Source: Zooshikella harenae
GTDB taxonomy: Bacteria > Pseudomonadota > Gammaproteobacteria > Pseudomonadales > Zooshikellaceae
Direction: 5' to 3'
Assembly (NCBI RefSeq): GCF_018837975.1
Contig: NZ_JAGSOY010000011.1
Coordinates: 1-64,000, forward strand
DNA length: 64,000 nucleotides
This document shows positions 1-64,000 of this stretch, piece after piece; the first letter of the stretch is position 1; every line of letters starts with the position of its first letter. The notes under the pieces were generated by a model that was not told the DNA's origin, did not search any database, and worked only from the letters and a program-made list of their open reading frames with translations. The translations under genes were made by a program, and so were the position numbers.

Positions 1-127
1 CATTCCGATCTAACAGGATCTCTTCAATATCACGGTAACTCAGAGCAAACCGAAGGTAATAGTAGACAGCTTGTAGTACGACACATTTGGGAAAGTGACA
101 CCCTTTGAAGCGTTGATCATAACTCAT
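1..127 (-). CDS. IS6-family transposase, N-terminal part
   Basis: Translating the minus strand from the ATG at 127 gives about 42 residues before the window ends. They begin MSYDQRFKGCHF and contain the segment LRFALSYRDIEEILLDRN. IS6-family transposases start with the same pattern: a short zinc-ribbon-like lead, a YLRY/YLRF segment and the S-YRD-E helix of the helix-turn-helix. The DDE catalytic core would lie beyond the left edge. The reading frame seen is uninterrupted. The terminal inverted repeat lies about 75 bp upstream of the ATG, as is normal for this family. Confidence 0.8.
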   Translation of the reverse strand, partial: MSYDQRFKGCHFPKCVVLQAVYYYLRFALSYRDIEEILLDRN

Positions 128-203
128 AGTGACTACAAAATAACCAGAGTGTTAGCAGGAGAGGGAAAGGCTATCACGACGGATCAAACTTTGCGACAGA
201 ACC
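1..203 (-). mobile_element. Right end of an IS6-family insertion sequence, cut by window edge
   Basis: The element enters from the left edge and ends at 203 with a terminal inverted repeat which, read on the minus strand, starts GGTTCTGTCGCAAAGTTTGA. This is the usual IS6-family end. The start of its transposase lies inside. The other end is outside the window, so whether the element is intact cannot be judged. The last base of the repeat also contributes to the stop codon of the neighbouring gene at 203-1138. Confidence 0.8.
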
Positions 204-1138
204 TAAATTTCTACTTGTCGTTTAAACTTTTCTCTTTGATTTATCATACCTTCAATTTCTAATATATACCCTTTTTGATATGAAATACTTTCAGTTAGTC
301 TAAGGTGAATAAAAAGTTTCTCTGATAAACCTTCTTTTGATGAAATGTCTTGGCATGCAAAAGCTTTTTTAGGAAATTTTTGGGGGTCAATAAGAATAAT
401 AAATAATTCTTCTCTTGATTTTACAGCTGAATCACATAGAGGAAGAGTAGATTCAACAATAGTTTTGGTGTCATTTTTATTTGATTTTAATAAGCGTACT
501 TTATTAGCTTCTAGTTTAATATTATCATTATATATTTCAAATTCACCCGATATTGAGTAAAAAGGGTCTCCTATTTTTTGGGGCTCTTTTCCAAAGCTAT
601 GTCTTCCTTTTGGGTCAAGGATATATGCTTCTGCTTCTAGTTCAACGGTGCTCTTGATATAAACTTGCAAGCTCTTAGCATTACCTGATATTTTCCACAA
701 GCCATGGGATACATCATCTTGATAGTAATTACACCCACTGGTCTCAGTCGTTTCAGTAATAATTTTATTTTCAATATCAGGAACTGAAATAGCCACTTGG
801 TCTTTAACTCCACTTACTTTAATAAATAACTCGTCAATAAGAGAGTCTACGAAAAATTCGGTGCCTAAATCTACATTGAGGTTAATACTATGCCATAAGG
901 CAAAACTTTCTTTAATATCGTCTTTTTTTTCAAGATAGAAAACCTTGTCTGCGTAAGCCTCAGGGTTTGATGAATCCATTTTTATGGTGGTTATATTGTA
1001 CTGATCGTCGGTTTTAACTTCTAAATCAAATTTTATCTGTTTTGAACTATTTGAAAGACACTCGATGGGATAACAATAGTTACAATAGAATAAATTGAAT
1101 AGTATAATATACACATATCGAGCTAAATAGTATTTCAT
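203..1138 (-). CDS. Secreted protein of unknown function, 3' end at an IS6 junction
   Basis: A 311-residue protein starts with a hydrophobic signal peptide (residues 1-23, ending near NYCYPIEC). The mature part is acidic, rich in beta-type sequence and has a few cysteines (C28, one near 137, two near the C-terminus) that could form disulphides in the periplasm or outside. I do not recognise the family. The stop codon TAG is read at 205-203, and its last base belongs to the inverted repeat of the adjacent IS6 element. The natural C-terminus may therefore have been removed when the element inserted. The gene stands alone, with about 320 bp of non-coding DNA upstream. Confidence 0.6.
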   Translation of the reverse strand: MKYYLARYVYIILFNLFYCNYCYPIECLSNSSKQIKFDLEVKTDDQYNITTIKMDSSNPEAYADKVFYLEKKDDIKESFALWHSINLNVDLGTEFFVDSLIDELFIKVSGVKDQVAISVPDIENKIITETTETSGCNYYQDDVSHGLWKISGNAKSLQVYIKSTVELEAEAYILDPKGRHSFGKEPQKIGDPFYSISGEFEIYNDNIKLEANKVRLLKSNKNDTKTIVESTLPLCDSAVKSREELFIILIDPQKFPKKAFACQDISSKEGLSEKLFIHLRLTESISYQKGYILEIEGMINQREKFKRQVEI

Positions 1139-1329
1139 TAATAGTTATCCTTTAAATATATTGAAAATTGTATTACTAACCTAACCTCTTTTTCTATCGA
1201 ATCATTTATCATCTATATACCGATGTTGTTTTCGTTGTTTTGTTCGATCTATTTACAAGCCAGGTTTATAGCTCGGCAATGAGAGACATATTTTATTCTA
1301 TGGTACATAAGTAAATTATAGTAGGTTTA

Positions 1330-1360
1330 CCAGGACTTAACTAATTTAGCCTAGTCCTGG
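1330..1360. other. Hairpin in the 1139-1456 gap
   Basis: The 318-bp gap between the secreted-protein gene and the next coding remnant is AT-rich. The only clear structure is an inverted repeat with 8-bp perfect arms, CCAGGACT and AGTCCTGG, separated by 15 bases. There is no T-run on either side, so it is not a standard intrinsic terminator. I see no coding sequence in this gap. Confidence 0.4.
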
Positions 1361-1456
1361 CAGGTCTGTAATGGTGTGGATTTTATTTGTATATGTTGTA
1401 ATAAACTTAACCTCCTATACTTTTATATTGATCACCATTTATTATAGGATTTTTGT

Positions 1457-1993
1457 ATGAAAGCTCATTATTTAGGGATGTTAGGGCTAATTCATGCAGG
1501 GCTATTTTCTTTGATTATTACTTACCATGAAGTAACTAATGCTAAAGTATAAAATTATTTAGTTGATTCTGACTTGATATTTGATGAGATACACGAAGCG
1601 TTTAGTTCTTTGTTAGCTAAATTTCAGAAAGAGTTGTCTATAGAGCTGTTTGAATATCATATAAGAACAGGAAGATTTCCGGACGTTAACTCTAAAGAAA
1701 ATCAAGCTGAATCTGAGCTCATAAATAGTGCCCAACAAAAAATGCTAAATCATAAACTAGTTAAGGATGTAGTGATCACCAATGTTGGAGATAAGCTTAG
1801 TTTAGATATAACACTTACGGCTGATATAATAAAACCATCAGTGCACCTCTCGAATAAGTGGAAAATTGCCATTCAAAATAAGCATATAAAACTTCTTCTA
1901 GAACCAATAAATCACGGTTTCAACAGGTATTGTGTAAATATTAATGTAACGGATGTAAGATTATTACTTAATGTTTGTAAAGAGGATAACTAA
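1457..1993 (+). pseudogene. Signal-peptide protein gene broken by an in-frame TAA
   Basis: An ATG at 1457 opens a 31-residue stretch that looks like a complete signal peptide (MKAHYLGMLGL, a hydrophobic core, then EVTNA) and stops at a TAA at 1550-1552. The same frame continues directly for about 145 further codons to 1993 with no other stop, giving an amphipathic, lysine- and leucine-rich protein (IFDEIHEAFSSLLAKFQ...). The downstream part has only a weak TTG start at 1574 and no export signal. The simplest reading is one gene of about 178 codons with a nonsense mutation just after the signal peptide. The family is not recognised. Suppression or an internal start at 1574 cannot be excluded. 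Confidence 0.5.
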
Positions 1994-2094
1994 TAAGGAA
2001 GTCTGCGTTAACGATTTTTAATTTATAATACAAAAAAGGTTGTGAGTAAAAACTAGTGAGCAGTGTCACACGCTATTTTTTTAGATTGTGCTAA

Positions 2095-2370
2095 TGCAGA
2101 GCATGAATTAATTTGCTCCTACCGCAGTAGAAGACCATCCCTGGTCACTACAGCTCACGGTGCTCCCAGCACCTGTTTCACAAACTAACTCAAGCACGGT
2201 AAACCCACTTTTGCTATACCTCAAACAATATTAAATGAACACCTGTGGTATTTCGATGTCCGTCAGTGGTAGACAAAGGCTGGATAATGCACATCGACCT
2301 GTTTGCCGCAAGGATGCGGCAAACAGGCCTCCAGGGATGAGGTTACAGGCAACGAGAACAGATATCGCCT
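2095..2370 (-). repeat. Structured dispersed repeat, copy A
   Basis: Reverse-oriented copy of the family also found at 23680-23975 and 28340-28640. From 5' to 3' on the minus strand it holds a TGGAGGCC lead-in, a perfect 12-bp-arm hairpin at 2298-2327 (arms CCTGTTTGCCGC and GCGGCAAACAGG), the shared segments GCATTATCCA and CATCGAAATACCACAG, a hairpin GGTGCTGGGAGCACC (2159-2173) and a hairpin GACCAGGGATGGTC (2133-2146). The block fills most of the 1994-2403 gap. An open frame across it (2235-2438, plus strand) is accidental. Confidence 0.75.
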
Positions 2371-2403
2371 ACCCAACAAACGCCCTGCTTAGATACCTTG
2401 TTA

Positions 2404-2754
2404 TTAAAGTGTTGAACAGCATGTTGCTACAGCTCTAACATAACGCTTACGATCACTTGTTACACATAACCAACTACTAAGAGTTCGAGGACGGTTAGTC
2501 GTTAAATCTTGATCTCCAGGCCCTCCTCCCCCTGCTATTTGGCATCCTCCATTTAACATAATGGGAGCAACACTGGGACAAGTTACTATGGCTTTTTGAG
2601 TATTGTTAAATACTTCATATAAAAAGCAATTACGAATAGTTGCATTTATACTAATTGAATCACTAATAACTTCTGAATTATCTATGGATATTTCATCTGC
2701 ATTAGAGAATACTGCCACAAATAATACTCCATATAATATTTTTGGAATGTTCAT
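2404..2754 (-). CDS. Small secreted cysteine-containing protein, unknown function
   Basis: The 116-residue product starts with a typical signal peptide (MNIPKILYGVLFVAVFSNA, residues 1-19). The mature part is about 97 residues and contains six cysteines, including a CC pair near the C-terminus, and a glycine/proline patch (GGGGPGDQ) around residue 78. That suggests a small disulphide-stabilised exported protein. No family is recognised. It lies between repeat copy A and an IS982-type remnant, so it sits in a poorly conserved region. The signal peptide is the main evidence that it is a gene. Confidence 0.5.
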   Translation of the reverse strand: MNIPKILYGVLFVAVFSNADEISIDNSEVISDSISINATIRNCFLYEVFNNTQKAIVTCPSVAPIMLNGGCQIAGGGGPGDQDLTTNRPRTLSSWLCVTSDRKRYVRAVATCCSTL

Positions 2755-2980
2755 TATTCTATTCCTTTAGACATAATATTTAATTTATGGATATAACAAT
2801 AAACGCAACACGGTTGTAAGATAAAGGTCACGCTAATAATCAATCCAACAACAAAAATAATAGAATAAAAAAACAATATAAGGGAACTAGAAAAAAGAAG
2901 AGCTAAGCGTAAAAATTACCTTTATTTAACAATATAAACGAATAAGTTCGCACCGTCTCACTGCAAAATAAACTTTTAAT

Positions 2981-3598
2981 AACGCGATGCTTGACTTTTA
3001 TTAGTTTGAAATGACAACCCCTGCCCCAACCTTTGTTTTGCTGAAACAAGTTCAAGGGGATAGGGGATGTCAGTAGAAGAGTTTATCATAGCAGTTTTTT
3101 ATTACTGAGTTGATGATACCTTTAATGATTTACTTAAAGGCCAGCGATTACGTGAACGAGGGACTATGCCCTCCCTATCTGATCCAGAAGCGATTGCAAT
3201 GGAGCTCATCGGCGTATTTTTAGCATGGATGAAGATACTCATATCTGGCGGTATTTTGTTAGGTGATAAAGGTTATTTAGGTGTAGATTTTAAGGTGGAA
3301 TTACTTCAGCTCAAAGCAGTACAGTTAGAAACACCTGTCAAAGAAAAAATGGTGGATCAACTCCTAGAGAAATGGAGGGGATAGTTAAACTGGCTTCGAC
3401 GATAGGTTGAGACAACGATTGGTCAGCTAATGAAAACGTTTGATATCTAACAAACAAAAGGTAGAACCTTATGAAGCCTGACTAACTGAATAAGTCGTAA
3501 ACTGTTATCGCACATATGCGTGTTACTCAATAGAAACGAAGGCAATGCTCCGCTTCAATTGGCCCAATTAATAGGTTAAAAAGTCGAGCATCGCGTTA
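2981..3598 (+). mobile_element. Internally deleted IS982-type element with both inverted repeats
   Basis: Near-perfect inverted repeats bound the element: AACGCGATGCTTGACTTTT at the left and, read inward from the right, AACGCGATGCTCGACTTTT. Between them are only about 620 bp, against roughly 1 kb for a full IS982-family element. The interior holds the start and the end of a transposase gene with its middle missing. The element lies directly downstream of the GST gene (3620-4228). Confidence 0.65.
3067..3520 (+). pseudogene. IS982-family transposase remnant
   Basis: From the ATG at 3067 the frame reads MSVEEFIIAVFYY, a TGA stop, then VDDTFNDLLKGQRLRERG and MPSLSDPEAIAMELIG. This matches the N-terminus of IS982-type transposases (R-RG-P-LSDSE--T-E). 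After residue 55 the sequence jumps to LLGDKGYLGVDF, which belongs to the catalytic core (usual motif DKGY-G). The region between, with part of the catalytic motifs, is therefore deleted. Beyond the TAG at 3384 a C-terminal-type segment (LETTIGQLMKTFDI) is readable but full of stops. It is not functional. The family assignment rests on motif resemblance only. Confidence 0.6.
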
Positions 3599-3619
3599 AT
3601 CTATATAAGTTAGGTCATC

Positions 3620-4228
3620 TTATCCGTAACTTAATGCTTTCTGATAAGCATGACGCTGCCTTATTTTGGTAAGATAGGCTAAAGTATTTTCGCGGCCTTC
3701 CAGTAAGCCACTTCTATTTGCAATCTCCAACATAATGGTCATCATAATATCTGCCGCGGTAAACTCATTACCAGCAAAGTACGCACGCTGGCTCAACGTA
3801 GATTCAATATAAGCAAAATCTACGTTAATTTCCTTGGCAATGTAGTTATCCATAGGCTGGTCACCATTGCGCTTTTCTCTCTGCATAAACAGGTGAGTAA
3901 TAACGGGCAAACCCAAGGAACCCTCAGCAAAATGGGACCACTCAAGATATTGATAATATTCTGGTGTTTCTTGGGCTGGCCTAAAACGCTTTTGCTCATC
4001 TTTATCGAGGATGTAATCTATCACTGCACTGGACTCGCATAAAACCACATCCGCATCAACTACAATCGGGGCTTTACCTAACGGATGAACCTTTTTTAAG
4101 CTAGCTGGCGCCAGATGAGTTGTTTTATCGCGCTGGTGGTCAACACGCTGATAAGGCATGGCAAGCTCTTCCAATAACCATAGTACCCGTGTGGAACGGG
4201 ATTGATTTAAATGATGTACTGTCAACAT
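3620..4228 (-). CDS. Glutathione S-transferase family protein
   Basis: The 202-residue product has the two-domain layout of cytosolic GSTs. An N-terminal thioredoxin-like domain (about 1-80) contains LNQSRSTRVLWLLEEL, where the serine/arginine stretch forms the glutathione site, and HPLGKAPIVVD followed by LCESSAVIDYIL (cis-proline and the E-S glutathione-binding pair). An all-helical C-terminal domain (about 85-200) contains YFAGNEFTAADIMM, the N-capping box of the family. It would conjugate glutathione to electrophiles or reduce peroxides in the cytoplasm. It is the last gene of a same-strand run with an MDR reductase, a YqhD-type reductase and a DJ-1/PfpI protein, 120 bp after the preceding gene. 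That context supports a role in detoxification. Confidence 0.9.
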   Translation of the reverse strand: MLTVHHLNQSRSTRVLWLLEELAMPYQRVDHQRDKTTHLAPASLKKVHPLGKAPIVVDADVVLCESSAVIDYILDKDEQKRFRPAQETPEYYQYLEWSHFAEGSLGLPVITHLFMQREKRNGDQPMDNYIAKEINVDFAYIESTLSQRAYFAGNEFTAADIMMTIMLEIANRSGLLEGRENTLAYLTKIRQRHAYQKALSYG

Positions 4229-4348
4229 AGATAATGTATTCCTAGGGGACTTTTCAATAAGGGGTTTGTAAATAAGGAACCTTCAAATAATGCCTACACT
4301 AAAAAAGCATTTTCGATAGGTTCCTCTACGATGGGATTTCAGGCGTTT

Positions 4349-5419
4349 TTATAGCTCGTCTGGGCCAACTTTGATGACAAGCTTTCCAAAGTTTTTGCCA
4401 TCCAATAATCCAATAAATGATTCAACAGCGTTTTCAAGTCCTTCTACAAGATCCTCACGATAAGTGATTTTTCCTTCCTGCAGCCACTGCATCATGTCCT
4501 GGCTGAACTCGTTGTAACGATGGCCATAGTCATCAAAGACAATAAAACCTTGCATTTTAATACGCTTCACTAGCAGGGTGCCCATCAGCATTGGCATACG
4601 ATCAGGCCCTTTAGGTAACTCTGTTGCGTTGTACTGTGAAATCAGGCCACATAATGGCACGCGTGCACTTGGGTTGAGTAGTGGCAATACCGCATCGAAG
4701 ACTTTACCGCCTACATTCTCGAAATACACATCAATGCCTTTGTCACACGTTTTGGCTAGTTGTTCAGCTAAATCAGGGGATTTATGATCGATACAGGCAT
4801 CAAAACCTAAATCCTCAACAGCTGAGCGGCATTTTTCTTCGCCACCAGCGATACCAATAACTTTACAGCCTTTCAATTTAGCAATTTGCCCTACCAGACT
4901 ACCAACAGCCCCAGTAGCCGCAGCGACAACAACCGTTTCACCTGCCTGCGGCTGCCCAATATCCAGCAACCCCATATAAGCAGTTAAGCCAGGCATTCCC
5001 ATTACTCCCAATGCATAAGACGGTTTAGCGGGTGCTTTACCCAGCTTCAATAGGCCACTGCCATCGGAAATCGAGTAGTCTTGCCAACCAGAGTATGCAA
5101 CCACCCACTCACCAATTTCATAATCTGGATGATGTGATGCTTCCACACGGCACACCGTACCACCAACCATAACCTCATTGATTCCAACAGGTTCAGCGTA
5201 TGACTTGGCATCGCTCATACGGCCACGCATGTAGGGGTCAAGCGATAAATACACCGTCCGTAATAGAACCTCTCCTTGCTTAGGCGTTGGCTTTTCGCTT
5301 TCTAAAAAGTTGAAGTTACTAAGTGCTGGTGCACCTACAGGTCGAGATGCTAATACCCATTGACGGTTGATGGTTCCATTTTGTGGATTGAACGTTGTCA
5401 TTTGCTGTTTTCCTATCAT
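4349..5419 (-). CDS. NADPH-dependent MDR-family oxidoreductase (CurA/YncB-like)
   Basis: The 356-residue protein is a zinc-independent medium-chain reductase of the leukotriene B4 dehydrogenase / curcumin reductase type. The N-terminal half carries LSLDPYMRGRM, a signature of this subgroup, and the Rossmann half carries the dinucleotide-binding segment AAATGAVGSLVGQIAKLKG and YFENVGG. Such enzymes reduce the C=C bond of alpha,beta-unsaturated carbonyls with NADPH. The predicted start overlaps the upstream gene's stop by one base (TAATG), showing translational coupling with the alcohol dehydrogenase gene. An ATG six codons further in (MTTFNPQNG) may be the real start. The exact substrate is unknown. 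Confidence 0.9.
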   Translation of the reverse strand: MIGKQQMTTFNPQNGTINRQWVLASRPVGAPALSNFNFLESEKPTPKQGEVLLRTVYLSLDPYMRGRMSDAKSYAEPVGINEVMVGGTVCRVEASHHPDYEIGEWVVAYSGWQDYSISDGSGLLKLGKAPAKPSYALGVMGMPGLTAYMGLLDIGQPQAGETVVVAAATGAVGSLVGQIAKLKGCKVIGIAGGEEKCRSAVEDLGFDACIDHKSPDLAEQLAKTCDKGIDVYFENVGGKVFDAVLPLLNPSARVPLCGLISQYNATELPKGPDRMPMLMGTLLVKRIKMQGFIVFDDYGHRYNEFSQDMMQWLQEGKITYREDLVEGLENAVESFIGLLDGKNFGKLVIKVGPDEL

Positions 5420-6579
5420 TACAAGGCGGCGGTTAAAATGTTACGGCTAACTTCAGGTGTAATTGCGCCGTGTTCACCTAACTGCGTCATTCCATGCAGG
5501 GTTAGTTGTTCGACGAGAGTGTCAATATCTGTTTCAGAGATGTCGATTTGCGATAAACGCACAGGCACTTGCATGGTTTCGAAAAACTGCTCTGTTAACT
5601 CGATGGCTCTGTTGATGCGGATATCATCATCGCCCTCTGTCAGATTCCATATGCGTTCAGCGTACTGCAATAGCTTTTCACGTTTAGAGTCTCTACAGAT
5701 TTTCATTACAGCGGGTAAAACAATCGACAGGGTTCGTGCATGATCAACACCATATGTACTGGTGATTTCATGACCAATCATATGTGTTGACCAGTCTTGA
5801 GGTACTCCTGCACCTATCAAACCATTAAGTGCCATGGTGGCAGCCCACATAATGTTGCCACGGACTTCAAGATTATTTTTTGCCTCCGATGCCAAAGCTT
5901 TTGGCCCTTCTTCGATAAGGGTAAGCAATAGTCCCTCAGAAAAACGGTCCTGTACTTTTCCATTTACGCTGTAGGTTAAATATTGCTCCATCGTATGCAC
6001 AAATGCATCGACGACGCCGTTGCTAATTTGTCGATCAGAAAGTGACAAAGTCACAGATGGGTCTAGTACTGCAAATAACGGACGTACTAAGGGGCTATGG
6101 AACGCTAGCTTAGCACCATCCCGCGTCACTACTGCGCCAACATTGGTTTCTGAACCTGTGGCTGGTAGAGTCAGTACACACCCTATTGGCAGAGCCTGCT
6201 CAATAACCTGCCCTTTGGCGACAAAATCCCAGGGGTCGTCACCTTTATACAACGCAGCACCCGCAATAAATTTGGTACCATCAATAACTGATCCTCCGCC
6301 AACGGCCAGCAGGAAGTCAATGTCATGCTGGCGGATTAAATCCAGCGCTTTCATCAGGGTGTCGTAACTTGGGTTTGGTTCAATACCAGAGAACTCGAAC
6401 CAGGTATGTTCACTCAGTGCTTCAGCCACCTGCTCATAAACACCGTTTGTTTTGATCGAGCCGCCACCAAAAGTAACCAAAACTCTTGCTGACGTTGGTA
6501 TTGCTTGTCCTATGGTCTTGATTTGACCTTCACCAAAATGGATTTGAGTCGTATTTTGAAAACTAAAATTCAACATCAC
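5419..6579 (-). CDS. yqhD: YqhD-type iron/zinc-containing alcohol dehydrogenase (NADPH aldehyde reductase)
   Basis: The 386-residue protein aligns over its whole length with my memory of E. coli YqhD: IHFGEGQI near the start, GGGSIKTNGV, GIEPNPSYDTL, LAVGGGSVIDGTKF, VLTLPATGSET, NGVVDAFVHTMEQY and GAGVPQDWSTHMIGHE. The metal ligands are the D and H of NGVVDAFVH and the two histidines of DWSTHMIGHE and GVDHART. YqhD reduces short and toxic aldehydes (acrolein, malondialdehyde, butanal) with NADPH. The gene lies between a DJ-1/PfpI gene (12 bp upstream) and the coupled MDR reductase, and is probably controlled by the divergent LysR gene. The start is MMLNF; either methionine could be used. Confidence 0.92.
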   Translation of the reverse strand: MMLNFSFQNTTQIHFGEGQIKTIGQAIPTSARVLVTFGGGSIKTNGVYEQVAEALSEHTWFEFSGIEPNPSYDTLMKALDLIRQHDIDFLLAVGGGSVIDGTKFIAGAALYKGDDPWDFVAKGQVIEQALPIGCVLTLPATGSETNVGAVVTRDGAKLAFHSPLVRPLFAVLDPSVTLSLSDRQISNGVVDAFVHTMEQYLTYSVNGKVQDRFSEGLLLTLIEEGPKALASEAKNNLEVRGNIMWAATMALNGLIGAGVPQDWSTHMIGHEITSTYGVDHARTLSIVLPAVMKICRDSKREKLLQYAERIWNLTEGDDDIRINRAIELTEQFFETMQVPVRLSQIDISETDIDTLVEQLTLHGMTQLGEHGAITPEVSRNILTAAL

Positions 6580-6591
6580 GGGTTTCCCTGT

Positions 6592-7290
6592 TTATAAAGC
6601 AAGTGCGGTAAGTAATTTATCTGCCACGAGTTCCGAACTTGCTGGATTCTGACCGGTGATCAGCAAACCGTCTTGTACGGCAAAGGCATTCCAGTCAGCT
6701 ACTTTTTGAAAATCGGCACCACGATTATTTAATTCGTCTTCCAGTAAAAAGGGAACAACAGTCGTTAATTGCACAGCTTCTTCTTCACTATTGGTAAAAC
6801 CTGTCACCGCTTTTCCTTTAAGCACATAGCTACCTTGAGTATCCTTAACGTGCAAAAGTACTGCAGGTGCATGACATACGGCTGCGACAGGTTTTTTGGA
6901 GATTAAAAAGCCCTCTATTAATGCAATGGAATCGCTATCTTCAGTCAAGTCCCATAGAGGTCCGTGCCCTCCTGGATAAAACACAGCGTCATAATCACCT
7001 GATTTGGCATCGGCCAGTCTTATAGTGTTTGCTAGCAAAGCTTGTGTTTTCGTATCGTCGTTAAAGCGTTGTGTCGAAACTGTTTGGAAATCTGGTTGCT
7101 CACTCTTGGGGTCAATTGGAGGTTGTCCTCCTGCAGGAGACGCAAGGGTAACTTGTACTCCAGTATCAACCAAGGCGTAGTATGGTGCGGCAAACTCTTC
7201 CACCCAGAAGCCTGTTTTTTGGCCGGTATTTCCCAAGTCAGAATGAGAAGTTAGAACCATTAATACTTTTTTTACGTTTGAGTCAGTCAC
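6592..7290 (-). CDS. DJ-1/PfpI (Hsp31-like) family protein
   Basis: The 232-residue protein belongs to the type 1 glutamine amidotransferase-like DJ-1/PfpI superfamily, closest in layout to Hsp31-type glyoxalase III proteins. The start KVLMVLTSHSDLG is followed by TGFWVEEFAAPYYAL, where the Glu matches the catalytic-site acid. YPGGHGPLWDL and the nucleophile elbow AVCHAPAVLL (Cys then His) come later, with GKAVTGFTNSEEE as a further family segment. These proteins convert methylglyoxal to lactate without glutathione or act as chaperones or deglycases. The gene leads the detoxification operon and is divergent from the LysR gene at 7399, with a 108-bp intergenic region. Confidence 0.9.
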   Translation of the reverse strand: MTDSNVKKVLMVLTSHSDLGNTGQKTGFWVEEFAAPYYALVDTGVQVTLASPAGGQPPIDPKSEQPDFQTVSTQRFNDDTKTQALLANTIRLADAKSGDYDAVFYPGGHGPLWDLTEDSDSIALIEGFLISKKPVAAVCHAPAVLLHVKDTQGSYVLKGKAVTGFTNSEEEAVQLTTVVPFLLEDELNNRGADFQKVADWNAFAVQDGLLITGQNPASSELVADKLLTALAL

Positions 7291-7363
7291 GCTTCTTTTC
7301 CCTCAATCAACAATTGAGGCTAGTGTATGAGTCCTATCTATTTCTAACAATATGAAAAAAATA

Positions 7364-7376
7364 GACTTCATTAGTC
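7364..7376. promoter_or_regulatory. Candidate LysR-type operator
   Basis: GACTTCATTAGTC is an interrupted dyad (GACT-N5-AGTC) in the 108-bp region between the divergent DJ-1/PfpI and LysR genes. A TACAAT-like -10 box for the LysR gene follows at about 7386. Position and symmetry suit autoregulation plus control of the divergent operon. This is inference from layout. Confidence 0.4.
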
Positions 7377-7398
7377 AAAAAATTGATACAATAAAACG

Positions 7399-8310
7399 AT
7401 GACATTATCTTTCGAACAACTCAAAAGCATGGTGGTTTTTGCTCAAGTTGTTGAGCAGGGCAGCCTGACTGCGGCGGCTAAGCACATTGGCCTATCGCGA
7501 GCCGTTGTTAGTTATCACATCAAAAAACTGGAATCTCAGTTGGGTGTTAAGTTACTCAATCGTTCTACCCGCTCCATTGCATTGACTGAAGCAGGAAATG
7601 AGTATTATCAGTCCTGCCGAATCATTGCTGAACAGGCGGCCACTGCAAATCAGCAGATCGAGAACTTGAAAAATGAACCAGTAGGTTTATTGAAAATAAC
7701 CTGTCCCGTGAATGTCGGATTACAGATGATCGTGCCAGCATTGAATGAATTTCGTCGTCTTTACCCCAAAATTGAACTGGATGTCATGCTGACGGATGAA
7801 GTTGTAAATATCATGCAAGAAGGCATCGATCTCGCTATTCGTGGGGCACCATTACCTGACTCAGGGCTTCAAGCAAGCAAGCTTTCTACATTAGCGACTT
7901 GTTTATGTGGGTCTCCCGACTACTTAAAAAAACGCGGACGACCAAGCACGCCTGCTGAATTGGAACAACATGATTGGGTAATCTACAAACTTACTTCCGG
8001 CGCAATTAAATTAAGCAAAGGCTGTAGGTCATACAGTATCGCAGTGAAAGGCAGTATTACCACTAATAATGCTGCAGCTCGTACTGCTTTTATTGAAGGT
8101 GGTCATGGATTAGGGCGTATTCCCGTTTATGATGCTTGGCCAAAAATCAAGGCAGGCTCACTAGAACTAGTGTTAGAGGACTATCAATTGAGTGATATTA
8201 ATGTTTATGGCGTTTTTCCACCTGGCAGTGCCAAATCAAAAAAACTACGGCTTTTGATTGATTATCTAAAGGATTACTTTGTAAAGGTTGATCGACAGGT
8301 TTCGTTTTAA
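7399..8310 (+). CDS. LysR-family transcriptional regulator
   Basis: The 303-residue protein has an N-terminal winged helix-turn-helix (residues about 5-65: FEQLKSMVVFAQVVEQGSLT, AAKHIGLSRAVVSYHIKKLE, LGVKLLNRSTRSIALTEAG), followed by the periplasmic-binding-protein-like effector domain. It resembles the CrgA/AaeR-like subgroup, with AIRGAPLPDSGLQA and GHGLGRIPVYDA. It is transcribed away from the four-gene detoxification cluster, the classic layout for a LysR regulator of that cluster, probably responding to aldehydes or redox-active compounds. The effector cannot be told from sequence. Confidence 0.92.
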   Translation: MTLSFEQLKSMVVFAQVVEQGSLTAAAKHIGLSRAVVSYHIKKLESQLGVKLLNRSTRSIALTEAGNEYYQSCRIIAEQAATANQQIENLKNEPVGLLKITCPVNVGLQMIVPALNEFRRLYPKIELDVMLTDEVVNIMQEGIDLAIRGAPLPDSGLQASKLSTLATCLCGSPDYLKKRGRPSTPAELEQHDWVIYKLTSGAIKLSKGCRSYSIAVKGSITTNNAAARTAFIEGGHGLGRIPVYDAWPKIKAGSLELVLEDYQLSDINVYGVFPPGSAKSKKLRLLIDYLKDYFVKVDRQVSF

Positions 8311-8566
8311 CAGACAAAAAAACTCTCTGAAAGTCTTAATTTTGAAGGTGGTGTCGAAAAAATTAATTATTATAGATAGTACTATAGATTTTTCTTTTAC
8401 TGGAATCTTATAAGTGTCTTATTTTTGCTTACAAGAGTTATAGGCTGAATGAAGTGCTTGAACTTCTTATTGTATCAGGACAAATCCTCTCATTCGTCAA
8501 CTATATACATTTTTTGCTGTATATTAAAATCTAATAATCGATCATTGAGTTTAGGTGTTGTAAGTT

Positions 8567-8971
8567 ATGAAAAAAGTACTGGCTACAGCCTTGTTGTTGC
8601 TTTCAATTCAGGGGTTCGCTGGGGGGATAAGCTATGAAGTTAAGTTGCTATCTTTAACTGAAACCAAAAAAGCTGAATACACTTTAAAATACAAAAGTAT
8701 TAAGTCAGGTGAAACTTATACCATATATTTATCTTACAACAAATGGGGCTATATTTTTGACTCAATGTTTTCGCAAGATAAATATAATTCAGCAATAAAT
8801 TTACTAAAAAAACAAATGAAACAAAAAACTTCTGTAAGATTTGGTTGGTGGGGGCCTTGTGCAATAGACAAGAGCAAAAATATATACCGCAGTGATGCAC
8901 TTGTTATATTCAATGAAGGGGAATCTGATAAAAGATTAGAGGTTGTTTATCCTTTTTGTGAGTACGGCTAA
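8567..8971 (+). CDS. Small secreted protein, unknown function
   Basis: The 134-residue product has a clear signal peptide (MKKVLATALLLLSIQGFAGG, residues 1-19) and a short, mostly beta-type mature domain ending with two cysteines (CAID and FCEYG), which may pair. No family is recognised. In the same frame after the stop codon, sequence continues with a coding look (see 8972-9122), so the natural protein may once have been longer. The RBS upstream is weak. The signal peptide and codon pattern are the evidence for a gene. Confidence 0.55.
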   Translation: MKKVLATALLLLSIQGFAGGISYEVKLLSLTETKKAEYTLKYKSIKSGETYTIYLSYNKWGYIFDSMFSQDKYNSAINLLKKQMKQKTSVRFGWWGPCAIDKSKNIYRSDALVIFNEGESDKRLEVVYPFCEYG

Positions 8972-9122
8972 CAACCGTGTCCACTATCTTGGAAAGCGCA
9001 GTATGTAGCTACTAAATATATTTTTACTCATTACGCATTTCCCTAGGGTATATGATGATTGGAAAAAGCCCATAGGCTTTACACTTAAGCATGGTTATCG
9101 GCTATTTTGGTGGAGTGATTGA
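8972..9122 (+). pseudogene. Possible decayed coding tail after the 8567-8971 gene
   Basis: Directly after the TAA at 8969-8971 the same frame reads QPCPLSWKAQYVATKYIF. A shift at about 9050 then gives VYDDWKKPIGFTLKHGY followed by RLFWWSD and a stop. The residue mix is protein-like and aromatic, unlike random AT-rich DNA, but no family is recognised. This may be the lost C-terminal end of the upstream secreted protein or the rest of another gene. Confidence 0.25.
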
Positions 9123-9146
9123 TCATTCAAGTTTCAAGCAACACTT

Positions 9147-9275
9147 TGTTATGTGTAATGCATAGTGACAACCTTTGAAGTATTAATTTATGTTCATAAT
9201 AATTACAAAATAATCAACAAGTTAGTAGTGCAGTAAAAGGCTATCGCTATAGGTATAAGTTTACGGTAGAGCAAA
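9147..9275 (-). mobile_element. Decayed IS6-family end
   Basis: This stretch aligns, with many substitutions, to the end of the IS6 element at the left window edge. Shared blocks include GTGACA-CCTTTGAAG, AATTACAAAATAA-C (edge copy GACTACAAAATAACC), GTTAG, AAAGGCTATC and a corrupted terminal repeat. It is a fossil about 130 bp long and no longer codes. The rest of the 8972-9420 gap shows no further features. Confidence 0.6.
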
Positions 9276-9420
9276 AAAACTACATTGAAATTAGCGTAAT
9301 ACAGAACATGGTATCTAAAAGACGCCGACAACTTTAGGCTAACTTGTATAATAATAAGCCTGATTTTTAATTAAAATTAAATTTTTGAAATAAAAATTAT
9401 ATGGGGGAATATAGCCCAGT

Positions 9421-9585
9421 TTATTTGTTAACTGAGTGTCGACTAGACTTAATATCACTTAAACCTAAATCATATGCAATGTGTTTGTTTTCTAGGTTTA
9501 TTGCGTTATTCATATTTTTTTTGATTTTTTTGAGTATATATTTAATCGTTATAAATACTGCAAAAAACACCAATAGATACAACAT
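9421..9585 (-). CDS. Small membrane protein, possible
   Basis: An ATG at 9585 with AGGG about nine bases upstream opens a 54-residue protein. It has one strong membrane segment (MLYLLVFFAVFITIKYIL), a lysine-rich stretch and a soluble tail (ENKHIAYDLGLSDIKSS). The tail faintly resembles the D-LL-DIGL segment of DUF1127 proteins, but I would not assign it. It lies on the same strand about 80 bp downstream of the dehydratase gene. A longer start at 9633 and an overlapping plus-strand frame are less likely. Confidence 0.35.
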   Translation of the reverse strand: MLYLLVFFAVFITIKYILKKIKKNMNNAINLENKHIAYDLGLSDIKSSRHSVNK

Positions 9586-9666
9586 TTTATTACCCTGATA
9601 AATATCAATAGTGTAGGTCAATAATGCTATCAAATCATCTGTAACTTTCTTTATAATCTTCTCCTA

Positions 9667-10668
9667 TTATTTTACGCAATAATTTATTTTAATTTTTTTG
9701 TTAAAATGGTAAGGTTCGATAACCTCAATCCATTTATCGAATGAGATATTGTTTCCGCACAATACAACTACAACATCTTTTTTATGGTATTTTTTAGCTT
9801 GTTGTAAGATTGCTGCCAATGCAACACCGGCAGACCCTTCGACAATTTCACGCTCATAGGCTGCTAGTTTATGCATTGCATGGCTAATTTCTGACTCTAC
9901 AACAGTGTAATACTGATCAATAACCTTTTGTGCTATAGGAAAAGTTATGCTATCTGCTTCAATGCCTCCTGCTGTTGAATCAGAAAGTGTAGGATACTCA
10001 GATACATCGTTTATTTTTCCTTGTTCAATACACTTCAAAAGTGCAGGTGCATTTACTGGCCAACAACCAACAATTTCTGTATCAATTCTATTTTCCTTAT
10101 AAAAAGAGCCAATTCCACTTATTAATCCACCGCCTCCTACACTCATAAATACAGCTTTAGCTGAAGGTAATTGTTGGTGAATTTCTATCCCCAAAGTTGA
10201 TTGACCTGCAATGACTAATGGATCATTGTATGGTGAAATATAATAGGAACCTGTTTCTTTCGCTAGAGATGATCCTGTAAGCTCGGCTGTTAAAACATCA
10301 CCATCAACAAATTCAAGTTTTGCACCAAGGTTTTTGATTGCTTCCACTTTTATCTCGGAGGTGGTTTTTGGCACAAAAACAGTAACTTTTGTTCCTGTAA
10401 TTTTACCTGCCATTGCCACACCCAAACCATGATTACCTGAGGAAGCAGTAATTACACCTAGTTGCTTTTGTTCATTGCTGAGATGACTAATACAATTTAG
10501 TGCTCCTCTTAATTTGAACGACCCTGTATATTGTTGATGTTCTTTTTTTAACCATATATTAACCCCAGTTATTTCACTTAAACCAATACTTAAGTCCAAT
10601 GGAGTTGTTCTAATAAAAGGCTGTATAGCTTTATACGCTGAATCAATCATTGCTTGAGTTACTGGCAT
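9667..10668 (-). CDS. PLP-dependent threonine/serine dehydratase family enzyme
   Basis: The 333-residue protein is a fold-type II PLP enzyme. It has the lysine-bearing motif TGSFKLRGA (Schiff-base lysine K52), the SSGNHGLG substrate loop, the glycine-rich phosphate-binding loop SVGGGGLISG and a C-terminal VVVLCGNNIS segment. There is no C-terminal ACT regulatory domain, so it resembles catabolic threonine/serine dehydratases (or EutB/racemase-type relatives) rather than biosynthetic IlvA. It would convert threonine or serine to an oxo acid plus ammonia, though other hydroxy-amino acids are possible. It appears monocistronic, with an AT-rich upstream region of about 340 bp. Confidence 0.88.
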   Translation of the reverse strand: MPVTQAMIDSAYKAIQPFIRTTPLDLSIGLSEITGVNIWLKKEHQQYTGSFKLRGALNCISHLSNEQKQLGVITASSGNHGLGVAMAGKITGTKVTVFVPKTTSEIKVEAIKNLGAKLEFVDGDVLTAELTGSSLAKETGSYYISPYNDPLVIAGQSTLGIEIHQQLPSAKAVFMSVGGGGLISGIGSFYKENRIDTEIVGCWPVNAPALLKCIEQGKINDVSEYPTLSDSTAGGIEADSITFPIAQKVIDQYYTVVESEISHAMHKLAAYEREIVEGSAGVALAAILQQAKKYHKKDVVVVLCGNNISFDKWIEVIEPYHFNKKIKINYCVK

Positions 10669-11008
10669 TTTTTGTACTCCAATTTTATTTTGGTCTATAA
10701 CAAAATGATTTATAGATATTTTTAAAATAATTAAATAAGCGTTCGTCTAAAAATCAATAAGCTATTTTTGCACTTCTGTTCGATTTTATGGGTATATGAA
10801 ATATACTAATAAATCTAATTTAGATTGTAAAGTATAAATATTGGTGTTAGATAAATGGTCAAAAACCAGTAGAGGCATAGCCTTGATATGGAGTTATGGA
10901 TCTCTAAGATGTAGTGGGGGCATTTGAACAGTTTTTTACAGTTTCACAAACGAGGGTTTATGACACACTTTATTTATGCTGAAAAAAAGCCTATTTTCTG
11001 TTTCGTAA

Positions 11009-11411
11009 GGCTTTGTTGAATCGCTCATTAATCAATCAATATCAGGCGCTCACAATCTGCTAAAGTAGCTAGCTTTTCCTGGTTCAGCGATCGTCCCTAT
11101 GCCGTATAAACTCAACAAATCCAAACGTCATCACATACCTAAGCAACGATATAAGCTGAGCAATTGGTCTGAGTATAACCAAGCCCTGAGAAACCGCGGT
11201 CGAATCGATTTGTGGATCCGAGACAGCTATGCAACGCTACAAGCGGACGTTTGGCAATCAGTTGCATGCTCGAGAAATGAGCAATCAGGAAATAGAAGTG
11301 ATGATTGCCTGTGGCGTATTAAATCGTTTTACAGCACTAGGGATGCCTCAAAGCCATCAATCTGTCTAAACAATCTCAAAAGACCTGATGATTGAGTACT
11401 GCAACAAAGCC
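11009..11411 (+). mobile_element. Internally deleted IS5-family element with both ends
   Basis: The left end GGCTTTGTTGAA and the inward-read right end GGCTTTGTTGCA are the standard terminal repeats of the IS5/IS903-type group. Only 403 bp lie between them, against about 1 kb for a complete element. Both ends of a transposase gene are present and the catalytic middle is missing. No matching target duplication is visible. The rest of the 10669-11727 gap is AT-rich with nothing recognisable. Confidence 0.75.
11099..11379 (+). pseudogene. IS5-family transposase, deleted remnant
   Basis: The first 47 codons read MPYKLNKSKRHHIPKQRYKL, NWSEYNQALRNRG and IDLWI, the typical N-terminus of IS903-type IS5 transposases (K--NW--YN-AL--RG-L--W). 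After about 11240 the family's C-terminal end appears in another frame: RTFGNQLHAREMSNQE, then MIACGVLNRFTALGMP and a stop near 11379 (usual pattern N-L-AR----Q--E-MI---VLNRM---G-P). The DDE core has been deleted and the junction is out of frame. Confidence 0.7.
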
Positions 11412-11727
11412 CTCCATCCCCCCAAATACCAAATCACCCCTCGAAAAAATTGCTGATAATCGCTGTTATTGGCTATTTTTATATCAAAAAATAATATAAT
11501 ACCAGATTTGGTAATACGTAATATGTGGTAGGTTGCTATATTGAAAACCAAGAGTAAGGATTTGTCAGTCTGTAGTGTTGGTGACTCTTGCCGTACAAAT
11601 GAATGATATAGCTAAGGATAGTCGAAAGACGTTGTATATGCTTTAAATGTGTAATATTTGAAATGTTTTAAAGGCAATAAAACTTAAATATCTGCAGTTT
11701 CATTACCTTAAAATTTTATAATAACCA

Positions 11728-12720
11728 CTAGCGTCGTACAATAAGTGAGCGAGGGATTACTTCACGTTGTGGTGCATATTCTCCATTGATTGCTTGCATG
11801 GCAAGTTGCCATGACTGTTCAGCAATCAAATCGTATTGCTGAGGTAGAGAATTAATTTTAATAGGTAATAGGTCCAAGGCTCTGCTGTTGCCAAAAGTGG
11901 CTAACTGACAGTGCTGACACTTTTCAAACCAAGTGCTATCAGCCAGTACAGCCAAAATACCTTCCATTAAGGTGTAAGAGGTGGTGATGATGGCGTCTGG
12001 GATACAGCCTAAGTTATCCACAGCTTGATGAAATAGTGACTTACCAACAGAACGGCTGTAGTGATCGCCATAAAAACAGTGAGGGGTAATATTTGGATAA
12101 GCCATCAGGGCTTTGCGAAAACCGGCTTCTCGCTGCTTGCTAATCGTTAATTCTGGCATTGCGCTTAGCATGACCACATTTTTGGCCTGGCTTAAGTCGA
12201 GTGAGCTTACCAGGGTTTCTGCGCCATGTTGGTCATCACTGATCACACTAATAAAGTCTGAGGAGGGGAGGGGACGGTCTAAGCCGATAATTAATAGCCC
12301 TTGCTTATTTAGCCTTTGGTAATAATCAACATCATCCCCCAGGCAAGATGACACCATCAATAAGTCGATATTGCGAGATGAAAGCATTTTGGCGACTTCA
12401 AGTTCAGTGGCGGGGTCATCATCTGAGCTTGCAATAATCAACTGGTAGCCAGCTGTTCTTGCTAACTGTTCAAGGCGCTTGGCAATGCGTAAATAACTTC
12501 GGTTTTCAAAATCGGGTGTGATAAAACCAAAGGTATTACTTTTGCCACGTCTTAATGCAGCTGCAGTATCATTCGGTCGAAAACCATATTGGTTAACGAT
12601 TGAGAGTACTTTTTCCTGGGTGCGTTGACTTATCCGGTACTTATCTGCTTTGCCATTAATGACGTAGCTGACTGTGGATTTGGATACACCCGCGAGTTTG
12701 GCTATTTCTTCCAGTCGCAT
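11728..12720 (-). CDS. cra: LacI-family regulator, catabolite repressor/activator Cra (FruR)
   Basis: The 330-residue protein has the LacI-type helix-turn-helix at residues 1-25 (LEEIAKLAGVSKSTVSYVIN), followed by the FruR-type hinge region (GKADKYRISQRTQEKV, AAALRRGKSNTFGFITPDF) and a sugar-binding core. Length and hinge match Cra/FruR (334 residues in E. coli). In Cra the effector is fructose 1-phosphate, which releases it from DNA. The gene is divergent from fruBKA, with candidate operators in the 281-bp region between, as in Pseudomonas. It probably represses fruBKA and may regulate itself. Whether it is a global regulator here cannot be seen. Confidence 0.88.
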   Translation of the reverse strand: MRLEEIAKLAGVSKSTVSYVINGKADKYRISQRTQEKVLSIVNQYGFRPNDTAAALRRGKSNTFGFITPDFENRSYLRIAKRLEQLARTAGYQLIIASSDDDPATELEVAKMLSSRNIDLLMVSSCLGDDVDYYQRLNKQGLLIIGLDRPLPSSDFISVISDDQHGAETLVSSLDLSQAKNVVMLSAMPELTISKQREAGFRKALMAYPNITPHCFYGDHYSRSVGKSLFHQAVDNLGCIPDAIITTSYTLMEGILAVLADSTWFEKCQHCQLATFGNSRALDLLPIKINSLPQQYDLIAEQSWQLAMQAINGEYAPQREVIPRSLIVRR

Positions 12721-12798
12721 GAACCGGTTATCCTCACTAAAAATTGCGCTTGATCATACCATAATCAAATCAATTTACTAAGAGACTTGATTTTTTGA

Positions 12799-12812
12799 CT
12801 GAATCGTTTAAG
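12799..12812. promoter_or_regulatory. Candidate Cra operator 1
   Basis: CTGAATCGTTTAAG closely resembles the Cra/FruR site (consensus around TGAAWCGNTTCA). It lies between cra and fruB and is the first of three similar sites. The match is by eye. Confidence 0.55.
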
Positions 12813-12819
12813 CATAGTA

Positions 12820-12835
12820 GCTGAAACGATAAAGC
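12820..12835. promoter_or_regulatory. Candidate Cra operator 2
   Basis: GCTGAAACGATAAAGC has a perfect left half (GCTGAAACG) of the Cra consensus and a weak right half. It lies 8 bp from site 1, that is two helical turns centre to centre. Confidence 0.55.
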
Positions 12836-12878
12836 AAAAACAAGTTTACGATAACCGATGACTAAAACTTAGAGATTG

Positions 12879-12890
12879 TGAACCGATTCT
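12879..12890. promoter_or_regulatory. Candidate Cra operator 3
   Basis: TGAACCGATTCT is a third, good match to the palindromic Cra consensus, placed about 110 bp before the fruB start. Three sites in 92 bp suggest cooperative repression of fruBKA. Confidence 0.5.
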
Positions 12891-13001
12891 ATGACACTTA
12901 TACAGGCTTATTAACAGTATACGCTTATAAACAAAGCATCAGTATAAATAGAGTCTTAGTAGCAAACTCATTAAGCGTGAAAATAATACGCTATAAATAG
13001 G

Positions 13002-15917
13002 ATGGCTTCTATGTTGACCTTAACTTCGCAGGATATCACGTTACGTGCCTCCGCCAGTAGTAAGGAGCAAGCTTTACAGCTTGTTGCAGAAAAAATGGTT
13101 GACGGTGGTTTGGTTAAAGCGGGGTATTTAGCTGCGCTTTTGGCCCGAGAAAAGCAAATATCAACGTATTTAGGTCAAGGTATAGCCATACCTCATGGCA
13201 CTGCTGGTAGTAAATCTGACGTATTAAATACAGGAATTTGTGTTGTTCAATTTCCCCAAGGAGTGGATTGGGGGGACGGGCAAATAGCCAACATTGTGGT
13301 AGGTATTGCTGCTAAATCAGAAGAGCACCTGACCATTTTACAACGATTAACCCATGTGATTAGTGATGAACAAGCAGCAGCTGAGCTGAAAGATACCACT
13401 GACGCTGGTTTAATAGCTGCCATTCTAAATGGACAACAGCCGAGCAAAAAACTGCAGTTTGATCGTGCTTTTGTGCACTTACAACAGCCACTCTCATCTG
13501 TAAAAAGTGCAGCCAGTATAGCTATGGCTAAACTGCTTGATACTGAGGTTATATCCTGGGAGTTTGCGAACCACTTGCCTGAGTTGCAACCTCGTTATTT
13601 GGCTGAAGGCGTTTGGCTCATGGGGGGATCGGCAGGTGTGAACCGTTCAGCGGTAGCGGCTGTTCAGCTTGCAGAGTCCAACACACTAAAGCAACAGCCC
13701 TTTAAATTTTTAGTTCTGTTTGCGGCGGTTGACCGTCAACATGAGCAAGTCATTCAGCGGTTATTGAAGTTACAGCAAAAAGGTGCATTGTCGCAGCTGA
13801 CTAATGCTGTTGATACTCAGGAAGTAGTGCGTTTACTTAGTTGTGATGTGGTTGATGGTAAACATATAACAGTCACCGTATTAAATGCTGATGGATTACA
13901 TGCTCGCCCTGCTGCTCAGCTCGTTAAATCACTGGAAAATTTTGATTGCCAGATATCGGTTGAGCCTGCTAACCATTCAGTATTACCCATCAATGCCAGA
14001 AGCTTAACTCAGTTATTAAGTTTAGGTGTCGTACACGGACAGGAACTGGTATTTACTGCGCAGGGGCCTCAAGCGGATGAAGCTTTAAAGACAGTTGAAC
14101 AAGGCTTTAGAGAAGGTCTAGGGGAGCCTACTGTACCTGTTGTAGATAAAATAACTGAACAACCAAAAACACAGCATGAAGAAAAAACGGTACTAACAAC
14201 AGGTATTTTACAAGGCGTGGGTGCAGCACAGGGCATTGCAATTGCCCCCATGCAATTACATATCCATCAACTTGCATCATCAGCCATTGATGATGCACAG
14301 CACTTTTCTCCAACGGAAGAAATACCTCGTTTACAGTATGCCATTGATGCAGCTAGGCAGCAGCTTGGTAAGCAGCTAGAACGATTAACACAAGAAGATC
14401 TGGTGGCCATACTGTCAGTGCACCGAGATATGCTTGAAGATCCTGAGCTGTCAGATCGAGCGGAGCAATTAATGAGAATGGGACATCAGGCAGAGTGGAG
14501 CTGGCAACAAAGCTTTACCAAACTTGCTGATGTTCAGGCCGCATTAGCAAACCCGCTATTGGCCCAACGGGCAGCTGATATTCGTGATGTAGGTGAACGT
14601 GTCTTACAGCTTTTGATTAAGCGTGGGGAAGCCTCTTCTTCTCAACAAGAGCCTCATATCTGGGTGACAGATGAGCTACTGCCATCAACACTAGTAGAAA
14701 TGGATCCTACGCTAGTGAAAGGTATAGCGACAGCCTTTGGTGGGACAAACTCTCATGCAGCAATATTAGCCCGCAGTTTAGGTATTCCTTTGGTGGTTGG
14801 CTTAGGGGAGGCGCTGTTGACATTGGAAACTCCATGGATGGCAATTTTAGATGGTGATAAAGGTCTTTTAGAAATTGCCCCAGAAGAGTCGCGTATTCAA
14901 CACGCTAGGCAATCAGCTGACTTACAAAAGAAATTAGAAGCTAAAGCGTTAGCATCATGTCAACAACAGGCTATTACGCAAGACCAACATATAATTGAGG
15001 TGGCAGGGAATATTGCTAACTTAGCTGAAGCAGAAAAAACCGTTGAAATGGGGGGGGAAGCGGTTGGGCTGCTGCGTACTGAATTTGTTTTTATGCATTA
15101 CGCAACGGAACCCACAGAAGCACAACAGCAGCAGTATTATCAGCAGATTATACAAGCATTAGCGGGACGGCCACTGGTTGCACGTTGTCTTGATGTGGGA
15201 GGTGATAAGCCTTTGCCATTTTTACCCCAACCAAAAGAAGAAAACCCATTCTTAGGGGTTCGTGGTATTCGTTTAACTTTGCAATATCCACATATCTTAG
15301 AAAAGCAGCTAAGTGCATTAATGGCTGCAGCCGGAGATCAGCCATTACGTATAATGTTTCCGATGGTCACAGATATTGCAGAATGGTATGAAATCAAAGC
15401 GATCGCTAAGCGTATTCAGGCCAAATATAACTGCGCTGACCTGCAATTAGGTATTATGATTGAGGTTCCCGCTGCTGCATTACTTGCAGAGCACTTTGCA
15501 TCAGAAGTGGACTTCTTTTCTATTGGCACCAATGATCTTTCACAATACACATTAGCCATGGATCGTGGACACCCTAAATTATCTGCACGTGTTGATCCAC
15601 TTCATCCTGCCGTTTTACAGCTGATTAAACGTACCGTTGAGGGCGCTCGACACGGTAAGGCTTGGGTTGGGGTTTGTGGTGAAATGGCCGCTGACACTGC
15701 GGGTCTGGCACTTTTGCTTGGGCTTGGAGTGGATGAAGTTAGTGTGTCATCTAAAGCAATTCCTCGCACTAAATTATATCTACGACATATGTCCTTTAAA
15801 GATTGCCAGCAACTGGTTGAAAGAGCACTCAGCCAGTCAGACGCGAAGCAAGTTAGAAAGATTGCAGGTGACTATGTTGAATCTGTCATGGCAGTATTGA
15901 GTGGAGAGCAGAAATGA
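13002..15917 (+). CDS. fruB: Fused fructose PTS protein: EIIA-HPr-Enzyme I (FruB)
   Basis: The 971-residue protein carries the complete soluble phosphorelay for fructose uptake. Residues 1-150 form the EIIA domain, phosphorylated at H65 in GIAIPHGTAG. A central linker follows (about 155-285). The HPr domain (about 286-375) has H300 in ADGLHARPAAQ. The Enzyme I domain (about 400-970) has H585 in GGTNSHAAILARSLG, LLRTEFVFM, the PEP-binding segment FFSIGTNDLSQYT and C892 in VCGEMAAD. Phosphate passes from PEP through EI, HPr and EIIA to FruA, so no separate ptsHI is needed for fructose. This fused layout is the Pseudomonas-type FruB. It is the first gene of fruBKA, translationally coupled to fruK (ATGA overlap). 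Confidence 0.95.
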   Translation: MASMLTLTSQDITLRASASSKEQALQLVAEKMVDGGLVKAGYLAALLAREKQISTYLGQGIAIPHGTAGSKSDVLNTGICVVQFPQGVDWGDGQIANIVVGIAAKSEEHLTILQRLTHVISDEQAAAELKDTTDAGLIAAILNGQQPSKKLQFDRAFVHLQQPLSSVKSAASIAMAKLLDTEVISWEFANHLPELQPRYLAEGVWLMGGSAGVNRSAVAAVQLAESNTLKQQPFKFLVLFAAVDRQHEQVIQRLLKLQQKGALSQLTNAVDTQEVVRLLSCDVVDGKHITVTVLNADGLHARPAAQLVKSLENFDCQISVEPANHSVLPINARSLTQLLSLGVVHGQELVFTAQGPQADEALKTVEQGFREGLGEPTVPVVDKITEQPKTQHEEKTVLTTGILQGVGAAQGIAIAPMQLHIHQLASSAIDDAQHFSPTEEIPRLQYAIDAARQQLGKQLERLTQEDLVAILSVHRDMLEDPELSDRAEQLMRMGHQAEWSWQQSFTKLADVQAALANPLLAQRAADIRDVGERVLQLLIKRGEASSSQQEPHIWVTDELLPSTLVEMDPTLVKGIATAFGGTNSHAAILARSLGIPLVVGLGEALLTLETPWMAILDGDKGLLEIAPEESRIQHARQSADLQKKLEAKALASCQQQAITQDQHIIEVAGNIANLAEAEKTVEMGGEAVGLLRTEFVFMHYATEPTEAQQQQYYQQIIQALAGRPLVARCLDVGGDKPLPFLPQPKEENPFLGVRGIRLTLQYPHILEKQLSALMAAAGDQPLRIMFPMVTDIAEWYEIKAIAKRIQAKYNCADLQLGIMIEVPAAALLAEHFASEVDFFSIGTNDLSQYTLAMDRGHPKLSARVDPLHPAVLQLIKRTVEGARHGKAWVGVCGEMAADTAGLALLLGLGVDEVSVSSKAIPRTKLYLRHMSFKDCQQLVERALSQSDAKQVRKIAGDYVESVMAVLSGEQK

Positions 15918-16849
15918 TGAAGCAGGGTATTGCAACGATTACAATGAATCCTGCATTGGATTTAACAGGACAGTTGTCGAGTGTTCAACTAGGTGAGGTT
16001 AACTGTATTCGTGAAGCATCCTTACGTCCAGCAGGTAAAGGAGTCAATGTTAGTTGTGTACTAGCGGATATGAAGGTACCTGTAGCCGCAACGGGTATTT
16101 TAGGCGATGAAAATGCACAAGCATTTAATACGCTTTGTGCCAATCGCACTATTCAGGATGAATTTTTGGTCGCACCAGGAAGTACACGTATTAATGTAAA
16201 AATATCAGCTGATCAGGTAACAGAGTTTAATTTTCCTGGGCTGGAATTTAATCAGTCTGTGATTAGTCAGCTTGAAAGCACAATAGAACGGTTATTGCCT
16301 GATTTTTCTTTATGGGTAATGGCGGGTAGTCTACCTGCGTGTTTACCACGAGACTATTATTTTAAATTAATTAGTCATTTAAATGCGCATGGCAAAAAAG
16401 TGTTATTTGACAGTAGTGGAGTGCCATTTGCGGAAGGTATTAAGGCCAAACCGTGGCTAATAAAACCTAATGCCTCAGAACTTTCTGATTGGGCTGGTTT
16501 GACATTAGAATCACCTGAGTCACAAATGAAGGTAGCCAGAGAATTAATTCAAGATGGAATAACACATGTGGTTATCTCTAATGGTGCACAAGGCGTTTTG
16601 TGGGTTACAGCAACAGAATGTTGGCAGGCACAACCACCTAAAGTTGAAGTTATTAGTACTGTGGGGGCGGGAGATACGTTGGTAGCAGGTATTGCCTACG
16701 GTTTGATGAAGCAGGAAACACCTGAACAAATTTTAAGAAGAGCAACTGCATTATCTGCATGTGCGGTGACTCAAGTAGGTGTTGGTGTAAAGGACTATCA
16801 ACAAGTAGAACAAATAAGCCATCTCATACAAATAAAACAGCACATCTAG
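15914..16849 (+). CDS. fruK: 1-Phosphofructokinase
   Basis: The 311-residue PfkB/ribokinase-family kinase phosphorylates fructose 1-phosphate, the product of FruA import, to fructose 1,6-bisphosphate. Family landmarks are TITMNPALDLTGQL at the N-terminus, RPAGKGVNVSCVLADM (substrate-binding glycine motif), WLIKPNASELSDWAG and the C-terminal anion-hole/catalytic-base motif STVGAGDTLVAGIAYG with its aspartate. The start overlaps the fruB stop by 4 bp (ATGA). fruA follows after 19 bp. Removal of fructose 1-phosphate by FruK would also reset the Cra regulator. Confidence 0.95.
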   Translation: MMKQGIATITMNPALDLTGQLSSVQLGEVNCIREASLRPAGKGVNVSCVLADMKVPVAATGILGDENAQAFNTLCANRTIQDEFLVAPGSTRINVKISADQVTEFNFPGLEFNQSVISQLESTIERLLPDFSLWVMAGSLPACLPRDYYFKLISHLNAHGKKVLFDSSGVPFAEGIKAKPWLIKPNASELSDWAGLTLESPESQMKVARELIQDGITHVVISNGAQGVLWVTATECWQAQPPKVEVISTVGAGDTLVAGIAYGLMKQETPEQILRRATALSACAVTQVGVGVKDYQQVEQISHLIQIKQHI

Positions 16850-16868
16850 CTGGCTGAGGAGTATAACG

Positions 16869-18659
16869 ATGAAAATAGCAGTAATAACGTATTGCCCGGG
16901 TGGCGTTATTAATACCTTTCTAGCTGCAGATGCTATTCAGCAGGCCGCTAATAAATTAGGTTGGGAAGTATTACTGGAAAGTAGAAGTCATTTACGTCCA
17001 TTTGAGCCATTACCTTTAGAGCAATTACAACAAGTAGATTGTGTTATTGTTGCTGGGACGGGTGAAATAGACTTGTCGTACTTGGAGGGTTTACCAGTTT
17101 ATCAAGGGTCTATTGAGGGGGTGTTAGCCGCCCCAGATGCTTGGTTGAAGAATGCAGTGAAACAAGCTACCACTCAACAGAAATCCTCCATTGTTAATGA
17201 ACAGCATCCTGATAGCAGTACAGTAGCTACTAGCAAAAAAACGAGCCAAAATAATTCTGCAGCCGCATCGGCACCGCTTAAAATCGTAGGTATAACGGCT
17301 TGTCCTACAGGTGTTGCCCATACTTTTATGGCGGCGGAAGCACTTACCAGTACAGGTAAATCTCTTGGTTATGAAGTAAAAATTGAAACAAGAGGTTCAG
17401 TCGGGGCGAAAAATACACTGACTGATGATGAAATTGCTGCTGCTGATTTAGTGATATTAGCCACTGACATTGAAGTCGATACCCAACGTTTTGCAGGAAA
17501 ACGCGTTTACCACACTTCAACTGGTTTAGCGTTAAAACAGAGCAAGCAAGTTTTTGAAAAAGCACAAAAAGAAGCAACCATCTTAGGTGGTGAAGCAGCT
17601 GGTGGTAGTGAAGGCTCCATACCTCAAAAAGAAGATAAAAAGTCAGCTAAAGGTTTATATAAACACCTAATGACAGGTGTATCCTTTATGTTACCTGTGG
17701 TGGTCGCAGGTGGTTTAATTATCGCTCTGTCATTTGTATTTGGTATTGAAGCATTTAAAGAAGAAGGCACTTTAGCCGCTGCGCTGATGCAAATTGGTGG
17801 TGGTTCTGCTTTTGCCCTGATGATTCCCGTTCTTGCAGCTTATATTGCCTTTTCCATAGCCGATCGACCTGGGCTTGCACCTGGCTTGGTGGGAGGTATG
17901 TTGGCAAGCTCGTTAAATTCTGGATTTTTAGGCGGTATCGTTGCCGGTTTTATTGCTGGTTATCTTGCGCGTTGGATTAATGAAAAAGTAAAATTGCCCG
18001 ATACATTATCTGCTTTAAAACCTATCTTGATAATTCCATTTTTAGCAACGCTAGCCACTGGATTAATTATGATCTATGTGGTGGGTACGCCTGTTGCGAG
18101 CATTATGGCTTTTATGACAGAGTTTCTGGCGAATATGGAAGCGGGTAATGCTGTATTATTAGGCGCGCTTTTAGGTGCCATGATGTGCTTTGATTTAGGT
18201 GGCCCGGTAAATAAAGCAGCATACACATTTGGTGTAGGTTTGTTAGCCAGTAAAACGTATTTACCCATGGCTGCAATAATGGCTGCAGGAATGGTGCCTG
18301 CTATTGGTATGGGTTTGGCCACCTTTATTTTCCGCAAACGTTTTTCTGATACTGAGCACGAAGCGGGTAAGGCTTCATTTGTTTTAGGACTCTGTTTTAT
18401 ATCCGAAGGTGCGATTCCATTTGCAGCGAAAGATCCACTGCGTGTTATTCCTAGTTGTATAGCGGGTGGTGTCGTTACAGGTGCCCTTTCAATGTGGATA
18501 GGGGCAACCCTTATGGCACCACATGGCGGTATCTTTGTGTTCTTTATTCCAAATGCTGTTAATAGTGTTTTAATGTACTCTGCGATAATTGGTCTTGGTT
18601 CATTAATTACTGCGTGTACCTATGGAATCTGGCTAATGAAGAAGCCAGTAAAAGCATAA
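16869..18659 (+). CDS. fruA: PTS fructose transporter EIIBC (FruA)
   Basis: The 596-residue membrane protein phosphorylates fructose to fructose 1-phosphate during transport. It has two IIB-type domains. The N-terminal one (1-100) has C9 in TYCPGG, diverged from the active CPTG motif. The second (about 135-235) has the canonical ITACPTGVAHTFMAAEAL with C145 as the phosphorylated residue. A linker with a charged QKEDKKSAKGLYKHL segment leads into the IIC domain (about 255-590) of roughly eight to ten membrane segments, with the family motif SEGAIPFAAKDPLRVIP. This IIB'-IIB-IIC layout matches the proteobacterial FruA. A terminator follows at 18703. Confidence 0.95.
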   Translation: MKIAVITYCPGGVINTFLAADAIQQAANKLGWEVLLESRSHLRPFEPLPLEQLQQVDCVIVAGTGEIDLSYLEGLPVYQGSIEGVLAAPDAWLKNAVKQATTQQKSSIVNEQHPDSSTVATSKKTSQNNSAAASAPLKIVGITACPTGVAHTFMAAEALTSTGKSLGYEVKIETRGSVGAKNTLTDDEIAAADLVILATDIEVDTQRFAGKRVYHTSTGLALKQSKQVFEKAQKEATILGGEAAGGSEGSIPQKEDKKSAKGLYKHLMTGVSFMLPVVVAGGLIIALSFVFGIEAFKEEGTLAAALMQIGGGSAFALMIPVLAAYIAFSIADRPGLAPGLVGGMLASSLNSGFLGGIVAGFIAGYLARWINEKVKLPDTLSALKPILIIPFLATLATGLIMIYVVGTPVASIMAFMTEFLANMEAGNAVLLGALLGAMMCFDLGGPVNKAAYTFGVGLLASKTYLPMAAIMAAGMVPAIGMGLATFIFRKRFSDTEHEAGKASFVLGLCFISEGAIPFAAKDPLRVIPSCIAGGVVTGALSMWIGATLMAPHGGIFVFFIPNAVNSVLMYSAIIGLGSLITACTYGIWLMKKPVKA

Positions 18660-18702
18660 TTTTAGTCGTTAACCCTTACTGCCATAAACCATTATGGTAA
18701 TT

Positions 18703-18728
18703 TGCCCTATCAATGATGGGGCTTTTTT
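18703..18728 (+). terminator. Intrinsic terminator of fruBKA
   Basis: GCCCTAT and ATGGGGC form a 7-bp stem (one G-U pair) with loop CAATG, followed by TTTTTTAT. It lies about 45 bp after the fruA stop. Confidence 0.75.
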
Positions 18729-18803
18729 ATATCTGTATTTACAGTATTTTTATGGTTTTTAGTAGATAGAATAACAAGTAATAAATAAAAAATTGTAAAT
18801 GAT

Positions 18804-19232
18804 TTACTTGTTAGCCAAACTGGTAACTGTCTGATGGCGATCAAGTGTCCAACAATATTCATTCTGTGTGAAGCCAATGTGTTTGTAATACTCTCGGGCA
18901 GCCGGTGCCGCTAATAGAGTGATTTTACAGCGTGGTCCTAATTGTGCCTGTGTTAATGTGATAAGTTGTTTACCCATTCCAAATCGTTGATATTTTTCAT
19001 CTATGGCTAAATCGGACAAATAACAAGCATAGTTAAAATCTGTCACTGAGCGAGCAATACCAACTAATTGATCCTGAACCCAGGCAGAGATAATTAAGTT
19101 ACTGTTTTTAAGCATGCCCTGTATGCAATTATAATCATTGACAGGTCTTCTTTCGCCTAATGTTGTATTATTCAATAGGTTAATGAATTGTTCTACATCC
19201 ACTATTTCATTTATTTTGTAAGTAATATTCAT
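18804..19232 (-). CDS. GNAT-family N-acetyltransferase
   Basis: Starting at the ATG at 19232 gives 142 residues (MNITYKINEIVDVEQF). The acetyl-CoA-binding core reads LAIDEKYQRFGMGKQLI, matching the R/Q-x-x-G-x-G/A loop, followed by beta-5 (KITLLAAP) and AAREYYKHIGF, the usual C-terminal Y-x-x-x-GF motif. The substrate is unknown; the compact form resembles small amine or peptide acetyltransferases. A longer frame upstream to 19358 exists, but its residues do not look like part of the fold. The gene is monocistronic and convergent with fruA. Confidence 0.85.
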   Translation of the reverse strand: MNITYKINEIVDVEQFINLLNNTTLGERRPVNDYNCIQGMLKNSNLIISAWVQDQLVGIARSVTDFNYACYLSDLAIDEKYQRFGMGKQLITLTQAQLGPRCKITLLAAPAAREYYKHIGFTQNEYCWTLDRHQTVTSLANK

Positions 19233-19362
19233 TGTTTTACCATAATTTATAAATATTAGTATGGCTCTATATATGTTGATTATTAGTAGAATATCTACGT
19301 TATGAATTTTGGTTTTTTGAGCACCCAAAAGAAATCTGCATGGTATGGTATCACACAAAATT

Positions 19363-19380
19363 GATTCACGAAGGGTGTAT
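19363..19380. repeat. Short repeat unit, GATTCRTGAAGGGT type
   Basis: TTGATTCACGAAGGGTGT matches the unit also seen at 28297-28332 and 61062-61087 (ATGATTCRTGAAGGGTRTA). It lies at the start of an otherwise featureless 260-bp gap. Confidence 0.5.
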
Positions 19381-19620
19381 ATTAGGTGGTACCTTTGTCC
19401 ATACTAACTAAGTAAACTGAAGTAATACATATCTAACTACTTTCTGCAATGAATATAATTCGAATAGAGTATAAAAAATGTTCATAAGGTATTGAGCTGA
19501 AAGTTGCCTATTGATTTTTTTTATAAATACATTTCTAATAGTGACGTTTTGGTCATTCAGGATGAATCTGTTCAATAACGTTTCAATACTTAGTGAACGA
19601 TATAAAAAAGGAATAATTTA

Positions 19621-20199
19621 ATGTTCAAAAAATTAGCCACACTAACACTTTCAACTGCATTAGGTTTTTCTTCAGTAGTTTCTGCTGATAACAACCCGTT
19701 TTCACAATACTGTATAGCTGATGCACCTAGCACTATGTCTGCATGGCAAGCGAATCCTCTTTCAGTAATGATGGCCCTTGAACATGCTAATATTGCATTC
19801 ATTGGTACAGTGAAATCTACTGAATTAGTTAAAGAAGGATATGACGATTCAGGTGTTTTTCGGAGGGAACAGAAGGTTCAATTTTTGGTAGAAAATACGC
19901 TCTATAATAATACCTCATTTGAAACGCAAATGGGTAAAAAGACAGGAAATTTAACCTTTACGTTAAAGTCCGAGTTTGGGGGAGACTTGTTTAAAAGTCA
20001 GTATCCTTTTGAAAAAGGTAAAACGTATATTGTGCATGCCAAAGTTGAGCAAACAGAAGCATTTGACAAGTATGTTGCCTCAGTATTTCCCTGTGGACCA
20101 ACAACGTCTCTTAGCGAAGAAAAATCTCTCGAACATATACAAATCTTAGATGACTTAATGGCAGGTATCCTTATCGTTGAACCTCCAATGCCTCACTAA
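19621..20199 (+). CDS. Secreted protein, possible NTR/TIMP-like fold
   Basis: The 192-residue product has a good signal peptide (MFKKLATLTLSTALGFSSVVSA, residues 1-22) and a strong RBS (AAAAAGGA) upstream. The mature part has a cysteine soon after cleavage (QYCIADA), a beta-rich middle (NIAFIGTVKSTELV ... VQFLVENTLYN ... GKTYIVHAKVE) and a second cysteine in FPCGPTTSL. That order, AFIGTVKS then GKTY-V-A then C-----L, is reminiscent of bacterial netrin-like (OB-fold) secreted domains. This is a fold-level guess. It stands alone and ends at a hairpin shared with the convergent DUF389 gene. Confidence 0.65.
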   Translation: MFKKLATLTLSTALGFSSVVSADNNPFSQYCIADAPSTMSAWQANPLSVMMALEHANIAFIGTVKSTELVKEGYDDSGVFRREQKVQFLVENTLYNNTSFETQMGKKTGNLTFTLKSEFGGDLFKSQYPFEKGKTYIVHAKVEQTEAFDKYVASVFPCGPTTSLSEEKSLEHIQILDDLMAGILIVEPPMPH

Positions 20200-20213
20200 T
20201 TATTAGTTAACTT

Positions 20214-20248
20214 CTGCACTCAGCTTTTGTTGTGCTTGCTGAGTGCAG
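20214..20248. terminator. Hairpin between convergent genes
   Basis: Perfect 11-bp arms CTGCACTCAGC and GCTGAGTGCAG with a 13-base loop lie between the ends of the genes at 20199 and 20274. There is no long T-run on either strand, so termination efficiency is uncertain. Confidence 0.55.
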
Positions 20249-20273
20249 TCAACATATGAAAAACTTTAATAAA

Positions 20274-22172
20274 CTAGAATTTAATGACCACCGTCATTTC
20301 TATTTGTAATGGCTGCTGTATTTTTTCTTCCATTAATTTTTTTATTGATGCAAGCATTTCTTTTTTGGGAGGTTGATTGGTAACTAATTCAAAGTGTACT
20401 GATAAAGGTTCACTTCGATGTATAACTATATTTCGCACATCTGCATTACTAAGAGGAATTGTTGATAGCTCTATTTCCCATTGGTTTTTTTGAACAATCT
20501 TATAGAAACTTGTGGCGAGTGGAATAGCAACAAAACATGTTAATAAAATTGAAAAAAGCAATCCCTTTTTTGCCCGAGTGAAAGGTGAGAAGCCTAGCCA
20601 GAAAAAAGTAGCTGCTGCCGCAAGTACAATACCTGCAAGGTTGGTCATAAAAAGTAAAAATGATCCAGAAACGATAGTCCAATCGAGCCAGCCAATACCA
20701 ATGCCTGTTGTGGAGATTGGTGGAATAAGTGCGACAGCGATAGCGACACCTGCAAGGCTTTTGGCAACTTCAGCCCTGGCATGTGCATAAGCACCTGCAA
20801 TACCTGAAATAATTGCAACACCTAAGTCTAAAAGGGTCGGCGAAGTTCTAGCTGCCATTTCCGTGGTAATAAATTGCAATGGAATTATGAGTGTTAATAA
20901 AACACTGAAAAAAAGGGCAAGGGATAAACCTGCTAGCAAAGCCTTACAGCTGAGTGAAATTAAGCTAAAATCTTGGCGTACAACACCCATTGCGGCTGAA
21001 ATAATAGGACCCATTAATGGTGCAAGCAACATGGCACCTATTAGTACTGCAGCTGCGTTTGCAAATAAACCCACCGTAGCAAGTAAAGTTGACAGAACCA
21101 TTAGGGTTAAATAGTTAGCAGATAAAGTAGCATTGTCCTTAAGTGCACTATAAATATCGCGAAACTCATCTGTTCCGGCATGTAAATGCCAGGGGAGGTG
21201 TTTGGCTACTAACTCATTAACGGTATCGCCAGTAGGTAAGTGTTGAACTCGATAACTTTCTTTTTGGGTTGCAGATGAGTTATCAATTGTTAAGTATTTA
21301 CCAGGAATCAGTTTGATGGCTCGCGGAATAATACCCAGTTGCAGAGCCTCGGCTTGAGCTGTTTGATTATCGATTCTGTAATTAATGTGACCATCACAGG
21401 TAATATTGAGTGCACCTGCTTTAATATGACCGATAAATTCAGGTAATTTACTGGAAGGCTTGATCGCTATACAGAACATGCCAAATATAAGTTCTTTTAT
21501 ACTGCGCGGTGAAAAAAGAAATGTGTGAAATAAACCATCATTGATATTTGTTTCACCTATCAGTTCTTGAATGTAACGAGTATTACGTGCATGTTCAACG
21601 ATTGATATTGCTAATACAGCCGTGGAAATTGTTTTTTCTTTTTGTGTTACCAGTGTCACTTTGAAAGGTTGCTTAATTAAAAGCTTTCTCCACTGCTGGA
21701 AAAAAACTTTTAGACGATCAAAGAGTGAACCACTTCCAATATTAACAGGCTTGAGGCCTAAGAAGTCACCAATTTCAACAGAGTTGAGTACAACCTCATT
21801 ATTACATATTAGTAAGTCTATGTGGTGTGGGTCTTGGTTAAAGATATCATGTACAGCATCTGCCATTTTACTTGATAAACCGTAGCCAACCACTGCATTC
21901 GCTGAGTCTGGATGAGGCAAGATACTAATAGTACAGTTGTTGCCATTTACCTGGGTAATCATTTGCTTTAATAGACTATCCGGTAAATATAATATTAATA
22001 GAGTATGAGCAGGACACTGTCCAAGCCATTCTTGATTTATATCTTGTGCATGAAGAATTTGAATTGTTGATTGAGGAGCATATGAAGCAATAAGCTTGAC
22101 CACATCGTCAGGCGTTGTGTCCTCTGTTAATAGATATAACGTTTCTGGTATCTCTTGGGTATTGGTATCCAT
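20274..22172 (-). CDS. DUF389 membrane protein with N-terminal lipid-kinase-like domain
   Basis: The 632-residue protein has two parts. Residues about 1-330 resemble a diacylglycerol/sphingosine-kinase-type fold: ISILPHPDSANAVVGYGL sits where the substrate glycine loop is expected, and HHIDLLICNNEVVLNSVEIG where the second conserved strand lies. The classic GGDGT ATP loop is missing, so kinase activity is doubtful. Residues about 350-560 are the DUF389 membrane domain of about six helices, with NYLTLMVLSTLLATVGLF, GAMLLAPLMGPIISAAMG and VAIALIPPISTTGIGI. The C-terminal 60 residues are soluble. The function of this family is not established to my knowledge. The gene is monocistronic. Confidence 0.8.
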   Translation of the reverse strand: MDTNTQEIPETLYLLTEDTTPDDVVKLIASYAPQSTIQILHAQDINQEWLGQCPAHTLLILYLPDSLLKQMITQVNGNNCTISILPHPDSANAVVGYGLSSKMADAVHDIFNQDPHHIDLLICNNEVVLNSVEIGDFLGLKPVNIGSGSLFDRLKVFFQQWRKLLIKQPFKVTLVTQKEKTISTAVLAISIVEHARNTRYIQELIGETNINDGLFHTFLFSPRSIKELIFGMFCIAIKPSSKLPEFIGHIKAGALNITCDGHINYRIDNQTAQAEALQLGIIPRAIKLIPGKYLTIDNSSATQKESYRVQHLPTGDTVNELVAKHLPWHLHAGTDEFRDIYSALKDNATLSANYLTLMVLSTLLATVGLFANAAAVLIGAMLLAPLMGPIISAAMGVVRQDFSLISLSCKALLAGLSLALFFSVLLTLIIPLQFITTEMAARTSPTLLDLGVAIISGIAGAYAHARAEVAKSLAGVAIAVALIPPISTTGIGIGWLDWTIVSGSFLLFMTNLAGIVLAAAATFFWLGFSPFTRAKKGLLFSILLTCFVAIPLATSFYKIVQKNQWEIELSTIPLSNADVRNIVIHRSEPLSVHFELVTNQPPKKEMLASIKKLMEEKIQQPLQIEMTVVIKF

Positions 22173-22481
22173 TACATTGACTCATCTTAGGGGAAAGCCG
22201 TCTCAATTTTCATCCTAGTATATATCTACAAAGGTAGTTGATGAGAGGTCTAGCAAGTGTGACGAAACTTCAATTGATACCCTGATTGTTTCATAAAATT
22301 ATTTGGTTAAGTGATTAGTTTTAATGTAGGTCTAATAAAGACTGTAAGTCGTGTCGCGCAAATCCAAAAAAATTGCCTTAGAATGCACTTTCTCACCATG
22401 TTTGTACTCTAACAACTAGTTTTAATGTTTAAAGCAGTGTCATTATGTGGGGGGAGCTGTACATTGTACAGAAATAGCACG
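22173..22481. other. Divergent intergenic region, no recognised feature
   Basis: About 310 bp separate the DUF389 gene from the next plus-strand gene. The sequence must contain promoters for both directions, but I could not pick convincing -35/-10 pairs, and I see no repeat. Confidence 0.4.
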
Positions 22482-23126
22482 ATGTTAAGATCTTTTGGTA
22501 TAGTAATGGGTTTTATTCTGCACTGTTATGCATTGAGTGCAAAAGCAGGAGCATGTCCGGGATCAGACTTACACAAAGCAGGAATAGAGCCTTTTTTACA
22601 AGTAAATGCTTATATATTTTGTGGCAAAGGTACTGAAGTATCTTCTAAAGAGTATCGTGGTTCTAATTATGACGTTATAGACATTCAATCGAAAAAAAAG
22701 GTACTATCGTTTTCAAAACAGCAAACGACACATATCACATTGAATGATGAACAACTCAGAGTTGAAACATTCTTCCCGCTTCCCACTGACGAAAACTGGG
22801 GCCTGAAACAATACCCTCATTACCGATACACATTTGAAAATAATAAATTTAAAAAAAGTTACATATTTCAAATGCCCACGATTCCTAAGGAGTCACTACA
22901 AGCTGCGATTGATATGACCAAAGAAGTAGATAAAAGAGCTGATAGGGTACAACAATTATCATCAGTATTGCTCTTAGCTGCACTGAATAAATCAACTGAA
23001 GCGGAAGAAGCACTTCTTTCCTTAAATAAAAAAATTAATATGGATGTTTATCATTTGGCTGTGCATAAACAAAATGTTGATTTTTTAAAGGAATATAACT
23101 CTGAAAAACACACTGATGCCAAGTAA
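22482..23126 (+). CDS. Secreted protein of unknown function
   Basis: With the ATG at 22482 the product is 214 residues and begins with a signal peptide (MLRSFGIVMGFILHCYALSAKAGA, cleavage near AKA-GA). The frame extends upstream to 22425, but the 19 extra residues would bury the signal peptide, so I prefer the later start. The mature protein has three cysteines early (ACPGSD and IFCGKG), a lysine-rich middle and a helical C-terminal third (residues about 140-214), where HLAVHKQNVDFLKEY resembles half an ankyrin repeat. No family is recognised. It is monocistronic, followed by a long non-coding gap. Confidence 0.6.
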   Translation: MLRSFGIVMGFILHCYALSAKAGACPGSDLHKAGIEPFLQVNAYIFCGKGTEVSSKEYRGSNYDVIDIQSKKKVLSFSKQQTTHITLNDEQLRVETFFPLPTDENWGLKQYPHYRYTFENNKFKKSYIFQMPTIPKESLQAAIDMTKEVDKRADRVQQLSSVLLLAALNKSTEAEEALLSLNKKINMDVYHLAVHKQNVDFLKEYNSEKHTDAK

Positions 23127-23679
23127 GAAAACTAATGGTATTGCTGATGCGTATTTTAATTGCTCATCACTCAATATATATTTTTTAACAATTGAATAGC
23201 TGTAAGTTTTTACCTAATTGTAGGTATTGTAATCTTATAAAATAAATTATTGTAAATGATGTTTGTGAGTCGATGGGCCTTGTAGAGAATGAAATCAAAA
23301 ACGATTACCTTAAAATTTGGTGTTTTTAAAGCCTTGATTGATTGCCCATGTTTGAAAGTTTAACAGAAAAGATATTTCGCTAAGTGATTGATTTTTTGAT
23401 TAATGAATGAGTGGGTTATTATTTCGTGTTATTTATGTGTATGTATTTCAAGTGAAAAATAATAATTTATATTCTTTGTGGTTTTAATTGTATTTTATGT
23501 TGAGTGCACGATATTTAATGATAATTTAAGATAAGGCTATTTTTATAAATTTGTTATGTTGGTAGAACATACATCGGATTAGCTATTTTAAAAATAATTT
23601 AACCCTTTTAAAGAGATTTAGCGTGTGGAATGGAATATGCACTCAGGGCAATTGCATATAACTTTACTTTTATAAAGGC
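23127..23679. other. AT-rich gap without recognised genes
   Basis: About 550 bp of very AT-rich sequence precede repeat copy B. No frame of convincing length, no tRNA-like structure and no IS end is visible. Confidence 0.5.
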
Positions 23680-23975
23680 CATTTTCTAAAGCGCCTTTGC
23701 CTAAAGTCTGCATAACGTCCTTCGAACACGCCGTGAATCCTTCCCTGGAGGCTTGGCTGCCACATCCTTGTGGCAAGCAGTTCGATGCGCATTATCCAGA
23801 CTTTGTTTACTGGTTGTGTACATCGAAATACCACAGATATTCATTTAATCATGATTGAGGTATATCAAGATGTGGGTTTGCTGTGCTTGAGTTGGTTTGT
23901 GAAACAGGTGCTGGGAGCACCGTGAGCAGTAGAGACCATGGATGGTGGGAATGCAGTTTACGCAGGAGCATTTAA
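23680..23975 (+). repeat. Structured dispersed repeat, copy B
   Basis: Forward copy. It starts with CCATTTTCTAAAG and CTGCATAACG-CC-TCGAACACG, shared with copy C. It then has TTCCCTGGAGG, a hairpin TGCCAC-ATCCTT-GTGGCA (23758-23775), TCGATGCGCATTATCCAGAC, ACATCGAAATACCACAGAT, a hairpin GGTGCTGGGAGCACC (23907-23921), a hairpin GACCATGGATGGT (23934-23946) and an ending GGGAATGCAGTT-GCATTTAACTG shared with copy D. Compared with copy A the first hairpin has compensating changes (TGCCGC/GCGGCA against TGCCAC/GTGGCA), with the loop ATCCTT kept. Confidence 0.8.
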
Positions 23976-23990
23976 CTGTTACCCCTAAAA

Positions 23991-24006
23991 ACCCTTCGCT
24001 ATGGGT
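23991..24006. repeat. Palindromic unit ACCCTTCGCTATGGGT
   Basis: One of the dispersed ACCCTTCG-YNATGGGT palindromes. It lies directly after repeat copy B, separated by CCCCTAAAA; the same CCCCTAAAAACCCTTCG junction occurs at copy D (60913-60945, reversed). It may therefore be the 3' boundary of the larger repeat. Confidence 0.7.
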
Positions 24007-24019
24007 TATGCTATTAAAT

Positions 24020-24050
24020 AAAGCCGATAGCTATATATCGGCTTTTTATG
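24020..24050 (+). terminator. Intrinsic terminator
   Basis: AAAGCCGAT and ATCGGCTTT form a 9-bp stem with an 8-base loop, followed by TTTTTATG on the plus strand. It would stop transcription coming through repeat copy B and separates it from the convergent methyltransferase gene. The A-rich left side allows weaker function on the other strand. Confidence 0.75.
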
Positions 24051-24079
24051 TTTAGTATGGTTTAATTATTTAATGTCAA

Positions 24080-24637
24080 TTATTCCTTTTCATATATCCA
24101 CAAAGTGAATGATACTTCATCATCCTCAAGGGTTTGCTCTTCAACTATTTTAAATGCTGAACTTGCCAAAGTTTCTAAAAACGATTGCCGTGCTTCAGTA
24201 CCATTAGGCAAACCCCCATCTTTTACCACAATAAAGCAGCCTTCAGGTTTAAGAACTCGATGGATTTCTTTTAAGCCTTGCTGTTGGTTCTCCCAATGAT
24301 CAAAAGAATCAAATGCCAATATAAAGTCTGCTGAATTATTCTCTATAGGTATGTCTTCAGCGCTACCTACTTTAAATATAATGTTATTAGCCGTTGAGTC
24401 GCTTGTTGTTTTTTCGCGGGCAATCTCAATCATGCGAGGGACTGGATCAATGCCAATTAGTACGCCTTGAGTAACTTGTTTAGCGGCATGCCTTAAGGCG
24501 CAGCCGGTGCCACATCCGATATCAATCACAATTGAATTATCTGGTAGTTTTAGTGCTTCAATACCTAGTTTATTTGTAGGGTATTCACCATATTTGTGGG
24601 CATACCACTCAGCCGTTTCTGCGTTCCAATCACTCAT
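24080..24637 (-). CDS. Class I SAM-dependent methyltransferase
   Basis: The 185-residue protein has the Rossmann-like methyltransferase core: motif I VIDIGCGTGCALRHA (residues about 36-50), the acidic residue after beta-2 in LIGIDPVPRMIEIA, VGSAEDIPIENNSADFIL as motif II/III and a post-core segment LKEIHRVLKPEGCFIVVKDGG. It falls in the Methyltransf_11/UbiE-like group that acts on small molecules. The substrate cannot be inferred. The gene is 69 bp downstream of the GH18 gene on the same strand and may be cotranscribed. A bidirectional-looking terminator lies after its stop. Confidence 0.88.
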   Translation of the reverse strand: MSDWNAETAEWYAHKYGEYPTNKLGIEALKLPDNSIVIDIGCGTGCALRHAAKQVTQGVLIGIDPVPRMIEIAREKTTSDSTANNIIFKVGSAEDIPIENNSADFILAFDSFDHWENQQQGLKEIHRVLKPEGCFIVVKDGGLPNGTEARQSFLETLASSAFKIVEEQTLEDDEVSFTLWIYEKE

Positions 24638-24705
24638 AAGTTTTTAAACCTTTACTTCATGGTATTTGTTAAATAGGGTTAATGGTATTAAATTGTGTGT
24701 GAAGA

Positions 24706-25803
24706 CTATTGACTAAAGCATTGTTGATCTGCTTTCACATTAGGCCAAATAGCTTGTAAGAATGTTTCAGAATTTCTATTAACATTGAAAACCATCATTC
24801 CACCGCCAAGTTGCCGAGCTTTTAAGCAAGCTGAGATTTGTTTAGCTGTTGATGAAGGTGTTATTACAGTAGAAACTCCGATACCAAGCTTTTGTTTTGA
24901 CATACCTGAATTTAGATAGCCATCAACCCTATTACAGCCAGAAGACCAGTAACTCATTTCCCAACCATAAGACAGCTGTTCATGAAGTTTTTTATTTTGC
25001 CATTGTGCATTAAAATAGCTTTGATCATGAAAAAGCGCTTTAGAAATAATTTTGTTTGGCATAATTTCACGCAGTGCGCTGGTCACTTTTATTAGGGAGT
25101 TATCATACTCACGATTACACTTCGAGTATTCATCATCAATATCAATCCCATCTAGTTTATACTTATCAACAGCATTTTTAAGAACCTTGGCAAATGCACG
25201 TGCTTGCTGGATATTAGCGAAACAAGACCAACCAGCATTTTGGTGATTACCAAGTACATCCAATACTACTTTGATTCCTTTCGCTTGAAGTTCTCGGACT
25301 TGGTTAATATTGTTTTCTAATAAATCAGTCACCTGTGGATTAAGATTTAGTGAGGCTTTGTCTCCGTCGTAGTTAATATTGGCGGCAAAAATCACTGCTA
25401 TATCAAATAGAGGTTTACCATTATCTTTGATGAAGCATCCTGCATCACGAACTGGATAATCATTTACCTCTACATAGGCGACTTTTAACATATCGTCTTT
25501 AGGTGATTGTGGCCCATCATGATCAATACGCTTACACAGCGAGGTTCCTAGGTGTCGAGAGTCATTTTTTATGACCTTACAGCCATAACCTGGGCCTGAT
25601 AATGAAGCATGTTCATTCAAACGAGCAATATCCCAGTCATTAAGTAGAAGGCAATACTTTTCTCTTTCAATTGCTACATCTTGCAAGGAGATATGGGTAT
25701 AGTTATTTGGGCAGTATTGGCTATCAATACGGGTAATATCTGATGCCATCGATAAAGCCGTCTGAGTGATTAGGTATGCTAATGGGATTAGTTTTTTTAT
25801 CAT
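24706..25803 (-). CDS. Secreted glycoside hydrolase family 18 protein
   Basis: With the ATG at 25803 the product is 365 residues and starts with a signal peptide (MIKKLIPLAYLITQTALSMA). The frame runs upstream to 26028, but the extra 75 residues are hydrophobic without sense and precede the signal peptide. The catalytic domain occupies about residues 120-360. Its key motif LDGIDIDDEY fits the GH18 signature DxxDxDxE, with the glutamate as proton donor. VVLDVLGNHQNAGWS and the end LGGGMMVFNVNRNSE fit the barrel of endo-beta-N-acetylglucosaminidase-type GH18 enzymes. The protein would cleave chitin or N-glycan cores outside the cell. The N-terminal 100 residues are cysteine-containing and unassigned. 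Confidence 0.82.
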   Translation of the reverse strand: MIKKLIPLAYLITQTALSMASDITRIDSQYCPNNYTHISLQDVAIEREKYCLLLNDWDIARLNEHASLSGPGYGCKVIKNDSRHLGTSLCKRIDHDGPQSPKDDMLKVAYVEVNDYPVRDAGCFIKDNGKPLFDIAVIFAANINYDGDKASLNLNPQVTDLLENNINQVRELQAKGIKVVLDVLGNHQNAGWSCFANIQQARAFAKVLKNAVDKYKLDGIDIDDEYSKCNREYDNSLIKVTSALREIMPNKIISKALFHDQSYFNAQWQNKKLHEQLSYGWEMSYWSSGCNRVDGYLNSGMSKQKLGIGVSTVITPSSTAKQISACLKARQLGGGMMVFNVNRNSETFLQAIWPNVKADQQCFSQ

Positions 25804-26110
25804 GTCGCTATTCCATTTTTTTGTTATGTCCTTTATTTGCAGATATAGAAAATAGACAAGAAGATAATTTGTCAAGTCAAACCTTAAAAGAAAGTCAGAA
25901 GTATTAGTCGGGTTATTGATTGCTCGTCTAAGGCTAGAGTGGTATATCCCGAGAATTAGCTCTAAAACAGAGGTTGTATAAAAAATAATCACTTTGGCTT
26001 GATTAGAAAGGGGTGGCATAATAGTCAAATGAAAACGCTGCGTTGTGAGAAGATCTTCTACGTAGCCTGTGTAGCAATGTGTGCAATGAAGGATTTCTGT
26101 TGACAGTCTT

Positions 26111-28276
26111 ATGATTGAGCAAGCCCAACATGTTTTGAAGCATGTATTCGGTTACGATAACTTTCGTCCATTACAACAGGAAGTGATTACCAATATCGTA
26201 TCTGGTAAGGACACACTTGTTATCATGCCTACAGGGGGAGGTAAGTCTCTCTGTTATCAAATCCCTGCGTTGTTGTTTTCTGGCATTACGATTGTCGTAT
26301 CCCCTTTGATCTCTTTGATGAAGGATCAGGTTGAGCAGTTAACACAACTGGGTGTAAGTGCTGTCTTTTTGAATAGTAGCTTGAGTGTTCAAGAGTATCA
26401 GCACAATATTGATATGATCTTGCGTAAGGAAGTGAAGCTCATTTACTTAGCGCCAGAAACACTCTTGCAAAGTAAAATTTTATCGCTGCTTTCTACTATT
26501 GAGATTGCTTGCGTCACGATTGATGAAGCGCATTGTATTTCCGAGTGGGGACATGAGTTTAGGCCTGAATATCGTCAGCTCCTTCAGTTAAGAAGCATAT
26601 TCTCTCATGCGGTCTATGTTGCACTGACAGCTACCGCTACTCCTCAGGTTCAGAAAGATATATGTAATAACCTGAACTTAGATGACCAAAATACATTCAT
26701 TGCTAGTTTCAATCGAACGAACCTATTTCTTCAAGTGTTACCTAAAAAAAATCCTTTGCAACAAACATCACAGTTTCTGCAAAATTTTAAGCAACAATCT
26801 GGCATTATTTACTGCTTAACCCGACGGCAAGTTGATGAACTAACAGCTCATCTACACTATCAAGGCTACTCTGTGTTGCCTTATCACGCAGGTCTTAGTG
26901 ATGAAGAGCGAGCAAAAAACCAAGATAGATTTATTCGGGATGATGTCAGTATTATCGTTGCAACTGTAGCATTTGGCATGGGTATAAATAAGCCTAATAT
27001 TCGCTTTATTTTGCATTATGACTTACCAAAGAACATAGAAGGCTATTATCAGCAGATTGGGCGAGCTGGGCGAGATGGTTTACCGGCCCAATGTTTGTTG
27101 TTATTTGGTTATAGTGATATTCAAAAACTCAGGTACTTTATTGAACGGATGACAGAGCATGAACAAACCCATGCAATTACACACCTTCAAGCAATCATAG
27201 GGTATGCTGAGACGGAAAACTGTAGACGCGAAATACTCATTAATTATTTTGGTGAAGATTATTCCACTGATAATTGTAAGCTATGTGATAACTGTCTTTC
27301 TGAAAAAACACCGAAGACTGATGTTACTGTGGCTGCTCAGAAGTTTTTATCTTGCGTAAAGCGAACAGGCGAAATTTTTGGTGCATCTTATATTGTGGAT
27401 GTGCTTAGAGGTTCGAATTCAGCTAAAGTTATCAGCAATAACCACCATCAGTTATCGACTTACAACATTGGGCTAGAGTACAGCAAAGATACGTGGATGT
27501 TACTTGCGAGACAATTTATTCAGCAGGGTGTTCTTGTCCAAGACCTACGGCTAGGTGGTCTGAAGCTTAACGCCAACTCCTGGTTGGTTATGCGAGGACA
27601 GAAGGTTGTACGAGCACGGTTTACGTCTTCTGCTAATCGCAGTAATAAACTATTAGATGAGCTTAATTATGATCAGCTTCTTTTTAGCCAACTAAGACAA
27701 TACCGAAAAGAATTAGCGGATAAAATGGATGTACCGCCATACACAATATTTTCTGATAAATCACTTCAGGAAATGTGTATATATTATCCACAAAACGAAA
27801 CAAGTATGCTAGCAATCCATGGAGTTGGTGATGCTAAGTTTGAAAAATATGGTGAAGAATTTTTAGAAATTATTATCCATTACTGTGCTCAAAATAATAT
27901 TCAAGAAAAGCAAAAAAATATATCGAAGTTAAGTAAAATAAAGAAGCGTAAAATAGACACTCGTAAGTATATTGTAGTGAGTGAGCGATATAATAACGGA
28001 GAGACAATTGACCAGTTGAAGAGTGAGTTAAATGTGACTCGAAATACTATTTTGAGTCACCTATATCACTTTATTATGGATGGTGGTAAATTGCGCCAGG
28101 ATAACGAGTTACTTGCACTTTCTGGGCTTTCTAAAGCGCAAAAAGAGCAAGTAATCTCACTATTTGATGAATTAGGGTTTGAACGATTAAAGCCTATTTA
28201 TCAAGCTTGTAGTGAAGACGTTAGTTACGATGAATTGCATATATTGCGTATTTACTACCTGATACAGGCTTCATGA
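26111..28276 (+). CDS. recQ: ATP-dependent DNA helicase RecQ
   Basis: The 721-residue SF2 helicase has the Q motif (FRPLQQEVI), Walker A MPTGGGKSLCYQ with K45, the DEAH-type box DEAHCISEWGH, motif III TATATP, motif V ATVAFGMGINKPN and motif VI QQIGRAGRDG. The RQC region carries the zinc cysteines (ENCRRE ... CKLCDNC), followed by a winged helix, an HRDC domain (about 520-600) and an extra C-terminal helix-turn-helix (about 620-720) of the kind found in longer RecQ proteins. E. coli RecQ has 609 residues. It unwinds DNA 3'-5' in RecF-type repair and fork processing. It is monocistronic. I see no LexA box in the 80 bp upstream. Confidence 0.95.
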   Translation: MIEQAQHVLKHVFGYDNFRPLQQEVITNIVSGKDTLVIMPTGGGKSLCYQIPALLFSGITIVVSPLISLMKDQVEQLTQLGVSAVFLNSSLSVQEYQHNIDMILRKEVKLIYLAPETLLQSKILSLLSTIEIACVTIDEAHCISEWGHEFRPEYRQLLQLRSIFSHAVYVALTATATPQVQKDICNNLNLDDQNTFIASFNRTNLFLQVLPKKNPLQQTSQFLQNFKQQSGIIYCLTRRQVDELTAHLHYQGYSVLPYHAGLSDEERAKNQDRFIRDDVSIIVATVAFGMGINKPNIRFILHYDLPKNIEGYYQQIGRAGRDGLPAQCLLLFGYSDIQKLRYFIERMTEHEQTHAITHLQAIIGYAETENCRREILINYFGEDYSTDNCKLCDNCLSEKTPKTDVTVAAQKFLSCVKRTGEIFGASYIVDVLRGSNSAKVISNNHHQLSTYNIGLEYSKDTWMLLARQFIQQGVLVQDLRLGGLKLNANSWLVMRGQKVVRARFTSSANRSNKLLDELNYDQLLFSQLRQYRKELADKMDVPPYTIFSDKSLQEMCIYYPQNETSMLAIHGVGDAKFEKYGEEFLEIIIHYCAQNNIQEKQKNISKLSKIKKRKIDTRKYIVVSERYNNGETIDQLKSELNVTRNTILSHLYHFIMDGGKLRQDNELLALSGLSKAQKEQVISLFDELGFERLKPIYQACSEDVSYDELHILRIYYLIQAS

Positions 28277-28296
28277 TTGTTAGTCAATATTTTGGA

Positions 28297-28332
28297 CTAA
28301 CTACAAACTCTAGAAATGATTCATGAAGGGTA
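28297..28332. repeat. Short repeat unit preceding copy C
   Basis: ACAAACTCTAGAAATGATTC followed by ATGAAGGGTATA matches, with two differences, a unit at 61062-61087. A shorter match lies at 19363-19380. In this case it sits just upstream of structured repeat copy C. Confidence 0.6.
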
Positions 28333-28339
28333 TAAAATC

Positions 28340-28640
28340 CATTTTCTAAAGTACCTTTGTTCTATGTCTGCATAACGCCCCTCGAACACGAAGTGAATCT
28401 TTCCTTGGAGGCCGCTGTTTGTAAAGATAGTGATTGCGACAAACCGTTCGATGCGCATTATCCAGACTTTGTCTACCCATTGCGCACATCGAAATACCAC
28501 AGATGTTCATTCAATTGTGATTGAGGTATAGCAAGATGAGGGTTTGCAGTGCTTGAGTTGATTTGTGGAACAGGTGCTGGGAGCACAGTGAGTAGTAGAG
28601 ACCAGGGATGGTCTTCTGCTGCGGGAGGAATAAATTAATT
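28340..28640 (+). repeat. Structured dispersed repeat, copy C
   Basis: Forward copy about 80 percent like copy B by eye. Shared segments are CCATTTTCTAAAG, TCGAACACG, TTCC-TGGAGGC, TTCGATGCGCATTATCCAGAC, CATCGAAATACCACAGATGT and CTTGAGTTG. Hairpins are GTGCT-GGG-AGCAC (28574-28586) and GACCA-GGGA-TGGTC (28600-28613). The first hairpin has been replaced by unrelated sequence that still pairs (GTTTGT at 28417-28422 with ACAAAC at 28439-28444). The tail (TCTTCTGCTGCGGGAGG, AATTAATTCATGC) is shared with copy A. Confidence 0.8.
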
Positions 28641-28788
28641 CATGCGCTGCATTGGCACAAATTCATCACGAATTATTTTTATATGCAATTGCCTTGGGTA
28701 TACATCGAAGTATCACGGCTGTTCATTTAATAATGACTGAGGTATAGTAAAATTTTTTTACTTATATAAACTAACTAATGGATAGAGT

Positions 28789-29253
28789 ATGAAAATTTAT
28801 AAATTATTTTTAATAAGTACTGCCTTGTTGTCACAGATTGTATCAGCAGATGTATTGAGGTTTTATCAGGTCAATGAGAGTAGCGAAAAGCTTTGTGAAG
28901 AAGCTTTATTAGGTGATACTAATTTAATTGATCAAAAAATAAAAAATAACTTGGTGAGTATTGTTAATGTTGATCCTGATAAAAGTTTTAATGTTGATTC
29001 GACAACTAAAGATGAGAATAAATTGGTTATTACAGGGAAACTTTTTGCTGAACCTGAAGATCCTAATCAAAAATTATTAGGTGTTACATTGCATGCAATA
29101 AAGAAAAATTCAAGTGAAACACTGATTAAAACTGAAGTTAATTTAAAATATAATACTCCACAGTTAATTGCGGCGCTTTGTAATAGTAAGAATAGTGAAT
29201 CGAAGGAAATGGAATCATCTGAGCTATGGTTTGCTACGTTAACTAAAAATTAA
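28789..29253 (+). CDS. Small secreted protein, unknown function
   Basis: The 154-residue product begins with a signal peptide (MKIYKLFLISTALLSQIVSA, residues 1-20). The mature part is polar with two cysteines (EKLCEEALL and AALCNSKN) that may pair. It contains a beta-type stretch (KLVITGKLFAEPEDPNQKLL) and no recognised domain. It follows repeat copy C by about 150 bp and is the fourth lone secreted unknown in this half of the window. Confidence 0.6.
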   Translation: MKIYKLFLISTALLSQIVSADVLRFYQVNESSEKLCEEALLGDTNLIDQKIKNNLVSIVNVDPDKSFNVDSTTKDENKLVITGKLFAEPEDPNQKLLGVTLHAIKKNSSETLIKTEVNLKYNTPQLIAALCNSKNSESKEMESSELWFATLTKN

Positions 29254-29278
29254 ATATAGTGGGTCTTATGGCAAACTA

Positions 29279-29306
29279 GGGAAAGTGCGTTTAGCACTTT
29301 CCCTGA
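29279..29306. terminator. Hairpin between convergent genes
   Basis: GGGAAAGTGC and GCACTTTCCC are perfect 10-bp arms with loop GTTTA. The right arm holds the last codons and stop of the convergent GNAT gene. There is no T-run, so it is a structural candidate only. Confidence 0.5.
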
Positions 29307-29848
29307 GTGTGGCAGGCAAGCTCGTAGTAGTCATTGTTGTTATAGGTAAATTCTTGAACAACATCAAGCCCAAGTTTTCTAGTATGAGCTTCGAAGGATC
29401 GAGTGTTGATTTTATTAATAAATGTGACCAGTATAGGATAACGTTTGGACATTTCCTTTTTGGCGAAATGAAATATATTTTCTAATGTACCACTGCCTCG
29501 AAGGTGTTTATCAATACATACAGGACCGTATTGGTATGAGTTTTCGATGCTAAGTGTTTGTCCAAAGTAGGTTAAATTTGGTAAATCCTTAATCATGTGT
29601 GCGAACATTGGCCAACTTGACCAAAATTTCCAAGATGCAGCCATCACGTAAGCAACCACTGTTTCTCCATCTTTTGCAATAAATAGCCCTTGCTCTTCTT
29701 GAATTAAGCTTGTTAACTGTTCCTTGGTAAAAGCTGTTGTCACAAATCCACTTTCTTTATCCTTTTCATTAATAGAATCAATTTGGTATTTATAATGAAG
29801 TGCTAAGGTACTATCAATATCTTCGGGCTTGGCTATCTTTAACTGCAT
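29291..29848 (-). CDS. GNAT-family N-acetyltransferase
   Basis: The 185-residue protein starts MQLKIAKPEDIDSTLALHYK, the usual beta-1/alpha-1 of GNAT enzymes. LFIAKDGETVVAYVMAASW forms beta-2/beta-3, and YQYGPVCIDKHLRGSGTLEN carries the acetyl-CoA loop (R-G-S-G), followed by FINKINTRSFEAHTRKLGLD, which fits the end of the fold. The substrate is unknown. The stop codon lies inside a hairpin that separates it from the convergent secreted-protein gene. It appears monocistronic. Confidence 0.82.
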   Translation of the reverse strand: MQLKIAKPEDIDSTLALHYKYQIDSINEKDKESGFVTTAFTKEQLTSLIQEEQGLFIAKDGETVVAYVMAASWKFWSSWPMFAHMIKDLPNLTYFGQTLSIENSYQYGPVCIDKHLRGSGTLENIFHFAKKEMSKRYPILVTFINKINTRSFEAHTRKLGLDVVQEFTYNNNDYYELACHTQGKC

Positions 29849-29948
29849 ATGTAATTCGCTTGATTAGTCTTAAGGTTTAGCTGCAGTATATCATAGTATA
29901 TAAATCGTATACCATAATAGATAGAGTAAACTTTGCTCCGTTATTGTG

Positions 29949-30320
29949 TTAATAAAGTTGATTCAGCACGGAAGAAGCATAAATTCCAAGAAAAGTTAGT
30001 GTACCTATATTGAGTAATACGGAAAGCCAAAAGATGACCTGAAAGGATGTCTTTTTCGTCTTATGATTAAATACCTGCTGACCTAACATGGCGCCAGGCC
30101 AACCTCCAAGAACAGAAAGCAGGTGTAAAGTGTTTTCACTGATTCGCCAACGACCTTTTTCTGCTGCAGATTTATCTACTTTATAGATAAAGAAGGTCAC
30201 TAAACTTATAATACCGTATAGTATACTAATGTAATAAGGAACTTTATTGGTAAGTGTTAGATATCCAATAAGTATACTAAATATAAAAATGCTAATGATT
30301 GAATGTCTGTATTTCTTCAT
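29949..30320 (-). CDS. DUF1294 small membrane protein
   Basis: The 123-residue protein has four hydrophobic segments. Between the second and third it shows the DUF1294 signature: IYKVDKSAAEKGRWRISE, then LHLLSVLGGWPGAMLGQQ and NHKTKKTSFQ. Members are inner-membrane proteins of unknown role, sometimes fused to cold-shock domains; this one is the membrane domain alone. It is monocistronic, with short AT-rich spacers on both sides. Confidence 0.85.
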   Translation of the reverse strand: MKKYRHSIISIFIFSILIGYLTLTNKVPYYISILYGIISLVTFFIYKVDKSAAEKGRWRISENTLHLLSVLGGWPGAMLGQQVFNHKTKKTSFQVIFWLSVLLNIGTLTFLGIYASSVLNQLY

Positions 30321-30452
30321 GGTGCTGATAGATTATATTTTACTGCGTATTAAAACTATTTTATGAGCATAGTGTGGATAATACAGAGAATTCTCTGTTA
30401 CTGCTGTCTATTAGAGCTCATAATGAAACGCAGTATACAAGTTATGATATTA

Positions 30453-30842
30453 TCAAGTCTTATAAATGACTGCTTTGCCATGTCTGAGTTCCAGGCCTGT
30501 ACGTGTTGTTTTATTTAGCCCTTTAACAACTAAACTGTACGAGTTATCAATCATTCTTTCTATTTCACCTTTTGGCAGTGAACCATCAATGATTATTGTA
30601 TTCCAATGCTTCTTATTCATATGGTAACCAGGTTTAACGGCTTCAAAGAGATCTCGAAGTTGACTTGCTTCAATGGGATCGCATTTTAAATTAAGGTTAG
30701 TGATACCATCCTTCGATGAAAGGAGTGCGAACATTTTTCCTAATACTTTGAAAACGGCTACGTCAGATCCAAAAGGGTAATCTTCTACAGTTTCTGGTTT
30801 TGTTAAGATGTACTGTTTGAGTTTTGATGTCGTAAGCGTCAT
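30453..30842 (-). CDS. MmcQ/YjbR family protein
   Basis: The 129-residue protein shows the layout of the YjbR/MmcQ fold: LKQYILTKPETVEDYPFGSD at the start, VFKVLGKMFALLS, LNLKCDPIEASQLRD, GYHMNKKHWNTI and a C-terminal MIDNSYSLVVKGL. The fold is CyaY-like and was proposed to bind DNA in E. coli YjbR, but the function is not well established. The spacing to neighbours suggests an independent unit. Confidence 0.9.
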   Translation of the reverse strand: MTLTTSKLKQYILTKPETVEDYPFGSDVAVFKVLGKMFALLSSKDGITNLNLKCDPIEASQLRDLFEAVKPGYHMNKKHWNTIIIDGSLPKGEIERMIDNSYSLVVKGLNKTTRTGLELRHGKAVIYKT

Positions 30843-30985
30843 TTATTTTACCCCTAATTGTTAGTCTGTTCACTAAGTTGATCTATCATTTAAATTAGTT
30901 TTTAGCTGATGATGGTATCAGATAGAAGCGTTAATCTTTTAATAATATAATCTGTCCATGTTAATGTTCAAAGGACTTCAATAAG

Positions 30986-31522
30986 ATGTATATTAGAGAG
31001 TCAAAAAATGAAGACATAGAAGACATTATACATATTCATACGGTGGCTTTTGGTCATGATAAAGAAGCTGAACTTGTTGTTAACTTACTTAATGATCAAA
31101 GTGCTCAACCTATCTTATCACTATTAGCCTTCGTTGAAGATTTAGTTGTTGGCCATATTTTATTTACGAACTGCTACTTACCTGGCACAGAGCGAGATGT
31201 GTCTTCTGTATTACTTGCTCCTCTTGCGGTAATTCCTTCACACCAAAAGCAAGGCGTTGGGGGACGGTTAATAAAGCAAGGGCTTGATACACTCAAGGGT
31301 AGAAAGACTGAGCTTGTATTTGTGCTAGGGCATCCAAGCTATTATCCACGTTATGGGTTTTCCCCTGCAGGCTGTCAAGGTCTCCAAGCTCCTTATCCAC
31401 TACCTGACCAGCATGCTGATGCATGGATGGTTCAGTCATTGGTGCCTGAAGCTATAAACTCACTTGAAGCTAAAGTTGTATGTGCTGATGCGCTTGATAG
31501 ACCTGAGTATTGGCGTGAGTAA
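30986..31522 (+). CDS. GNAT-family N-acetyltransferase (YhbS-like)
   Basis: The 178-residue protein matches the COG3153/YhbS type: MYIRESKNEDIEDIIHIHT at the start, GHILFTNCYLPG, LLAPLAVIPSHQKQGVGGRL containing the acetyl-CoA loop (Q-x-x-G-V-G-G), LVFVLGHPSYYPRYGFSPA and the late WMVQSLVPEAI. The substrate is unknown. It is followed by two small hairpins before the convergent small membrane protein gene. Confidence 0.88.
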   Translation: MYIRESKNEDIEDIIHIHTVAFGHDKEAELVVNLLNDQSAQPILSLLAFVEDLVVGHILFTNCYLPGTERDVSSVLLAPLAVIPSHQKQGVGGRLIKQGLDTLKGRKTELVFVLGHPSYYPRYGFSPAGCQGLQAPYPLPDQHADAWMVQSLVPEAINSLEAKVVCADALDRPEYWRE

Positions 31523-31575
31523 AAGCTTACTTTAGCTTTTACCAAAAGTGTTAAGTAGATGCCATCCTGGCATCT
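31521..31575. terminator. Two hairpins between convergent genes
   Basis: AAAAGCT-TACTTT-AGCTTTT (31521-31540) is followed by AGATGCCA-TCC-TGGCATCT (31557-31575). Both lie between the GNAT gene and the convergent small membrane protein gene and could stop transcription from either side. Confidence 0.5.
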
Positions 31576-31585
31576 GCTACATTGA

Positions 31586-31810
31586 TTAGCTTAAGGGTTT
31601 GAATGTGGCTGCATCAATAATGCACCAGATGTGTAATGGGATAGCAATAACTAAAGGAATAAGTAGAAATGATAAGCCATAAGCGCCACCCGTAAAAATG
31701 AAGAATAAAAGGGCAGCTAACAAACGGCCTTGAACCAGCTGACCCAAGCCGGGAATGAAAAAGCTACATAATGCGGCTATGACATTACCGCCAGAACCCT
31801 GTCCTGACAT
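31586..31810 (-). CDS. Small membrane protein
   Basis: The 74-residue protein has a soluble glycine-rich start (MSGQGSGGNV), the motif FFIPGLGQLVQGR and two membrane segments (LLAALLFFIFTGGAYGLSFL and PLVIAIPLHIWCIIDAA). A PGLGQ--QGR motif before hydrophobic hairpins is common in TM2-like and related small membrane proteins of unknown function. It is monocistronic. Confidence 0.7.
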   Translation of the reverse strand: MSGQGSGGNVIAALCSFFIPGLGQLVQGRLLAALLFFIFTGGAYGLSFLLIPLVIAIPLHIWCIIDAATFKPLS

Positions 31811-31914
31811 ACTTATACCTCTGTAAAAAGCAATTTACGTTATTTGTTTATTCTATCATGAAGGATTTACTTATAAAGTATGGTCTTTGTATATATTTGT
31901 ATATTTCAGAATAG

Positions 31915-32042
31915 TTAATGATAGTCTATAGCCTTATGTTTTTCTTGTACTCGACCCTGTAAAGCTTGAACTTTGTTACAAAAACGATGAGAAATGTTTC
32001 TTGGTTGTCCGTTAATTGAAAGTAATCGGCAGAACGACTCAT
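31915..32042 (-). pseudogene. Possible remnant of a small basic protein gene
   Basis: On the minus strand one frame ends NGQPRNISHRFCNKVQALQG and RVQEKHKAIDYH at a TAA (31915-31917). It has protein-like composition but no start codon in frame; the only nearby ATG (32042) is in a different frame (MSRSADYF...). A single frameshift would join them into a product of about 42 residues. The family is not recognised. The rest of the 31811-32223 gap is AT-rich without visible features. Confidence 0.3.
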
Positions 32043-32223
32043 GATGTTTATTCTACTATTAATAGGATAAGGTTTTTGTAATTATTTCTATGGTTCTCTA
32101 ATGTATGGACTTATCCTAATGAAAAAATTAACAGGTAATTGCTAGGTAATAAAAAATTGGAAAGTACTTTTAATGTTAAGAAATACCAGTAAGTACTATA
32201 AAACTATAGTTTATAGGTGATAC

Positions 32224-32541
32224 ATGATGAAATATTTATTAACAGGGTTGCTGGTGGTTTGTTTAAATTTAATGACTAGTTTAGCTACGGCTAAAAATGA
32301 TAAGCATCATGATAACTATAATAGTTTACCTCCAGGGTTACAAAAGAATGTAAACCGTGGGAAGCCATTACCACCAGGGTGGCAAAAAAAATTCGCAAAA
32401 GGTGATACTTTAGATGATTCAATCTATATTCGAGGAAAAGTGGTTGTACCTTTAGGTAGAGATGGTGCGATTACTATTAATGTGGATGGCACATTTATTA
32501 AATTGTATGAACATACCCGAGAAATCATTGATATTTTTTAG
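32224..32541 (+). CDS. Small exported protein of the RcnB/CigR-like type
   Basis: The 105-residue product has a signal peptide (about residues 1-23, ending LATA), then the repeated motif LPPGLQKNVNRGKPLPPGW followed by QKKFAKGD. The C-terminal YIRGKVVVPLGRDGAITINV leads into a THREIIDIF-like ending (actual HTREIIDIF). This LPPG-x4-RG-LPPGW lead and the TREI-DI end are typical of periplasmic RcnB-superfamily proteins, including those annotated as CigR. The role is unknown for most members; metal or envelope regulation has been proposed for some. It is monocistronic and ends 8 bp from the convergent umuC. Confidence 0.75.
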   Translation: MMKYLLTGLLVVCLNLMTSLATAKNDKHHDNYNSLPPGLQKNVNRGKPLPPGWQKKFAKGDTLDDSIYIRGKVVVPLGRDGAITINVDGTFIKLYEHTREIIDIF

Positions 32542-32549
32542 GTTCGTAT

Positions 32550-33818
32550 TTATTTAACTTGCACTCGTTTAATTTGGTTCCAGTTACTTAAATAGTTTGG
32601 TGATAATTGTGTGCGTGACATTCGCCACGCTTGTTGAATACCATTGCTTGCTAAAAAAAGGCCATTGGTAAATTGGTGATTAATCGCATCAACGGTATTC
32701 ATAAGTTGTAATGCTGACGTGCTATCATATTGTGTTGAAAAAAAATCGTGCTGAACCAAACGCGAATCACTCAAATCGCAAAGCATGACACCTGCTTTAG
32801 CATAAGCAAACCCTGGTTGATAAATTGCCTTTAAGCCTTTTAGTGCGTTTTGGACCAGCAAGCGAGAGTCCATAGTGGGATAAGGTAATGGTATAAATAC
32901 ACTGCGTCTGTATTGGCCTTGACGATCAAAAGGACTGGTTCTGATGAAAATCATGATGGTTTTTGCTGTAGACCTTTGACTACGGAGCTTTTCAGCTGCT
33001 CGTGATGTGTAGCTGCTGATAGCCTCCTGAAGGTCTTCTAGGCTAAAAACACGCTTAGAAAATGATCTACTACAGATGATTTGTTGTTTATCGGGGGCTT
33101 GATGTATGAGCTCGATACAAGGCTCGCCATTGAGTTCTCTAACGGTGCGTTCTAATAGCACATTAAAACGTTTACGAATTTCTTTTGGTGGAATACACGC
33201 TAAGTCATAAGCGGTAGATAGGCCCATTGCTTGTAGTTTATGGCTTAATTGACGACCAACTCCCCATACCTCTCCCAAAGGCATTGCCTTGAGTAGCATG
33301 GTCTCCTGGCCAGGCTGGACTTCATACACGCCGTTATACTCAGGATGCTGTTTAGCATAATGATTGGCCAGCTTAGCCAGGGTTTTAGTAGGCGCGATGC
33401 CAATGCTCATGGGGAGGCCACAATATTGTGCTAAAGTGACTCGAATTTGTTGACCATAAAGTATGGCACTTGATGAACCTGCATAGAGGTTAGTTAAGTC
33501 CAGAAAGGCCTCATCAATGGAATAAACTTCTACATAAGGTATGAAGCTTTCCAATATACTCATCAGCCGTTGAGACATTGCTCCGTATAGACTGTAATTG
33601 GATGAGAATACAGCAACATTATGTTGCTGAATGATGTCACGAGCTTTGAATACAGGAACACCCATACCAATACTTAAAGCTTTAGCCTCTGCAGAGCGAG
33701 CGACAATACAGCCATCATTGTTGCTGAGAATAACAATAGGGTGATCTGCTAAATCAGGTCTGAATACCCGTTCACAACTGGCATAAAAATTATTAGCATC
33801 ACAGAGTGCAATAGTCAT
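32550..33818 (-). CDS. umuC: Y-family DNA polymerase V catalytic subunit UmuC
   Basis: The 422-residue protein has the Y-family palm and finger motifs: LCDANNFYASCERVFRPDL (first catalytic Asp), VEVYSIDEAFLDL (Asp-Glu pair), PMSIGIAPTKTLAKLANHYA, the helix-hairpin region GEVWGVGRQLSHKL and a little-finger domain with ICSRSFSKRVF. Length equals that of E. coli UmuC. With UmuD' it would carry out error-prone synthesis across lesions. A LexA box lies 17 bp upstream of the start. No umuD precedes it here, unlike the usual umuDC operon, so its partner must be encoded elsewhere or be missing. Confidence 0.93.
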   Translation of the reverse strand: MTIALCDANNFYASCERVFRPDLADHPIVILSNNDGCIVARSAEAKALSIGMGVPVFKARDIIQQHNVAVFSSNYSLYGAMSQRLMSILESFIPYVEVYSIDEAFLDLTNLYAGSSSAILYGQQIRVTLAQYCGLPMSIGIAPTKTLAKLANHYAKQHPEYNGVYEVQPGQETMLLKAMPLGEVWGVGRQLSHKLQAMGLSTAYDLACIPPKEIRKRFNVLLERTVRELNGEPCIELIHQAPDKQQIICSRSFSKRVFSLEDLQEAISSYTSRAAEKLRSQRSTAKTIMIFIRTSPFDRQGQYRRSVFIPLPYPTMDSRLLVQNALKGLKAIYQPGFAYAKAGVMLCDLSDSRLVQHDFFSTQYDSTSALQLMNTVDAINHQFTNGLFLASNGIQQAWRMSRTQLSPNYLSNWNQIKRVQVK

Positions 33819-33834
33819 AAGGGAGTTAGTTGTA

Positions 33835-33850
33835 CTGTATGTAAGTACAG
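33835..33850. promoter_or_regulatory. LexA (SOS) box of umuC
   Basis: CTGTATGTAAGTACAG fits the gammaproteobacterial LexA consensus CTGT-N8-ACAG exactly and is palindromic. It lies 17 bp before the umuC start, close to where the promoter must be, so the gene is almost certainly SOS-induced. Confidence 0.9.
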
Positions 33851-33949
33851 TATAGCTAGTATGGAAATATAGAACAATATTTGCGCATTGTTATGGTACT
33901 TTGATAACAAAGAGTTAAACACAGGATTGATTAGTAACAGGTAGCTCAC

Positions 33950-34651
33950 TTGAATATTACAGATTGGGAAAACCGGTTCACCGCATACCTACAAAAACAG
34001 TTAAATGACGCTGAAGATAAGTCTCATGACCTGTGTCATGTAAAGCGGGTGTGGAACACAGCGAAAGGTATTATGAGTGAAGAAGGTGGGAATAAACTGG
34101 TAGTTATTGCGGCTTGTTATTTCCATGATATTGTTAATTTGCCTAAGAATAGTCCTGACAGGCATTTGTCATCAGCTTTAGCTGCCCAAAAAACACTTTC
34201 CATTTTAGTTGAAAGCTTTAGTGACTTTCCTAAAGCTTATTATGATGATGTTGAGCATGCAATTTGTGCCCATAGTTTTAGTGCGGGAATAAAACCAACA
34301 ACGCTGGAAGCAAAGATTGTACAGGATGCTGATCGAATAGAGGCTTTAGGGGCCATTGGTTTGGCAAGAGTATTCTATGTTGGGGGGCTAATGGGGCAAG
34401 CATTATTCGATGGAAATGATTTATTTGCAGATACCCGTGAACTCAATGATCGTCAGTATGCGCTTGATCATTTTCAACAGAAACTATTGAAATTGCCTGA
34501 AACAATGCAAACAACAACAGGTCGGAAAATAGCGATTCATAATGCAAACTATTTAATTGATTTTATGGCGAAACTGTCCAGTGAAATTAAAGGAGAGCAT
34601 CATACAAAAGATCCTGAGGTGATTACTCGCTTTGGATCGATGTTTCTGTAA
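33950..34651 (+). CDS. HD-domain phosphohydrolase (YedJ-like)
   Basis: The 233-residue protein carries the HD metal-binding set: H of HDLCHVKRVW, the HD pair in ACYFHDIVN, a later H in HAICAHSFS and D in IVQDADRIEALGAIGLAR. Order and spacing fit the COG1418/YedJ-type HD hydrolases, which act on nucleotides or related phosphates. The start is TTG at 33950, preceded by a weak AGG. No nearby ATG would keep the N-terminal helix. It is divergent from umuC and monocistronic, followed by a terminator at 34670. Confidence 0.85.
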   Translation: MNITDWENRFTAYLQKQLNDAEDKSHDLCHVKRVWNTAKGIMSEEGGNKLVVIAACYFHDIVNLPKNSPDRHLSSALAAQKTLSILVESFSDFPKAYYDDVEHAICAHSFSAGIKPTTLEAKIVQDADRIEALGAIGLARVFYVGGLMGQALFDGNDLFADTRELNDRQYALDHFQQKLLKLPETMQTTTGRKIAIHNANYLIDFMAKLSSEIKGEHHTKDPEVITRFGSMFL

Positions 34652-34669
34652 TTGAGATTAATTAAAAAA

Positions 34670-34715
34670 CGCTAGCCTGATCAGAGAAAAAATGGCTAGC
34701 GAATTTTAAGTTTTA
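34670..34715. terminator. Terminator after the HD hydrolase gene
   Basis: CGCTAGCC and GGCTAGCG form an 8-bp stem with a 16-base loop, followed by AATTTTAAGTTTT on the plus strand. The AT-rich left flank could allow use by the convergent deacetylase gene as well. Confidence 0.65.
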
Positions 34716-34736
34716 TTGTAAAAGTGAGTGAGATGT

Positions 34737-35729
34737 TTAGAACGTGGCTGAACTTAGTGGGAGTTGAATCCACTCAAAAGGCACTTGCTGTTCTTCAGTA
34801 TAATTTTCGAACAAATCGACTGCATCACGGATACGGTGTAAATATTTATCTGCAGTTTCCTGATGAAAGCCAATTGAAACATAAATAGTTTGTTGGGGAT
34901 TTTTCCGCCATTTTTCAATATTTTGTTTCAATACCGCTAACATTTCTGGTCCAGTAATATAATCCGCCAGGATACCATTATCAGGGATTTCCCATAATGG
35001 TGAATACGCAGGGCCTATAAGATAGGGTTGTGAGACAGGCGTAATCGTAGTCCATAAGCCATTAAGCCAGTTATATAATCGATTCGACCAACGTCTTCCT
35101 TTTAATAATGCAGGTGCTGTAGCGGAGGAATCAAATAAAAAGCCTTCGGCTGATAGTGCAGTGATTACATTAGGTTCTGCCATCCATCCACCAGCACGGA
35201 AGCTGACAGGCTGCTTAAATCCATTATTGATCAAAATTTGTTTGCTGACACTGATAATATCTTTCAACTCATCTGTGGTATAAGCACTAATGGGGACATT
35301 AGCACCACAGTCTCCACTGGTATAACAGCTATTGAGTGATATTGGACCAGGATAGGACCAGTTAGGGGAGCGTCTGAACGTAACATTTGCATACTCAACA
35401 AGAGAGCGCCAGGCGTGAATATGTAGACCATGTTCATCATTATTGCGCAGCACCTGCTTGATTTTCCTGGTAACCTTATAAGGATTAGCATTAGTCTTAG
35501 TGTAATACGCTGCATTTAAAAAGTGGAGCAGCCCAATATGTGGATAATCTTCCCGAAAGGCTTCCATTGCCTCTAAATTTTTTTCATCTAATATTCTACC
35601 CTCCCAATCAACACTGATGATACCAATTACCTTGCCTTGGGCATGAACTTGGCTAATTAATGTAAATATCAGGAATGCGGATACGAAAATAAAATGTATA
35701 ACAGACTGATGCTGTTTGCATACTCTCAT
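34737..35729 (-). CDS. Secreted polysaccharide deacetylase-like protein
   Basis: With the ATG at 35729 the product is 330 residues and begins with a signal peptide (MRVCKQHQSV, then a hydrophobic core, cleavage after SQVHA). The frame also opens at 35780, which would add 17 residues before the signal. The fold signs of an NodB-type (CE4-like) deacetylase are the early metal aspartate in GIISVDWEG, the histidine pair in EHGLHIHAW, FRAGGWMAEP for the substrate/metal arginine motif and a late VSIGFHQETADKY. It would remove acetyl groups from an extracellular or periplasmic polysaccharide. The substrate is unknown and there is no capsule cluster nearby. It is monocistronic. Confidence 0.75.
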   Translation of the reverse strand: MRVCKQHQSVIHFIFVSAFLIFTLISQVHAQGKVIGIISVDWEGRILDEKNLEAMEAFREDYPHIGLLHFLNAAYYTKTNANPYKVTRKIKQVLRNNDEHGLHIHAWRSLVEYANVTFRRSPNWSYPGPISLNSCYTSGDCGANVPISAYTTDELKDIISVSKQILINNGFKQPVSFRAGGWMAEPNVITALSAEGFLFDSSATAPALLKGRRWSNRLYNWLNGLWTTITPVSQPYLIGPAYSPLWEIPDNGILADYITGPEMLAVLKQNIEKWRKNPQQTIYVSIGFHQETADKYLHRIRDAVDLFENYTEEQQVPFEWIQLPLSSATF

Positions 35730-35961
35730 GACAAGTTCCTTTGTACAGAATTCCATTACAACGCACGACAGTTTACCCACAAAGTATAAAGCTTGGAAGC
35801 TTGGATTTTACTAAATAATGCATAAGCTGTTTATTGTCTTTAAACAGTGTTGGCTGCTGTGAAATTTGTGAAATATTTCACCTGATCATCAGCGTCATTA
35901 GCAGGGATAATAAGACCCATCAAGACGCAAGGCAGAGTGATGTCTCTTTGAGGTAACATAT

Positions 35962-37152
35962 ATGGAACAACAGTTTTATAGCCTGCTGACTCAGGTAGGT
36001 AAGGCTAAATTGGTCAATTATCATGTACTTGGAAAAACGCTAAATTTATCCAAAATACAAGTAGGTGATGGTGGCGATAAAAAAGGAAAAGAGGTTTTTC
36101 CTACAGAAGATGATACGCAGCTTGTAAATCTACGCTGGGAAGGGAGTATCAACCGTATTTACGCAGACAGTAAAAATGAAAATTATTTAGCGGTTGAAGC
36201 CATTATTCCTGAAGATATTGGTGGCTGGTATATCACAGAATTTGGTATTGTTGATGATGAAGGTGATTTAGTCGTTATTGGTGGATATCCTAAAACGTAT
36301 AAACCAAAACTTACCCAGGGATCTGGTAGTAGCCTTTATTTGAAAGTACTTTTTGAGGTATCTAACGCAGAAAACGTTCAGTTAAAGGTTGATCCATCCG
36401 TTGTTTTAGCATCACAGGGCTTTGTTTCTGATAAATTTAATGAACATTTATACGATAGCAATCCTCACAAACAGTACTTAAAGAAGGACGAGTATAGTTC
36501 AAGTCAAAAGCAAATATTGTCAGAGTTATCGAGACTGCCAATTTATCCAGAGGTATTAAATAAAGATAACCGCTTAACGATTACCAAAAATGGGAATGGC
36601 ACAGTTACAATAGATAAAGGTCAGATAATTAGATGGCGTGGGCATAAGGATTTCCCTACAGACAATTATACAGAAGCGCAACGGACTTTTAATATCGATA
36701 ATAATAAAATGTATCATTTAAGATGGAGTCCCGAAAAAGGATTTTCATTAAATGACTTGGAAGATAATAAATATAATCCTGAAAAATTAGATGAAAAAGA
36801 TAAGTCATTTGATACTCAGTATGATGATATGCTGGTTGCTAAAATTGACAGAAGTAGTACTACAAGTTTGATTAACTCTATTCATCTAATGACTGATGGT
36901 ATATTTATAAATATAGTGGATGGTAAGAGCTTAGAAACGAAAATTAATTGGTCTAGAACCCCTCGAGGCTATGTGGTGGGAATGCATGATCCAGATGATA
37001 ATGTGAAAACAGATTATGGCATTGTTCCAGATGCATTTGGAGAAATTGGAATAGAAAATACGCGATATAATGCTTATTTGAAAATGGTTTCCTGGAATCA
37101 GACAAATGGAACTAGTGGTTATTTATCTGCAAGAGTCCGTTGGGAAGCATAA
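35962..37152 (+). CDS. Phage-type tail fibre protein
   Basis: The 396-residue protein starts with a phage tail-collar fibre domain (DUF3751-like, about 1-160): MEQQFYSLLTQVGKAKLVNY, then VNLRWEGSINRIY, LAVEAIIPEDIGGWYITEFG and LVVIGGYPKTYKPKL. The motif HLYDSNPHKQYLKKDEY (about 165-185) is the spacer commonly found in tail fibres. The C-terminal half is a polar, beta-type region with no resemblance to known receptor domains that I can name. The next gene, 2 bp on, looks like its assembly chaperone. No capsid, portal, baseplate or integrase gene is near, so this is an isolated fibre module. A good RBS (GAGG) precedes the ATG. Confidence 0.85.
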   Translation: MEQQFYSLLTQVGKAKLVNYHVLGKTLNLSKIQVGDGGDKKGKEVFPTEDDTQLVNLRWEGSINRIYADSKNENYLAVEAIIPEDIGGWYITEFGIVDDEGDLVVIGGYPKTYKPKLTQGSGSSLYLKVLFEVSNAENVQLKVDPSVVLASQGFVSDKFNEHLYDSNPHKQYLKKDEYSSSQKQILSELSRLPIYPEVLNKDNRLTITKNGNGTVTIDKGQIIRWRGHKDFPTDNYTEAQRTFNIDNNKMYHLRWSPEKGFSLNDLEDNKYNPEKLDEKDKSFDTQYDDMLVAKIDRSSTTSLINSIHLMTDGIFINIVDGKSLETKINWSRTPRGYVVGMHDPDDNVKTDYGIVPDAFGEIGIENTRYNAYLKMVSWNQTNGTSGYLSARVRWEA

Positions 37153-37154
37153 AA

Positions 37155-37637
37155 ATGAAAGCAATCCTTGATAGAGATTTAATTATTGGTACGGTTACAG
37201 GGCATTGCAACGGTATTGAAATACCTGTTTATTTGCATAATCATAAACTATATACTCTACGCTTTAATGGAGAAGACATAGTAAGTATATCTCAATATAA
37301 AAAATTCTACATTGATAAAACGGGTATAAAACATATCATCCAACATAACTCAGCATGGCAGCCATTAGTATGTGATTTCGATGATGAGTTGATCTTAGAA
37401 AATGGAATTTGGCGTATTAAAAATAATAATGATAAATATAATGAAACGATAAACAGTGTGAGCGCTAAACGAAGAAGTGACTATATAAAAGAAGCTGACC
37501 CTCTAAAAAATGAATATGATTATGATCTTATCGTTAATCCTGGTAATGCTGATGCTAAGAAACACCAGTGGATTGCTAAAGTGAAAGAGATAAAAGCGCG
37601 TTATCCTTTTCCATCAAAAGCCACATTTAATCTTTAG
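37155..37637 (+). CDS. Probable tail fibre assembly chaperone
   Basis: The ATG at 37155 gives 160 residues. A TTG at 37140 inside the fibre gene is possible but less likely. The N-terminal half is beta-type. The C-terminal half (RRSDYIKEADPLKNEYDYDL ... KKHQWIAKVKEIKARYPFP) has the R---I-EAD, W and late YPFP-type pattern of phage tail fibre assembly proteins. The position directly behind the fibre gene supports this. The N-terminal domain is not recognised and the identification is moderate. It is followed by a strong hairpin. Confidence 0.6.
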   Translation: MKAILDRDLIIGTVTGHCNGIEIPVYLHNHKLYTLRFNGEDIVSISQYKKFYIDKTGIKHIIQHNSAWQPLVCDFDDELILENGIWRIKNNNDKYNETINSVSAKRRSDYIKEADPLKNEYDYDLIVNPGNADAKKHQWIAKVKEIKARYPFPSKATFNL

Positions 37638-37702
37638 TAAGCTTATTTGAATAACTTCTGATTACAAGGAAATTATTAATGTTTTTTAGATAAAAAGATG
37701 TG

Positions 37703-37728
37703 TGGCCGTGACAATAGTGTCACGGCCA
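37703..37728. terminator. Perfect hairpin after the tail-fibre pair
   Basis: TGGCCGTGACA and TGTCACGGCCA are perfect 11-bp arms with loop ATAG, the most GC-rich structure in the area. There is no immediate T-run on the plus strand; on the minus strand a T-rich stretch follows 8 bp on. It probably separates the tail-fibre genes from the convergent hsp20 gene. Confidence 0.65.
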
Positions 37729-37743
37729 AATAAAAGTACTAAA

Positions 37744-37759
37744 ACCCTTCGTTATGGGT
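37744..37759. repeat. Palindromic unit ACCCTTCGTTATGGGT
   Basis: A dispersed palindrome copy, 16 bp after the hairpin at 37703-37728 and 15 bp before the end of the hsp20 gene. It is one base different from the copy at 23991. Confidence 0.7.
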
Positions 37760-37773
37760 ACAAAACCTATAAA

Positions 37774-38241
37774 TTAAGCTACCTTTTCTTTACTTGTTTT
37801 GTGTTCCAGGACATTCTCGGAAGCATTAATAGCAATGGTTTTAGGCTTCATTGCTTCAGGTATTTCCCTAACCAAATTAATGGTCAGCAGGCCATTATTT
37901 AACTCAGCGCCAGTGACTTCAACATGATCTGCCAGGTTGAAACGGCGTTCAAATGACCGACTAGCAATACCTTGATAGAGGTATTTCCTTTCTGTTTTAT
38001 CTTCAGCATTTTTACCTTTAATTGTTAATATGCCTTGTTCCATTTTAATATCGAGGTCTTCCCGACTGAAGCCTGCTACTGCAAGGGAGATGGTGTAGCG
38101 GTTATCATCAATGACCTCGATATTGTAGGGCGGGTAAGTACTGCTGGTATGGTCATTACGTAAAGCTGAGTCTAGCAGAGACGCTAGTCGATCAAACCCT
38201 ACAGAACTGCGATACAGGGGAGTAAAATCAATTGAATTCAT
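37774..38241 (-). CDS. ibpA: Small heat-shock protein, Hsp20/IbpA family
   Basis: The ATG at 38241 has a near-perfect Shine-Dalgarno (AAGGAGGA) and gives 155 residues starting MNSIDFTPLYRSSVGFDRL, the IbpA-type N-terminus. The alpha-crystallin domain (about 37-130) contains PPYNIEVIDDNRYTISLAVA, FSREDLDIKMEQGILTIKG, the IASRSFERRFNL strand and LNNGLLTINLVREIPEA. The C-terminal tail has the I-x-I-like KPKTIAINAS. It holds unfolding proteins for refolding by DnaK/ClpB. A longer frame to 38280 exists but lacks a good RBS. The 5' untranslated region looks like a ROSE thermometer. Confidence 0.92.
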   Translation of the reverse strand: MNSIDFTPLYRSSVGFDRLASLLDSALRNDHTSSTYPPYNIEVIDDNRYTISLAVAGFSREDLDIKMEQGILTIKGKNAEDKTERKYLYQGIASRSFERRFNLADHVEVTGAELNNGLLTINLVREIPEAMKPKTIAINASENVLEHKTSKEKVA

Positions 38242-38330
38242 TACATATCCTCCTTTAGAAGCGATACGAAATAAAGCCAATAAACACGGACTTCATTACT
38301 CTGAAAAGACGTAGTGAGCTGCGCTCAAAA
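38242..38330 (-). promoter_or_regulatory. ROSE-like RNA thermometer upstream of hsp20
   Basis: On the minus strand the 5' leader ends UAUCGCUUC-UAAA-GGAGGAUA followed by UGUAAUG. UAUC-CUUC pairs fully with GGAGGAUA when the single G is bulged, hiding the ribosome-binding site (hairpin at 38246-38266). UCGCU opposite the Shine-Dalgarno with a bulged G is the hallmark U(U/C)GCU element of ROSE thermometers, known upstream of ibpA in many proteobacteria. The outer part of the leader was not folded. Confidence 0.65.
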
Positions 38331-38421
38331 CTTAATATAGAGCTTTTAATTTGTTTTTCAAGGGCGCTAAATGACGATAATATGGAATTGTTTGTTTAAG
38401 GATATTAATTGAGTAGCATTT

Positions 38422-39180
38422 ATGGATGATAAGCTGTCTATACTGATGAAAACGCCAATAGAGCATGATTATTCTGAAGTATCTACTGATCAGTTACTTG
38501 AGTTACAGCAGAACGATCAAGCTGTTGAATTGACCCCATTATCCCGGCTAAAGTTAGCAAACAGCTACTTTCTTGAAGGTCACTATGGCTGTATTGAACG
38601 CATGTATTGTCGGGAGGTGGTTGCAAAGCGATTACAGTTATTATTAGCTGTTTTACCTGAGACATTGGGTGTTATCGTTTTTGATGCATTTCGTTCTATT
38701 GCAACACAACATTCACTCTTTGAGTCTATTTCAAAGGATATACGATGTCGTTATCCTGATTTAACTGCAGGTGAATTACATACAGAGGTCAGGAAGTTTG
38801 TCGCCCATCCTGATGAACCATCTCGTTTCGCTATCCCTCCTCATAACTCGGGCGGTGCTATTGATTTAGCACTGTTTAATGTAAATACAGGGAATCTGTT
38901 AAATTTTGGATCAGGGTTTGATGAGCAGACACCGCTAGCTGTTACGGATTATTTTGAGCAGCCTTATGATCATAGCCAAACCTTGTTTAATGAGACACAA
39001 TGGTTAACTATACGCAACAATCGTCGTCTATTATTTGGCTTAATGAAGTCATATGGGTTTGTTAATTTTTCTTGTGAATGGTGGCATTTTGACTTAGGTG
39101 ATTGCTTATGGGCAAATGAACTAGGTATTGATTGGTATTACCCATCAATGGAACAAGATGTGCGAACATTAAAGGAGTAA
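38422..39180 (+). CDS. M15 family D-alanyl-D-alanine dipeptidase (VanX/DdpX-like)
   Basis: The 252-residue protein carries the zinc site of peptidase family M15D: PPHNSGGAIDLAL (usual SxHxxGxAxD, first His and Asp ligands) and CEWWHFDLG (catalytic Glu and third His ligand). VFDAFRSIATQHSLF is the arginine-bearing substrate loop. It lacks a signal peptide, so it should work in the cytoplasm on D-Ala-D-Ala or another small dipeptide. It is followed 4 bp later by a PAS-LuxR regulator, clearly one operon. There are no vanHA-type genes nearby, so vancomycin resistance is not implied; peptidoglycan recycling or signalling is more likely. Confidence 0.88.
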   Translation: MDDKLSILMKTPIEHDYSEVSTDQLLELQQNDQAVELTPLSRLKLANSYFLEGHYGCIERMYCREVVAKRLQLLLAVLPETLGVIVFDAFRSIATQHSLFESISKDIRCRYPDLTAGELHTEVRKFVAHPDEPSRFAIPPHNSGGAIDLALFNVNTGNLLNFGSGFDEQTPLAVTDYFEQPYDHSQTLFNETQWLTIRNNRRLLFGLMKSYGFVNFSCEWWHFDLGDCLWANELGIDWYYPSMEQDVRTLKE

Positions 39181-39184
39181 AGTT

Positions 39185-39907
39185 ATGCAAAAGGTTGATC
39201 CTAAGTTAGCGCGTTTTTTTGATCAATTGCCTGGTGCTTGGGGATGCAAGGACGCTGAGTCTAACTTTATGTATGCCAATGAGGATTATGCGAGACTGAT
39301 TGGTCTTAATCATCACTTTGATATCATCGGTCGAACGGACTTTGATATGCCTTGTGAAACGGTTAATTGTGCAGAGCAGTTTCGTCGTCAAGACCAGCAA
39401 GTAATAGGGGCTAATAAAAAGCTAAGAATATTAGATATTCATCCGTTTGCTGGTGGTGAATGGAAAGCCTATATTTTTACTAAAACCCCGTTACTCGATG
39501 ATAATGACTATATAATGGGTACTATTTTCCACGGTGCAGATATTACATCTGCATCGACCGTTGAGCTTGGTTCGCTGTTGGGACGAATCCAAATGGGCGC
39601 TGCCCAAGGGGACAGTCTTGTCAGCCAATCAAGCTATATTTTGGATAAATCCTATGGGGCTGTTAAGTTAACTGAACGACAGTCAGAGTGTTTGTTTTAC
39701 TTAATAAGAGGTAAAACGGCAAAAGAAATTGCGCAAATATTGGGTTTATCTATGCGAACAATAGAAATCTATATAAATCAACTGAAAACCAAGTTTAATG
39801 CCCAAAGTAAAGCTGACCTTATTGATCAGTCAATAAGTATGGGCTACCTAGCACTAATCCCTGAACGTTTATTTTGTCAGCAGCTATCCATAACCTTGAG
39901 GGATTAA
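39185..39907 (+). CDS. PAS-domain LuxR-type transcriptional regulator
   Basis: The 240-residue protein has an N-terminal PAS domain (about 10-115: GAWGCKDAESNFMYANEDYA, IIGRTDFDMPC, AYIFTKTPLLDDNDYIMGTI) and a C-terminal LuxR helix-turn-helix (about 165-225: LTERQSECLFYLIRGKTAKE, LGLSMRTIEIYINQLK). The arrangement equals that of PAS-LuxR regulators found beside amino-acid or virulence genes in gammaproteobacteria. The start is 4 bp after the stop of the VanX-like gene, so the two are cotranscribed; the regulator may sense a ligand tied to the dipeptidase product. The ligand is unknown. Confidence 0.88.
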   Translation: MQKVDPKLARFFDQLPGAWGCKDAESNFMYANEDYARLIGLNHHFDIIGRTDFDMPCETVNCAEQFRRQDQQVIGANKKLRILDIHPFAGGEWKAYIFTKTPLLDDNDYIMGTIFHGADITSASTVELGSLLGRIQMGAAQGDSLVSQSSYILDKSYGAVKLTERQSECLFYLIRGKTAKEIAQILGLSMRTIEIYINQLKTKFNAQSKADLIDQSISMGYLALIPERLFCQQLSITLRD

Positions 39908-39937
39908 GTTAATGGTTTTGATAAAGGGGGTTGAGAC

Positions 39938-39985
39938 TTAACGAAGCAGCTTCAGTGGCAAAGAAACTTATGGCTACTTCGTTAA
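39938..39985. terminator. Hairpin after the PAS-LuxR gene
   Basis: TTAACGAAG at 39938 pairs with CTTCGTTAA ending at 39985, extended by CAGC/GGCT with one bulge. There is no T-run, so it is a weak terminator candidate. Confidence 0.4.
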
Positions 39986-40084
39986 TGTGTTTCACTCTCT
40001 ATAAGTATTGGAGTGAAGAATCCTTTTGGCGAGTTGTGAAGTGGCTAGCTTGAACGCACTGTTATGTTATTCACTTTAACCATA

Positions 40085-40450
40085 TCAGTGCGGTGAAACT
40101 AAAGTCAGAATATTTTGGTCAGGGTCATACACATGGATTAGTTTCATACCATCTTCTAACTTTTCAGGTGAGCTGTACAGTTTGACATGCTTTCGCTTTA
40201 AACGGCGTAATGTTTTACGCATATCTTTGACAAGTAAAGAAATACCTGTGAAGCGACCAATAAACTGGCTTTTATCCAGACCATCAGTAGAAATGGTTTC
40301 GAGAACTAGTTTGGTTTCGCCAGTATTAAAAACAGCGAATTGTGCCTCCATATTTACATTTTCAACTGGCAGGCCTAGCTGATGCTTGTAGAAGTCCAGA
40401 GCTCGGCTGAAGTTGTAGGTAAAAATTCTGACAGCATTCAAGGTATACAT
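40085..40450 (-). CDS. VOC (glyoxalase/bleomycin-resistance fold) family protein
   Basis: The 121-residue protein is a single VOC unit pair: VRIFTYNFSRALDFYKHQLG then ENVNMEAQFAVFNTGETKLV in the first beta-alpha-beta-beta-beta module, GISLLVKDMRKTLRRLKRKH and KLIHVYDPDQNILTLVSPH in the second. A C-terminal E is not present in the usual metal position (YDPDQN- replaces DPDGN-ELV), so the metal site may differ. The function could be a small-molecule isomerase, dioxygenase or resistance protein; none can be chosen. It is monocistronic. Confidence 0.8.
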   Translation of the reverse strand: MYTLNAVRIFTYNFSRALDFYKHQLGLPVENVNMEAQFAVFNTGETKLVLETISTDGLDKSQFIGRFTGISLLVKDMRKTLRRLKRKHVKLYSSPEKLEDGMKLIHVYDPDQNILTLVSPH

Positions 40451-40705
40451 TCGCTGCTTATCTCCACATCATGTTTCCTCAAAGAGACATACTGCATCAC
40501 GTAAGGTTGCAATTTACTTACGGCCCAAGTGTCATCAAGCATACAAGGCATTAAATGAAATGAAAGGGGTTTTTTCATTGGAAGTGTACTGTATTTGGTG
40601 GATGTTATTAGTGGTGTTGTGCTAATACCAAAGACATCACACCTAAAACAGATACTAGATCAGTTTATTAAGCCTTCATTGAAGAATAACAATAATAATT
40701 GGCTT

Positions 40706-40725
40706 ATACCCTTCGTTACGGGTAT
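40706..40725. repeat. Palindromic unit ATACCCTTCGTTACGGGTAT
   Basis: A full-length copy of the dispersed palindrome in the 40451-41019 gap, between the VOC gene and a putative small RNA. The outer ATACCC/GGGTAT arms are perfect. Confidence 0.7.
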
Positions 40726-40779
40726 TTATTGGCCACGTTAACGTCACTCACTGAAGGTATGATGGCATAAGATTCAAAT

Positions 40780-40890
40780 AAAAAAAAACCCTGACCTTAG
40801 TTGGGGAAGTGTCAGGGTATATTACTTAACTTTGCCTTAGACAAAAAGGGGTAAACTTCAATACGTGTAACTAGACTAGCTAGATATTTG
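40780..40890 (-). ncRNA. Putative small RNA with C-rich terminator loop (copy 3)
   Basis: On the minus strand, CCCTGAC-N15-GTCAGGG (40789-40817) is followed by a run of eight or more T: a clear intrinsic terminator. Its loop contains CTTCCCCAAC. A second C-run (TTTACCCCTTTTT) lies about 35 bases upstream in the transcript. No coding frame fits between here and the EAL gene at 41020, and a TTGAGT-N18-AAATAT promoter-like pair lies at about 40880-40912. It could instead be the distant terminator of the EAL gene. See the two related structures at 41926 and 54790. Confidence 0.45.
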
Positions 40891-41019
40891 CCAAAATCCG
40901 TAGATTTACTCAACACGCTGTGCTATTTACCTACATCTAAGCGACAGGTGTGGACTAACGTTTACTATAGCAGTTGCGAAAGCAATGTAATTTTTACTGG
41001 ATTGTATAATATTTAGCCG

Positions 41020-41796
41020 CTACAAAATATATTGTTGTAACTGTTGTATATGTTGGTGGAGTGTAGTGCTTCCAGCATATAAACTGGATGACGGTAATGA
41101 AAATAAGTTGCCCTGTAGCAAATCGATACCACTACTCAGGGCCAATACGGCCTGTTTCTCTGTTTCTACTGCCCTGATTACACTTAGGCAACCTACCTCA
41201 TTTGCAACTGCAACAAGTTTCGTGAATAGATGACTTGTATGATGCTGGTTCTCTGTTCTGTGTAAATCTCGCAAATCACACTTGATGATGTCAGGTCTTA
41301 TACTTTCAATGTGATAAGCAGTCGTTTTGCTAAGTTCAATGTCATCAAGTGCAACAAGTAGCCCAATTGCCTTATAGGTGTTGGCGACCTCTTTAAGTAA
41401 TCCTTTGTCTTTGAAGGCTTTTTCGCTCAACTCAATAATCAACTGACAGGGTGAAAGAAGGCTTTGCTTTAAGAGATGGTCGAGTAAATACGAGTGACTG
41501 AAATCTTGTCTAGCTAACGCTTCAGTTTGTTTGAAGAACAGCCAATTACCAGATAGATCCTGAGCTGAGAAAGACTGGCAATGTGATATACGGCAAAGTT
41601 GATCAAGTAATACCAATTGATCCAGTCTTGTTGCTAAGCTAAATAGTGCTGCAGGGTTAGCTTTACTTTGCTGATGATTAGACGGAGGTTTGCTGCGGAT
41701 AAACGCTTCATATCCAATCACTTGCTGATGGCGAATATTAATAATTGGCTGGAAGCTGCTACTAAGTGTAAAGCCTTGGTATATCAAGGGTGACAT
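41020..41796 (-). CDS. Degenerate EAL-domain protein
   Basis: The 258-residue protein spans a single EAL domain without sensory domain. Motifs are readable but altered: YEAFIR for EAL-R, WLFFKQTE where V-N-S-P is usual (the metal-binding Asn is missing), LIIELSEKAF for ELTE, VALDDIELSKTT for DDFGTGYSSL (GTG lost), IKCDLRDL for KIDK, RAVETEKQ for EGVET and LLQGNLFS for QGYLFS. Several metal ligands remain, but loss of Asn and loop 6 makes c-di-GMP hydrolysis unlikely, so a binding or protein-interaction role is more plausible. A putative small RNA or distal terminator lies downstream. Confidence 0.8.
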   Translation of the reverse strand: MSPLIYQGFTLSSSFQPIINIRHQQVIGYEAFIRSKPPSNHQQSKANPAALFSLATRLDQLVLLDQLCRISHCQSFSAQDLSGNWLFFKQTEALARQDFSHSYLLDHLLKQSLLSPCQLIIELSEKAFKDKGLLKEVANTYKAIGLLVALDDIELSKTTAYHIESIRPDIIKCDLRDLHRTENQHHTSHLFTKLVAVANEVGCLSVIRAVETEKQAVLALSSGIDLLQGNLFSLPSSSLYAGSTTLHQHIQQLQQYIL

Positions 41797-41925
41797 GATA
41801 ATTCATCATATTCTGCCAAAGGGATAGGTGTTAGTAAGGTGCTCAGCTAAATAAGAGAGGCGCCTAATCTTAAGTTAGATAAAGGCCTAGGCATTGTAAA
41901 AAAAATGCCATATATTTTTTAAGAA

Positions 41926-42030
41926 TAAAAAAAAGCCCTAACTATTGGGGGTGTTAGGGCGTTTGAAGAAATTCCATAAAGTTAAGGAGTGTCTTAACAG
42001 CGCAAATCCTACCAAAATACTAGTTACCAC
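41926..42030 (-). ncRNA. Putative small RNA with CCCCCAA terminator loop (copy 2)
   Basis: On the minus strand, GCCCTAAC and GTTAGGGC (41935-41960) form a perfect 8-bp stem with loop ACCCCCAATA, followed by TTTTTTTTATT. Upstream in the transcript a second small hairpin GTTAAG-ACACTC-CTTAAC is readable. No gene on this strand ends here: the nearest minus-strand gene upstream is far away and the region to 42261 is non-coding, so the terminator should belong to a short independent RNA of about 80-100 nucleotides. No clear promoter could be chosen. Confidence 0.5.
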
Positions 42031-42261
42031 ATATTAGTAGTTATACCCAAGTTGATTCGGTATACACCTAGCAAAATGAACTTAATTCCTTTATATAATA
42101 CTAAGATGAGCTTAGTGCTTAGTAACCTTTTCTTACTCAGCACAGGCGAGTATAGATAGACATACAGCTTATTTGGCAGGATTTGGGCATAAATAATCTG
42201 ATATGTATAAGTGATAACCAAGTTACTTAAAAAGGTTACTTAAATAGAAAAGGTTGTAGGA

Positions 42262-42846
42262 ATGACTTTGGATAGTATTGGTGTATTTGGTTCCGCATTT
42301 AACCCGCCAACGTGTGGTCATTTAGATGCAATCAGACAAGCAGCCCCTCACTTTACAACTATTTTGTTACTACCAGCAGCAGCACATGCCTTCAACAAAC
42401 AGATGCTGGATTTTCGCACTCGCTTAGAACTATTGCAGTGTTTTATAGGTGATTTACCCAAACTGAGCTGTAAAGTGGAAGTATGCACTATTGAACAGGA
42501 TATCTTGAATAAGCAACCACAACAGCCAGTCTATACCTATGATGTACTAAAATTACTGTCAGACCAGTACTCACCTGGAACCAAAATTCGCTTTATTCTT
42601 GGCCCAGATAATGCGCAACCTGAGGTGTGGAAGAAATTTTATAAGGCCGATGAAATAAAGCAGCAATGGGGTACATTTGTTGTAAAAGAACTGGAAGCAG
42701 TACGAAGCACTTTAGTTCGTGAACAGCTTCAAAATTTCTATAAAAATGACGGTGAGGCACACACACATTTACATCAACAGCTTTGTAAAATGCTGACCCC
42801 CAGCGTGTTAATGTACATTCAACAACACCAGTTATACCTGTCTTAA
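42262..42846 (+). CDS. Nicotinate/nicotinamide-nucleotide adenylyltransferase family protein (NadD-like)
   Basis: The 194-residue nucleotidyltransferase has GVFGSAFNPPTCGHLDAI (variant of GxFxPxHxGH), LLLPAAAHAFNKQML, IRFILGPDNAQ and VRSTLVREQL (variant of the ISST-IR motif near the C-terminus). These fit the NMN/NaMN adenylyltransferase fold, which makes NAD from ATP plus nicotinate or nicotinamide mononucleotide. PPTCGH instead of P-H-GH removes the first histidine of the usual HxGH pair, so it may be a divergent paralogue rather than the main NadD. nudF follows 124 bp on, which would pair NAD synthesis and ADP-ribose turnover. Confidence 0.75.
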   Translation: MTLDSIGVFGSAFNPPTCGHLDAIRQAAPHFTTILLLPAAAHAFNKQMLDFRTRLELLQCFIGDLPKLSCKVEVCTIEQDILNKQPQQPVYTYDVLKLLSDQYSPGTKIRFILGPDNAQPEVWKKFYKADEIKQQWGTFVVKELEAVRSTLVREQLQNFYKNDGEAHTHLHQQLCKMLTPSVLMYIQQHQLYLS

Positions 42847-42982
42847 TTAAGTATTAATAAAACTATTTATAAACAGAGGTTGTGTGGACTATCTCCCTTT
42901 ACAGGCCCGCGTAAAGCAACCGTCACTTAAGGTATATATCCCTATCTCTGTTGTAGCCATAGTTTAAACAGTGGATTTAGTT

Positions 42983-43597
42983 ATGATTGCGCAACCTAAA
43001 TTTGATCAGTCTAGTGTTGAAGTGGTTAAACAAGAGCGTGTTTTTTCAGGTTTTTTTAAAGTTGATCGTTATCAGCTTCGTCACCAGTTGTTTGCAGGTG
43101 GTTGGAGTCAGGTTATACAGCGTGAACTTTTTGTAAGGCCTGAAGCCGTAGGCGTGCTTTTGTTGGATCTTCAGAGGGAAACAGTTGTATTGGTTGAACA
43201 GTTTCGTGTCGGTGCATTGGCCGCTGATAAACAGCCCTGGTTGATGGAAGTTGTTGCCGGACTTGTAGCTCCTGGCGAGTCACTGGAAGATGTTGCACGT
43301 CGTGAATCAAAAGAAGAAGCAAACTGTGATATACAACAGCTCATCCCAATTTGTGAGTATTTATCGAGTCCAGGGGGGACTTCGGAAAAACTCACATTAT
43401 TTTGTGGCTTGGTTGACAGTTCAAACCTGGGAGGAATTCACGGTCTCGAAGAAGAAGGGGAAGATATTCGTGTTCAGGTGGTTAAAATAGAGGAGGCGTT
43501 TACCCTGTTAGGTAAAGGGGTCATTAACAACGCAGCAGCAATTATTGCTCTACAATGGTTACAGATCAATTTGCCTAATTTACGCCACAAACTCTGA
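42983..43597 (+). CDS. nudF: ADP-ribose diphosphatase (Nudix hydrolase NudF)
   Basis: The ATG at 42983 gives 204 residues. A GTG at 42971 is possible but would consume the GTGGA that serves as RBS. The Nudix box reads GLVAPGESLEDVARRES then KEEANCD (G-x5-E-x7-RE-x2-EE), with the final glycine replaced by Asn. LLLDLQRETVVLVEQFRVGA, YLSSPGGTSEKLTLFCGLVD and EEGEDIRVQVV match the ADPR pyrophosphatase subgroup that cuts ADP-ribose to AMP and ribose 5-phosphate. It is followed 42 bp on by a lipoprotein gene. Confidence 0.92.
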   Translation: MIAQPKFDQSSVEVVKQERVFSGFFKVDRYQLRHQLFAGGWSQVIQRELFVRPEAVGVLLLDLQRETVVLVEQFRVGALAADKQPWLMEVVAGLVAPGESLEDVARRESKEEANCDIQQLIPICEYLSSPGGTSEKLTLFCGLVDSSNLGGIHGLEEEGEDIRVQVVKIEEAFTLLGKGVINNAAAIIALQWLQINLPNLRHKL

Positions 43598-43639
43598 AGA
43601 CTTGATATACCCTGAAGTCAACTGTCAGTATGAGAGTGA

Positions 43640-44197
43640 GTGATGGTTTATTCTACTTTGCGCTTTATGGTGTGTACCGTTTTGATAAGCATGCTTTCTG
43701 GATGCACACTATCAAAACTTTCATTGCCAAGTTTATTTGGACCTAATGAACCAACCGCTGACTCTCAGTGGGCATTGTTGCCTTTTGTTAATTATACCCA
43801 ACAGGGCGATGCTGATGAGCAAGTGGAGCGAATGATCACTGTTTTGTTGCCTTCTCATGGTATAAGGCAGGTGAGGCATTATGCAAAGCCTGCTACGAAT
43901 AAAGAATTGACGTTTGTTAATGAGGCTGCACGCTTACAACGTGCTAAAGCATGGGCACATAAAAAAGCGTTTGATTTTTATTTAAGTGGTGAAATTACAG
44001 AGTGGCAACATGGAGAGGATAATTCTCAACCTGTTGTTACTTTATCACTCACAATAACGTCTCTAGAAGATGGCGAAGAAGAAGTGATCTGGACGGTATC
44101 AGGTACTGGAACAGGTAAGCCGGGTGATACAGTTTATGATACGGCGAGAGGCTTACTAAGTACGCTTATGGCTAGTATGCCTAAAGTGGAAGACTAA
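43640..44197 (+). CDS. Lipoprotein, possibly CsgG/PelC-like fold
   Basis: The 185-residue product has a type II signal peptide with lipobox LSGC (cysteine about residue 22), so it is an outer-membrane or inner-membrane lipoprotein. The mature part has WALLPFVNYTQQGDADEQVE, a start typical of the CsgG/LpoB/PelC fold (LPF-N-T), followed by ARLQRAKAWAHKKAFDFYLS with GEITEW and a final SGTGTGKPGDTVYDTARGLL. The family has roles in secretion pores and penicillin-binding-protein activation; no specific role can be given. It is adjacent to and convergent with dgcP (stop codons 1 bp apart) and may be cotranscribed with nudF. Confidence 0.7.
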   Translation: MMVYSTLRFMVCTVLISMLSGCTLSKLSLPSLFGPNEPTADSQWALLPFVNYTQQGDADEQVERMITVLLPSHGIRQVRHYAKPATNKELTFVNEAARLQRAKAWAHKKAFDFYLSGEITEWQHGEDNSQPVVTLSLTITSLEDGEEEVIWTVSGTGTGKPGDTVYDTARGLLSTLMASMPKVED

Positions 44198-44198
44198 A

Positions 44199-46052
44199 TC
44201 ATCCAATACAACATTGGTTTCGCCCACTTTGTTTGGCCTTATAAAGGGCTTCATCTGCTCTAGCAAATGCACTATGAGGATCATCACCTTTTTTGAGTGC
44301 GGTTAAACCAAAAGACGCAGTGACAGCCACTTCTTGCTGCTGAAAGTGAAAAGGCGTTGTTTCAATAAGCTTACGTACTTCTTCAATGACTTGCTGAGCA
44401 TCTTCAATAGGGGTATTTGACATTAAAATTACAAACTCTTCACCCCCATATCTAGCCACAAAATCTACTTCACGTAACCGCCTGGTTAATAATTGTGCAA
44501 AAATCTTAAGTAACTTATCCCCAGCAAGATGGCCATATTGATCATTAATACGCTTAAAAAAATCAATATCAGCAATGCAAATAACTAAAGGCGCTTGATA
44601 GCGTTTCCAGCGAGCAAACTCAAGTTGGACTCTTTCTTCATAGGCTCCTCTGTTAGCAAGTGTGGTGAGTGGATCTCGTGTTGCTCTGTCACGCTCTTTG
44701 ACCAAATCGGCTTGTAGCTCTTTCGTATGCTGCTCCATGCTGGCAATTCGCTCTACCAGCACGTTGAGTTGATCTGCAACTTGTGTGCGGTCTTTTGCTT
44801 GCTGGTGGTATTGCTCCATTGAAGAGAGAATATTATCTAAGCGATTCTCTACTGTATGTTTTAGGCTTTGTAAGTCTGCTGCTGATGAAATAGATTCGCG
44901 AATACTGCCCACATTGTTTTGAACCGAATTCTGCAAAGCACTGATATCAACCAGTGTGGCGTTCATACCTGCTTGAGCCTGCACTAAACGTTGCTGGAAA
45001 TCACTGAGCCGGTTGTTCAGTTCTTGCAAGAAGTGTTGGAAATCTTCCCTATTTTGATTTATGACTGCAACAGCTACTGCTGTCAGACTTTCGAGTGTTG
45101 GTAGGAGCTCATACCACGTTAGAGGCTGATTTAGCAGTGTTTTTAGCAGGTCAATATCCTCTGAGAGGGCATCAACAGAGGGGAGCCTGTTAATAAACTC
45201 TTTAAGCAAAGACTCTATGCGCTTGAAGACCATTTGCTCTTGTTTATCAGAACTCTCTGCAGATTCTACTGGTAGGATGTTGTTGCTCTGCTCAGTTAAT
45301 TCTGTTGGAGACTGAGGGGCTGTGTCGCTAGGTAAGCTGGTTTTACTGGAAGGTTTAAACAGCTTCTTCCAAAAAGAAGGTTTTTCTGAGGGAGCTTTTT
45401 CAAGCTCACTGACAAAACTTTCTTCAGTATCAAGGTGCTCACTAATTTGTGAGGGTTCTGGCTCAGCCTCGAGAAGCTCTCTTGCTAGCGAAGCATTATC
45501 CTCTCTTCCTTCTTCCAAGGGGGTATTCAGGTATTTTGAGCCAGGTTGTTTTGTCTCGGACTCATTTAACTGCATGACCAGTGTTTTTAGCGATTGAATA
45601 TAGCCAGGAAACTCTGCCAGAAAGAGTGATTGCTTTTGGAGCAGTTTAATATTCTGTTTGATGGTTTTATTTTCACTGGCTAAAGCGGGGTGATCCCGAA
45701 GAAGCCTGAAGATGGATTCCAGCCCCTCAGATGATTTTGCGAGTGGTTGCTGTTGAATAATACGATCAGCTTGTTGTTGAAAACTTTCCACATGCTGGCT
45801 GATATTAAGTTGCAGGGTTTCTCCCCTAAGGCTTTGTTTGAGTGTTTGTAACTGCTCATCCAAAGGCTGGGCCATGCCCTCACACAGCACAATAGTGACT
45901 AAAAGGGTTTTACGCAGCTGGTCAATACTGCCCGTAGCTTGCTGCTCTAGGCTATCAAGCTGCTCCAGAGCATCTAAGTACTTAACACGTAAACGATCAT
46001 CATCAGCTGAAGAATTATCACTAGAGTGGTCAGAGTTATTGCGTTGTTTCAT
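44199..46052 (-). CDS. dgcP: Diguanylate cyclase, DgcP-like
   Basis: The 617-residue protein has a C-terminal GGDEF domain (about 455-615) with TRDPLTTLANRGAYEERV, IADIDFFKRINDQYGHLAGD and the active-site loop ARYGGEEFVIL (GGEEF, active). The I-site RxxD upstream is present as RLREVD. The long N-terminal part is alpha-helical with coiled-coil stretches (about 1-170 and 330-450), separated by an acidic, serine/proline-rich linker (about 190-270). It has no membrane segments. The position beside an EEP-family gene and dsbA equals that of DgcP (PA5487) in Pseudomonas. It makes c-di-GMP from GTP. Confidence 0.88.
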   Translation of the reverse strand: MKQRNNSDHSSDNSSADDDRLRVKYLDALEQLDSLEQQATGSIDQLRKTLLVTIVLCEGMAQPLDEQLQTLKQSLRGETLQLNISQHVESFQQQADRIIQQQPLAKSSEGLESIFRLLRDHPALASENKTIKQNIKLLQKQSLFLAEFPGYIQSLKTLVMQLNESETKQPGSKYLNTPLEEGREDNASLARELLEAEPEPSQISEHLDTEESFVSELEKAPSEKPSFWKKLFKPSSKTSLPSDTAPQSPTELTEQSNNILPVESAESSDKQEQMVFKRIESLLKEFINRLPSVDALSEDIDLLKTLLNQPLTWYELLPTLESLTAVAVAVINQNREDFQHFLQELNNRLSDFQQRLVQAQAGMNATLVDISALQNSVQNNVGSIRESISSAADLQSLKHTVENRLDNILSSMEQYHQQAKDRTQVADQLNVLVERIASMEQHTKELQADLVKERDRATRDPLTTLANRGAYEERVQLEFARWKRYQAPLVICIADIDFFKRINDQYGHLAGDKLLKIFAQLLTRRLREVDFVARYGGEEFVILMSNTPIEDAQQVIEEVRKLIETTPFHFQQQEVAVTASFGLTALKKGDDPHSAFARADEALYKAKQSGRNQCCIG

Positions 46053-46223
46053 GCCAGAGCTCTATGGCTTCTTAATTTCATTTTATAGAGACAAAACGAA
46101 AATACCCTTACAAGCATGGCACATTTAGTCTGGCTCGTTCGGAAATCTATTTAGAAAATATGTTAAAAGCCCACGGTAGCAATGTATGCCAAGGTAAGTG
46201 AATGAAATAATGTTGTTAAGGCG

Positions 46224-47099
46224 TTAGTTAGGAAAAGCCAGTTGAAAAGGAAGTTCGATATCGACTGCAACAGGTAGGTGGTCAGATAACCGTTTATTGA
46301 GAACATTCACTTCTTTAATTTTTATTTCATCACTGACGAGTATGTGGTCTATGGAGCGGGAAGGGCGCCAGCTTGGGAAAGTAAACTCTCCATTATGGAC
46401 AGGGCGCAGATGGCCATAACGTAGTGGCGTTTTTTCTAATAACTGTTCTGCATGCGTATTCATATCCCCCATTAAGACGATATGTTTGTGTTCGGCAATC
46501 AGCTCATAAATATAAGAAAGTTGTCGATTTCGGCTACGCTGACTTAATGAGAGGTGCATCATGACAATAATAATATGGTCATCTTCATTCCCCAGGCGAA
46601 CCACAATGGCACCTCTACCTGGTAGTCGTCCTGGCAGTTTATGGTCTTCAACTTGTAGGGGATTAGCACGACAAAGGAAACCATTACTGTGTTGCGCGAA
46701 TCGACCCAAGTCTCGGTTTAGCTGGTGGTACCAGTAAGGGAAGTGTCCTTTTCGAGCCAAGTACTCAGTTTGGTTTATATAGCCACTACGAATACTTCCA
46801 CCATCAACCTCTTGTAGCGCGACAAGGTCAAACCCTCTTAGTAAATGCGCTATTTGATCCAGGTTTTCATTACGGCGTTGAGAAGGTAAGACATGTTGCC
46901 AGCTGCGTGTCACGTAATGCCGATAGTGTTGAGTATTAATGCCTACCTGAATATTAAAACTCAACATTCTAAGTCGGTTGCTTAATATCACAGCAGGTGG
47001 CTGTAAGGTATTTTCAGACATCACATTCGCTAATGCAGGCTGGGCTTGTTCTCGAGAAGTGACCAGTTGCTTTAACGTTCTGACGGATGTCTGGAGCAT
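46224..47099 (-). CDS. Endonuclease/exonuclease/phosphatase family protein
   Basis: The 291-residue protein has the EEP fold motifs: LRMLSFNIQVGI, LVALQEVDGG with the metal-binding Glu, VLMGDMNTHAEQ (Asp, Asn), SRSIDHILVSD and RLSDHLPVAVDIEL with the final catalytic His. Members hydrolyse phosphodiester or phosphomonoester bonds in nucleic acids or lipids; there is no signal peptide, so it is cytoplasmic. It lies between dsbA and dgcP as in Pseudomonas, an old conserved neighbourhood. The substrate is unknown. Confidence 0.88.
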   Translation of the reverse strand: MLQTSVRTLKQLVTSREQAQPALANVMSENTLQPPAVILSNRLRMLSFNIQVGINTQHYRHYVTRSWQHVLPSQRRNENLDQIAHLLRGFDLVALQEVDGGSIRSGYINQTEYLARKGHFPYWYHQLNRDLGRFAQHSNGFLCRANPLQVEDHKLPGRLPGRGAIVVRLGNEDDHIIIVMMHLSLSQRSRNRQLSYIYELIAEHKHIVLMGDMNTHAEQLLEKTPLRYGHLRPVHNGEFTFPSWRPSRSIDHILVSDEIKIKEVNVLNKRLSDHLPVAVDIELPFQLAFPN

Positions 47100-47175
47100 A
47101 AAAACCTCATTCCAGGCGCTACCTACTGCGCATATTAAATAGCCTTTGTAATAAGCAGGTCTATTGTGCCATTGG

Positions 47176-47889
47176 TTAGTCTTCTTTGGCTGCTGAAGAC
47201 TTCACGTTTGCTTCATTGTTACCTTCTTCTTTTGTTTCTACTTTAGCTGTTGTGGCAGGAGCCGCTTTTTCTTTAAGCAACGCCCTTTCTTTTTCAATTA
47301 AGAAATCAGCAACAGCAGTCACTTTGTTCTTAGGTGCGTTGACCCGATATTTGCCATTTACAATAACAGCTGGAACTCCTGTCAGGCGATAGCCACGGAA
47401 TTTAGCTGCGGCTAAGTTCATTTGGCTGCTTACGCCAAAAGAGTTAAATGTTTGTTCGAATGACTCTTTTTTAACATCATATTTTGTTAAGAACTTCGCC
47501 ATAGCCTCTGGTGCAGCCAGCTTATTACGCTCTTTATGAAATGCGTTAAAAATATCTGAATGCACTTTCTTATCTAATTTTAGAGCATTAATGGTAAAAA
47601 AGAGACGTGCATGCTGTCCCCATAACCCTTTGGTTACAGCTGGGATTTTTTGGAACTTTACGTCTTCAGGCAGTGTCTCCGCCCACTTATTGATGTATGG
47701 CTCTAGGTTGTAGCAGTGAGGGCAGCTATAGGAAAAAACTTCAGTCACGTTAACTTTGTTAGCATCAGCTGTTTTTACGGGCTGGGACAAGACGATATAG
47801 TCTTTTCCTTCCTGAAATGTTTCTGCCGCAATTGCCATAACTGGCATGACTGCTAAAGGAAGCAATAAACGGGACAAGTTTTTAATCAT
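47176..47889 (-). CDS. dsbA: Thiol:disulfide interchange protein DsbA
   Basis: The ATG at 47889 gives 237 residues with a signal peptide (MIKNLSRLLLPLAVMPVMAIA, cleavage before AETFQEG). A frame opening at 47964 adds 25 residues ahead of it and is unlikely. The thioredoxin domain has the active site FSYSCPHCYNLEPYI (CPHC) and the cis-proline segment RLTGVPAVIVNGKYRV; the helical insert lies between. It oxidises cysteines of exported proteins in the periplasm, relevant for the many small cysteine-containing secreted proteins in this window. The C-terminus carries an unusual extension of about 25 residues, rich in Ala, Lys and Glu. Confidence 0.93.
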   Translation of the reverse strand: MIKNLSRLLLPLAVMPVMAIAAETFQEGKDYIVLSQPVKTADANKVNVTEVFSYSCPHCYNLEPYINKWAETLPEDVKFQKIPAVTKGLWGQHARLFFTINALKLDKKVHSDIFNAFHKERNKLAAPEAMAKFLTKYDVKKESFEQTFNSFGVSSQMNLAAAKFRGYRLTGVPAVIVNGKYRVNAPKNKVTAVADFLIEKERALLKEKAAPATTAKVETKEEGNNEANVKSSAAKED

Positions 47890-48647
47890 TCTTAGTTCAC
47901 TCCTGGTAGTTGAGTTCAGTTTGCCTAAGGTTGAGTTGGACCACAAATCTTTACAAAAGCTCACTCACTATCCCCTCGACAAAGGGTATTTCATTGTTAT
48001 TGTGGTGCTGTGAGTTAAAACACTCTTAATCCTGAGGTTGTTTTATTTGCGAAGATTGAAACTGGCTGCAGTAAAAGGCTAAATTAACGCCTTTCACGTC
48101 GTAAAGCCTGACACAATAACAAAGTCTGACATAGTAGCAGGGAAGCGTTAAAGGAGCAGGTCCATTTTTCTCCTTCCTTGTGTCACTTATCGATTAGTAA
48201 GCTGTTTGTGGTGGAAGAAGGTATGGTTTTTACGTTCACTATAAAACACTTGTCGTTTTAACAGAGTGTCGCAATTAAGCAAGTTTATCATGAAAAAATC
48301 ACTCGCATTTTATAATGATTATGCTTAGAATCCGCGAAAAATCTTTTAACATATACGCTTTAGGGATGGCTCCACCGCATACAGAGTGACTTCACAGTAC
48401 TACTCTGATCCTGGTTTTAAATGCTTCCCTAATATCGTTAAAACAAACCAACAAGTATTTTGCCTGAGTTTGAAAAAAGATTTTATTTGAATATAAGTGT
48501 TTTCGTTAAGTATTAATCTATCTTTATGAAGTAGCCTGCAGTCGAGTTAAACTCGGCAAGTTGACTGGTGGGGTAGATACTCAAGATTGCTTTAACTGAA
48601 AACTGAAATTCACATAAGAAGGTACCTATGGTTCTAAAGGTTTAATG
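47890..48647. other. Long intergenic region between dsbA and speD
   Basis: About 750 bp without a convincing gene. It must hold the promoters of both divergent units. A small inverted repeat (CGAGTT-AA-ACTCG) lies near 48543-48555. A possible leader minigene ATG-GTT-CTA-AAG-GTT-TAA at 48628-48645, preceded by AAGAAGG, lies just before the speD leader hairpin. I see no IS ends or tRNA. Confidence 0.4.
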
Positions 48648-48679
48648 GTGCACAGTTAGCCGCTTAATGCTCTGTGCAC
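48648..48679 (+). promoter_or_regulatory. Leader hairpin upstream of speD
   Basis: GTGCACAG and CTGTGCAC are perfect 8-bp arms with a 16-base loop, ending 23 bp before the speD ATG, with the RBS (CTGGAG) just after it. Its place between a possible minigene and the RBS suggests a role in translation or RNA stability; this is inference. Confidence 0.45.
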
Positions 48680-48702
48680 ATAACTGACTGGAGTTTGTTT
48701 AA

Positions 48703-49170
48703 ATGCGAAACACGCTTACTCATGCTCAAGTTGTACCTGTTACAACTGATAGCTGGCCCACCCACGAAAATCTTCACCCAGAATCCATTCTCTCTCAAGA
48801 CCATTTTATTACGCGAGATGGTGTTACATTTGCGGGTTCTCATCTAATTATCGACTTATGGCAGGCTACCAAGCTTGACGATCTTCAGCTCATGGAGAAA
48901 ACACTACGTGATGCTGTTGAAGTCGCAGGTGCAACACTGCTTCATATACATCTTCATCACTTTACTCCTAATGGGGGTATCTCTGGTGTTGCTGTCCTGG
49001 CAGAGTCACATATCAGTGTTCATACATGGCCTGAGCGCAATTTTGCTGCGTTTGATGTATTTATGTGTGGAGATGCTGAGCCCCACAAAGCAATTCCCAT
49101 ACTAGAGCAGGCTTTTAGCCCTTCACGAACAGATATTAATGATTTGATGCGTGGCAAAGTCTCTAAGTAA
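48703..49170 (+). CDS. speD: S-adenosylmethionine decarboxylase proenzyme
   Basis: The 155-residue proenzyme is of the short prokaryotic class. FAGSHLIIDLWQATKL is the start of the fold. The self-cleavage site lies in VAVLAESHISVHTWPER, with cleavage before S102, which becomes the pyruvoyl group. FAAFDVFMCGDAEP holds the conserved catalytic Cys. It decarboxylates S-adenosylmethionine to give the aminopropyl donor for SpeE, the next gene 22 bp on. It is the first gene of speD-speE-speA-aguB, with a hairpin-containing leader. Confidence 0.95.
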   Translation: MRNTLTHAQVVPVTTDSWPTHENLHPESILSQDHFITRDGVTFAGSHLIIDLWQATKLDDLQLMEKTLRDAVEVAGATLLHIHLHHFTPNGGISGVAVLAESHISVHTWPERNFAAFDVFMCGDAEPHKAIPILEQAFSPSRTDINDLMRGKVSK

Positions 49171-49192
49171 CGCAATGCGCTAGGAATTCGAA

Positions 49193-50074
49193 ATGTTGAC
49201 CAAAATAGACCAGAGAGAGACTTATCTGGAGACTCTGCACAACCATTATTTGCAGGGATTTGTTGTAGATAAGGTTTTATTTGAAAACAAAACAGATCAC
49301 CAACACCTTATTATTTTTGAAAACAAGGTGTTTGGTCGAGTCATGGCATTAGATGGAATTATTCAGACCACAGAAGCGGATGAATTTATTTACCATGAAA
49401 TGCTGGCACATGTACCCATTTTGGCCCATGGTGATGCAAAACGTGTATTGATCATTGGTGGCGGTGATGGAGGGATGTTGCGTGAGGTGTTAAAGCATCC
49501 TCAGGTTGAACATGTCACCATGGTTGAAATAGACCAGCAAGTAGTTGATATGTGTCGAGAGTATTTACCTAATCACTCAAAGGGTGCGTTTGATGATTCA
49601 CGTACACATTTAGTGATTGCAGATGGCGTTGACTTCGTAAATACGACACAAGAGCAGTTTGATGTCATTATCTCCGACTCAACTGATCCCGTTGGGCCAG
49701 GTGAGGTTTTATTCAGTTCGCGTTTTTACGATGGCTGTAAGCGATGCTTGAAGGATGGCGGTATTTTAGTCACGCAAAATGGTGTGTCATATATGCAGCT
49801 AAGCGAAGTGACCACTACCTATCAGCGTTTAACACCTTATTTCAAGGACGTAAGCTTCTATAGTGCAGCAGTGCCTACTTATATTGGTGGGATTATGACC
49901 TTCGCGTGGGCTACAAATAATACTCAGCTACGTGCACAGTCATCGGCCGATATCGCAAAACATTTTAAGGCCAGTGCTATACAAACGCGCTATTACAACC
50001 CTGAAATACACTGTGGGTCGTTTGCATTACCGCAGTATATCCATCAGGCGTTGGATGCAATAGCTGTAAAATAA
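49193..50074 (+). CDS. speE: Spermidine synthase
   Basis: The 293-residue aminopropyltransferase has the family motifs [50 protein letters not shown] (dcSAM-binding loop), [16 protein letters not shown] and [18 protein letters not shown] with the catalytic Asp, plus a late [12 protein letters not shown]. It transfers the aminopropyl group from decarboxylated SAM to putrescine, giving spermidine, in the cytoplasm. It lies between speD and speA in one operon, so all substrates can be made from arginine and SAM by this cluster plus agmatine deiminase. Confidence 0.96.
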
Positions 50075-50105
50075 AAGAGCTAGGGTCTTTACCCAAGAAC
50101 CAAGA

Positions 50106-52085
50106 GTGAGTGCGCTTCAAAAACGATTGTGCGTTCTGCGTACTCAACCCCATTCGCCTTTTTTTATTAAGGGGCTTGCAGTGAACAATGATTGGACTGT
50201 GTCTGATGCACTAGACACGTATAATGTACAATTTTGGGGTAATGGTTATTTTTCGGTGAGTGAACAAGGAGACGTTGTTGTTCACCCGACTAAGGAAAGT
50301 TCAGTTAATTTAGCCGAACTCACCACTAACCTTCAGCAGCAAAATACCCGCCTACCAGTGCTTGTGCGCTTTCCTGATATTTTACAAAACCAAGTACATA
50401 AGTTGTGTAATGCATTTAATAATGCAATAACACAGTATGATTACGGTGGCGATTATGTTGCCGTTTATCCTATTAAGGTTAACCAACACCGCCAGGTTGT
50501 TGAAGGATTGCTGGCCAGTCAGGCAGAAACCAGTGTCAAACAGCTGGGCTTAGAGGCAGGAAGTAAAGCTGAGTTATTAACCGTCCTGGGTTTTGCGGCA
50601 GAAAGTAACTCTGTCATTATCTGTAATGGCTATAAAGATCGGGAATACATCCGACTGGCGCTGATTGGTGAGCGCATTGGTCATCAAGTTTATATTGTCA
50701 TTGAAAAGATTTCAGAGTTAGACCTTATATTATCAGAAGCCGCTGAACTGAATGTCACACCACGTATTGGTGTTCGGGCAAAATTGGCATCACAGGGTAA
50801 AGGTAAATGGGAGACCTCCTGTGGTGAAAAGTCAAAGTTTGGTTTATCTGCAGCTCAGGTGCTTGATGTCGTAGAACGACTTAAAACTCATGATGCCCTT
50901 CATTATCTTCAGTTATTGCACTTCCATATGGGCAGTCAAATAGCGCATATTCGTGATATCCAGTCTGGATTACGGGAATGTTCACGCTTTTTTATGGCCC
51001 TTCATCAGTTGGGCGCGGCGATTCAAATAGTGGATGTTGGGGGTGGATTAAGCATTGATTACGAGGGAACACGCTCACAAAGTAACTGCTCCAGTAATTA
51101 TAATATGCAGGAATATGCGAATAATGTGGTCTATGCGTTCAGCACAATTTGTCGTGAACATGACATACCACACCCGCGTTTAATTTCTGAATCTGGCCGG
51201 TCACTTACTGCTCATCATGCGTTATTAATCACTAATGTGATTGGGGTTGAAGCACCTAAAATTACCCAGCCGACAGAGCCTGAATCCGATGCCCATCAAC
51301 TCTTGCATAATATGTGGCATGACTTTTCAACACTCAGTCAGCGACGAAATGATCGTGCTTTGGTTGAAATTTACCACGACACGCAAGATGACATGGCTGA
51401 GGTTAATTCGCTCTTTACTCATGGTGTAACAACGTTGCAAGAGCGGGCATTGGCAGAAGAAATACACTTCGCGACGTGTGCACAGTTGTTAAGGTATTTA
51501 AATCATCGAAACCGTGCTCACCGTACGATCATTGATGAGCTCAATGAAAAACTGATGCATAAGTTTTTCGTTAACTTTTCACTCTTTCAGTCTTTGCCTG
51601 ATGCCTGGGGGATCGGACAAATATTTCCTATTTTGCCACTTTCAGGACTTGAGCAGGCGCCTTCTGTACGTGCAGTTATTCAGGATATTACCTGCGACTC
51701 TGATGGTGTAATAAAACAATATGTGGATGGCCAAGGCCTAGAATCTACATTGCCACTTCCTAATTACCAGGCAGATAAACCTTATTTACTGGGTTTTTTT
51801 CTGGTGGGGGCATATCAAGAAATTCTGGGTGATATGCATAACCTGTTTGGCGATACTGACTCGGTCTCTGTGCATATAGATAAACAGGGTAATTATCAGG
51901 TTGATCAGGTTAAGCACGGTGATACGGTTGAAAACATGTTGAAGTATGTTGATCAGCTGCCTGATGCGTTAATGGCTTCATATCAAAGGCAGTTGGAGCA
52001 ATCTAACCTTGATGCTGAAGAGCAGGCGCGGTTATTAACCGAACTGTGTCAGGGAATAACGGGTTACACTTATTTAGAAGAGTGA
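50106..52085 (+). CDS. speA: Biosynthetic arginine decarboxylase
   Basis: The 659-residue PLP enzyme begins with GTG at 50106 (RBS AAGAGTGAG region). Family signs are YNVQFWGNGYFSVSEQGDVV at the start, YPIKVNQHRQVVEGLL with Schiff-base lysine K124, GLEAGSKAELL, LLHFHMGSQIAHI, IVDVGGGLSIDYEGT, ISESGRSLTAHHALLI and a C-terminal FLVGAYQEILGDMHNLFGD, where the Cys/Asp-type second site is normally found. It converts arginine to agmatine. Length equals E. coli SpeA (658). It is followed 7 bp later by aguB, consistent with the agmatine route to putrescine. Confidence 0.95.
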   Translation: MSALQKRLCVLRTQPHSPFFIKGLAVNNDWTVSDALDTYNVQFWGNGYFSVSEQGDVVVHPTKESSVNLAELTTNLQQQNTRLPVLVRFPDILQNQVHKLCNAFNNAITQYDYGGDYVAVYPIKVNQHRQVVEGLLASQAETSVKQLGLEAGSKAELLTVLGFAAESNSVIICNGYKDREYIRLALIGERIGHQVYIVIEKISELDLILSEAAELNVTPRIGVRAKLASQGKGKWETSCGEKSKFGLSAAQVLDVVERLKTHDALHYLQLLHFHMGSQIAHIRDIQSGLRECSRFFMALHQLGAAIQIVDVGGGLSIDYEGTRSQSNCSSNYNMQEYANNVVYAFSTICREHDIPHPRLISESGRSLTAHHALLITNVIGVEAPKITQPTEPESDAHQLLHNMWHDFSTLSQRRNDRALVEIYHDTQDDMAEVNSLFTHGVTTLQERALAEEIHFATCAQLLRYLNHRNRAHRTIIDELNEKLMHKFFVNFSLFQSLPDAWGIGQIFPILPLSGLEQAPSVRAVIQDITCDSDGVIKQYVDGQGLESTLPLPNYQADKPYLLGFFLVGAYQEILGDMHNLFGDTDSVSVHIDKQGNYQVDQVKHGDTVENMLKYVDQLPDALMASYQRQLEQSNLDAEEQARLLTELCQGITGYTYLEE

Positions 52086-52092
52086 TTAAGCC

Positions 52093-52962
52093 ATGAGTCG
52101 CTTGGTGACATTTGCTGCCATTCAAATGGCATGCAGTAATGAATACTCTGAAAACGTTGAGCATGCTTCAACTTTGGTGAAAGCTGCAGCACAGCAGGAT
52201 GCGCAAGTTATTCTGCTACCTGAACTTTTTGTTGGCCACTATTTTTGTAAAGAGCAAAAACCTGAGTTTTTTAAGCAAGCTCAATCAGCTCAGAATAGTG
52301 ACTTACTTAAACACATGTCTAAGTTGGCTAAGCAACATAAGGTTGTTTTGCCTATCAGTTTTTTTGAGCGTGCAGGGCAGAGTTATTTTAATTCGTTAGT
52401 AATGATTGATGCCTCGGGTGAGATCATGGGGATCTATCGTAAAAGCCATATACCGGATGGACCTGGCTATCAAGAGAAGTTCTATTTTTCACCTGGTGAT
52501 ACTGGGTTTAAAGTTTGGGCTACTCAATATGGATCCTTAGGTGTGGGTATTTGCTGGGATCAGTGGTTCCCTGAAGCTGCTCGTGTGATGGTATTACAAG
52601 GTGCTGAGGTACTACTTTACCCAACTGCGATTGGTGATGAACCACAAGATCCAACACTAGACTCTCAAGCCCATTGGCAACGTACTATGCAAGGGCATAG
52701 TGCGGCTAATATGGTCCCCGTTATTGCGGCTAACCGAGTAGGCCAAGAACCTGCCACATCGTTTAGTTCTACTTATTATGGAAGCTCTTTTATCACGGGG
52801 TATACAGGAGAAGTGTTAGCTCAGGCAGATCGAGTGCAGGAGCATACGGTTATCACAACCGTAGATTTAGATGAGGCGGCTTTAGCAAGACAAAGCTGGG
52901 GATTGTTTCGTGACCGTCGTCCAGAGCTGTATGGTGCAATCAATAGCTTTGATGGACACTAA
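52093..52962 (+). CDS. aguB: N-carbamoylputrescine amidase
   Basis: The 289-residue nitrilase-superfamily enzyme has the Glu-Lys-Cys triad: E44 in VILLPELFVGHY, K117 in YRKSHIPDGPGYQEKFYF and C154 in VGICWDQWFPEAARVM. The insertion PDGPGYQEK and SHWQRTMQGHSAANMVPV-like segment (actual AHWQRTMQGHSAANMVPV) are diagnostic for AguB. It hydrolyses N-carbamoylputrescine to putrescine, CO2 and ammonia. The gene is 7 bp behind speA. The partner agmatine deiminase (aguA) is not in the window. A strong terminator follows. Confidence 0.95.
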   Translation: MSRLVTFAAIQMACSNEYSENVEHASTLVKAAAQQDAQVILLPELFVGHYFCKEQKPEFFKQAQSAQNSDLLKHMSKLAKQHKVVLPISFFERAGQSYFNSLVMIDASGEIMGIYRKSHIPDGPGYQEKFYFSPGDTGFKVWATQYGSLGVGICWDQWFPEAARVMVLQGAEVLLYPTAIGDEPQDPTLDSQAHWQRTMQGHSAANMVPVIAANRVGQEPATSFSSTYYGSSFITGYTGEVLAQADRVQEHTVITTVDLDEAALARQSWGLFRDRRPELYGAINSFDGH

Positions 52963-52994
52963 AAGACAATCACTGTATTGATCTCCTAAAAAAT

Positions 52995-53020
52995 AAACCC
53001 GGCATTAGCCGGGTTTATGC
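52995..53020. terminator. Bidirectional terminator between aguB and cytochrome c4 gene
   Basis: AAACCCGGC and GCCGGGTTT are perfect 9-bp arms with loop ATTA, flanked by A-rich sequence on the left and TTTAT on the right, so it can serve both convergent units. Confidence 0.85.
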
Positions 53021-53062
53021 TTATTAAGATTGATGTGTGATCTGAAGTGCTAGTAAAAACAG

Positions 53063-53674
53063 TTATCTTAAACCTTGTACATAACTAGCGACGGCATCAA
53101 CCTCTTTATTACTAAGCTTTTCTGCAATAGTGCGCATGATCTTAGAATCACCATCATTGGTGCGCTCACCTTCACGAAAAGCTCTAAGTTGTTTGGCTGT
53201 ATAATCTGCAAATTGACCCGATAAATGTGGAAAGCCCGCTAGCTCGTTACCTTTACCTGTGGGTGAGTGGCAAGCTGTACAGGCAGGAATGCCTTTATCT
53301 TTATGGCCTGCACGATAAATGCGTTCACCTAAGGCAACTTTATCTGCCTTTGTTGCTCCAACAGGAGGTTTTTGTGAAGCGTAGAAAGCTGCAATGTCCG
53401 CCATATCCTGCTCAGATAAACTAGCTACAAAGCCAGTCATTTCAGGAATATCGCGTGCACCTGACTTAACATCCACAAGCTGTTTAAGCAGGTAGCGTTG
53501 TCCTTGTCCAGCAAGGTGAGGAAAGGTTGGGGCAGCACTGATGCCTGTGGCACCATGGCAAGCAGAACATACCGCTGATTTTGCTTTTCCTGCCGTGACA
53601 TCACCTTCAGTTGCGTGAACTAGACCCGTTACCCCCATCATCAATATGCAGCTAAAAAAAAGTACTCTTTTCAT
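53063..53674 (-). CDS. Dihaem cytochrome c4
   Basis: The 203-residue protein has a signal peptide (MKRVLFFSCILMMGVTGLVHA) and two class I cytochrome c domains, each with a CxxCH haem site: AVCSACHGATG (about residue 35) and PACTACHSPTG (about residue 131). Distal methionines are in MTGFVASLS and KIMRTIAEKL. Cytochrome c4 carries electrons in the periplasm, usually from the bc1 complex to terminal oxidases such as cbb3. The gene lies next to engB and near dsbA as in Pseudomonas. It is monocistronic. Confidence 0.93.
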   Translation of the reverse strand: MKRVLFFSCILMMGVTGLVHATEGDVTAGKAKSAVCSACHGATGISAAPTFPHLAGQGQRYLLKQLVDVKSGARDIPEMTGFVASLSEQDMADIAAFYASQKPPVGATKADKVALGERIYRAGHKDKGIPACTACHSPTGKGNELAGFPHLSGQFADYTAKQLRAFREGERTNDGDSKIMRTIAEKLSNKEVDAVASYVQGLR

Positions 53675-54151
53675 CAGCTAATCCAGTACCAGCAAGTCGT
53701 AGTGTTTATTTATCCCTATAATGCAATTACATTACAGGTCACCTTGTTTTATTGATCTCACCTGCTCTGTATGACTATGGCTGTATGGCGTGTTAAAAAA
53801 CTCACACAACAGCTGAATTGTACCCCTTGCGGTGAGGTGTTAAGCGGAATTGTCTGTATTTGACAATCTTACCAAACGACCATATTGCTGAGGGCATAGC
53901 TTGCAGGAAGTCGAATAATACGCGTAAATTACATTATTTTATAGTGGCTTACGCCTTGGCGAGTGGATTATACACTAATCTGCAACCTAACGGGAACGTA
54001 CATACAACAATGGTCTACTAATAAGCATTATATTTCAGGATATTATTCAGCTATGGAGTAGTAATTATGCTTAGGATAAGATCAATAGAATATGCTATAC
54101 CCTTCGCTGTGGGTATATAAGCTTTAAATTTTGTTATCAACTGAGAAAAGC
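53675..54151. other. Intergenic region between cytochrome c4 gene and engB
   Basis: About 475 bp that must contain the divergent promoters. Apart from the palindromic unit at 54097-54116, I see no gene, IS end or strong hairpin. Confidence 0.4.
54097..54116. repeat. Palindromic unit ATACCCTTCGCTGTGGGTAT
   Basis: A dispersed palindrome copy with perfect ATACCC/GGGTAT arms, located 36 bp before the engB start, within its probable 5' leader or promoter. Confidence 0.7.
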
Positions 54152-54793
54152 ATGAGTTCAGAACAACCTCAACAAACCCTGAATTTTGAGCAAGTCACTT
54201 TTATCAAAAGTGCAGCTAAGCTATCACAATGCCCTGAGGATAAAGGTCGTGAGGTTGCGTTTGCTGGACGGTCCAACGCAGGAAAGTCCAGTGCATTAAA
54301 TGCACTCACTGGCTCAAAAAAGTTGGCGCGTACCAGTAAAACACCTGGTCGTACTCAGCTAATCAATTTTTTTGCGCTTTCAGAAACGTATCGCTTGGTG
54401 GATTTACCTGGTTATGGCTACGCCAAGGTACCTGAGGCAGTTAAAGCCGAATGGCAGAAGCATCTTGAGGATTATTTACAAAACCGTGACTCACTGATTG
54501 GCATAATACTGCTGATGGATATTCGTCATCCATTAAAAGAGTTTGACCAAATAATGCTGGAATGGGCTGAGTACTACCAAAAACCGGTCCATATTCTGTT
54601 AACGAAAAGTGATAAGCTAAAATTTGGTGCTGCCAAACAAGCTGCGTTGAAGATTCAGCGTGAGTTAAAGCCTTTTGGTAACCTCGTTTCGCTACAGTTG
54701 TTTTCTTCTTTAAATAAGATGGGCGTTGACGAGCTAAAAAAGCAGCTGTCTACTTGGCTGTTAGATGAAAAAATAATTAATGTAGAACAATAA
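54152..54793 (+). CDS. engB: Ribosome biogenesis GTP-binding protein EngB (YsxC/YihA)
   Basis: The ATG at 54152 gives 213 residues. A TTG seven codons earlier is possible. The GTPase motifs are G1 [17 protein letters not shown], switch I with [12 protein letters not shown]3 [13 protein letters not shown]4 [10 protein letters not shown] and the G5-like [10 protein letters not shown]. It assists 50S ribosomal subunit assembly and is usually essential. Convergent polA lies 247 bp away with a putative small RNA between, the same order as yihA-spf-polA in E. coli. Confidence 0.95.
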
Positions 54794-54900
54794 AAAATAC
54801 TCCAGTTACTTGGGGGAGATCAGTAACTGGAGCTTTCATAGACTCCGCTAACTTGGGGGCTTAACGGAGGAAGTGCCAACACTAAACACATAAGGAGTAG
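54790..54900 (-). ncRNA. Putative small RNA in the Spot 42/ErsA position (copy 1)
   Basis: On the minus strand a hairpin CUCCGUUAA-GCCCCCAAG-UUAGCGGAG (54843-54869) is followed by a terminator hairpin CUCCAGUUAC-N13-GUAACUGGAG (54800-54832) and UAUUUUUU. Both loops present CCCCCAA. An anti-Shine-Dalgarno-like CUUCCUCC precedes the first hairpin. The locus between polA and engB is where Spot 42 (enterobacteria) and ErsA (Pseudomonas) are encoded, with the same orientation relative to polA. The 5' end is not fixed; the RNA is probably 85-110 nucleotides. Confidence 0.65.
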
Positions 54901-55039
54901 TTAAGTCAGTCATCACGACCGCTTAATTGTTAAGACTGAGCGTGTTGGTAGAAGTTCCTAGTTTTTGTAAAAAAATATTTCCCCTGATAAACGGTATAAA
55001 AATGCACCAAATTCGATGCTTTCTACAAAGAAATGCCCT

Positions 55040-57766
55040 TTAGTGTGCTTCATCCCAGTTATTACCAACCCCAACATCGACCAGTAATGGAACATCCAAC
55101 AATGTGGTTTTTTCCATAAGAGACTTAATGTTCTCAGTGAGAAATGCCACTTGCTCTTCTTGAACTTCAAATACAAGTTCATCGTGAACTTGCATAATCA
55201 TTTTGGCATTGACTTTTTGCTCAGACAGCCACTGATCAACAGCAATCATCGCTTGTTTGATGATATCTGCTGCTGTGCCTTGCATAGGTGCATTAATCGC
55301 GGTGCGTTCTGCTGCTTTACGTTGCAAAGCATTGCGTGAACGTATTTCAGGCAGATACAAACGGCGGCCCAATATCGTTTCAACATAACCTTGCTCTGCA
55401 GCCTGCTCGCGTATTGACTCCATATAATTCAGTACGCCAGGATAGCGCTCAAAATACAAATCAATATATTCTTGGGCTGACTGCCGAGAAATACCTAACT
55501 GCTTTGCCAGCCCAAAGGCTGACATGCCGTAGATCAGACCAAAGTTAATTGCTTTAGCATTACGCCGTTGGTTATCGGTGACTTCTTTATGAGGCACACC
55601 AAAGACTTCTGCTGCAGTCGCTTTATGTACATCCATACCATGAGCAAACGCACTTTTTAAACCGCTGTCAGCAGAAAGATGAGCCATGATACGTAACTCA
55701 ATCTGCGAGTAGTCTGCTGAAACAATTTTGTAGCCTTTAGGGGCAATAAATGCTTGGCGAATCCGTCGGCCTTCTGCAGAACGAATAGGAATATTTTGTA
55801 AGTTAGGGTCAGAAGATGAAAGACGTCCTGTTGCAGTGACGGCCTGATGGAATGATGTGTGAACACGGTCAGTATGTGGGTTAACCTGCTCTGGAAGTCG
55901 ATCAGTATAGGTTGATTTTAACTTACTGAGACCACGATACTCTAAGATAAGCTTGGGCAGAGGGTAATCCAGAGCAAGCTCCTGTAATACAGGTTCTGCT
56001 GTAGAGGGTTGGCCTTTAGGTGTCTTTTTAATAACAGGTAACTTGAGCTTTTCAAAGAATATTTCTTGTAACTGTTTTGGTGAGCCCAGGTTGAATGTTT
56101 GACCCGCAGCATCATAGGCTTGTTGCTCTAACTCAGCAAGTCGTTTAGCAAGCTCTTTTGACTGTTTATTCAGCAGAGCACTATCAATGAGGGCACCATT
56201 ACGTTCCATTCGTGAAAGCACTGGGATCAGCGGCTTTTCTACAGAATCACATAACGAAGCCAATTTGGACTCGGCCTCTAACTTGGGCCACAGTGTATGA
56301 TACAGTTGCAGCGTAATATCAGCATCTTCTGCTGCATAAGGTGCAGCTTGCTCAATACCAACCTGGTCAAAGGTAATTTGTTTTGCACCTTTACCAGCAA
56401 CATCTTCATAATGAGTGGTTTTGTAGCCTAGATATTTTAACGCCAAGCTATCCATATCATGTCGTGTTGCGGTGGAATTCAATACATAGGATTCCAGCAT
56501 AGTGTCAGCCGCAATACCTTTTAGCTCGATATCATAACGCGCTAAGACACTCATATCGTATTTAAGGTTTTGCCCAATTTTTCCTGGTTTTTCAGCTTCT
56601 AGCAAAGGCTTTAATTGGGTAAGTACCCAATCACGATCTAACTGATCAGGGCAACCTGGGTAGGTATGAGCAACGGGGACATAGGCAGCTTCACCAACCT
56701 GCACCGCAAAGGACACACCGACAATTTCTGCCTCCATATAGTTTAAGCTGGTGGTCTCAGTATCAAATGCAATGATCGGTGCTTTTTTCAACCGATCTAA
56801 CCAGTTTTGAAAATCTTTTTGGGTGAAAATAGTGTGGTAGTCAGCAGGAGCCTGCTTGTTTTCTGGCAGAGTTTCTTGTTGATTACCAAGAAGTTCTTCC
56901 AGCCAGCCTTTAAACTCCAGCTGGGTGAAAAGTGTTACCAGCTCCTCGTTATTAATATCATCTACTTTAAGTTTTTCCAGGGAGAAGGGAAGGTCAACAT
57001 CCGTTTTGATCGTTGCTAAGGTTCGTGATAAATAGGCTTGCTCTTTATGCTCTTCAAGCTTTTTTGCCATACTTTTTGAGCCACGAAAACTTAATTCAGC
57101 AATGCGTTCTAACTGTTGATAAATGTTATCCAGACTACCAAGTCCCTGTAATAAAGCGAGTGCAGTCTTTTCACCTACACCTGGTACGCCTGGTATGTTA
57201 TCAACTTTATCTCCCATCAATGCAAGGTAATCTACAAACAGTTCAGGACCAAAACCATACTTTTCCTGAAGGCTTTCGATCGTTGTTGTACGATCATTCA
57301 TGGTGTTAATCAATGTAACATGTTTGCTGACTAGCTGGGCAAGATCTTTATCCCCAGTTGAAACAATGACCTCAATACCTTTTGTTGTTGCTTCGTTAGC
57401 AAGCGTGCCAATAACATCATCAGCTTCGACGCCATCAATAACCAATAAAGGTAGCCCCATTGCTTTTATAATGCGGTGAATTGGTTCAATTTGCACTCTA
57501 AGCTCGTCTGGCATTGGCGGGCGATGGGCTTTGTAGTCAGCATAAATATCATTGCGGAATGTAGGGCCTTTTGCGTCAAAAATGACCACTACTGAGCTAC
57601 TTGGATAGTCCTTTTGTAAGCGGCGAATCATGCTGATGACACCGCGAACAGCACCTGTTGGCTCTCCTGATGAGTTGGTCAATGCAGGCATGGCATGATA
57701 AGCCCTAAATAAATAGGAAGAGCCATCAACGAGAACAAGTGGTTTTTTGGGCGTTTTTGTGGTCAT
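55040..57766 (-). CDS. polA: DNA polymerase I
   Basis: The 908-residue protein has all three domains. The 5'-3' exonuclease (about 1-300) has LVLVDGSSYLFRAYHAMP, VEADDVIGTLA, STGDKDLAQLV and GVPGVGEKTA. The 3'-5' proofreading domain (about 315-510) has IAFDTETTSLNYM, GQNLKYDMSVL and the late YAAEDADITLQ. The polymerase domain (about 530-908) has motif A VSADYSQIELRIMAHLS, motif B RRNAKAINFGLIYGMSA and motif C MIMQVHDELVFEV. It fills gaps in repair and removes Okazaki RNA primers. All catalytic acids are present. A putative sRNA lies downstream. Confidence 0.97.
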   Translation of the reverse strand: MTTKTPKKPLVLVDGSSYLFRAYHAMPALTNSSGEPTGAVRGVISMIRRLQKDYPSSSVVVIFDAKGPTFRNDIYADYKAHRPPMPDELRVQIEPIHRIIKAMGLPLLVIDGVEADDVIGTLANEATTKGIEVIVSTGDKDLAQLVSKHVTLINTMNDRTTTIESLQEKYGFGPELFVDYLALMGDKVDNIPGVPGVGEKTALALLQGLGSLDNIYQQLERIAELSFRGSKSMAKKLEEHKEQAYLSRTLATIKTDVDLPFSLEKLKVDDINNEELVTLFTQLEFKGWLEELLGNQQETLPENKQAPADYHTIFTQKDFQNWLDRLKKAPIIAFDTETTSLNYMEAEIVGVSFAVQVGEAAYVPVAHTYPGCPDQLDRDWVLTQLKPLLEAEKPGKIGQNLKYDMSVLARYDIELKGIAADTMLESYVLNSTATRHDMDSLALKYLGYKTTHYEDVAGKGAKQITFDQVGIEQAAPYAAEDADITLQLYHTLWPKLEAESKLASLCDSVEKPLIPVLSRMERNGALIDSALLNKQSKELAKRLAELEQQAYDAAGQTFNLGSPKQLQEIFFEKLKLPVIKKTPKGQPSTAEPVLQELALDYPLPKLILEYRGLSKLKSTYTDRLPEQVNPHTDRVHTSFHQAVTATGRLSSSDPNLQNIPIRSAEGRRIRQAFIAPKGYKIVSADYSQIELRIMAHLSADSGLKSAFAHGMDVHKATAAEVFGVPHKEVTDNQRRNAKAINFGLIYGMSAFGLAKQLGISRQSAQEYIDLYFERYPGVLNYMESIREQAAEQGYVETILGRRLYLPEIRSRNALQRKAAERTAINAPMQGTAADIIKQAMIAVDQWLSEQKVNAKMIMQVHDELVFEVQEEQVAFLTENIKSLMEKTTLLDVPLLVDVGVGNNWDEAH

Positions 57767-57832
57767 TGATTCAATTAGCTATCTCTAAAAATGGATAAGG
57801 AGAGTACAATAAAATGCATCGATGAAGTGTAT

Positions 57833-57854
57833 ATACTCTTCGCAATAGGGACAT
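57833..57854. repeat. Decayed palindromic unit
   Basis: ATACTCTTCGCAATAGGGAC matches the dispersed palindrome with several changes that break its arms. It lies 67 bp upstream of the polA start, in the 57767-58433 gap, which holds two further copies and no gene. Confidence 0.5.
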
Positions 57855-58073
57855 ATTGTGGCATACACTGAATGAACTGCAAAAGAGCTCTAGTTTACGG
57901 AAGTAGAGGAAATATAATAGACACACAGTGTGTTATAAGGCATTTCATGGGGTCATAACTCATGTTGCTTTCCATTAACATGGGATTATATCTTTCTCAC
58001 CACATGTGTAATATCAAAAATAATATCATTGGCATAAATTAATCTTTGCTGAAGTGTTTTTCATTTCTGAGAT

Positions 58074-58093
58074 ATACCCTTCGCTATAGGTAT
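58074..58093. repeat. Palindromic unit ATACCCTTCGCTATAGGTAT
   Basis: A copy with one arm change (AGGTAT for GGGTAT). It is 20 bp from the next, extended palindrome. Confidence 0.7.
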
Positions 58094-58106
58094 ATTATTT
58101 GTGATA

Positions 58107-58140
58107 ATGAGTTATACCCATGGCTTTGGGTATAACTCAT
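58107..58140. repeat. Extended 34-bp palindrome
   Basis: ATGAGTTATACCCA and TGGGTATAACTCAT are perfect 14-bp arms around TGGCTT. The core ATACCC...GGGTAT is that of the dispersed units, but the centre differs. It is the longest perfect inverted repeat in the window and lies between polA and the DUF2782 gene. Confidence 0.75.
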
Positions 58141-58433
58141 TGAGTGCAGAATGTGATAAGTACTTACGTGCTTTAATTTTGAGTTGATAATATTTGTATT
58201 CAAACGTTGATGTAGTCAATGATCGTCGTATTATTTAAGAGCTTGTTAACAGTACAGCGTTGAACAGTCAGTGACTTAGTCTACAGTAGGTGACGTTTAT
58301 AAAGTGATGCGCTTATACTCATAGCTTGTCCTTGTTTATTCGTTGAAAAATGAGGTAGGAAAGGAAGCTAGTGGTTTGTGGATGACATTCATGTCACCCT
58401 ACAGGAACATCAATGCAACTTCTGGGGTAACCT

Positions 58434-58724
58434 ATGAAACGTTTACTCATTAAAGCTTTACTTGCGCTGTGTTTTACTGGGGCAGTGAATACTTCGGTCA
58501 TCGCTGAAGATGAAGCGATAAGACCTGATAATGATGTTGTTATTCGTGAAAGTAAGGATAAAATTATTCATGAATACCGTCACAATGGCTTTGTGTACGC
58601 AATCAAGGTTGTACCTAAGGTAGGCAAGCCTTATTTTCTAGTAGCCGCTGATGGTGAAGGTAATTTTATTCGAACTGATCGCCCTGAGATGCTTATTCCT
58701 TCATGGAAAATCTTAGAGTGGTAA
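58434..58724 (+). CDS. DUF2782 family protein
   Basis: The 96-residue product has a signal peptide (MKRLLIKALLALCFTGAVNT ... VIA) and the DUF2782 core: VVIRESKDKIIHEYRHNGFV, YAIKVVPKVGKPYFLVAADG and a final LIPSWKILEW. Proteins of this family are small periplasmic proteins of unknown function found next to thrB and polA in Pseudomonas relatives, exactly as here. thrB follows 23 bp on, so the two form an operon. Confidence 0.9.
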   Translation: MKRLLIKALLALCFTGAVNTSVIAEDEAIRPDNDVVIRESKDKIIHEYRHNGFVYAIKVVPKVGKPYFLVAADGEGNFIRTDRPEMLIPSWKILEW

Positions 58725-58747
58725 GCAAAAAAAATTGAGCAGTAGTT

Positions 58748-59734
58748 ATGTCTGTCTATACACACCTGAGCCAAGCTGAAGTTGAACATTTTATTAGTAA
58801 ATACTCATTAGGGGAATTAGTACATTATGAGGGCATAGCTGCTGGGGTTGAAAATACCAACTATTTTGTTGACTTAAAAAGCAATGGAAATATAACGCGT
58901 TATGTTTTGACTATTTTTGAGTATTTACCACATAACGTAATGCCGTTTTTTGTCAGCTTGACGGATCTGTTGGCTGATAAAAATCTGCCTATTCCAAAGT
59001 CATTGCGAGATGCTTCAGGTCAAGCACTGCATGATTTACATGGTAAGCCCTCGTTATTACAGGTGTGTCTTGCAGGAAAACATAGCCCTATTCCAACTAA
59101 TGAGCAGTGTCATGCCATTGGTGAAATGCTGGGTAAGATCCATCAGGCGGTATCTGGCAGTTCGCTTAAGCAAGAAAATCAACGAGGAATGGCGTGGATA
59201 GTGACTCAAATTGAGCGCTTGACACCATTGGTTTCGTCTAATGATGCTGAGTTACTGAATAAGCAGTTAAAACGCTTTCAACAGTTTTTTGATACAGTGA
59301 ATATTCCACAAGGTATTATTCATGGTGACTTATTTCATGATAATGCACTATTCACTGGAGATTGTATTACAGGCATCATCGATTTTTATAATGCGTGTTA
59401 TGACTATTGGTTGTACGATATTGCGGTAACAGTTAATGACTGGTGTCGACAAGATAGTTTAGTACTTGATGAAGTTAAAACGATTTCTTTATTAAGAGCT
59501 TACCATGACGTGCGGTCATTTACTGATGAAGAGCGAATGGCCTGGCCAGTGATTTTGCAGTTTGCTGCATTTCGATTTTGGGTTTCACGGTTAATCACTT
59601 TTGCTCATCCTGAGGAAGATTCTTCTCACAGTACGGCAGATAACGCCGTGGTCATCAATAAAAACCCAGATGAAATGCGCGACCTCATGCTGAGTCATTG
59701 TGATAATGCTCATTTGCTCGTCTTGCCAAGTTAA
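58748..59734 (+). CDS. thrB: Homoserine kinase, type II (APH fold)
   Basis: The 328-residue kinase has the aminoglycoside-phosphotransferase-like fold used by Pseudomonas-type ThrB rather than the GHMP fold of E. coli ThrB. GIAAGVENTNYFVDL is the nucleotide loop, PQGIIHGDLFHDNALF is the catalytic loop with Asp and Asn, and ITGIIDFYNACYDYWLYDIA holds the metal Asp. It phosphorylates homoserine in threonine synthesis. It is cotranscribed with the DUF2782 gene and followed by a hairpin terminator. Confidence 0.94.
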   Translation: MSVYTHLSQAEVEHFISKYSLGELVHYEGIAAGVENTNYFVDLKSNGNITRYVLTIFEYLPHNVMPFFVSLTDLLADKNLPIPKSLRDASGQALHDLHGKPSLLQVCLAGKHSPIPTNEQCHAIGEMLGKIHQAVSGSSLKQENQRGMAWIVTQIERLTPLVSSNDAELLNKQLKRFQQFFDTVNIPQGIIHGDLFHDNALFTGDCITGIIDFYNACYDYWLYDIAVTVNDWCRQDSLVLDEVKTISLLRAYHDVRSFTDEERMAWPVILQFAAFRFWVSRLITFAHPEEDSSHSTADNAVVINKNPDEMRDLMLSHCDNAHLLVLPS

Positions 59735-59747
59735 GTGACTTTCATTG

Positions 59748-59770
59748 CTGTGGGCAAATGCTGCCCACAG
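59748..59770. terminator. Hairpin between thrB and the convergent gene
   Basis: CTGTGGGCA and TGCCCACAG are perfect 9-bp arms with loop AATGC; no long T-run follows. It lies between two stop codons facing each other. Confidence 0.7.
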
Positions 59771-59787
59771 TTATTGAATAGCGAATA

Positions 59788-60591
59788 TTATTTCACATAC
59801 CGCTCTAGAATAGTTTGCATTCTTCCAGATCGGCGTAAGTCAGTGAAACCCTCATCTAAAATACCCTTTAACTCATAAGCATATTCGAATTTTCGGGATA
59901 TCAATAAGTAAAAGGGATCTGAGTGTCCATGAGGAATAGGCATAGCTTTAATATCGCCTCTGCTTAGAAAGTCTTCACCTATGCTGGTAAAGCCAGACAA
60001 AATTTCATAGCGAGCTAAAAAAAGATCGCACCGGTTTTTTAAGGTTAAAGAGATGACCTGATCAAATTTTTTAGCAATCATATTAATATCTTCATTACGA
60101 ATGCCTTCCGCGAAACCGGTATAGTTATAAGAATGTAAACCACATACTTTATAGCTCAAAAGTTCCTTCACTGAGCTTATATCTGGTGGACCATCTGGAT
60201 ACCTTTTTGTTGAATAGAAAAATTTTGGTGTTATTGAATAGTAAGATTGAGTGAACAGAAAACGGATCTTCCTTTCATCACTATAAGAAGAGCTTAAAGC
60301 CACTTGATAGTTAGTGTTTTTTTCCGCTTCAAGTAGGCAGCGTTTCCAGGGAGGGAGAAAAAATAGAGCTTTAATTTTATGCTTGGATAAAATTTCAGTA
60401 ATGATATCTACATCATAACCTGTCACTTCCTTGGTCTTTTCTCCATCTACTCGTTTCCAGAAAGAATAAGGAGGCCACTCTGCACCGTCTCCACAGAAAT
60501 GTATTGTTTTTCCTGTTAAGTGCGTTTCTTGAGCGATTGCACTTATTGAGGCTGTTGAGGCAATTAAAAACAATGTTCTTAAGAAAATCAT
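59788..60591 (-). CDS. Periplasmic substrate-binding protein, SBP_bac_3 type
   Basis: The ATG at 60591 gives 267 residues with a signal peptide (MIFLRTLFLIASTASISAIA). A frame opening at 60633 adds 14 polar residues and is less likely. The mature protein resembles the polar-amino-acid-binding fold: HFCGDGAEWPPYSFWKRVDG, VTGYDVDIITEIL, FLPPWKRCLLEAEKN, VALSSSYSDERKIRFLFTQS and DEGFTDLRRSGRMQTILERY. It has no ABC permease or ATPase beside it, so it may be an orphan receptor, as is common for this type in marine gammaproteobacteria. The ligand is unknown. Confidence 0.82.
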   Translation of the reverse strand: MIFLRTLFLIASTASISAIAQETHLTGKTIHFCGDGAEWPPYSFWKRVDGEKTKEVTGYDVDIITEILSKHKIKALFFLPPWKRCLLEAEKNTNYQVALSSSYSDERKIRFLFTQSYYSITPKFFYSTKRYPDGPPDISSVKELLSYKVCGLHSYNYTGFAEGIRNEDINMIAKKFDQVISLTLKNRCDLFLARYEILSGFTSIGEDFLSRGDIKAMPIPHGHSDPFYLLISRKFEYAYELKGILDEGFTDLRRSGRMQTILERYVK

Positions 60592-60912
60592 CTTTTGAGA
60601 ACTACCTCCAGAACCTCTTTTCAAAATGCCCAAAAGCGTTGTATACCTATATCTCAGGATATATACAGTGCTATTAATGTATAAAGCAGAAGACCGCTGT
60701 ATTTAAACAAATAGTCATTCCATAACCCATTCTTTTTATTGTTGAAATGAGTTACTTATAAATTTTAAACCATAGATGACACCATTGCGTATTATTAATA
60801 AAAAATGTCACCATTTGTTCCTTGATTTCATCTTTAATCCGTACCACCTACATGTATGATCAATAGTTTATCCGATCTAAGCTTTTATATTGATAACCAT
60901 AGTGAAATATAT

Positions 60913-60930
60913 ATACCCATAACGAAGGGT
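60913..60930. repeat. Palindromic unit ATACCCATAACGAAGGGT
   Basis: The reverse complement of ACCCTTCGTTATGGGTAT. It directly borders repeat copy D through TTTTTAGGGG, mirroring the arrangement at copy B. Confidence 0.7.
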
Positions 60931-61061
60931 TTTTAGGGGCGGCTGTCGAGCGATGAAGCCTCAGGGGTTTATGTGTAATAAATAACTGGGGTGGCAGTTA
61001 AATGCTTCTGCATTAACTGCATTCCCACCATCCTTGGTGGTCAAGAATGCTGACAACAAAC
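60931..61061 (-). repeat. Structured dispersed repeat, partial copy D
   Basis: Read on the minus strand it shares the 3' part of copy B: GACCACCAAGGATGGTGGGA, then GCAGTTAATGCAGAAGCATT followed by TAACTG, then CCCCTAAAAACCCTTCGTTA at its end. The GACCA-TGGTC hairpin of the other copies is present as CCACCA-TCCT-TGGTGG (61025-61040). The first half of the repeat is absent. A 40-bp insert separates TTAACTG from the CCCCTAAAA end. Confidence 0.65.
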
Positions 61062-61087
61062 TCTAAAAATGATTCGTGAAGGGTGTA
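61062..61087. repeat. Short repeat unit, GATTCRTGAAGGGT type
   Basis: ACTCTAAAAATGATTCGTGA followed by AGGGTGTA is nearly identical to the unit at 28297-28332. It closes off repeat copy D. Confidence 0.6.
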
Positions 61088-61555
61088 CATAAAAATATGC
61101 TGGTTTTGTGATAACGTATTTTTTGGTAAGTGTTAATGCTTAAAAAATAGCTTTAGGTGGCAGTTGAATTAAGTGTGGTTAAGCTATACCAATCGTGATT
61201 CATTTTCAGGAGTAATAAAATATTATTCTGTCAGTTATTTTGTCGGTATAGATGTTAATTTATTATAAACAGCCACCAATTTTGTTGTTTATATTCCTGG
61301 CATAAAGTATGCCTTCCTATATTTTGAAATAAGATTGTTTTCCTGTATATCGCTACTTTACTATTGCCTGCATTATCTATTCAGATTGTTATTAAGAAAA
61401 TGTGTGGGGAAGAAGTTGTTGATTTATTTTGTGGATAAACCACTAATATTAACAATTTGATACGTTTGATGGGAATTAAATTTAAAGTTTTTAACAGGAA
61501 ATCAAATCATTGTGTATAAGAAATATGATAAAAATTCTGAAATTAGGTTTTAATT

Positions 61556-62416
61556 ATGAAAAAAGCGTTATTGAATATCGCAATTACTATTACATCTGTT
61601 AGCTTTCCTTTAATTGTTAATGCAGTTCCCATCGAATCTAAAGATGTATTTTGTGATGGAGTAAAATGTGGAACAATGGAAATAGATAAATATGATCCTT
61701 ATAAAACGATGTGGTTAAGTGGCGTTGAAATTGATGGTCAGTTTGTGGCAACAAAAACTAATAGAGAATATCATTACCTTCAATCACTTAATGTGTATGA
61801 TGACCCTACTCCCAAAAAATACCATGATGGGTCAAACCTTCCTGTTCCGCTTGTTGATGCTCCTCCAGGAGGTTATCAAGGTGATCCTTTTGACTATCGT
61901 CCTTATTATGATGAGTCTGAATTCCCCACTTTTTATGACAAACCCAGCACGTTTATGCTTGATGCAAAGGCAGAAGCAGATAAAAAACTAGAGTTAGAGT
62001 TTGAAACTTGGTTAATATGTTTGATTAGTGAAAGTTTGGGGGATAATGCAACGACTGCAAAGGATGACACATACCAAGTTGCGCCATTACTTGGGTGGTT
62101 GTGGGGATATGAAATTATTTATGATGATATAGGTATGATAGGGGTTGATGAGTTAGTAGATTTTACTGTCACAAAAACAAATTTTGCTTGGAAAATGCCA
62201 GATCCTTCGGATGATTGGAAGACAGCACTCACTCAAAAGTATGGGAACGTACCTAACCAGGACTGGTTTAATGTAGCAACTGCAGAATGTAGTGACTGCT
62301 TAGATCCAACACCTGTGCCTACACCGAGTTCATTTTTACTCATTTTATTAGGGTTAGGGTGGTTTGGTGCTGTTATGGCTCGTAAACGTAGGGATAATAT
62401 TTTATTTGAAGTTTAA
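61556..62416 (+). CDS. Secreted protein with PEP-CTERM-like sorting tail
   Basis: The 286-residue product starts with a signal peptide (MKKALLNIAITITSVSFPLIVNA, residues 1-23). The C-terminus has the three-part layout of exosortase substrates: a short motif PTPVPTPSS, a membrane helix FLLILLGLGWFGAVMA and a basic RKRRDN end. The usual PEP is replaced by PTP. The mature part (about 24-255) is acidic and aromatic, with a Cys pair in DVFCDGVKCG and two near the tail in AECSDCLDPT. No enzyme domain is recognised. It would be anchored or processed at the surface if an exosortase exists elsewhere. It is monocistronic. Confidence 0.75.
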   Translation: MKKALLNIAITITSVSFPLIVNAVPIESKDVFCDGVKCGTMEIDKYDPYKTMWLSGVEIDGQFVATKTNREYHYLQSLNVYDDPTPKKYHDGSNLPVPLVDAPPGGYQGDPFDYRPYYDESEFPTFYDKPSTFMLDAKAEADKKLELEFETWLICLISESLGDNATTAKDDTYQVAPLLGWLWGYEIIYDDIGMIGVDELVDFTVTKTNFAWKMPDPSDDWKTALTQKYGNVPNQDWFNVATAECSDCLDPTPVPTPSSFLLILLGLGWFGAVMARKRRDNILFEV

Positions 62417-62750
62417 TTGAACATAAACAAAAGGGCACCGCTAAAAATACATTTTTTCTGTGGAATCTTTGTCAGCGTTGTACTCATGGCTCTGCTAGCA
62501 CTGATAAATACTTGAGGCTGCTATCGCTAAACATGCAGTAGCTGTTTAGCCCTCATGTATTCTTTATACACCTTGCTCTCACAAAAAAATCACTATTTTC
62601 AGAGGTGACCATATGAAGATATCGTTATAACTAAACTTTTTTGTGTCTTGAATGCTGAAAATAGCGGTTATTGTAAAATTTAAAAAGATTAATTTTTTAC
62701 TAAGTGAGTGCTGTAAACTTTTACAAAGAACAAAGCACTGACATTTTGTT
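62417..62750. other. Gap before the IS630 element, no recognised feature
   Basis: About 330 bp of AT-rich sequence. A minus-strand frame of 97 codons lies across it and the IS boundary, but it starts inside the transposase gene and has no domain or signal sequence, so I regard it as accidental. Confidence 0.4.
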
Positions 62751-63877
62751 ATATATACCCGTAGCGTTTGAGAATTAGGTTTAATCTTTTGATTTAACGA
62801 TGAAAATTGTATATCCTTTGTGACCATGAAAGGATTTTGGCTAACCGAAGAAGAATTAAAGGAGTTACGCATAGCTCACAGGGCTGAGCGCAATCGTAAT
62901 GCAGCGTATAAAATCAACTCAGTAATTTTCTCGGTAGCGGATGGAAACTGAAACAAGTCAAAGATGCATTACTCATCGATGACGAAACCTTGCGTTCTTA
63001 CGTAGAAAAATATAGATCAGGTGGCGTTAAAAAACTGCTTGAAACAAACTATCAGGGCCGCCTCAGTCATCTTAATAAATCTCAATGCGAACAATTAAAA
63101 GAAGAATTGGAACGTAAGATTTATCTTACGACATATGCCGTTATTGAATTCATAAAAGAGGCTTTCGAAGTTCAATATTCACCAAGCGGGATGAGAGATT
63201 TGCTCCATCGCTTAGGTTATGAATTCAAGAAACCCAAACTGGTTCCAGGCAACCCTGACGTAGAGGCACAGGAGACGTTTGCGGAGCAGTATGAAGCATT
63301 TATGAGTACTAAGCCAGTGGATATAGAAGTTCTATTTCTTGATGCGGTTCACCCTGAGCATAACACGATGGCGGCATACGGCTGGATTAAAAGAGGACAA
63401 AAGCGGCCATTACCAACAAATAGTGGTCGCCAACGACTCAATCTTCATGGAGCAGTGAATGCAGAGACGATGGAGATGACGGTGATTGAATCAAACACCA
63501 TCAATAAAGAGTCCACTGTTCAATTGCTTTCCATGTTGGATAAGAAATACGAAAGTGCTAAACAAATTGTTGTCATCTTGGATAATGCTCGATATCACTA
63601 TTCAAAAGAAGTGAAACAACTCGAAGAAGAAAGCCCAAGGTTGAAACTGGTTTATTTGCCTCCTTATTCACCCGAACTGAATTTAATTGAACGGGTTTGG
63701 AAGTCTTTTAAAAAACAAGTGCTCTACAACAAATACTACAAAAACGTTTGTGAATTTAGAAAAGCAGCGATCAATTTTTTTAGCAATATCGATCAACACG
63801 CCCGTGCGTTAAAGTCACTACTTGATGGTGGTTTTGAGAATATTTACACCTAAAACTCAAACGCTTTGGGGATATAT
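62751..63877 (+). mobile_element. IS630-family insertion sequence
   Basis: Imperfect inverted repeats bound the element. The left end has GTAGCGTTTGAGAATTAGGT at 62761-62780, and the right end read inward has AAAGCGTTTGAGTTTTAGGT at 63848-63867, both preceded by ATAT-CCC sequence. TA dinucleotides flank the ends, as expected for TA-targeting IS630. The length is about 1.13 kb, a full-size element. Its single gene is split by a frameshift. Confidence 0.75.
62826..63853 (+). pseudogene. IS630-family transposase, frameshifted
   Basis: The gene starts with ATG at 62826 (MKGFWLTEEELKELRIAH ... AAYKINSVIF) and meets a TGA at 62949. The -1 frame carries on as LGSGWKLKQVKDALLIDDE and runs to 63853. 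The N-terminal helix-turn-helix spans the junction (AT-T-rich ATTTTC near 62930). The catalytic DDE domain is intact: EVLFLDAVHPEH (first Asp), VVILDNARYHYS (second Asp) and LPPYSPELNLIERVWKSFKK (Glu). Either a single-base deletion has inactivated it or a programmed -1 frameshift joins the parts; there is no classic slippery heptamer. Product length if joined is about 342 residues, normal for IS630. Confidence 0.8.
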
Positions 63878-63951
63878 CACTGGTTTTCACAGTTAACACC
63901 TTTAGTATATAAAATGATTATGCATTACAATCATCTTGATATCCTTTAAAA

Positions 63952-64000
63952 ATGCCAAATTTATCAGTAGAGATTTCTATGTCAAGTAAAACATTTTTTT
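63952..64000 (+). CDS. Possible start of a further gene, cut by window edge
   Basis: An ATG at 63952 (MPNLSVEISMSSKTFF...) stays open to the window end, and a second in-frame ATG lies at 63979. Too little is present to identify a product or even to be sure that it is a gene. Confidence 0.25.
   Translation, partial: MPNLSVEISMSSKTFF

Follow-up and report, generated by a model that had tools for sequence, protein, structure and literature searches.

The double-hairpin RNAs of Rfam family RF02278 occur in three to five homologous copies per genome, measure 57–92 nt and consist of two hairpins; they carry CU-rich stretches complementary to ribosome-binding sites, and some share a common upstream motif (PMC5688073). 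In Bordetella S17, it is the conserved 5' core that pairs, and start regions are blocked (PMC11722255). NmsRA and NmsRB of Neisseria are two related small RNAs (sRNAs) encoded near each other on the same strand, with two anti-Shine-Dalgarno (anti-SD) motifs and with the start regions of their targets as binding sites (PMC5362039). Motifs of the Listeria LhrC RNAs likewise pair with Shine-Dalgarno (SD) sequences (PMC4132741), and the rhizobial RNAs SmelA075 and SmelA099, which have CCUCCUCCC loops, carry an anti-SD motif in the loop of each hairpin (PMC3927594).

Here we analysed a 64,000-nt stretch of the Zooshikella harenae genome (the window; GC content 39%), in which two minus-strand hairpins with C-rich loops had been noted. 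Both are intrinsic terminators (Table 1), and we consider it likely that they are the 3' ends of sibling trans-acting sRNA genes, RNA-B and RNA-A, whose products would block ribosome-binding sites. The RNA-B hairpin, ACCCTGAC-ACTTCCCCAACTAAG-GTCAGGGT followed by a T-run, has an 8-bp stem (−14.6 kcal/mol, z −3.7), and the RNA-A hairpin, GCCCTAAC-ACCCCCAATA-GTTAGGGC followed by T8, folds at −12.9 kcal/mol (z −4.4). The original prediction was right about both hairpins, but had drawn the first at 40789–40817, one base pair short on each side. It had also held that C-loop terminators are unlikely by chance, and that the idea would fall if ordinary gene-end terminators carried such loops equally often. 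In 855 kb of own DNA (the window plus 791 kb of sampled stretches of the 5.9-Mb genome), a strict scan yielded 75 terminators, two of them, the present hairpins, with a CCCC loop; a looser scan yielded 96, three of them with such a loop, the additional one belonging to the polA-engB RNA. These are exactly the three terminators singled out beforehand, every one of them ends a candidate sRNA, and none of the 93 others has a CCCC loop; GGGG was found in no terminator loop in either scan. Because CCCC loops are confined to 3 of 96 terminators, the rate among ordinary terminators is not equal, which favours the finding. A pattern search of the whole genome for CCCCAA-N6-22-T7 returned about 15 distinct places, among which only the RNA-A and RNA-B hairpins were judged by eye to be real terminators; at a third, on contig C326, the possible pairing is limited to CCCC with GGGG. 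C-rich terminator loops may thus be a flag for sRNA genes in AT-rich genomes.

Table 1. Features of the RNA-A/RNA-B region and related loci (window coordinates unless a contig is given)
Feature	Position	Strand	Remarks
RNA-B gene, ~87 nt	40780..40866	-	5' end predicted; homologues in G001–G004
RNA-B terminator hairpin	40788..40818	-	loop ACTTCCCCAACTAAG at 40796–40810, T-run to 40780; identical in Z. ganghwensis
RNA-B upstream C-rich stretch GTTTACCCC	40848..40856	-	GAGTTAACCCCCTTAACTC hairpin in sister genus
RNA-B weak -10-like TAGTCT	40873..40878	-	aligns with TACAAT/TATTAT of relatives
Shared promoter element GTAAATCTACGGAT, RNA-B	40896..40909	-	spacing to the -10-like site only 17 nt
EAL-domain gene between RNA-A and RNA-B	41020..41796	-	PF00563, E 1.4e-33; context only, no necessary part of the unit
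RNA-A gene, ~73 nt	41927..41999	-	ends deduced from the -10 (5') and the terminator (3')
RNA-A terminator hairpin	41935..41960	-	loop ACCCCCAATA at 41943–41952, T8 at 41927–41934; 2 of 8 pairs changed on both sides
RNA-A core GTTAAGACACTCCTTAACTTTATGGAATTTCTT	41966..41998	-	no differences among five genomes from two genera
RNA-A hairpin 1, GUUAAG-ACACUC-CUUAAC, holding anti-SD-like ACUCCUUAA	41981..41998	-	2 of 6 pairs changed on both sides in sister family
RNA-A -10-like TAGGAT	42006..42011	-	at a constant distance from the shared promoter element
Shared promoter element GTATAACTACTAAT, RNA-A	42033..42046	-	TACTAAT, 21 nt before the -10; TACKVAT pattern
nadD-like gene	42262..42846	+	PF01467; constant divergent neighbour of RNA-A
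polA-engB RNA, ErsA-like	54783..54900	-	RF01719, 40.7 bits, E 9.3e-7, gathering 50
RNA-C, own genome, outside the window (L148)	G000:C190:35797-35891	-	R3 match, divergent from trpS

RNA-A appears to be an independent gene. No same-strand gene lies upstream of its terminator, the next gene being the divergent nadD-like one, and the RNA is conserved, in agreement with the proposal that a short RNA, here a predicted transcript, ends at this point. RNA-A is found at the same place in seven genomes of two families, divergent from a nadD-like gene in all cases examined, and its 33-nt core is invariant in five of them. A 241-nt query recovered it at 95% identity in the nearest relative compared, Zooshikella ganghwensis DSM 15267 of the same genus (G001; core on NZ_AUAF01000072.1), and at 87% over a 93-nt stretch in three genomes of a sister genus (g2; G002–G004), which we take to be Spartinivicinus; conservation stops at the T-run. 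The nadD-like proteins beside RNA-A are 46–49% identical between the genera, whereas the 33-nt core is identical, and by this comparison RNA-A is far better conserved than its neighbours. A covariance model built from the five sequences (R1) detected RNA-A in a second family (f2), in G005 and G050, with 34.8 and 30.5 bits; both matches are divergent from a nadD-like gene, a neighbourhood that the search had not used. RNA alignments were re-oriented or fitted to a model in place of default MAFFT. In the seven-sequence alignment, whose fitting to the model favours structure, hairpin 1 and the terminator are paired throughout and 4 of the 14 pairs change on both sides. No shuffle out of 500 reached the observed covariation score, which reflects few independent events, the seven sequences coming from two families (two from one genus). 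Outer stems that RNAalifold placed around hairpin 1 were dropped, as they lack covariation and contain broken pairs. Weak R1 matches in other families (28–37 bits) are ordinary terminators that lack the hairpin-1 motif, and a small coding gene within RNA-A was rejected, the short frame ATGGAATTTCTTCAAACGCCCTAA not being kept as such in f2 or in a third family, f8. Upstream of RNA-A, the Zooshikella genomes have GTATACCGAA and those of f2 have GTATARACCGAAA; the latter also lies just past the RNA-C terminator (see below), on the opposite strand, in the sister genus, and among 136 loci is present only in those covering these places (L041 1468–1480, plus strand; L046 1629–1641 and L055 2035–2047, minus strand; L060–L062).

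RNA-B is weaker in this genome and clear in its relatives. Since its terminator lies about 200 nt past the EAL-domain gene on the same strand, it could, from the sequence of this locus alone, be the terminator of that gene. In Z. ganghwensis the last ~70 nt before the T-run are identical. In the sister genus, a related RNA-B, encoded on the strand of RNA-A and ~5 kb away from it, lies between unrelated genes; it contains GTTGAGTTAACCCCCTTAACTCCTAGGCAAAGTAATTGAT and, after it, a terminator, CCCTGAT-CCCCCTAT-GATCAGGG, and has in common with the RNA-B of the window the blocks ACCCC-TT and AGGCAAAG-TAA and the CCCTGA stem. Hairpin 1 of Zooshikella RNA-B is degenerate, without the perfect hairpin of the relatives.

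Models built from either RNA retrieve the other. On the 855 kb of own DNA, the RNA-B model (R3) scored RNA-B at 89.8 bits and RNA-A second (34.6 bits, E 7.7e-4), ahead of a third match with 21.7 bits (E 0.41); the RNA-A model (R2) found RNA-A first and RNA-B second (24.2 bits, E 0.058; next E 1.3), and RNA-B was also the second-best match of the RNA-A models within the window. These E-values come from a short calibration and are rough, and the strict filters of the many-genome searches lose weak matches. An order-wide R3 search further revealed RNA-C, divergent from trpS, in the own genome, Z. ganghwensis, the sister genus and f2; its core reads GTTAAGT[TG]ACTCGCTTGACTCCTAATTGGTA, and its terminator loop is C-rich. 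A fourth copy, RNA-D, is found in the sister genus (G002:C1:5486385, G003:C9:117192 and G004:C1:2961513); its core is nearly identical to that of RNA-C, and a proV-like gene adjoins it in G002 and G003. When 150 candidates were scored in each of 11 genomes, R3 gave E < 0.1 only for RNA-A, RNA-B, RNA-C and RNA-D. Isolated order-wide R3 matches in four other genomes (E 0.001–0.01) were seen by eye to be without the core motif. A small coding gene was rejected for RNA-C too, the core of which has no ATG. Judged by these similarities, RNA-A, RNA-B and RNA-C in this genome, together with RNA-D in the sister genus, form a sibling family, nearly all members of which have in common a 5' hairpin, CUCC/CCCC motifs, a C-loop terminator and a promoter element. 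The sibling family envisaged by the original prediction therefore stands in modified form: it comprises RNA-A, RNA-B and RNA-C (and RNA-D in g2) but not the polA-engB RNA, which the RNA-A model R2 scores at 16.9 bits (E 2.4), without significance. An exact CCCC(C)AA loop as the family signature was not borne out: loop sequences differ among members (ACCCCCAATA, TTCCCCGATT, CCCCTCCAAAT, ATCCCTCCTAATAC), and conservation is highest in the 5' hairpin and linker.

The shared promoter pattern TACKVAT-N21/22-TWNNNT, for which the background expectation is 0.002 per 40 positions, precedes 30 of 31 genes (RNA-A to RNA-D and the f8 homologues); the exception is RNA-B of the window, which has TACKVAT at a spacing of 17 nt instead of 21–22. 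In most family genes of f1 and f2, TACKVAT is the right half of GTA-N4-TAC. By analogy, its overlap with the −35 region resembles that of a class II activator site, and its presence makes the regulator of the family identifiable. The same element is found in f8, perhaps Endozoicomonadaceae, symbionts of corals and sponges, of which 37 genomes were searched. In one of them, G011, a very C-rich terminator loop, CACCCCTCCTCCTTCCCCCCTC, lies upstream of a nadD-like gene (11 bits, insignificant by itself). This terminator locus is kept in nine f8 genomes, always divergent from a nadD-like/Nudix pair, and has a core like ACTCCCTGAC-TTCTGGTTGGAATTT, which resembles ACTCCTTAAC-TTTATGGAATTT; it is probably a looser version of RNA-A. 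The f8 terminator loops (L088–L096) are ~20 nt long and nearly all C and U (ACCCCTCCTCCTTCCCCCT), richer than those of Zooshikella.

On the computational observations of conserved genes, RNA-A structure, sibling relation and shared promoter element we base a mechanism proposed for RNA-A, RNA-B and RNA-C alike. Each sibling would be a transcript of 70–90 nt from its own promoter with the shared upstream control element, in which a short linker joins a 5' hairpin to an intrinsic terminator with a C-rich loop, and one common regulator would govern all of them. The siblings would act in trans, probably with Hfq, on which the long U tail of the RNAs is consistent with a dependence. The CUCC(U)/CCCC motifs, located in hairpin 1, the linker and the terminator loop, would pair with purine-rich ribosome-binding sites and repress translation; that C-rich motifs may bind such sites had already been suggested by analogy with other sRNAs. 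The anti-SD-like ACUCCU is present in RNA-A (ACUCCUUAA), RNA-C (ACUCCUAAU) and sister-genus RNA-B (ACUCCUAGG), inside hairpin 1 in the first and just past its loop or stem in the other two, and the terminator loops of all siblings carry CCCC, CCUCC or CUCCUC. Two candidate pairings are found in G002 and G003, each an 11-bp match over the SD: one of RNA-C with AUUAGGAGUCA, immediately ahead of the start of a gene that is oppA-like (SBP_bac_5), the other of RNA-A with GUUAAGGAGUG, before a gene judged by eye to be secreted-protease-like. In the own genome, RNA-C is a candidate to pair with AGGAGUCAAGC, which precedes a gene of crotonase-like type (L105). When duplex energies were computed against the start regions in the 855 kb, target prediction gave no excess over shuffled RNAs; as none stands out from these controls, the pairings are leads only, the best of them from two species of one genus. 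The invariant RNA-A core makes target tests direct. It is conceivable, if doubtful, that the three to four siblings constitute an undescribed co-regulated regulon in at least three families of marine or symbiotic Gammaproteobacteria, in which one activator binding TACKVAT at about −35 to −40 would turn on all the siblings, and these would jointly damp nutrient uptake and secreted hydrolases.

One other explanation of the two hairpins involves the EAL-domain gene, which they flank on its own strand both here and in Z. ganghwensis. The RNA-A hairpin could act in cis by attenuating transcription into this gene, with the RNA-B hairpin as its ordinary terminator, and an EAL gene follows RNA-A in G050 as well. 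However, RNA-A is kept in the sister genus, where other genes adjoin it, and in G005, where none is near the RNA on that strand, and sister-genus RNA-B has its place between unrelated genes; a cis-acting role is accordingly quite improbable. That both are ordinary terminators, with C-rich loops arising by chance and conservation imposed by flanking constraint, is hardly credible. The RNA-B terminator does come after a same-strand gene, but the loop type is absent from all other terminators scanned, conservation ends at the T-run, and sibling and structure evidence point the same way; for RNA-A the present data refute this explanation.

An unlikely, though somewhat less remote, alternative is that the siblings act on a protein (Hfq or CsrA-like) or on ribosomal RNA, serving as a sponge or putting a brake on growth. 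When overexpressed, RF02278 RNAs inhibit the growth of E. coli, sister-genus RNA-B is distantly like that family (26.2 bits, gathering 50), and the C-rich motifs are of a generic kind, not specific to particular genes. By contrast, the 33-nt RNA-A core has a specificity well beyond what a generic motif requires, and the RF02278-related S17 acts on mRNA start regions (PMC11722255). Repression of target mRNAs in trans is the reading we prefer.

The polA-engB RNA is at the location expected of ErsA, its RF01719 score is below the gathering threshold, the shared promoter element was looked for before it and is absent, and by these sequence comparisons it is not a sibling of RNA-A or RNA-B; both of its hairpin loops contain CCCCC, and it is probably an ErsA that has diverged, in a relative of Zooshikella. 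ErsA is like RNA-A and RNA-B in having a 5' hairpin and a terminator with C-rich loops in both, but it has another genomic place and no shared promoter element, and RF01719 had no match at 40700–42300 even at E 5. Rfam searched at the gathering threshold gave no match in the window, RNA-A, RNA-B, RNA-C and RNA-D are not in Rfam 15, weak matches to VqmR, VrrA and NsiR1 (E 0.9–3.6) represent chance or terminator likeness only, and a limited literature search found no sRNA work on Zooshikella and its relatives. The best RF02278 score, for sister-genus RNA-B, has an E-value of 0.044, and neither RNA-A, RNA-C nor the RNA-B of the window matches that family. Two RF02278 traits are nevertheless present: a short RNA, its 5' end predicted, that by folds and alignment is nearly all two hairpins, the second being the terminator, and several homologues in one genome that share a motif upstream, which does not imply identity to the Burkholderia motif. 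The RF02278 RNAs (ncS27, bdhR1, Bordetella S17) differ in being betaproteobacterial and in their neighbour genes. NmsRA and NmsRB, likened here by description and not by sequence, have three stem-loops, share about 70% identity and lie in tandem; LhrC1–5 are similarly multi-copy but belong to a Firmicute, have no known sequence relation and take effect without need for Hfq; SmelA075 and SmelA099 are alphaproteobacterial, with three or four hairpins and an identical loop motif. Overall, Zooshikella and its relatives gain a conserved sRNA family with clear siblings, a new multi-copy family absent from Rfam 15, while RNAs of this general kind are already known.
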